A stretch of DNA of 21,947 nt from a virus, in the IMG/VR virus record IMGVR_UViG_3300042450_001213, positions 1 through 21,947 of that record. One strand, 5' to 3'. Positions 1 through 21,947 of this stretch are shown piece by piece. Made by a program: the position numbers and the translations under genes. The stretch's first letter is position 1. Each line of letters begins with the position of its first letter. Below the pieces are notes generated by a model. It was not told the origin of the DNA. It made no database searches and worked only from the letters and a program-made list of their open reading frames with translations.

Positions 1-384
1 AACGCTGATGCAAATTTTTTCCTAGATGTGGGTTATGCAATTCAATTTGATGCCCCCTTTGATTGGATGGTAAGTGAAATATCTTCTGGGGTTAGATTAT
101 TTGACAGAGATACTGATTTCTTCACAAAGATAGATAAGGTATTAACTGAAAACACAAATCCCCAATATCAATCACATCCATATACTGATATATTTGCCTT
201 AAAGAAATTATTTGATTTTAGTTGTGTTAATATATCAATAGGATATTATGATTATCACACAAAGGATGAATATGTTGTTTTAGAAGATGTGGAGAAAGGA
301 ATTAAAATGGGCAGAGAAATGATAGAAAGTTTAGGATACGAGAAATATTACAAAAAATATAAACCATTAAGAATATTAGGATAA
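1..384 (+). CDS. M20-type zinc peptidase, C-terminal fragment (cut by left edge)
   Basis: The reading frame is open from base 1 and ends at TAA 382-384; a GTG at 28 exists, but the frame upstream of it stays coding-like, so the gene is truncated by the window and not short. The visible 127 residues resemble the C-terminal part of M20-family di/tripeptidases or carboxypeptidases. A QFDAP segment could carry a metal-ligand Asp, an HPYTDI segment follows, and then GYYDYHTKDEYV, whose HTxxEYV is the typical final metal-binding His region. The last helix (about 25 residues) fits the usual end of the family. Such an enzyme would hydrolyse short peptides in the cytoplasm; its role for a phage is unknown. 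It converges on the Clp gene with a shared terminator. Family assignment is by motif recall only; an M28 or M42 relative is possible. Confidence 0.6.
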   Translation, partial: NADANFFLDVGYAIQFDAPFDWMVSEISSGVRLFDRDTDFFTKIDKVLTENTNPQYQSHPYTDIFALKKLFDFSCVNISIGYYDYHTKDEYVVLEDVEKGIKMGREMIESLGYEKYYKKYKPLRILG

Positions 385-390
385 AAAGAA

Positions 391-420
391 AATGGGGGTC
401 AATGACCCCCATTTTTGTTT
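391..420. terminator. Bidirectional intrinsic terminator
   Basis: An inverted repeat, AATGGGGGT (391-399) against ACCCCCATT (405-413), is flanked by T-rich sequence on the + side (412-420) and an A-rich run on the other side (383-391), which becomes a T-run for minus-strand transcription. It lies between the convergent peptidase and Clp genes and can serve both. It overlaps the last codon of the Clp gene. Confidence 0.8.
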
Positions 421-2419
421 AGTTTATAATAACATTTTCATCTGCGACAGTTAAAGCGTATTTTGTATTTTCTTTAACTATATTGTTTAATACTTCATCT
501 GATATTAAATCTTCAATTTTATCTTGTATCGCTCTTTTAATTGGTCTAGCACCGTAAGTTTCATCGAATCCAACTTTTCTAATTAAATCAATTACTTTAT
601 CATCATAAGTGAATTCATAATTCGCATCACTCAATCTTTTCATTAATTTATTTAATTCTAATTTTGTTATTTCTTTAACATTATCATCTGTTAAAGTATT
701 GAACACGATTGTTTCATCAATACGATTTAAGAACTCTGGCGTAAAGAATTTTTTCAATTCTTTTAATAACATTTCTTTTTTAGCTTCTTCATTTCCGTAT
801 TTTGAATTACTAAAACTAATACCAGTTCCAAAATCTTGGAATTTTTTAATCCCCAAGTTTGAGGTTAATACGATGATTGTATTTTTAAAATTGACTGTTT
901 TACCTAGGCTATCAGTTAGATGACCATCATCTAATATTTGCAATAGTAAATTAAATACATCTTTGTGAGCCTTTTCAATCTCGTCAAATAAAATGATTGA
1001 ATAGGGGTTATTTTTAACTTTTTCAGTTAACTGACCACCTTCTTCGTGTGAAACATATCCTGGGGGTGAACCAATTAGTCTTGATATGGTGTGCTTTTCT
1101 TGGTATTCACTCATATCAATTCTTATAATTGATTTTTCATCACCAAATAATTGTTTTGCTAATTGTTTGGCTAACATAGATTTACCTACACCAGTTGAGC
1201 CTAAAAATATAAAGCTACCGATTGGTTTATTTGGATCCTTAATGTTTAATTTGTTTCTCTTTATTGATTTAACAATTGAATTTACTGCCAAATCTTGACC
1301 AATTACATTTTCTTTAAGTTTTTTATCCAAATCTATTAATACTTTCTTGTCGTCAACAGATAGATGAGATATTGGTATATTTGAGATTAATGAAATTGTT
1401 TCATACACATCATCTAACTCGACAATTTTCTTGTTTTCTAATGTATCTTTCTCAAATTTTTTATTTTCCGCTTCTAGTTTATTAAATAACTTTAATTCCT
1501 TATCTCTTATCTCGGCAGCCAATTCATATTGTTGGTTAATAACTACTTTCGTTTTCTCCGCTTTTAGTTCATTTATTTTTTCCTTCAATTTTTTAATTGA
1601 TTCTGGAATTTTAATGTCAATCTGTAATTTTGCACCAACTTCATCAATAATATCAAAAGCCTTGTCTGGGAAAGCACGATCGGTAATATACCTATCAGCA
1701 AGTTTCACACAAGCACTAATAATTTCTTTACCATACGAAACTTTATGATGGGACTCGTATTTGTCAATTGAATTATTAACAATTTGAATGGTTTCATCCA
1801 CATTAGGTTGGGTTAATTTTATCTTTTGGAATCTTCTGGCTAATGCCCCATCTTTCTCAAAAGATTTTTTATATTCATCAGTAGTTGTTGCACCAATACA
1901 TTGTATTTCACCAGATGCTAATGCTGGCTTAAATATATTAGCCCCATCCATAGCACCAGAGGAATTTCCAGACCCAATTAATGTATGTATTTCATCAATA
2001 AAAATAATAACATTTGGATTTTCGTTCAATTCTTGAATTATAACTTTTAATCTTTCTTCAAATTGTCCCCTATATTTTGTTCCAGCAACAACCGATGTTA
2101 AATCTAAATTAACAATTCTTTTATTTAATAAATTTTGAGGACCTTCACCTCTTGAAATCATTAGGGCTACACCCTCAACCAAGTTGGTTTTACCACAACC
2201 TGGGTCACCAACAATAATCGGATTATTTTTCTTTCGCCTTGATAGGATTTGAGCTAATCTCTTAACTTCTTTATCCCTACCAATAGACATATCTAACTTA
2301 TTCATCTCTGCTAATTTAGATAAATCCCTACTAAAATTATCTAAGACAGGTGTTTTAGACCCTGAGTTAGATTTCTTACCTTTCATTGCTTTTTCATCAT
2401 CAAAGAAATCAACATTCAT
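419..2419 (-). CDS. ClpC-like double AAA+ unfoldase without Clp N-domain
   Basis: Hsp100/Clp ATPase of 666 residues that would unfold or disaggregate proteins in the cytoplasm using ATP. Residues from the chosen start: first AAA+ module with Walker A GDPGCGKT (71-78), pore loop KYRGQ (115-119), Walker B IIFIDE (138-143) and arginine finger RR (195-196); a short middle region with a UVR-like QQYELAAEIRDKE stretch (about 296-308), as in ClpC and much shorter than the ClpB middle domain; second module with Walker A GSTGVGKS (407-414), pore loop GYVS (454-457), Walker B ILFDE (476-480) and sensor-2 GARPIKR (623-629). The Clp N-terminal repeat domain is absent; about 20 linker residues precede the first module. 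A GISF segment (533-536) sits where ClpC/ClpA carry the ClpP-docking loop. An in-frame TTG at 2449 is possible, but the ATG at 2419 lies 22 bases after a TATTTATA element, as in other genes here, so I prefer it. Confidence 0.93.
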   Translation of the reverse strand: MNVDFFDDEKAMKGKKSNSGSKTPVLDNFSRDLSKLAEMNKLDMSIGRDKEVKRLAQILSRRKKNNPIIVGDPGCGKTNLVEGVALMISRGEGPQNLLNKRIVNLDLTSVVAGTKYRGQFEERLKVIIQELNENPNVIIFIDEIHTLIGSGNSSGAMDGANIFKPALASGEIQCIGATTTDEYKKSFEKDGALARRFQKIKLTQPNVDETIQIVNNSIDKYESHHKVSYGKEIISACVKLADRYITDRAFPDKAFDIIDEVGAKLQIDIKIPESIKKLKEKINELKAEKTKVVINQQYELAAEIRDKELKLFNKLEAENKKFEKDTLENKKIVELDDVYETISLISNIPISHLSVDDKKVLIDLDKKLKENVIGQDLAVNSIVKSIKRNKLNIKDPNKPIGSFIFLGSTGVGKSMLAKQLAKQLFGDEKSIIRIDMSEYQEKHTISRLIGSPPGYVSHEEGGQLTEKVKNNPYSIILFDEIEKAHKDVFNLLLQILDDGHLTDSLGKTVNFKNTIIVLTSNLGIKKFQDFGTGISFSNSKYGNEEAKKEMLLKELKKFFTPEFLNRIDETIVFNTLTDDNVKEITKLELNKLMKRLSDANYEFTYDDKVIDLIRKVGFDETYGARPIKRAIQDKIEDLISDEVLNNIVKENTKYALTVADENVIIN

Positions 2420-2433
2420 AGCTTTTATTTTTT

Positions 2434-2441
2434 TATAAATA
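2434..2441 (-). promoter_or_regulatory. Candidate late promoter element of the Clp gene
   Basis: Reads TATTTATA toward the Clp gene, 22 bases before the ATG at 2419, followed by an A-rich leader. It is the same element as seen before nine other genes in this window. Read on the + strand it is TATAAATA, the T4 late promoter octamer, so its orientation is not certain. Confidence 0.5.
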
Positions 2442-2472
2442 TCATACAATTTTCGGACTAATCAAATATTTT

Positions 2473-2536
2473 TGACAAATTGTCATAAATATAATAAAGA
2501 ATATGACAAATAGTCATACTATATGACAAAATGTCA
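2473..2536. promoter_or_regulatory. Three TGACA-N3-TGTCA palindromes (operator-like)
   Basis: Three 13-base near-perfect palindromes lie between the divergent Clp and Hsp20 genes: TGACAAATTGTCA (2473-2485), TGACAAATAGTCA (2504-2516) and TGACAAAATGTCA (2524-2536). The second has one mismatch in its right arm. Their starts are 31 and 20 bases apart, about three and two helical turns, so a dimeric regulator could bind them on one face. The cognate regulator is not in the window. The arms do not match the CIRCE element. Confidence 0.65.
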
Positions 2537-2585
2537 TATAAAAATAAATTGGCATTTAATTTGACTTTATGAAAAAAAAAATAAA

Positions 2586-2593
2586 CATTTATA
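2586..2593 (+). promoter_or_regulatory. Candidate late promoter element of the Hsp20 operon (variant)
   Basis: CATTTATA followed by an A-rich leader, 20 bases before the ATG at 2606. It differs by one base from the TATTTATA element before other units, and it is the weakest member of the set. Confidence 0.35.
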
Positions 2594-2605
2594 AAAATTA
2601 AAATT

Positions 2606-3019
2606 ATGAAAGACAGAGATTATTTAGCAGAGTTATTATTTGGATTATCAAATCCATTTGCCCCATCAAGTTCGTTTGGGTTTACATCAGATTCCACTTA
2701 TGGACCTTATGGGGTTAAACATAATACCTATGATAGCGAATATGATATTGAATTAACTAAGGATGGCGCATACATATCCTTTGAAGTCCCCGGATTTACC
2801 AAAGATAACTTAGAAATATCTATAGAAGATAGAGTTATTATAATTAAAGGTGAAAGAATTATCAACAAGAAAGGTGTTGTTAAAAATATACTTCACAATT
2901 ATAAAGTTGATAGTAACTTTAATGAATCAAATATTGAAGCTACGGTATCAAATGGTATTTTAACATTATTTTTACCAAATTATATCGCTAAATCTAAAAA
3001 AACAATAACAATTAACTAA
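2606..3019 (+). CDS. Hsp20 / alpha-crystallin small heat shock protein
   Basis: A 137-residue ATP-independent holdase that keeps unfolding proteins soluble for refolding by other chaperones. An N-terminal arm rich in Ser, Phe, Gly and Pro (1-40) precedes an alpha-crystallin domain (about 43-135). The family signatures visible are FEVPGFTKDNLEISIEDRVI (59-78), a following KGER strand, and near the end ATVSNGILTLFLPN, the conserved A-x-x-x-NGxLxxxxP region. Length is normal for bacterial Hsp20. T4-like cyanophages are known to carry Hsp20 genes, so a phage copy is not unprecedented. The ATG lies 20 bases after a weak late-type element, and the palindromes upstream suggest extra control. The stop codon at 3017-3019 directly abuts the next start. 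Confidence 0.93.
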   Translation: MKDRDYLAELLFGLSNPFAPSSSFGFTSDSTYGPYGVKHNTYDSEYDIELTKDGAYISFEVPGFTKDNLEISIEDRVIIIKGERIINKKGVVKNILHNYKVDSNFNESNIEATVSNGILTLFLPNYIAKSKKTITIN

Positions 3020-3451
3020 ATGACAAAAGTAAAAATTGACACAGCAAAAGGAGTTATGATTGCTGAATTGTATGACAACGAAACTCCAATTACAGTTGAT
3101 AATTTCAAAAAATTAATCAGCGAAGGCTTTTATAATGGATTAAATTTCCATAGGGTTATTCCCAACTTTATGATGCAAGCAGGTTGTCCAAATGGAGTTG
3201 GAACTGGTGGCCCAGGATATACCATTAAATGTGAGGTTAATGCTGATAAGCAACACCACGATAGGGGGGTATTGAGTATGGCTCATGCTGGTAGGGATAC
3301 TGGGGGATCACAATTCTTCATATGTTATAATAGGCAAGGTGTTGCTCATTTGGATGGAAATCATACATGCTTTGGTAAAGTTGTTGATGGGTTGGATGTA
3401 ATTGATTCAATTAGCCAAGGTGATTTAATAAATAGTATTTCAATAATTTAA
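3020..3451 (+). CDS. Cyclophilin-type peptidyl-prolyl cis-trans isomerase
   Basis: A 143-residue single-domain cyclophilin, which speeds cis/trans isomerisation of X-Pro bonds during folding. The catalytic FHRVIPNFMMQAG segment (43-55) contains the key Arg45, with Phe50 and Gln53; MAHAG (87-91), SQFFI (97-101) and HLDGNHTCFGKV (110-121) complete the active-site set. No signal peptide is present, so it should act in the cytoplasm. The start codon follows the Hsp20 stop with no gap, so the two are almost certainly co-translated. Cyclophilins of this compact kind are common in bacteria including Bacteroidota; a copy inside a phage structural region is unusual and suggests acquisition from a host. 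All active-site residues appear intact. Confidence 0.93.
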   Translation: MTKVKIDTAKGVMIAELYDNETPITVDNFKKLISEGFYNGLNFHRVIPNFMMQAGCPNGVGTGGPGYTIKCEVNADKQHHDRGVLSMAHAGRDTGGSQFFICYNRQGVAHLDGNHTCFGKVVDGLDVIDSISQGDLINSISII

Positions 3452-3455
3452 AAAT

Positions 3456-3920
3456 ATGAAAAATTTTATATTATTTTTGGGTTTAATATCCATTTTTTCT
3501 TGTGAAAAAGAAGTTGTGCAAACAAAAGATGTTGTGAATGCAAAACAAATAAATGCTGTTATTTTAACAATTGATTCTATAACAAAATATTCTAGCATAA
3601 ATGAAGATTGGTTTTCAATTGCCTCAAATAAATCTTATAATGTTTCAACTGAATTTTTTAATAATGATTCATTGGGTAATATCACCAACTTAACAAATAT
3701 CATAATTGATAGTAATTATACTGTTGAATATAAACTATATCCATCAACCAAAAGTAATATAACTATTCTGGATAAGAATAAAACTGGGAATAATTTGGGA
3801 TTACTTTTCAATATAAAGACAACAACACCTGAATTTGGTTTTATGGATGTTAAAGTTTATAACAATAACTGTGAATCTATTTTCAAATATCAATATTCAT
3901 TTATTGTAGCAACACCTTAA
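3456..3920 (+). CDS. Predicted lipoprotein of unknown function
   Basis: This 154-residue protein begins with a short positively charged n-region (MKN), a hydrophobic stretch (FILFLGLISIF) and a lipobox-like IFSC, with Cys16 as the likely lipidated residue. The residues after the Cys, EKE, are charged, which in Bacteroidota lipoproteins is compatible with export to the cell surface. The rest is Asn/Thr/Ser-rich and predicted mostly beta strand, without a domain I recognise. It follows the cyclophilin by 4 bases and closes the operon before a strong terminator. In phages, lipoproteins made during infection can block receptors (T5 Llp is the known case), so a superinfection-exclusion role is a reasonable guess, not shown by the sequence. 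Confidence 0.75.
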   Translation: MKNFILFLGLISIFSCEKEVVQTKDVVNAKQINAVILTIDSITKYSSINEDWFSIASNKSYNVSTEFFNNDSLGNITNLTNIIIDSNYTVEYKLYPSTKSNITILDKNKTGNNLGLLFNIKTTTPEFGFMDVKVYNNNCESIFKYQYSFIVATP

Positions 3921-3948
3921 TATTATTTAAGTGTATTTTTCCATTACA

Positions 3949-3980
3949 CCCCCATTCTTAATTAGTCTGGGGGTTTTTTT
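3949..3980 (+). terminator. Intrinsic terminator after the chaperone operon
   Basis: Stem ACCCCCA (3949-3955) against TGGGGGT (3968-3974), 12-base loop, then a run of T to 3980. It is almost identical in stem, loop and tail to the terminator at 9034-9065. Confidence 0.88.
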
Positions 3981-3987
3981 ATTTTGT

Positions 3988-4004
3988 TATATTTATATAT
4001 AAAA
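3988..4004 (+). promoter_or_regulatory. Candidate late promoter TATATTTATATATAAAA
   Basis: Located just after a terminator, with its TATTTATA core at 3990-3997, 24 bases before the ATG at 4014. The same 17-base string recurs at 5034-5050 and, with one difference, at 9074-9090. Confidence 0.6.
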
Positions 4005-4013
4005 TATCAAATC

Positions 4014-4256
4014 ATGGGAATCACAAAAGAAATTATAAGTGGGACTAAAATTATTAACGAAATTAAATCTAGTAACATTAAGAAAAGCGAATATGACTTA
4101 AATACGAAAAAGTTATTGATTACATTCAATAATGATATTATGTATGAGTATGACGATGTTCCACATAAATTATATACTCAATTTAGATTATCAGAATCTC
4201 AGGGTAAATTCTTTAGCACAAATATTGCTAAAAATTTTAAATATGTTAAAAAATGA
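4014..4256 (+). CDS. KTSC-domain protein
   Basis: An 80-residue protein resembling the KTSC domain, first described as similar to the C-terminal part of some lysyl-tRNA synthetases and widespread in small phage and bacterial proteins. Visible features are a central KSSNI..YD motif region, a strand pair around LLITFNNDIMYEYDDVP, and the LYTQFRLSESQGKFFSTNI segment typical of the domain end. The frame is open upstream to 3984, but those codons lie within the putative promoter, so ATG 4014 is the better start. Its stop overlaps the next start as ATGA, so it is translationally coupled to the nucleotidyltransferase. The biochemical role of KTSC proteins is not established; RNA binding has been suggested only by analogy. 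Confidence 0.75.
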   Translation: MGITKEIISGTKIINEIKSSNIKKSEYDLNTKKLLITFNNDIMYEYDDVPHKLYTQFRLSESQGKFFSTNIAKNFKYVKK

Positions 4257-4996
4257 AAGATAATATAATTCAAAGTTTTGTAGTTAAAGACACCTTGAAC
4301 CCCAAGGTTTGGGAATCACCAAATGATATAAAGAAAGCAAAAATTAAATCTGAAATTAAAAAGGGTTTATTAGATATTGCAAAAGAATTTATTGAATTTC
4401 TGGATGAGGAAGTCTTTATTGAGGACATAATTCTTACTGGTTCATTATCAAATTATAATTGGTCGGAATATTCAGATTTTGATTTACATATTATTATTGA
4501 TTTGGAACAATTTGATGACGAAGGAGAAGTATATTTAAAATTATTTTCAGCAAAGAAATTAATATTTAATGATAAACACAATTTAACCATAAAAGGCTAT
4601 GATGTTGAGGTTTATCCCCAAGATTCAAAAGAGAAACACACAGCAGAAGGGCAATATTCATTAATGAATAGTGAGTGGTTGGTTGTCCCCAAGAAAGAGA
4701 AACCCCCAATCAACAAGCCAAAATTAAAATTAAAAATTGACCATTGGGTTGAAGTTGTTAAAAAGACATTAATGACAGCTGATAAAGCATCATTAAAAGT
4801 TGCCAAAGAGAAAATGACCAAATTAAGTGATAAATTAAGAAAATTCAGAAAACGAGGTTTGGAAACTGGGGGCGAATTTTCAAATGAAAATTTGGTATAT
4901 AAATATTTAAGAAGGTCTGGGTTATTGGATAAAATATTTAATTATCAATATAAGAAGAGAACCAAAGAATTATCTATTGAGAATGAAATTTATTAA
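4253..4996 (+). CDS. Nucleotidyltransferase-superfamily protein
   Basis: This 247-residue protein has a pol-beta-type nucleotidyltransferase core. The motif GS-x10-DFD (Gly63-Ser64, then Asp75 and Asp77) provides two metal-binding carboxylates, and the strand YDVEVY (116-121) gives the third acidic position (Glu119). Such enzymes transfer a nucleotide from NTP to protein, RNA or small-molecule acceptors; the acceptor here is unknown. The C-terminal part (about 160-230) is basic and helical and may bind nucleic acid. It overlaps the KTSC gene by 4 bases. Related putative nucleotidyltransferases occur in other T4-like phages. Alternatives are toxin-type (MNT/AbiEii-like) enzymes, but no HEPN or AbiEi partner is present, so an antitoxin/defence pair is not supported. 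Confidence 0.75.
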   Translation: MKDNIIQSFVVKDTLNPKVWESPNDIKKAKIKSEIKKGLLDIAKEFIEFLDEEVFIEDIILTGSLSNYNWSEYSDFDLHIIIDLEQFDDEGEVYLKLFSAKKLIFNDKHNLTIKGYDVEVYPQDSKEKHTAEGQYSLMNSEWLVVPKKEKPPINKPKLKLKIDHWVEVVKKTLMTADKASLKVAKEKMTKLSDKLRKFRKRGLETGGEFSNENLVYKYLRRSGLLDKIFNYQYKKRTKELSIENEIY

Positions 4997-5002
4997 ATTT
5001 TA

Positions 5003-5050
5003 TTTTTGCTATACTAATAATTAATATATTTGATATATTTATATATAAAA
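5003..5050 (+). promoter_or_regulatory. Tandem promoter candidates: host-like plus late-type
   Basis: TTTTTG (5003-5008) and TATATTTG (5025-5032) resemble the Bacteroidota -33 TTG / -7 TAnnTTTG pair, though the 16-base gap is shorter than usual. Immediately downstream is TATATTTATATATAAAA (5034-5050), identical to the late-type element at 3988-4004, 25 bases (from core 5036) before the ATG at 5061. The late-type part is the better supported of the two. Confidence 0.5.
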
Positions 5051-5060
5051 ATAAAATAAA

Positions 5061-5255
5061 ATGGCTATACTAAGTGCTAATACTTTTTATGAATATACCA
5101 AAGGTATGTTGGGGTTTTTTAACGGGCAACCTTTAACTGGAACAACACAAGTTCCCCATCCAGAAACAACTATTCGCAATTTAACTGGGGGTACTGATAC
5201 AGTTATTGAATTATCTGCCGTAAAATTAGGTGGAATTAATGGATTAAATAATTAA
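5061..5255 (+). CDS. Small unknown protein, first gene of a structural-type block
   Basis: A 64-residue protein starting at an ATG in an A-rich leader directly after the late-type element. It has an amphipathic N-terminal segment (AILSANTFYEYTKGMLGFF), a Gly/Thr/Pro-rich middle and a short C-terminal strand region (DTVIELSAVKLGGI). No Cys, signal peptide or membrane span is convincing. I do not recognise it. Its position at the head of the block of coupled genes that runs to the terminase, and its own apparent promoter, suggest it is made late in large amounts, possibly as a small virion component; this is inference from context only. Confidence 0.65.
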   Translation: MAILSANTFYEYTKGMLGFFNGQPLTGTTQVPHPETTIRNLTGGTDTVIELSAVKLGGINGLNN

Positions 5256-5266
5256 AAAAAAATAAA

Positions 5267-6511
5267 ATGAGTAAATTAAAACCAATTGGAAGTGAAAAGC
5301 TACAAGGTAGCCAAAAACTAAATAGAATGTTGGAAATTGCAATGTACAAAGAAGTGAATAAAAGTACATTAAATGAAAACTTCACAAATGAGTATAATAT
5401 AAGTTTACCAGATGGTTATCAATATTCTATTGTAAAAGAAAAATCAGGTTATATAATAAAAAAAGGTTTAAATGAATCAACTTTAGATTACATAGAACCA
5501 ATGAAGAATAGAACTTATTATAGATCATATTCACAAGCGTTTAAAAAATTAAATTTAATTACAAAAGAATTAAATGAATTATACGATAATCCAAATGGAG
5601 TGTCGTTATTTGGCGAACAGAAAAAATACACTTTAAAAACACCAACACCCCCACCACCTCCAGCGCCAGTTGATGAGCCAGCACCAGCACCACCACCAGT
5701 TCCACAACCTGAATTACCACCATCACCTCTTGATGGGGGCGGAGCACCACCTATGGATGATAGTGGTATGCCACCATCTGATGATATGGGAGACATGCCA
5801 CCTATGGATGATATGGGTGATATGCCTATGGATGACGAAATGGGTGATGATATGATGGATAAAGGTGATAAAGGTGAAGAAAAGGTTACATTTAAAACAA
5901 TCCAGAAATTAACAGGTAGATTAACACAAAAAGTTAGGGCATTAGAAAATGAAGATGGATTAACATCTGAAGAAATAAAATATGTTGTAAACATGGTATT
6001 ATCTTCTTTGAATTTAGATATATTAGAAGAAGATGATAAAGATGATATTATAGCAAAAATTGATGGTTCTGATGAAGAAGGTGGTGAAGAATCTATGGGA
6101 GATGAAGGTATGCCACCTATGGATGACATGGATGGTATGGGCGAACCACCTATGGATGATACTGGTATGCCACCTGCTGACGATATGGGTGAACCTATGC
6201 CAGAAATGACTGAGGATTATGATAACGAAGGTTACCAATATGGAGGTAGATTTAATGAATCAAAAATTGATAGAATCATTTCAAATTATTTTGAAAAATC
6301 CCCTAATGAACCTAAAACAGATAAAAGATTAATAGAAAACTTTAAAAAAGTTAGGAATTTATCAAAAAGTATGTTACAATTAGAAACATCGAAATCTTTT
6401 TTGAAAAAAAATAAAAATTATAATGTTATTGGTATAACAAATTTAGATAATATTATTTTAGAAAGTAAAAATAACAAAGTAAAGATTGATAAGAGAGGAA
6501 ATATTATATGA
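5267..6511 (+). CDS. Low-complexity acidic/proline-rich protein, probably virion-related
   Basis: 414 residues with mixed architecture. A basic N-terminal region (1-125) is followed by a Pro-rich linker (about 126-160), a Met/Asp/Pro repeat tract built on PPMDDMGDM units (about 162-200), a compact helical segment starting VTFKTIQKLTGRLTQKVRAL and running to about 265, a second acidic tract (about 270-320), and a basic Lys/Asn-rich C-terminus. The helical segment between two disordered tracts is the only part likely to fold. It follows the small gene at 5061 by 11 bases and overlaps the next gene by 4 bases (ATGA). The same kind of Met/Asp tracts appears in the portal C-terminus and in the scaffold gene. 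No enzyme motif was seen; a scaffold-like or structural role is inferred. Confidence 0.75.
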   Translation: MSKLKPIGSEKLQGSQKLNRMLEIAMYKEVNKSTLNENFTNEYNISLPDGYQYSIVKEKSGYIIKKGLNESTLDYIEPMKNRTYYRSYSQAFKKLNLITKELNELYDNPNGVSLFGEQKKYTLKTPTPPPPPAPVDEPAPAPPPVPQPELPPSPLDGGGAPPMDDSGMPPSDDMGDMPPMDDMGDMPMDDEMGDDMMDKGDKGEEKVTFKTIQKLTGRLTQKVRALENEDGLTSEEIKYVVNMVLSSLNLDILEEDDKDDIIAKIDGSDEEGGEESMGDEGMPPMDDMDGMGEPPMDDTGMPPADDMGEPMPEMTEDYDNEGYQYGGRFNESKIDRIISNYFEKSPNEPKTDKRLIENFKKVRNLSKSMLQLETSKSFLKKNKNYNVIGITNLDNIILESKNNKVKIDKRGNII

Positions 6512-6900
6512 ACAATTTAATTTTCATAAACGCATTAGGTACAAATTATAGAGGTGATAATATATATGAGTTTATATTTTCATCATCGAAATCTGCTTGG
6601 GGGGAGGATTGGGAATCTAAACCAGCAAACGGTAACCCCAGACCACCAGATTTAGAGTATGTTAGTAAAGTAGGAACATTAAATGCAAAATCATATATAT
6701 TTGAACTAGTACAAAACTCGGATTATTTTTCAATGAATGATTCTGTTGAAGGTATAATAGCATTAGGCTGGGAAATGGATGAGGATATCAAAAATCGTCT
6801 TATTTTTAGATTTGGGGAAACCGAAGAAAATATAAAAAATAAACTTTATTCAAGGGATTTAATCTTAGAATTTGAAAAAATTAGTGTTTATGAGAATTAA
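6508..6900 (+). CDS. Unknown conserved-looking 130-residue protein
   Basis: A soluble protein with an alternating strand pattern, Trp-rich in the middle (SAWGEDWESKPANGNPRPP at about 27-45) and ending in acidic and basic helices. The phrases YEFIF, WGEDW, LVQNSDYFSM and ALGWEMD look like a globular fold, not low-complexity filler. I cannot assign a family. The ATG overlaps the previous stop as ATGA, and its own end overlaps the next gene by 11 bases, so it belongs to the same coupled block leading to the terminase. No signal peptide or membrane segment. Confidence 0.75.
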   Translation: MNNLIFINALGTNYRGDNIYEFIFSSSKSAWGEDWESKPANGNPRPPDLEYVSKVGTLNAKSYIFELVQNSDYFSMNDSVEGIIALGWEMDEDIKNRLIFRFGETEENIKNKLYSRDLILEFEKISVYEN

Positions 6901-7669
6901 TAAAAAAATACTACAATTAGTACAAGAAGGTTTTCAATTGAAAACTTTACAAAAAATGAGTGAAAGTAATGTGAATTATTTATACACTAAACTAATGAAT
7001 GAGCAAACTTCCACAATTAAAGGGACAATTGCTACTAAAAATGAACCAAAAGCAATTCAGTTAGCAACTAAGGGTTATAATGTTAGGCTTGAGAAAAAGG
7101 AAATGGGTGAGGCAAAGAAAAAACCTCAATCAAAAAATCCTTTTGCAATTTGTACAGCACAATTAAAAAAAGAATTTGGAACATCTGAAAGAAGTGAATG
7201 GACAAAACCACAACTTAAAAAATATGAAAGATGTGTTATGGATGTTAAGAAAGGAATAAAAGAAGGTGTAAATCCCGTAGATGTTTTTATTGAAAATGAA
7301 ATGGATAGAATGATTGAATCCTACACTCAACCGAAAATAACAAAAAGCGAATTATTATTGCATTTAAGAGAACAAGATGCCCCAACTATTAAACCAGTTG
7401 TAAAACCAGCAAAACCAACTACAAAACCAACAAGGAGAGATAATCCATTTATTAACCCAAACCCAAAAGTTAATCCAGATCCAAAAGCCAATACTGAAAC
7501 AAAACCAATTGTAAAACCAGCAAAACCAACAACAAAACCAACAAGGAGAGATAATCCATTTATTAACCCAAACCCAAAAGTCAATACACCACCAAAAGCA
7601 ATTTCACCTGAAAAAGCAAAAAACGCTATTATAGATAATATTATGCAATTACTAAATTTTGAAAACTAA
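6890..7669 (+). CDS. Phage protein with conserved Cys core and duplicated Pro/Lys linker
   Basis: 260 residues from ATG 6890; the frame is open back to 6872, but the ATG start gives a shorter overlap with the previous gene. The middle contains KNPFAICTAQLKKEFG...KKYERCVMDVKKGI, a Cys-x-n-Cys helical motif that I recall from small uncharacterised phage proteins. After residue about 165 the protein is a basic Pro-rich linker in which a 28-residue unit (KPVVKPAKPTTKPTRRDNPF and its continuation) occurs twice, 37 residues apart. A short helical end (AKNAIIDNIMQLLNF) closes it. Its stop TAA shares one base with the next ATG. Function unknown; the flexible linker suggests tethering. Confidence 0.75.
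   Translation: MRINKKILQLVQEGFQLKTLQKMSESNVNYLYTKLMNEQTSTIKGTIATKNEPKAIQLATKGYNVRLEKKEMGEAKKKPQSKNPFAICTAQLKKEFGTSERSEWTKPQLKKYERCVMDVKKGIKEGVNPVDVFIENEMDRMIESYTQPKITKSELLLHLREQDAPTIKPVVKPAKPTTKPTRRDNPFINPNPKVNPDPKANTETKPIVKPAKPTTKPTRRDNPFINPNPKVNTPPKAISPEKAKNAIIDNIMQLLNFEN
7391..7585 (+). repeat. 84-base direct repeat inside a coding region
   Basis: Two copies, 7391-7474 and 7502-7585, with starts 111 bases apart and only three differences by eye: one Val-to-Ile change and two silent changes. Both copies are in frame and encode the Pro/Lys-rich linker unit ending in DNPFINPNPKVN. Confidence 0.88.
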
Positions 7670-9012
7670 TGAAGGATATTAACAAATTAATAAAAAGAAA
7701 ACTAAAGGAGCAATTAGATTATAGTGGTTCTGAAAGAATGGATCCAAAACTTGAAAAGAAGTTGGCTGACCCCGAAAGTATGTTTGCTAAGAACCCAGCA
7801 TTAAAGAGGGGTTCTTTAGATGTTCAAAAATTATATAGCAGTTCATTTAATGAATTGGTTGAAAAGGTCAGGAATATGACTGGCAAAGATGACTTGACTC
7901 CTAATGAATTGGCTAGTGTAATATCAAGCACTATGATGAGAAACGTTCAAGCAATACAGCAGATTGAGAGTTCGAGTAGTGATGAATTAGTAGAAATAGC
8001 AATTGAAGAAACATTAAATGAGATGGAAGTTTCCGATGAAACATTTACTATTAACGCAACATTAGGTATGCCAGGTAGTGATGTGGTGGGAAAAATGAAA
8101 AAAGCTAAAGAGAAAATAGAAGATGAATTAACTTTTGAGGAACAAGAGGTATTAGATGATGAAGTTTTTAAAAGAGATATTATCAATGCTTTAATCGGTG
8201 GGGTAGCAAAAAAAGTACAGTACATTTATGAAAAACCAGAAGTTAAAGCAAGATTGGATGAAATTAATCCAAGATTATTTCAATTATATAAATCAACATT
8301 ACCATTAATTGACCTTCATTTTTATTATTTAAATGAAGATTATATGGATATGGCTAGTGGTGGCGGTGGCGTTGCTGGTGCTGTTGAAGTTGAGGATGAA
8401 GAAGATGAAGAAACAAATGAATTAAAAACTGTTATTAATGCGGCTGGATTTATATTTCCAGTTCTATGTCATGAAATAGGTAAGGGTATTCAAGAAGCAT
8501 TAGCAAGACAAGGTTATCCATCTGACACTAATATGGCTAATATGACATTAGGTCAAGCAGACACATTAAAAGCCGAAACAGAGGGTTTAAGAATTGGACC
8601 AGCTATATTAAAGAAGATAAGAGATATTTTACCAATGGAGGTATTGGATAAATCAGATGTTGGATTAATCAATTTCTTTTTTGTTGAATTATATAAGATA
8701 CCTGCAAAAGATTTTCTTAGTTTAATGAAATATGTAATATCAGATAACCCCCAAGATAAGCAATATGCTGAGAGGGAGTTTGAAGAGTTAGTTCAATTAG
8801 CAAGACAAGGCAAACAAAGATATATTGATTATTTAATGAGCCAATATGATGAAGATGAAGAAGAGTTTGATGATGGTGGATTAGGAGACCAAGATGGTGA
8901 AGATGATTCATATTCTGGTGGAAAACAAGGTGGATTTGACCCAAATGATTATGTAAATGTTAATTTAAAAGATTTATTAAAAGATTTACGAGATGCAAAT
9001 ATGTTGAATTAA
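7669..9012 (+). CDS. Unknown 447-residue protein upstream of terminase, probably structural
   Basis: A mostly helical acidic protein. The N-terminal third (1-120) is charged and helical; a Gly-rich segment with ASGGGGVAG and a following EDEEDEE tract (about 226-245) separates it from a globular middle, where AAGFIFPVLCHEIGKGIQEAL and INFFFVELYKIPAKDFLSLM stand out (about 258-365). The C-terminus is an acidic Asp/Glu/Gly tail followed by a short helix NLKDLLKDLRDANML. The HEIGKG sequence resembles a metalloprotease HExxH only superficially; the second His is missing. It starts with a one-base overlap with the previous stop and ends before a strong terminator, closing the block that began at 5061. 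No family recognised; in T4, neck and small-terminase genes occupy this neighbourhood, but I see no clear match. Confidence 0.75.
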   Translation: MKDINKLIKRKLKEQLDYSGSERMDPKLEKKLADPESMFAKNPALKRGSLDVQKLYSSSFNELVEKVRNMTGKDDLTPNELASVISSTMMRNVQAIQQIESSSSDELVEIAIEETLNEMEVSDETFTINATLGMPGSDVVGKMKKAKEKIEDELTFEEQEVLDDEVFKRDIINALIGGVAKKVQYIYEKPEVKARLDEINPRLFQLYKSTLPLIDLHFYYLNEDYMDMASGGGGVAGAVEVEDEEDEETNELKTVINAAGFIFPVLCHEIGKGIQEALARQGYPSDTNMANMTLGQADTLKAETEGLRIGPAILKKIRDILPMEVLDKSDVGLINFFFVELYKIPAKDFLSLMKYVISDNPQDKQYAEREFEELVQLARQGKQRYIDYLMSQYDEDEEEFDDGGLGDQDGEDDSYSGGKQGGFDPNDYVNVNLKDLLKDLRDANMLN

Positions 9013-9033
9013 ATTTTATTTTTCATAGAATTA

Positions 9034-9065
9034 ACCCCCATTCTTAATTAGTTTGGGGGTTTTTT
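9034..9065 (+). terminator. Intrinsic terminator before the terminase gene
   Basis: Stem ACCCCCA (9034-9040) against TGGGGGT (9054-9060) followed by T-rich sequence. Stem, loop (TTCTTAATTAG...) and tail nearly duplicate the terminator at 3949-3980. Confidence 0.88.
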
Positions 9066-9073
9066 ATTTTATG

Positions 9074-9090
9074 TGTATTTATATATAAAA
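9074..9090 (+). promoter_or_regulatory. Candidate late promoter of the terminase-portal unit
   Basis: TGTATTTATATATAAAA, one base different from the elements at 3988 and 5034; core TATTTATA at 9076-9083, 21 bases before ATG 9097 and directly after a terminator. Confidence 0.6.
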
Positions 9091-9096
9091 GTAAAT

Positions 9097-10860
9097 ATGA
9101 CAAGAGACCAAGTTTTAATAGAATCTAGTAAGTGTATAAAGAGTACGCCATATTGTTTAAAGACATATTTGCAAACATATGACAATACTTCAAAAAAATA
9201 TGTACCATTAGATTTATTCCCCGACCAAATTAAGTTAGTTGAAGATTTTGATAATCATAATGAAAATATTGCATTAAAGTATCGACAAGCGGGTGTTTCT
9301 ACTGTTACGGCAGCATGGGCATCAAAAAGACTAGCATTTGCAAATAAAAATAAGCCAGAGAAAATACTAATTATTGCCAATAAATTAGATACTGCTGTTG
9401 AGATGGCAAATAAAGTTCGTCATTTTATTGAACAATGGCCAAAATGGATTGGTATTGGATTTTCAGTTGAAAAAAACTCTGCCAGACATTTTAAATTAAA
9501 TAATGATTGTGAGGTTAAGGCGGTGGCAACATCAAAGGATGCATTAAGGGGTTATACCCCAACCATTTTGATATTTGATGAGGCCGCATACATTGAGGCT
9601 GACCCAGACTTTTGGGCAGCGAGTATGGCATCTCTTTCAACAGGGGGTAAGGTAATAGTTATATCAACTCCAAATGGTTATGATGCGATATATTATGAGA
9701 TATATGACCAAGCATTACGAAATATCAATGACTTCAAGATTACTGAAATGGTTTGGTATAGGGATCCTAGATACACAAAGGATTTGTATATGGTTAAAAC
9801 GAAGGATATGATTCATTATTTATTAAATAAAGAAGAATATACATCAGACAATATTATAAACTTATCAACAGATAATCCGTATGAACGTGACCACGATAAA
9901 GTTACCTCATATATTGAAGAGGGGTATAAGCCATGTTCTTCTTGGTATGAAGGTATGGTTAAAAAATTAAAGTATGATAAGAGAAAGGTATCACAAGAGA
10001 TAGAGAGTAATTTCTTGGGTTCTGGTGATAACGTATTTGATTCAAATTTGTTAATGGACATTAACAAAAATATGTTAATGAATCCCATATCAAAATTAAT
10101 GGGAAATAGCTTATGGTTGTTTAAAGAACCAGAAAATGGACATAGATATGTTGCTGGGGTCGATGTTTCAAGGGGTGATTCTGAGGATTTTTCTACAATA
10201 CAAATTATTGATTTTGATACGCAAGAGCAAGTTTTAGAATATGTAGGTAAGATACCCCCAGACATATTAGCCGAAGTCGCATTTAAATGGTGTACAATGT
10301 ATAGAGCATTTGTTGTTGTGGATTTAACTGGGGGTATGGGCGTTGCCACAGCAAGGAAATTACAAGAATTAAATTATCCTAGTTTGTATTATGATAATGT
10401 TGATTCAAGCAATAGGTGGAAATATGACCCCAAGATGAATGAAAGAATACCGGGTATAAATTTCAATAGCAAAAGAGTTCAGATAATTGCATCTTTTGAA
10501 GAATGTTTAAGGCATAACTTTAAAATTTATTCAAATAGACTATACAATGAGATGAATACCTTTATATATATAAATGGAAGACCAGATCACCAGAAGGGGC
10601 ATCATGATGATTGTATTATGGCAATAGCTATGGCAACTTATGTGGCTGAAAAATCTTTCCAATCGCTTGAAAAAGTTGTAAACCACACAAAAGCTATGAT
10701 TAACTCTTGGTCAACTCACAGTAATACATATAACGACCAATCTCTGTATTTCAACCCATTAGTACCAGCAGGTAATAGATATAATGCGAATATAAATAAT
10801 AATCCAACACTAAATGACTACCAAAAATACGATTGGTTATTTGGTGCACCAAAAAGATAA
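9097..10860 (+). CDS. 17: Terminase large subunit, T4 gp17-like
   Basis: 587 residues; the DNA-packaging motor ATPase and headful nuclease that docks on the portal. ATPase domain: a deviant Walker A, RQAGVST (63-69), lacking the usual GKT Lys as in some other terminases where the upstream Arg may contribute; Walker B ILIFDE (157-162); coupling motif STPNG (190-194). The RNase H-like nuclease has Asp356 (in GVDVS), Asp409 (in VVVDL) and Asp504/Asp505 (in GHHDDC), matching the three acidic positions of the gp17 nuclease. Length agrees with T4 gp17 (about 610). The frame is open to 9073, but that stretch is the promoter element, so ATG 9097 is chosen. The portal gene follows 9 bases after its stop. 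Confidence 0.95.
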   Translation: MTRDQVLIESSKCIKSTPYCLKTYLQTYDNTSKKYVPLDLFPDQIKLVEDFDNHNENIALKYRQAGVSTVTAAWASKRLAFANKNKPEKILIIANKLDTAVEMANKVRHFIEQWPKWIGIGFSVEKNSARHFKLNNDCEVKAVATSKDALRGYTPTILIFDEAAYIEADPDFWAASMASLSTGGKVIVISTPNGYDAIYYEIYDQALRNINDFKITEMVWYRDPRYTKDLYMVKTKDMIHYLLNKEEYTSDNIINLSTDNPYERDHDKVTSYIEEGYKPCSSWYEGMVKKLKYDKRKVSQEIESNFLGSGDNVFDSNLLMDINKNMLMNPISKLMGNSLWLFKEPENGHRYVAGVDVSRGDSEDFSTIQIIDFDTQEQVLEYVGKIPPDILAEVAFKWCTMYRAFVVVDLTGGMGVATARKLQELNYPSLYYDNVDSSNRWKYDPKMNERIPGINFNSKRVQIIASFEECLRHNFKIYSNRLYNEMNTFIYINGRPDHQKGHHDDCIMAIAMATYVAEKSFQSLEKVVNHTKAMINSWSTHSNTYNDQSLYFNPLVPAGNRYNANINNNPTLNDYQKYDWLFGAPKR

Positions 10861-10869
10861 TAAAATTTT

Positions 10870-12744
10870 ATGGAAAATAATAATATTAATAGTAATGAAA
10901 ATAAAACTGTTTGGCAAAGGTTGTCACACACATTTGGACCAAACTCATTATTAAATCAAGATGTTCCAACGTATAAATTTGATAAAAAAGAATTATTAAG
11001 GACACAGAATAAAGTTGAATTTGAAAGAGAAAAGTTACAAGCGCAGCAATCTTTTTATTTGGCAAATCAATGGGGTAAAATTGATAATCATTTATATACA
11101 CAAGCGGTTTATTATGAACCAACTAGGTTAGCATCTGTCTATGATTTCGAAAGTATGGAGTATACCCCAGAAATCGGTGCAGCATTGGATATCTATTCAG
11201 AAGAATCAACAACGACAGATGAAAATGGTTTTATGTTACAAATATATTCTGAATCAAAAAGAATAAAATCGGTATTAACAGATTTATTTAATAACGCTTT
11301 AGATATCAACACAAACTTACCTATGTGGACAAGAAACGCTTGCAAATATGGGGATAATTTTGTTTATTTAAAACTGGATCCAGAAAAAGGTATTGTTGGT
11401 TGCAATCAATTGCCAAATATTGAAATTGAAAGATTAGAACCTGGTGGTTCAGATAAAACACCAGCATACGGTGATTTATCAGATAGGAATAAAACATTAA
11501 TGTTTAAATGGAAAAATAAAAGTATGGAATTCCAACCTTGGGAAATTGCACACTTTAGAATACTGGGGGATGATAGAAAACTACCTTATGGTACATCTCT
11601 ATTGGAAAAAGCAAGACGTACTTGGAAACAACTTTTATTAGCTGAGGATGCTATGTTAATATATAGAACATCAAGAGCACCAGAACGTAGAGTATTTAAG
11701 GTTTTTGTCGGTAATATGGATGACAACGATGTTGAAGCGTATGTACAACGTGTTGCAAACAAATTCAAAAGGGAACAAATTGTTGATAACAAAACTGGTA
11801 ATGTCGATATGCGTTTTAATCAAATGGCAGTTGACCAAGACTATTTTGTACCTGTAAGGGATCCAAATCAAGTAAGTCCAATTGACACATTACCTGGAGC
11901 AACAAATCTTTCTGAAATAGCAGATATTGAGTATATTCAGAAAAAATTGGTAACGGCATTAAGAATACCAAAAACATTTTTAGGATTTGAAGAAGCGTTT
12001 GGTGATGGTAAAGGTTTATCTGTTCAAGATATTAGATTTGCTAGAACGATAAATAGAATACAAAAATGTATGATTGCAGAAATGAATAAAATTGCAATAA
12101 TACATTTATTCTTATTGGGTTTTGAAGACGAAATATCTAATTTTACATTAGGATTAACTAATCCATCCACACAATCAGATTTATTAAAAATTGATATATG
12201 GAAAGAAAAGATTATGCTTTATAGAGATGCAGTTGCAGACCCAGGTAGTGGTATTGCCCCAGTTTCAGCTACATGGGCTAAAAAGCATATTTTTGGTTGG
12301 TCTGATGAAGAGATAAGATTGGATTTACAGCAACAAAGAATTGAAAAAGCAGCAGGTGAAGAATTGAAACAAACGCAATTAGTAATAAAGAAAACTGGTT
12401 TATTTGATAATATTGATAAACTATATGGTGAAGTTTCTGGTGCAACAACTGGGCAAGCAACAACCACTGAACCACCAATGGGTGGTGATATGGGGGGCGA
12501 TATGGGCGGATTAGATATGGGTGGATTAGATATGGGCGGTGAAGCTCCTCTCCCACCACCAGCGGAAGCCCCACCAGCGGGTGAGACCGAAGGTGCGCCA
12601 GGTTTAGCCCCAGAATCGAGAATACGAAATTTGAATATTTTGGTTGAAAACAATTATATTAATGGTCCAGAATATATGAAATTAACAAAAGGCCAAAATT
12701 CTTTAAACGAAATTGAGCAACAACTAAAAAAGTTATTAAACTAA
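10870..12744 (+). CDS. 20: Portal protein, T4 gp20-like
   Basis: 624 residues; forms the dodecameric portal at the head vertex, through which the terminase packages DNA and to which the neck binds. Family features: YTPEIGAALDIYSEE (98-112), the W-x-RNACKYGDNF segment (153-164) with conserved strands after it, RRVFKVFVGNM (273-283), the DYFVPVR...IDTLPGATNLSEI stretch (324-350), and the helical stem region with RIPKTFLGF (365-373). The C-terminus carries a Met/Gly tract (GGDMGGLDMGG, about 538-557), a Pro/Ala linker and a terminal helix; this tail is longer and more disordered than in T4. It starts 9 bases after the terminase stop in an A-rich leader without a Shine-Dalgarno sequence, so the two are one transcription unit. 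Confidence 0.93.
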   Translation: MENNNINSNENKTVWQRLSHTFGPNSLLNQDVPTYKFDKKELLRTQNKVEFEREKLQAQQSFYLANQWGKIDNHLYTQAVYYEPTRLASVYDFESMEYTPEIGAALDIYSEESTTTDENGFMLQIYSESKRIKSVLTDLFNNALDINTNLPMWTRNACKYGDNFVYLKLDPEKGIVGCNQLPNIEIERLEPGGSDKTPAYGDLSDRNKTLMFKWKNKSMEFQPWEIAHFRILGDDRKLPYGTSLLEKARRTWKQLLLAEDAMLIYRTSRAPERRVFKVFVGNMDDNDVEAYVQRVANKFKREQIVDNKTGNVDMRFNQMAVDQDYFVPVRDPNQVSPIDTLPGATNLSEIADIEYIQKKLVTALRIPKTFLGFEEAFGDGKGLSVQDIRFARTINRIQKCMIAEMNKIAIIHLFLLGFEDEISNFTLGLTNPSTQSDLLKIDIWKEKIMLYRDAVADPGSGIAPVSATWAKKHIFGWSDEEIRLDLQQQRIEKAAGEELKQTQLVIKKTGLFDNIDKLYGEVSGATTGQATTTEPPMGGDMGGDMGGLDMGGLDMGGEAPLPPPAEAPPAGETEGAPGLAPESRIRNLNILVENNYINGPEYMKLTKGQNSLNEIEQQLKKLLN

Positions 12745-12747
12745 TAA

Positions 12748-12760
12748 TATTTATATAAAA
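12748..12760 (+). promoter_or_regulatory. Candidate late promoter element
   Basis: TATTTATATAAAA directly after the portal stop codon, core 12748-12755, 21 bases before ATG 12769. Confidence 0.55.
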
Positions 12761-12768
12761 AAATAATT

Positions 12769-13470
12769 ATGAAATTCGGTGAAGTTAAAACAATTGTAGA
12801 AAATAATTTAATTGATTCTGTTAAGGATAAAAGTATTTTTAAAGAAAATATAAAAAACTTTAAAAAGCATTTCTTAAAAGACCCAAACTTATCTAAGTTA
12901 TACTTAATATATGATGATTTATTAAAGCCTAGGGGGTTAAATGAAGAAGAGGCTAATAAGTATTTAACCGAGGGAATTAATTGGGCAAAATCTTTACTTA
13001 AAACCACTAACATACCAATAGTTAAGAATAAAATAAATGAAAACAATTATCAAATTATTGATTCATTAGTATATGAGTCAGCAAGAACAATTGATGAATC
13101 TTTGGATTTTAAAAATAAAATATTAACCATACTTCAAACAAAGCCTTCGGATAATACAAAAATCATTAAGTTACCAATCAGCACAATGGTTAAAATATCA
13201 AATGAAAAAATTAGCGAATATCTGGGTAGATTTGATGAATCTTCGAGAAAAGAATTAATTTCATTATTGTCAGAAAACAAAGATGATTTGAAGAATAAAT
13301 TTAAAGACTTGAAAGAAAGTACTATAATAAAATTAAATTCATTAAAAGAGTCTGAAAATGATTTAGAAGTGAAAAATAAAATAGATAAAACAATTACAAA
13401 AGTCACATTAGAAAGTTTTGATATTTTAAATTATCATACATTAAATAAACTAAATGAATCACTTAATTAA
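12769..13470 (+). CDS. Unknown helical protein between portal and protease
   Basis: 233 residues, Lys/Glu/Ser/Asn-rich and predicted almost entirely alpha-helical, with heptad-like stretches (for example about 165-215). No Cys, no signal peptide, no recognised domain. Its place between portal and prohead protease is where T4 keeps its small prohead core genes 67 and 68, and high helix and charge content would suit an internal core protein, but there is no sequence similarity I can point to. It has its own late-type element and 59 bases of spacing before the next gene. Confidence is for the reading frame being a real gene, not for any function. Confidence 0.75.
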   Translation: MKFGEVKTIVENNLIDSVKDKSIFKENIKNFKKHFLKDPNLSKLYLIYDDLLKPRGLNEEEANKYLTEGINWAKSLLKTTNIPIVKNKINENNYQIIDSLVYESARTIDESLDFKNKILTILQTKPSDNTKIIKLPISTMVKISNEKISEYLGRFDESSRKELISLLSENKDDLKNKFKDLKESTIIKLNSLKESENDLEVKNKIDKTITKVTLESFDILNYHTLNKLNESLN

Positions 13471-13478
13471 AACAATTA

Positions 13479-13512
13479 TTTGACGTAACCATTATTTTTC
13501 GTTATACTTTTG
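13479..13512 (+). promoter_or_regulatory. Candidate Bacteroidota-type host promoter
   Basis: TTTG (13479-13482) and TACTTTTG (13505-13512, matching TAnnTTTG) are separated by 22 bases, within or close to the range described for Bacteroidota housekeeping promoters. A start near 13518-13520 would leave about 11 bases before ATG 13530. No TATTTATA element is present here, unlike the neighbouring units. Confidence 0.45.
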
Positions 13513-13529
13513 ACATAATAACTAAGTAA

Positions 13530-13970
13530 ATGAAAAATGGGAAGAAGGTAAAACTAAAAATTTATAACAATTTAAAAATATTCTATGGTACAATTGATTA
13601 CAAAGAACTGAAATCTATTTACATCACTATACAGGCTTGGGCTGAACCAAAAATTTATAGTGAAAATTGGAAGAGAATTGTATTATCACAAAGTAGAGAA
13701 ATAAAACATACTATCTACGATAATATAACCAATAATATTTTTTATGAAAATATTATTGTAGATTTGGATGTTAGATACAGCGGTATCGAGATTGAAAAAA
13801 AATCATTTATGAATCTTGAAATCACACTATTAACCAAACCAAATATTGATTTTAAGGCTCAATCTACCAAAGATTCAGTTAAGAAAATAATCAGACAAGT
13901 TTGTATGAATAATTTAAATAGGAATAAATATTTTGATTTTTATTTAACAAAAAGAGATTTAATTGTTTAA
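13530..13970 (+). CDS. Unknown 146-residue basic protein
   Basis: A Lys/Ile/Tyr/Asn-rich protein with a beta-strand-dominated first two thirds (KVKLKIYNNLKIFYG, IYITIQAWAEP, NIIVDLDVRYSGIEI) and a basic helical end (DSVKKIIRQVCMNNLNRNKY). It looks like a small globular fold and may bind nucleic acid, but I recognise no family. It is the only gene in the head module whose upstream sequence resembles a host-type promoter and not the late-type element, so it may be expressed earlier than its neighbours. It ends 37 bases before the protease ATG, whose own late-type element lies in that gap. Confidence 0.75.
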   Translation: MKNGKKVKLKIYNNLKIFYGTIDYKELKSIYITIQAWAEPKIYSENWKRIVLSQSREIKHTIYDNITNNIFYENIIVDLDVRYSGIEIEKKSFMNLEITLLTKPNIDFKAQSTKDSVKKIIRQVCMNNLNRNKYFDFYLTKRDLIV

Positions 13971-13985
13971 ATTAATATATTTTAA

Positions 13986-14000
13986 TATTTATTATTAAAA
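13986..14000 (+). promoter_or_regulatory. Candidate late promoter element of the protease-LRR unit
   Basis: TATTTATT (13986-13993) followed by A-rich sequence, 22 bases before ATG 14008. Confidence 0.5.
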
Positions 14001-14007
14001 TAATATT

Positions 14008-14709
14008 ATGAATACTCTGAGAATATTAGAAGCAAATGAAATTGGTCACGGGATATTAATAGAATCCGATGCTGGGTGGATTAACCCCAAAGACCAATTA
14101 AATGTTAATTTAATACAAGAAAACAAAAAGTTAGATTATAAGAACCCTTTTGAATTTTATGCTGTATTGCAAAAGCACGATGTACCAAATAGAAATGGTA
14201 GAACATATCCCGAAAAAATATTAAGAAGGGAGGCTGAAAGATACAAGCAAATTATTGAAAAGGGTTTATCTACATCCGAATTAAATCACCCCGAATCATC
14301 CTTAATTGACTTAGATAGAGTTGCCCACTTAATAACAGAAATTTGGTGGGATGACAATATATTAATGGGTAAATTATTGCTATTAACCTCTCCTGGCTTT
14401 CACCAGAGCGGTGTTGTATCAACCAAGGGTGATGTTGCCGCAAATCTAATGAGGCAAGGAGTGAGCCTAGGAATCAGTTCTAGGGGGGTTGGATCACTTA
14501 AAAAAGTTGGGGAGAAAAATGAGGTTCAAGATGACTTCGAATTGATTTGTTTTGATTTGGTTTCATCGCCATCAACGCCTGGGGCATACTTGTTCTCAAA
14601 TAAGGAAGATAGGCATAAGTATGATGAAAAACTAGAAGAAGAAAAGAAAATTGACCCCTCAACTAATATATTAAAATTAATGAATAAACTTGATAGTTAT
14701 TTAAAATAA
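14008..14709 (+). CDS. 21: Prohead core protease, T4 gp21-like (family S77)
   Basis: A 233-residue serine protease that cleaves capsid and core proteins inside the prohead and then itself. Visible catalytic context: His94 in ELNHPES, Ser157/Ser158 in SLGISSRGVGS (the S-x-S-S-R-G block typical of the family), and an acidic residue Asp183 in CFDLVSSPS as candidate third member. The RNGRTYPEKIL segment (62-72) and the VAHLITEIWW...GKLLLL strands (105-126) also match the fold. Length is close to T4 gp21 (212). It has its own late-type element and lies between portal and scaffold, as in T4. The first LRR gene follows with only one intervening base, so the LRR array should be co-transcribed with it. 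Confidence 0.93.
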   Translation: MNTLRILEANEIGHGILIESDAGWINPKDQLNVNLIQENKKLDYKNPFEFYAVLQKHDVPNRNGRTYPEKILRREAERYKQIIEKGLSTSELNHPESSLIDLDRVAHLITEIWWDDNILMGKLLLLTSPGFHQSGVVSTKGDVAANLMRQGVSLGISSRGVGSLKKVGEKNEVQDDFELICFDLVSSPSTPGAYLFSNKEDRHKYDEKLEEEKKIDPSTNILKLMNKLDSYLK

Positions 14710-14710
14710 A

Positions 14711-15418
14711 ATGGAACCCAACACATTAAAAAACATATTTAATTTTCTTGAAAAGAATGATAACAGAAATGTACCATTTATATGGAAAATGAAAAATAAT
14801 ATGCCATTAACAGAAGAAGATTTGAATGTTAAAGGTGATTTGCATTTATCAAATAGAAACATAACCTCACTACCAAAAGGCTTGAAAGTTTATGGGAATA
14901 TGAGTTTAGGTTATAGTAAAGTAAGAAAATTACCAGAAGGATTAGAAGTTGGCGGCACGCTAAATGTTTCTGATAGTATGATAAGAACATTACCAAAAGG
15001 ATTAAAAGTTAATGATAATCTGATTATGTCTTTTACAAGTATAGGAATACTACCAAAAGGATTGGAAGTTGGTGGAGTTATCTATGCAATAAATAGTCAT
15101 ATATTTAATATAGGTGAAATACCAAAAGGTGTAATAACACAAGGAATTGTAACTACCTCCGAATTAATAGTTAATTCAAATTTAACAATAACTGATGATT
15201 TGGATTTATCATTTACAAACATAACCTCACTACCAAAAGGATTAAAAGTTAATGGCAATCTGTTTTTAGGGGATTCAAGTATAAAATCATTACCAGAAGG
15301 ATTACAAGTTGGTGGTAATTTAAATATTAGAAATACACGATTAGCAAAACGTTCAGATGAATATTTACTAAAAATGATTGGTCCAACTGGCAATATAAAA
15401 GGTTCAATAAATAGATAA
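14711..15418 (+). CDS. Leucine-rich-repeat-like protein, paralogue 1
   Basis: 235 residues: N-terminal cap TLKNIFNFLE (5-14) and W-K-M...P-L-T-E-E-D-L, then about seven repeats of some 20 residues with the pattern xxITSLPKGLKVxGxLxL, interrupted in the middle by a degenerate unit (IGEIPKGVITQGIV, about 136-149), and a C-terminal cap (SDEYLLKMIGPTGNIKGSI). The repeats should stack into a curved solenoid like other LRRs, usually a binding surface. No signal peptide or membrane span, so it would be cytoplasmic or virion-associated. It begins one base after the protease stop. Target unknown. Confidence 0.85.
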   Translation: MEPNTLKNIFNFLEKNDNRNVPFIWKMKNNMPLTEEDLNVKGDLHLSNRNITSLPKGLKVYGNMSLGYSKVRKLPEGLEVGGTLNVSDSMIRTLPKGLKVNDNLIMSFTSIGILPKGLEVGGVIYAINSHIFNIGEIPKGVITQGIVTTSELIVNSNLTITDDLDLSFTNITSLPKGLKVNGNLFLGDSSIKSLPEGLQVGGNLNIRNTRLAKRSDEYLLKMIGPTGNIKGSINR

Positions 15419-15420
15419 TA

Positions 15421-15822
15421 ATGGAAATAGCAACATTAAAAAACATATTTAATTTCCTTGAAGTAAATGAAAAAAAATTATCCATAAAATGGAAAATGAT
15501 GAATAAAATCCCCTTTACTAAAGAACAATTATATGTCAAAGGTGATTTGGATTTACAAGGGGAAGACATAGAACAATTGCCAGCAGGGTTATATGTTAAA
15601 CGTAATTTATTGTTAAATGCCACACCAATAAAAAAATTACCAAAAGGTTTAAGAGTTGGTGGTGATTTGCAGTTACAAGATTGTGAAAATTTAAAATCCC
15701 TACCAAAAGATTTAAAAGTTCGGGGTAATATATGGCTTGGTGGTACACCATTAGGAAGAATGTCAGATGAGAAAATATTAAACATGGTAAAACCAGATGG
15801 CTATATAGGTAACATATATTAA
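15421..15822 (+). CDS. Leucine-rich-repeat-like protein, paralogue 2 (shortest)
   Basis: 133 residues with the same caps as its neighbours (TLKNIFNFLE at 5-14; MSDEKILNMVKPDGYIGNI near the end) but only about three full LPxGLxV repeats between them. One repeat carries the Cys variant (QDCENLKSLP) that dominates paralogue 4. The gap from the previous gene is two bases and to the next one base. Because both caps are intact it looks like a genuine short family member, not a truncated one, which implies that repeat number is free to vary. Function unknown. Confidence 0.83.
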   Translation: MEIATLKNIFNFLEVNEKKLSIKWKMMNKIPFTKEQLYVKGDLDLQGEDIEQLPAGLYVKRNLLLNATPIKKLPKGLRVGGDLQLQDCENLKSLPKDLKVRGNIWLGGTPLGRMSDEKILNMVKPDGYIGNIY

Positions 15823-15823
15823 A

Positions 15824-16414
15824 ATGAAAGAAGAAACATTAGGAAAGATATTTGAATTTATCAAACAAAAGGGCGAACAAAATTTACCATTATTTTGGAA
15901 ATTGAAAAATGATATACCATTAACAGAAGAAGATTTGACTTTTAAAGGTGATTTAAATTTAGAAAATTCAAAAATAACCTCCTTACCAGATGGTTTGAAA
16001 GTTGAGGGTGATTTGATGTTAACCTTTTCAGAAATAACCTCATTACCAGATGATTTACAAGTTGGTGGTCATTTAAACATAATTGGTTGTGATGCCATAA
16101 ACTCATTACCAAAAGGATTAAAAGTTGGTGACAGCATTCAATTATCACCAAAACGAATAGTTTCCATTGGGGAAGGATTGTTTGTTGGTGGAGATTTAAA
16201 TTTATTTAATAGCCAAATAAAATCATTACCCCAAGGAGTTAAAATTGGGGGAGAGTTAATATTATCCTTTACAAAAATAGAAACATTACCAAAAGGTTTG
16301 ATAGTTAAAGGTGGTTTGGATATTGCTGGAACACCATTAGAAAAGTATTCAAATGATGAATTAAGAAAAATGGTTAAACCTGGAGTTATAAAAGGGTCAA
16401 TAATTAGAGATTAG
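15824..16414 (+). CDS. Leucine-rich-repeat-like protein, paralogue 3
   Basis: 196 residues: N-terminal cap (TLGKIFEFIKQKGEQNLPLFW), then about six repeats, including a degenerate one (IVSIGEGLFVGGDLNL), and the C-terminal cap (YSNDELRKMVKPGVIKGSI). The repeats follow the pattern ITSLPDGLKVEGDLML. Cap-to-cap similarity with paralogues 1, 2 and 4 shows that the array arose by gene duplication. It starts one base after its neighbour's stop and ends two bases before the next start, so all four are translated from one message. Confidence 0.85.
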   Translation: MKEETLGKIFEFIKQKGEQNLPLFWKLKNDIPLTEEDLTFKGDLNLENSKITSLPDGLKVEGDLMLTFSEITSLPDDLQVGGHLNIIGCDAINSLPKGLKVGDSIQLSPKRIVSIGEGLFVGGDLNLFNSQIKSLPQGVKIGGELILSFTKIETLPKGLIVKGGLDIAGTPLEKYSNDELRKMVKPGVIKGSIIRD

Positions 16415-16416
16415 AA

Positions 16417-17580
16417 ATGAAAATAGAAACATTAAAAAGAATATTTGATTTTCTTGAAAATAAAGAAACCAAAAAACATAAAGCCAAAGCAACTTTAAAG
16501 TGGAAGTTGTTTTTTAATGAACCATTAACAAAAGATGATTTGATTGTTAATGGGGATTTAAATTTGGCAAATTCAAAAATAACATCTTTGCCAGAAGGAT
16601 TGGAAATTAAGGGTACTTTGGATTTAAGAAATTGCACAAGTTTAACATCCTTACCACAAGGATTGGAAATTAAGGGTTCTTTGGATTTAAAAAATTGCAC
16701 AAGTTTAACATCATTACCACAAGGATTGAAAGTTGGTAGTGATTTAAATTTATCTAATTGCACAAGTTTAACATCATTACCACAAGGATTGAAAGTTAAG
16801 GGGGATTTAGATTTATATGGTTGTAAAAACTTAAAATACTTACCAATAGGATTGATAGTTGTTGGTGATATAAATTTACAATACTCAACAATAACAACCT
16901 TACCAGAAGGATTACAAGTTGGTGGTGATTTGAATTTATATAATTGCAAAAGTTTAAAATACCTACCAAAAGTATTAAAAGTTGGTGGTTTTTTAAATTT
17001 AAACAATTGCACAAGTTTAACATCACTACCAGAAGGATTAGAAGTTGGGGGTACATTATATTTAAAGAATTGTTCCAAATTAAAATCATTACCAACAGGA
17101 TTGAAAATTGGAGAGGCTTTGGAATTGAATGATACAAATATAACTACTCTCCCAAAAGATTTGAAATTTGTTCCTAATTTGGGTTTATCAGGTTCTAAAA
17201 TAATGTCATTACCAGATAATTTACATGTTAGGGGTAGGTTAGATTTGGCTTTTTGTGAAAATTTAACTTCATTACCAACTGGATTAAAAGTTGATGGTGA
17301 TTTAATATTAACCTTTGCAAAAATAACCTCATTACCAGATAATTTACAAGTTGGCAAATATTTGGATTTGGGTAATACAAAAATAACTTCACTACCTAAA
17401 GGGCTAAAAGTTGGTAGTAGATTGAATATAAGTGGTACACAAATAACCTCATTACCAAAAGGACTAAAAGTTGGAGAAAATTTACTTATAATGAACACAA
17501 ATTTAAAAAAATATACTGATGAAGAATTAAGAGAAATGGTTAAGCCTGGATTTATAAAAGGTGAAATATATAGAGGATAA
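16417..17580 (+). CDS. Leucine-rich-repeat-like protein, paralogue 4 (longest)
   Basis: 387 residues with about fifteen repeats between the shared caps (TLKRIFDFLE near the start; YTDEELREMVKPGFIKGEI at the end). Two repeat types alternate: a 21-residue unit with an NCTSLTSLP core, where Asn and Cys occupy the ladder position, and a 20-residue unit with SKITSLP or TKITSLP. The first five repeats are nearly identical at DNA level, which suggests recent internal expansion. A long antisense frame (16404-17498) is a by-product of the repeats. It is the last gene of the protease-LRR unit; no clear terminator follows. Binding partner unknown. Confidence 0.87.
   Translation: MKIETLKRIFDFLENKETKKHKAKATLKWKLFFNEPLTKDDLIVNGDLNLANSKITSLPEGLEIKGTLDLRNCTSLTSLPQGLEIKGSLDLKNCTSLTSLPQGLKVGSDLNLSNCTSLTSLPQGLKVKGDLDLYGCKNLKYLPIGLIVVGDINLQYSTITTLPEGLQVGGDLNLYNCKSLKYLPKVLKVGGFLNLNNCTSLTSLPEGLEVGGTLYLKNCSKLKSLPTGLKIGEALELNDTNITTLPKDLKFVPNLGLSGSKIMSLPDNLHVRGRLDLAFCENLTSLPTGLKVDGDLILTFAKITSLPDNLQVGKYLDLGNTKITSLPKGLKVGSRLNISGTQITSLPKGLKVGENLLIMNTNLKKYTDEELREMVKPGFIKGEIYRG
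16631..16819 (+). repeat. Three 63-base near-identical LRR-coding repeats
   Basis: Units start at 16631, 16694 and 16757. The first 35 or so bases of each (ATTGCACAAGTTTAACATC and the following TTACCACAAGGATTG) are nearly identical, while the tails vary. A further related unit begins at 17006, an in-frame 249 bases later. Confidence 0.85.
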
Positions 17581-17624
17581 AAAAATTTAATTATTTTTCA
17601 TTATTTTTACAAAAAAAATAACTA

Positions 17625-17632
17625 TATTTATA
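17625..17632 (+). promoter_or_regulatory. Candidate late promoter element
   Basis: TATTTATA within CTATATTTATACAAAC, 31 bases before ATG 17656; the largest distance in the set. The upstream stretch ATTATTTTTCATTAT (17590-17604) resembles 13491-13505 before the gene at 13530. Confidence 0.5.
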
Positions 17633-17655
17633 CAAACAAATAAAAAACAATACCT

Positions 17656-17865
17656 ATGGATGAAAAATTCTTTGTTGCCAGATTAACTTTTTCTCTACCT
17701 GATGAGAATACTGGTAAAATGAAAAAAGTAAGAGAAGAGAAATTAGTTAAAGGTTATTCTGTTACAGATGTTGAAGCAAAAGTTACTGAAAAGTATCAAA
17801 ATTTCACACAAGAATGGAGAATAACTGCTGTGTCAGAATCAAAAATTGATGAAGTTTTCCAATAA
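17656..17865 (+). CDS. DUF4494-like small protein
   Basis: 69 residues. The pattern FFVARLTFSLPDENTGKMKK, then an EKLVKGYSVTDVEAKVTEKY helix, a strand EWRITAVSESKI and a final DEVF, resembles the start of DUF4494, a domain of unknown function that I recall mainly from Bacteroidota and their phages. It is shorter than the usual family length, so it may be only the core. It stands alone between a late-type element and a strong terminator, just upstream of the scaffold gene. The match is by memory of the pattern and is moderate. Confidence 0.65.
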   Translation: MDEKFFVARLTFSLPDENTGKMKKVREEKLVKGYSVTDVEAKVTEKYQNFTQEWRITAVSESKIDEVFQ

Positions 17866-17886
17866 AAACTAATTGTTTTTCTCTTA

Positions 17887-17920
17887 AACCCCTAGCATAA
17901 ATAATGTTAGGGGTTTTTTT
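17887..17920 (+). terminator. Intrinsic terminator after the DUF4494-like gene
   Basis: A 12-base-pair stem, AACCCCTAGCAT (17887-17898) against ATGTTAGGGGTT (17904-17915), with one G-T wobble, five-base loop and a run of seven T. Confidence 0.9.
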
Positions 17921-17967
17921 ATTTTAAAAAAAATATTGATAATCAGTAACTTTTTTGTTTTTTGATA

Positions 17968-17980
17968 TATTTATTATAAA
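17968..17980 (+). promoter_or_regulatory. Candidate late promoter of the scaffold-capsid unit
   Basis: GATATATTTATTATAAAA region, core TATTTATT 17968-17975, 28 bases before ATG 17996, with an A-rich leader and no Shine-Dalgarno sequence. No equivalent element precedes the capsid gene itself. Confidence 0.55.
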
Positions 17981-17995
17981 AATAAATAAAAAACT

Positions 17996-19729
17996 ATGCA
18001 ACCTGAAAAAAATTTAGTAGAAGAAGCACTAATTCAAATGAAACAAATTGAAGATGTACTTTCAGAAAGCGCAAAAGGAATACTTTCTTCAACAATGAAG
18101 GAAGAAATCAACGAACTAGTTAAGGAATCATTAAATGAGCAAGAAGACGAAGATGAAATGGATATAGATATGGATTCTGAAGATGATATGGAAATGGATT
18201 CTGAAGATGATATGGAAATGGACTCTGAAGATGATATGGAAATGGACATGGATGATGAAGATGACATGGAAATGGGCATGGAAGATGAGGATGATATGGA
18301 AATGGATGATGATGTCATTGACATGAGGGGAGCTTCACAAAGTGAACTTTTAAAAGTATTTAAAGCTATGGATGGTGATGATGGTATTATCATATCTAAA
18401 AATGGTGAGGATATTTCATTAACAGATGAAGATTCTGATTCTGAATATTTAATAAAATTAGGAGAACAAATAGAAAATTTTGGTTCTGGTATGGATGATG
18501 ATATGGAATTTGATGCTCAAGAATATGGTATGAGATATTTTAATGACGACGATGAAGAAGGTGATTTTGAACCTTTTGATGACGAAAACGAAGATGTTGA
18601 TATGGACTATGCTATGAGCAAAAGACTTGGTTTGAAATATTTTAATGACAACGAAGATGAAGAGGATGATGATATGGAATTAGATGAAGATGACCATATG
18701 GAGGGTGATTATGTTGAAGAAGATTATGATATGGAACTAGACGAAGATGATACTCAATCAACAATTGATAAAATCTTCGAAAATAAAGATGAAATTATAT
18801 ACGAAATTGAAATGGATGAACAAGAAGAGTTTGATATGGAAGATGAAATGGATGTAGATATGGAAGATGAAATGGATGTGGATATGGAAGATGATATGGA
18901 AATGGGTATGGAAGATGAAGAAGATTTTGATTGTTCTAATTTTAGCACTGCTAGTTATTTAGAAAAAAATCCAAAAGCAACAATTTCTGATGTATATTCT
19001 TATTTACAAGAAATGGGTTGTTTAGGTGGTGGAAATGACACAATTGGTGAGAATTATAACTATTTAGGTGAAGGTAAAAAAGGTCCTAAGTTTAAGTACA
19101 AAATGCCAACAAAAGGTTTTGACGAAAAAAAGAAAGAAGGTCCTAAAAAAGTTGGGACAGGAAAACCAAAATTCCAGTACGATACAAATGCCGAAAATAC
19201 TAACGGTAAAATGAAAACAGTTACTGGTAAAAGAAAGGAAACCAAAGAGGCATCAAGAACTTACGCTATGGGCAGTAAAGAAGGAAGAGGCCTTAGAAAA
19301 GGCGTAACACCAAATAGAAATTTACATTTAGAGGCTTTAGAAAATCAAGTTATTGATTTAAAACAAAAAAATAATGATTATAAAAAATCATTAAACATTT
19401 TTAGAGAAAAATTAACTGAAGTAGCCGTATTTAATGCAAATCTGGCATATGCCACTAGATTATTTACTGAACATTCAACAACTAAAAAAGAGAAAATAAA
19501 TATTTTGAGACGCTTTGACGATGTTCAATCATTACAAGAATCAAAAAATTTATATTCCTCAATTAAAAATGAATTATCTAAAGGTGTTGAGCCGACAATT
19601 AATGAATCTGTAAATAGAAAAATAACAAATGTTGCATCTACAGGTTCATCTGCTAACTTAATTGAATCTAAAACTTATGAAAATCCACAATTTTTGAGGA
19701 TGAAAGATTTAATTTCAAAATTAGGTTAA
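17996..19729 (+). CDS. 22: Prohead core scaffold protein, T4 gp22-like
   Basis: 577 residues, roughly twice T4 gp22. A short helical N-terminus (1-48) leads into very acidic tracts of Asp/Glu/Met (about 50-107, 165-250 and 273-311), then a Lys/Gly-rich segment (360-440) and a coiled-coil C-terminus. The C-terminal block with VAVFNANLAYATRLFTEH (477-493) and the following KKEKINILRRFD (497-508) is the part I associate with T4-type core scaffolds. Position immediately before the capsid gene supports this. The acidic expansion is built partly from tandem DNA repeats. The LIE|S site near residue 557 and similar (L/I)xE sites would suit cleavage by the gp21 protease. Assignment rests on context plus the C-terminal block. 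Confidence 0.75.
   Translation: MQPEKNLVEEALIQMKQIEDVLSESAKGILSSTMKEEINELVKESLNEQEDEDEMDIDMDSEDDMEMDSEDDMEMDSEDDMEMDMDDEDDMEMGMEDEDDMEMDDDVIDMRGASQSELLKVFKAMDGDDGIIISKNGEDISLTDEDSDSEYLIKLGEQIENFGSGMDDDMEFDAQEYGMRYFNDDDEEGDFEPFDDENEDVDMDYAMSKRLGLKYFNDNEDEEDDDMELDEDDHMEGDYVEEDYDMELDEDDTQSTIDKIFENKDEIIYEIEMDEQEEFDMEDEMDVDMEDEMDVDMEDDMEMGMEDEEDFDCSNFSTASYLEKNPKATISDVYSYLQEMGCLGGGNDTIGENYNYLGEGKKGPKFKYKMPTKGFDEKKKEGPKKVGTGKPKFQYDTNAENTNGKMKTVTGKRKETKEASRTYAMGSKEGRGLRKGVTPNRNLHLEALENQVIDLKQKNNDYKKSLNIFREKLTEVAVFNANLAYATRLFTEHSTTKKEKINILRRFDDVQSLQESKNLYSSIKNELSKGVEPTINESVNRKITNVASTGSSANLIESKTYENPQFLRMKDLISKLG
18173..18244 (+). repeat. Three 24-base tandem repeats in the scaffold gene
   Basis: GATTCTGAAGATGATATGGA plus AATG, three times in a row, with one T-to-C change in the third copy; encodes DSEDDMEM units. 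A second 24-base tandem set, based on GATATGGAAGATGAAATGGA, spans 18833-18904. Confidence 0.9.
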
Positions 19730-19757
19730 TAAATAAAAATAAAAAAAATAATACAAA

Positions 19758-21542
19758 ATGGGAGCATTATTAGATTCTGGTCTTGTTGGTAATATTGGGT
19801 TAAAACACCTAAAAGTTATCAAAGAGGACACAATTAGCAAATGGAATAAATTAGGATTTTTAGAAGGTCTTAAAGGTCATTTGAAAGAAAATGTAGCGCA
19901 ATTATATGAAAATCAAGCGTCACATTTAATAAACGAAGCTGCGTCAACATCTGACACAGGTGCATTTGAAACTGTTGTGTTTCCAATAGTTAGGAGAGTA
20001 TTCTCAAAATTATTAGCAAACGAAATTGTTTCAGTTCAAGCGATGAATTTACCAATTGGTAAATTATTCTTCTTTGTACCTTTAATTCAGGAAGCAAATA
20101 GTGGCGCACACTATTCACCTTATGGTGCACCAGGTGCAGCAGATAATCAAACACCAACTACTGGTTATGATGGTACTGGTAAAAATCTATATGATAGATT
20201 TTATGAAGGTAATGAGCCAGGTTTGAACCCAGAAGGTCTTTATGATTATTCAAAAGGTCAATTTAGTGCAGTTACAGCTACTTCTGTTACTGTTATTTGG
20301 AGTGGTGCTAATTTAGCAGTTAGTGGATATAGCGCTGGTGAATATAGAAAAGTTTTATTAGCTTTGTCTGGTTTTACAAGTGATGGTGCGGGTAAATTAA
20401 TCGGGCCTGATGGTCATCCAATGGACAACGAAAGTTTCTTGTCAAGTTTAAGTATATCTGCGACTACTGCGGGTGCGTTCTCTGGTGTAACTACAGCTGG
20501 TATTGGAAATCCATTATTATTTAGAGTAGTTACTCAAAAATATGGTAAAGGTATTGTTCAATATGGTGGCGAAAGAACATCAACATTCCCTAATGATAGA
20601 ACAGCTGGTGGATCATATAATGATTTATCAACACCTGCTGGTATAATTTATCTTGAAGTTGATTTACAAAGACCAGCAACTGTTGGTGTGAATTCATTAG
20701 ATGGTTATACTGGTTTTACTACAACTATCGCTGGTACTGCTGCTACAGATTTTATTGCAAGTTATAGAATTTACAAAAATTTAGAATTTGAAGATAAAAT
20801 TGGTGAGGTTTCTTTTGATTTACAATCAGTTACAGTTTCTGTAACAGAAAGAAAGTTAAGAGCACAATGGTCACCAGAAATGGCACAAGATGTTGCTGCA
20901 TTCCATAACATTGATGCTGAAGCAGAATTAACTGCTTTATTATCAGAGCAAATTGCAGCTGAAATTGACAGAGAAATTTTAAGAGACCTTAGAAAAGGTG
21001 CTGCTTGGAATTTACGTTGGGATTACAATGGTTGGAAGAGATTGGGTACAAACGCTATCCCTTACACACAGAAAGATTGGAATCAAACATTAATTACAAC
21101 TATTAACCAAGTATCAGCACAAATTCACAAGTCAACTCTAAGGGGTGGTGCTAACTGGATTGTTGTTTCTTCTGAGGTTAGTGCAGTTTTTGATGATTTG
21201 GAATACTTCCACGTATCAAATGCTTCACCTGAACAAGACCAATATAACATGGGTATTGAAAGAGTTGGAACATTAGCTGGTCGTTACCAAGTTTATAGAG
21301 ATCCTTACTTCCCAGCAAATACAATTTTAATGGGTCATAAAGGAACATCTTTACTTGACACTGGATATATCTACGCACCATATGTACCTCTACAATTAAC
21401 ACCAACAATGTATAATCCATTTAACTTTACACCAATCAAAGGTATAATGACACGTTATGCTAAGAAAATGGTTAATAACCGTTTCTATGGTAGAATTACT
21501 GTTGATGGTGTTAGAACATTTGATTTAAATGAGTTAAGATAG
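19758..21542 (+). CDS. 23: Major capsid protein, T4 gp23-like
   Basis: 594 residues; forms the hexamers of the head shell. The N-terminal propeptide (1-60) includes WNKLGFLEGLKG (29-40) and ENVAQLYENQASHLINE, ending in an I-N-E|A site at residue 60 that fits the (I/L)xE cleavage rule of gp21-type proteases and matches in position the T4 gp23 cut after residue 65. Mature-region signatures: FPIVRRVFSKLLANEIVSVQ followed by AMNLPIGKLFFFVPL, the ALLSEQIAAEIDREILRDLR helix, and the C-terminal YAPYVPLQLTP...FTPIKGIMTRYAKKM. Length is somewhat above T4 gp23 (521). It follows the scaffold stop by 28 A-rich bases with no separate promoter element, and a strong terminator follows. Confidence 0.95.
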   Translation: MGALLDSGLVGNIGLKHLKVIKEDTISKWNKLGFLEGLKGHLKENVAQLYENQASHLINEAASTSDTGAFETVVFPIVRRVFSKLLANEIVSVQAMNLPIGKLFFFVPLIQEANSGAHYSPYGAPGAADNQTPTTGYDGTGKNLYDRFYEGNEPGLNPEGLYDYSKGQFSAVTATSVTVIWSGANLAVSGYSAGEYRKVLLALSGFTSDGAGKLIGPDGHPMDNESFLSSLSISATTAGAFSGVTTAGIGNPLLFRVVTQKYGKGIVQYGGERTSTFPNDRTAGGSYNDLSTPAGIIYLEVDLQRPATVGVNSLDGYTGFTTTIAGTAATDFIASYRIYKNLEFEDKIGEVSFDLQSVTVSVTERKLRAQWSPEMAQDVAAFHNIDAEAELTALLSEQIAAEIDREILRDLRKGAAWNLRWDYNGWKRLGTNAIPYTQKDWNQTLITTINQVSAQIHKSTLRGGANWIVVSSEVSAVFDDLEYFHVSNASPEQDQYNMGIERVGTLAGRYQVYRDPYFPANTILMGHKGTSLLDTGYIYAPYVPLQLTPTMYNPFNFTPIKGIMTRYAKKMVNNRFYGRITVDGVRTFDLNELR

Positions 21543-21565
21543 TCAATTTTATATTGATATAATAG

Positions 21566-21597
21566 AAAGGGTTGCAAGTTTTTGCAGCCCTTTTTTT
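21566..21597 (+). terminator. Intrinsic terminator after the capsid gene
   Basis: Stem AAAGGGTTGCAA (21566-21577) against TTGCAGCCCTTT (21582-21593), with one wobble, four-base loop and a run of seven T. Confidence 0.92.
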
Positions 21598-21606
21598 ATT
21601 TTAGTA

Positions 21607-21618
21607 TATTTATAAATA
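21607..21618 (+). promoter_or_regulatory. Candidate late promoter element at right edge
   Basis: TATTTATA (21607-21614) overlaps TATAAATA (21611-21618), the T4 late octamer in the gene direction; 19 bases before ATG 21626, right after the capsid terminator. Confidence 0.6.
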
Positions 21619-21625
21619 AAAAATT

Positions 21626-21947
21626 ATGAAAAATAAGCCAGCATTTTTGAACGAAGATTTAAGAGTTTGGTTTGGTGATAAGAAAAAACCAAAAGGTAGC
21701 AACCAACCAAAAGGACCATGGGTTAATATATGTAGAAAAGATTCAAATGGCAAGCATCCGCCTTGCGGCAGAGAATCTGATGATAAGGGTGCATATCCTA
21801 AATGTAAGGCGGCAGGTGTTGCTAGTAAGATGAGTGATGCTGAAAAGAAATCATCTTGCGCAAAGAAAAGAGCAGCCGAAAAAAAGAATCCAAAATCTGG
21901 AACGGGCAATAAACCGACAATGGTTACAAAAGAAAGTTTATTAAGAA
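21626..21947 (+). CDS. Small Cys-containing phage protein (DUF5872-like), cut by right edge
   Basis: The frame is open from ATG 21626 to the window end (107 complete codons), so the 3' end is missing. The visible sequence has an N-terminal helix ending WFGDKK, a Lys/Pro/Gly linker, then PWVNICRKDSNGKHPPCGR and YPKC, followed by a basic helical region with a fourth Cys (Cys36, 47, 60, 78). The order WV-I-R...G-HPPCGR...YPKC resembles small basic phage proteins grouped as DUF5872, as far as I recall. The Cys/His set could bind a zinc ion. It has its own late-type element and follows the capsid terminator. Role unknown; basic composition suggests binding of DNA or of acidic partners. Confidence 0.72.
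   Translation, partial: MKNKPAFLNEDLRVWFGDKKKPKGSNQPKGPWVNICRKDSNGKHPPCGRESDDKGAYPKCKAAGVASKMSDAEKKSSCAKKRAAEKKNPKSGTGNKPTMVTKESLLR

Follow-up and report, generated by a model that had tools for sequence, protein, structure and literature searches.

Four tandem LRR genes in the T4-type head module of a phage: one locus of a genome-wide, clade-specific family and possible binding-protein repertoire

Large and diversified families of repeat proteins are familiar from eukaryotic viruses, such as the ankyrin families of poxviruses and the LRR families of entomopoxviruses and giant viruses, some of which are used against hosts. To our knowledge, no LRR gene array has been known in other phages. 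In bacteria, the LPX-type LRR domains of YopM, IpaH, SspH1, and SlrP form all-LRR solenoids with a 20–21-residue LPx-G-L coil. T4-like phages of lake Bacteroidetes that encode bS21 have been described (PMC9723584), and Bacillus phage G contains a zinc-ribbon expansion of about 35 copies (PMC7824862). No account of LRR arrays of the kind reported here was found in the open-access literature that we searched.

We analyzed a stretch of viral DNA of 21,947 nucleotides (positions 1 to 21,947 of IMG/VR record IMGVR_UViG_3300042450_001213; hereafter the window), in which four LRR genes follow a prohead protease gene. The best explanation of these genes, to which we give a probability of roughly one half, is that they make up one of the loci of a family of single-domain LPX-type LRR proteins, clade-specific and spread over the genome, which forms a late, diversifying repertoire of binding proteins. 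The features of the locus are as follows.

13985..13992, + strand: ATATTTAT motif, putative late-type promoter of the protease and LRR unit, 23 nt before the protease ATG
14008..14709, + strand: prohead (head maturation) protease, gp21 / Peptidase_S77 (PF03420, E=4.7e-23; phrog_207, E=1.8e-41)
14711..15418, + strand: LRR gene 1, 235 aa, with N-cap, C-cap, and about 8 coils, one stretch of which is irregular (ORF, anchor count, alignment)
15421..15822, + strand: LRR gene 2, 133 aa, 3–4 coils; its orthologue recurs at the protease site (ORF)
15824..16414, + strand: LRR gene 3, 196 aa, 6 coils (AlphaFold2, Foldseek)
16417..17580, + strand: LRR gene 4, 387 aa, about 15 coils (AlphaFold2, Foldseek, 63-bp tandem repeats)
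17624..17631, + strand: ATATTTAT motif in the 75-nt leader before the DUF4494-like gene (motif enrichment, leader conservation)
17656..17865, + strand: DUF4494-like small protein, the right border of the array (PF14902, E=1.2e-9)
17886..17916, + strand: hairpin resembling an intrinsic terminator, 3' of the DUF4494-like gene (13-pair stem, then a T run)
17967–17974, + strand: ATATTTAT motif of the scaffold-like gene (motif search)
17996..19729, + strand: acidic scaffold-like protein at the gp22 position (position and composition)
19758..21542, + strand: major capsid protein Gp23 (PF07068, E=1.1e-73)

The gene order is thus protease, four LRR genes, DUF4494-like gene, acidic scaffold-like gene, and Gp23. 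All four LRR genes are intact and separated by gaps of 1–2 bases, and the array starts 1 base past the protease stop codon. ORFs and alignment confirmed the report of the initial annotation that four adjacent genes with common caps are packed directly behind the protease. The scaffold-like protein had no family match in phrog and Pfam searches; its gene contains D/E/M-rich tandem repeats of a 24-bp type (window 18149–18919) and varies in length among relatives. No RNA elements were found in the window.

The four proteins have common caps, of about 45 aa at the N terminus and about 30 aa at the C terminus. Strict LPxGLxV anchors, spaced by 20–21 residues, occur 6, 3, 5, and 14 times in genes 1, 2, 3, and 4, respectively, compared with 0.02–0.04 (maximum 2) in shuffled proteins. 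The repeat counts given initially (7, 3, 6, and 15) are about right once degenerate coils are included. Within the 20–21-residue coils, positions 0, 1, 4, 6, 10, 12, and 17 are fixed as L, P, L, V, L, L, and I, and the general plan of the family is a helical N-cap, 3–15 or more coils, and a helical C-cap. The solenoid fold suggested from the repeats held up in structure prediction: AlphaFold2 gave confident LRR-type solenoids for gene 4 (pLDDT 93.8, pTM 0.86) and gene 3 (pLDDT 92.3, pTM 0.83), which together with the Foldseek results ruled out a non-solenoid structure. The top Foldseek matches were LRR proteins, with E-values down to 2.9e-6: Leptospira LRR, SHOC2, RPP1, and YopM for gene 4, and IpaH7.8, IpaH2.5, SspH1, and a flagellar-motor LRR for gene 3. 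Global TM scores were modest (0.3–0.6), probably reflecting differences in solenoid curvature. In Pfam, gene 4 matched LRR_EndoS (29.4 bits, cut-off 27.9), and genes 1–3 exceeded the cut-off of no LRR model.

Of the Foldseek and sequence matches whose binding role is known, bacterial LPX effectors ranked among the best. The phage proteins share with them the coil and the all-LRR solenoid but have their own caps, a V-x-G-x-LxL coil with one extra residue, and genes in tandem arrays; no secretion signal and no E3 ligase domain were seen. Specifically, Pfam detected no NEL ubiquitin ligase domain of the C-terminal IpaH/SspH type, and the C-cap is only about 30 aa long. No enzymatic domain and no trimerization, fiber, anchor, or signal sequence was seen in the family proteins, and none of the 18 members tested matched a PADLOC defense model. 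The closest solved sequence is the polar flagellar motor LRR protein (PDB 8z5u, 8z5w, and 8z60; E=2e-32, TM 0.56–0.60), a bacterial motor component whose match spans the coils but not the phage caps.

Among phages, a coil of the same kind (39–47% identity over the repeats) is present in Edwardsiella phage Edno5 (L097, 3935–4678). In this small temperate phage, however, it belongs to a single LRR gene with different caps, located among early lysogeny and recombination genes. When three family members were used in tblastn searches of other phage lineages, only Edno5 was found, except that one member also matched EBPR podovirus 1 weakly. Two proteins of uncultured Caudovirales (A0A6J7X691 and A0A6J5LZF9) and one of Podoviridae sp. 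ctz6O13 are matches in fold only (24–40% in fold alignments). LRR members of the entomopoxvirus and giant-virus families were also among the Foldseek matches; the phage arrays differ from these families in being coupled and in lying at several syntenic sites in a phage, and the resemblance need not mean common ancestry. The zinc ribbons of phage G resemble the LRR family in that a single fold has expanded within one jumbo phage lineage, but their fold is different and their proposed role is DNA binding.

We compared the protease site in the 80 closest protease loci in IMG/VR. Loci whose protease is 87–100% identical to that of the window have up to five LRR genes, or none, separating the protease from DUF4494, and in the protease tree the LRR-bearing group is a clade (support 100/99). 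In the sister clade, with a protease about 75% identical, the site has no LRR gene and protease and DUF4494 are joined by 4–10 bases, which agrees with the earlier view of an insertion into a T4-type head module. A one-off insertion is ruled out by the presence of the array in relatives. The comparison of copy and repeat number proposed earlier was informative: LRR copy number at the site was 3, 3, 4, 5, and 5 across genomes, and alleles of gene 4 differ by whole coils (366, 387, 407, and 449 aa). Gene 2 is 100% identical in L007 and L017 despite differing protease or capsid genes. One array-free locus, L019 (a contig of only 5 kb), is nested in the LRR clade as the sister of L017 (support 99/85). 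Because L019 retains the DUF4494 leader of the LRR clade, a clean loss of the array is the simplest reading. The absence of LRR genes from L026 and L029 is uninformative, as these contigs stop just past the protease. With neither the sister clade nor L019 carrying it, the array lacks the conservation expected of T4 head assembly proteins.

The sister clade is consistent with the bS21-encoding phages of lake Bacteroidetes (PMC9723584), having the same head order, a protease about 75% identical to that of the window, and bS21 beside the protease. These phages have no LRR gene at all, unlike the LRR clade. bS21 (PF01165) was found near the protease in five sister-clade records (G011, G012, G013, G015, and G016) and was undetected in six LRR-clade records; the head-module neighborhood thus carries a different accessory gene in each clade (bS21 vs. 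the LRR array).

When records were searched with a family profile, each long LRR-clade record gave dozens of matches. Nine sister-clade records, among them the 321- and 317-kb contigs, gave none. In the 270-kb record G001, 41 of 360 genes (11%) are LRR genes, occupying 8.2% of bases when whole ORFs are counted. Most of the records are genome fragments, in which the corresponding counts are 33/138 (G004), 26/144 (G003), 23/134 (G006), 19/103 (G007, near-identical to the window), 17/95 (G005), and 12/117 (G010); the family's share of DNA is 8–16%. The genes form tandem arrays of 1–13 members at about nine syntenic sites which are common to the genomes, and at one of these sites copy number is 6, 13, 9, and 10 in different genomes. 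The arrays are flanked by the protease, a 500-aa tail-region protein, SNF2 helicase, head-tail adaptor, M20/M42-type peptidase, PfkB kinase, RNA ligase, or a thymidylate-kinase-like gene, and some adjoin Nudix-like genes. A wider IMG/VR search yielded 65 newly fetched LRR loci, all of which carry core genes of the LRR clade. L090, considered as another phage type, was rejected since this record is syntenic with the 270-kb contig. A bacterial origin was also considered: cap-based patterns, which miss relatives that share only the coil, were scanned twice against 84,980 species genomes and detected no relative. Judged from these sequences, the repertoire is one of some 40 or more different LRR proteins, and none of the other viruses or bacteria that we searched showed such a repertoire. 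We also found no report of a phage lineage with 8–16% of its sequenced DNA in one diversifying binding-protein family.

The LRR genes evolve rapidly, with dN/dS of 0.4–0.5 or more vs. 0.08 in the adjacent protease. In simple pairwise estimates on these recombining genes, gene 3 had a dN/dS of 0.553 over 13 loci, compared with 0.081 for the protease and 0.092 for DUF4494 in those loci; over 14 loci dN/dS was 0.489 for gene 2 and 0.083 for the protease, and it was about 1 for gene 1 orthologues (three sequences only). Values near 0.5 are given equally by relaxed constraint. Nonsynonymous change in gene 3 is zero at the buried consensus positions L0, P1, L4, V6, L10, and L12, compared with 0.06–0.18 at exposed positions. 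Among 120 20-residue units of G001, assigned by the canonical LRR pattern and not by a measured surface, entropy is 3.2 bits on the concave face, 1.9 bits at other exposed positions, and 0.4 bits at buried positions (difference 1.07–1.44 bits, 95% CI), and 114 distinct concave signatures are present. On this assignment, variability is concentrated on the face usually used for binding by LRR proteins, and we infer that the proteins bind quickly changing partners. Variability of the concave face is usual in old LRR families.

Exchange and turnover were also evident. LRR genes often lie far below their neighbors in synonymous divergence, which reflects recent exchange between lineages; between the window and L017, synonymous difference is 0.37 for the protease, 0.00 for gene 2, 0.06 for gene 3, and 0.39 for Gp23. 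Gene 1 of L017 has a gene-3-type sequence in its first 80 nt and then matches its own orthologue at 95–100%, and the first 40 nt of the gene-3 type in L014 are identical to gene 2. The N-caps are mosaic, having been swapped between family members. Where clear orthologues exist, 94 of 95 are at their own site, but most LRR genes have none, and orthologue retention is 27% for LRR genes vs. 56% for flanking genes. Paralogues within one genome have a median best identity of 52–60%, and no broken copy was seen among 145 genes in six records. With varying copy and coil numbers, raised dN/dS, turnover, and N-cap mosaics, the earlier impression of an expanding and diversifying set is well founded.

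With regard to expression, 59 of 116 array junctions are TAATG, where the stop and start codons share one base, and 21 others overlap by four bases, which suggests translational coupling. The ATATTTATA motif occurs in 72 of 282 upstream regions from seven records (5.7 expected from shuffles), its ATATTTA part mostly 20–30 nt ahead of the ATG. TAnnTTTG, a known Bacteroidota host promoter motif, occurs in 59 upstream regions (21 expected). Both motifs are strongly enriched and could serve to sort the genes of these uncultured phages into expression classes. ATATTTATA heads the protease operon in 5/5 fetched records holding that site, and is also found ahead of scaffold, tail sheath, adaptor, and endolysin-like genes; as a ribonucleotide reductase gene is headed by it too, we infer the late class only as its likely assignment. 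This late-type motif heads LRR-bearing operons at seven of nine sites in at least one genome, site S8 in G001 having the host-type motif in its place, and no promoter-like motif was found within arrays. The 75-nt DUF4494 leader is a conserved feature of the LRR clade that the sister clade lacks. In the window, the protease and the four LRR genes would form one transcription unit from 13985–13992, with transcription probably restarting at 17624–17631 for DUF4494, after the array. The LRR proteins would then be made late, together with virion genes, so that the late timing deduced initially from co-expression with the protease survives on the strength of the promoter motif and is compatible with either virion decoration or protein binding late in infection.

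Considering these features, a reasonable hypothesis is that the concave face of each member holds a specific partner protein, which would be blocked or redirected. Since the partner would change quickly, the likeliest candidates may be host factors (targets of defense or takeover) or proteins of rival phages. The repertoire could be kept varied by tandem duplication, gain or loss of whole coils, recombination between shared caps, and exchange during co-infection, and its siting beside the protease may represent operon hitchhiking on a late promoter with no role in head assembly. Late timing would fit poorly with early-acting anti-defense proteins, unless the products are packaged or directed at other phages. 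More tentatively, with dozens of late-made LRR proteins each carrying a different hypervariable face, the family might be an anticipatory recognition repertoire, renewed by duplication, coil change, and recombination, and used against varied host defenses or co-infecting phages; in that reading it would be a viral counterpart of the LRR receptor repertoires of lampreys and plant NLRs. Provided that the concave faces do recognize proteins of the host or of rival phages, the arrays represent a ready list of natural binders, show what phages fight against, and make genome growth in jumbo phages testable via defined genes, sites, and natural losses.

The main rival explanation is that the proteins are virion components, either late-made decorations or packaged proteins, which either attach to mucus, glycans, or the exterior of host cells or are delivered along with the DNA. 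The late-type motif common to protease, scaffold, and tail sheath operons, the fact that arrays at two sites belong to head and tail operons, and the common use of LRRs as adhesion modules are all in its favor. We nevertheless regard it as doubtful, as the proteins lack visible trimerization, fiber, anchor, or signal sequences, some arrays adjoin RNA ligase, kinase, or Nudix-like genes, 40 different decoration proteins of 3–15 coils would be unusual, and the sister clade builds heads without LRR proteins. Next comes a near-neutral or selfish repeat family, whose arrays expand and contract by recombination with little function. It would account for the free change of copy and coil number, the evident recombination, and the dispensability of the array at the protease site (L019), yet it appears improbable when 145 genes are intact with zero broken fragments in six records, buried consensus positions of gene 3 show no nonsynonymous change, 8–16% of DNA is retained for the family, and variability is focused on the concave face.

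Two further alternatives are very improbable. The arrays could serve recombination itself, with caps as homology, or gene dosage, supplying more of one protein; conserved 5' ends and mosaics are consistent with this, but the divergence of paralogues within the same genome (median best identity 52–60%) argues against dosage. A head-assembly or prohead function, proposed initially from linkage to the protease and consistent with the array lying directly 3' of that gene in the same putative transcription unit, has been largely refuted: the family is located at about eight other sites by unrelated genes, gene content at the protease site shifts between close relatives, and the array is naturally absent where head genes are intact, as in L019 and the sister clade. 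Such a role is unlikely for arrays that mostly use a late-type promoter and belong to operons unrelated to one another. The preferred reading continues to be that of a late, diversifying binding-protein repertoire.

Other features of the window were observed. The two genes upstream of the protease (12769–13970) show about 55–60% protein identity and a synonymous difference of about 0.7 to relatives whose protease is 98% identical, so that on these comparisons there is an apparent recombination boundary immediately before the protease (12769–13970 vs. 14008–14709). On the reverse strand, at 419–3451, an ATP-dependent protease gene (phrog_4871) lies beside Hsp20-like and cyclophilin-like genes in what appears to be a small phage-borne proteostasis cluster; the cyclophilin assignment is from sequence alone.

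We also asked whether the family might share a packaging signal with T4 internal proteins; an N-terminal motif search gave few matches, none linking the LRR caps. Separately, several unrelated genes of G001 (at 37307, 176492, 177198, 179736, and 181109) open with a similar short amphipathic segment (MKKIILTESELNFLIK... and MKILINENQLSDIINE...). Similar gene starts are present elsewhere too, and the segment is possibly a shared targeting or packaging tag.
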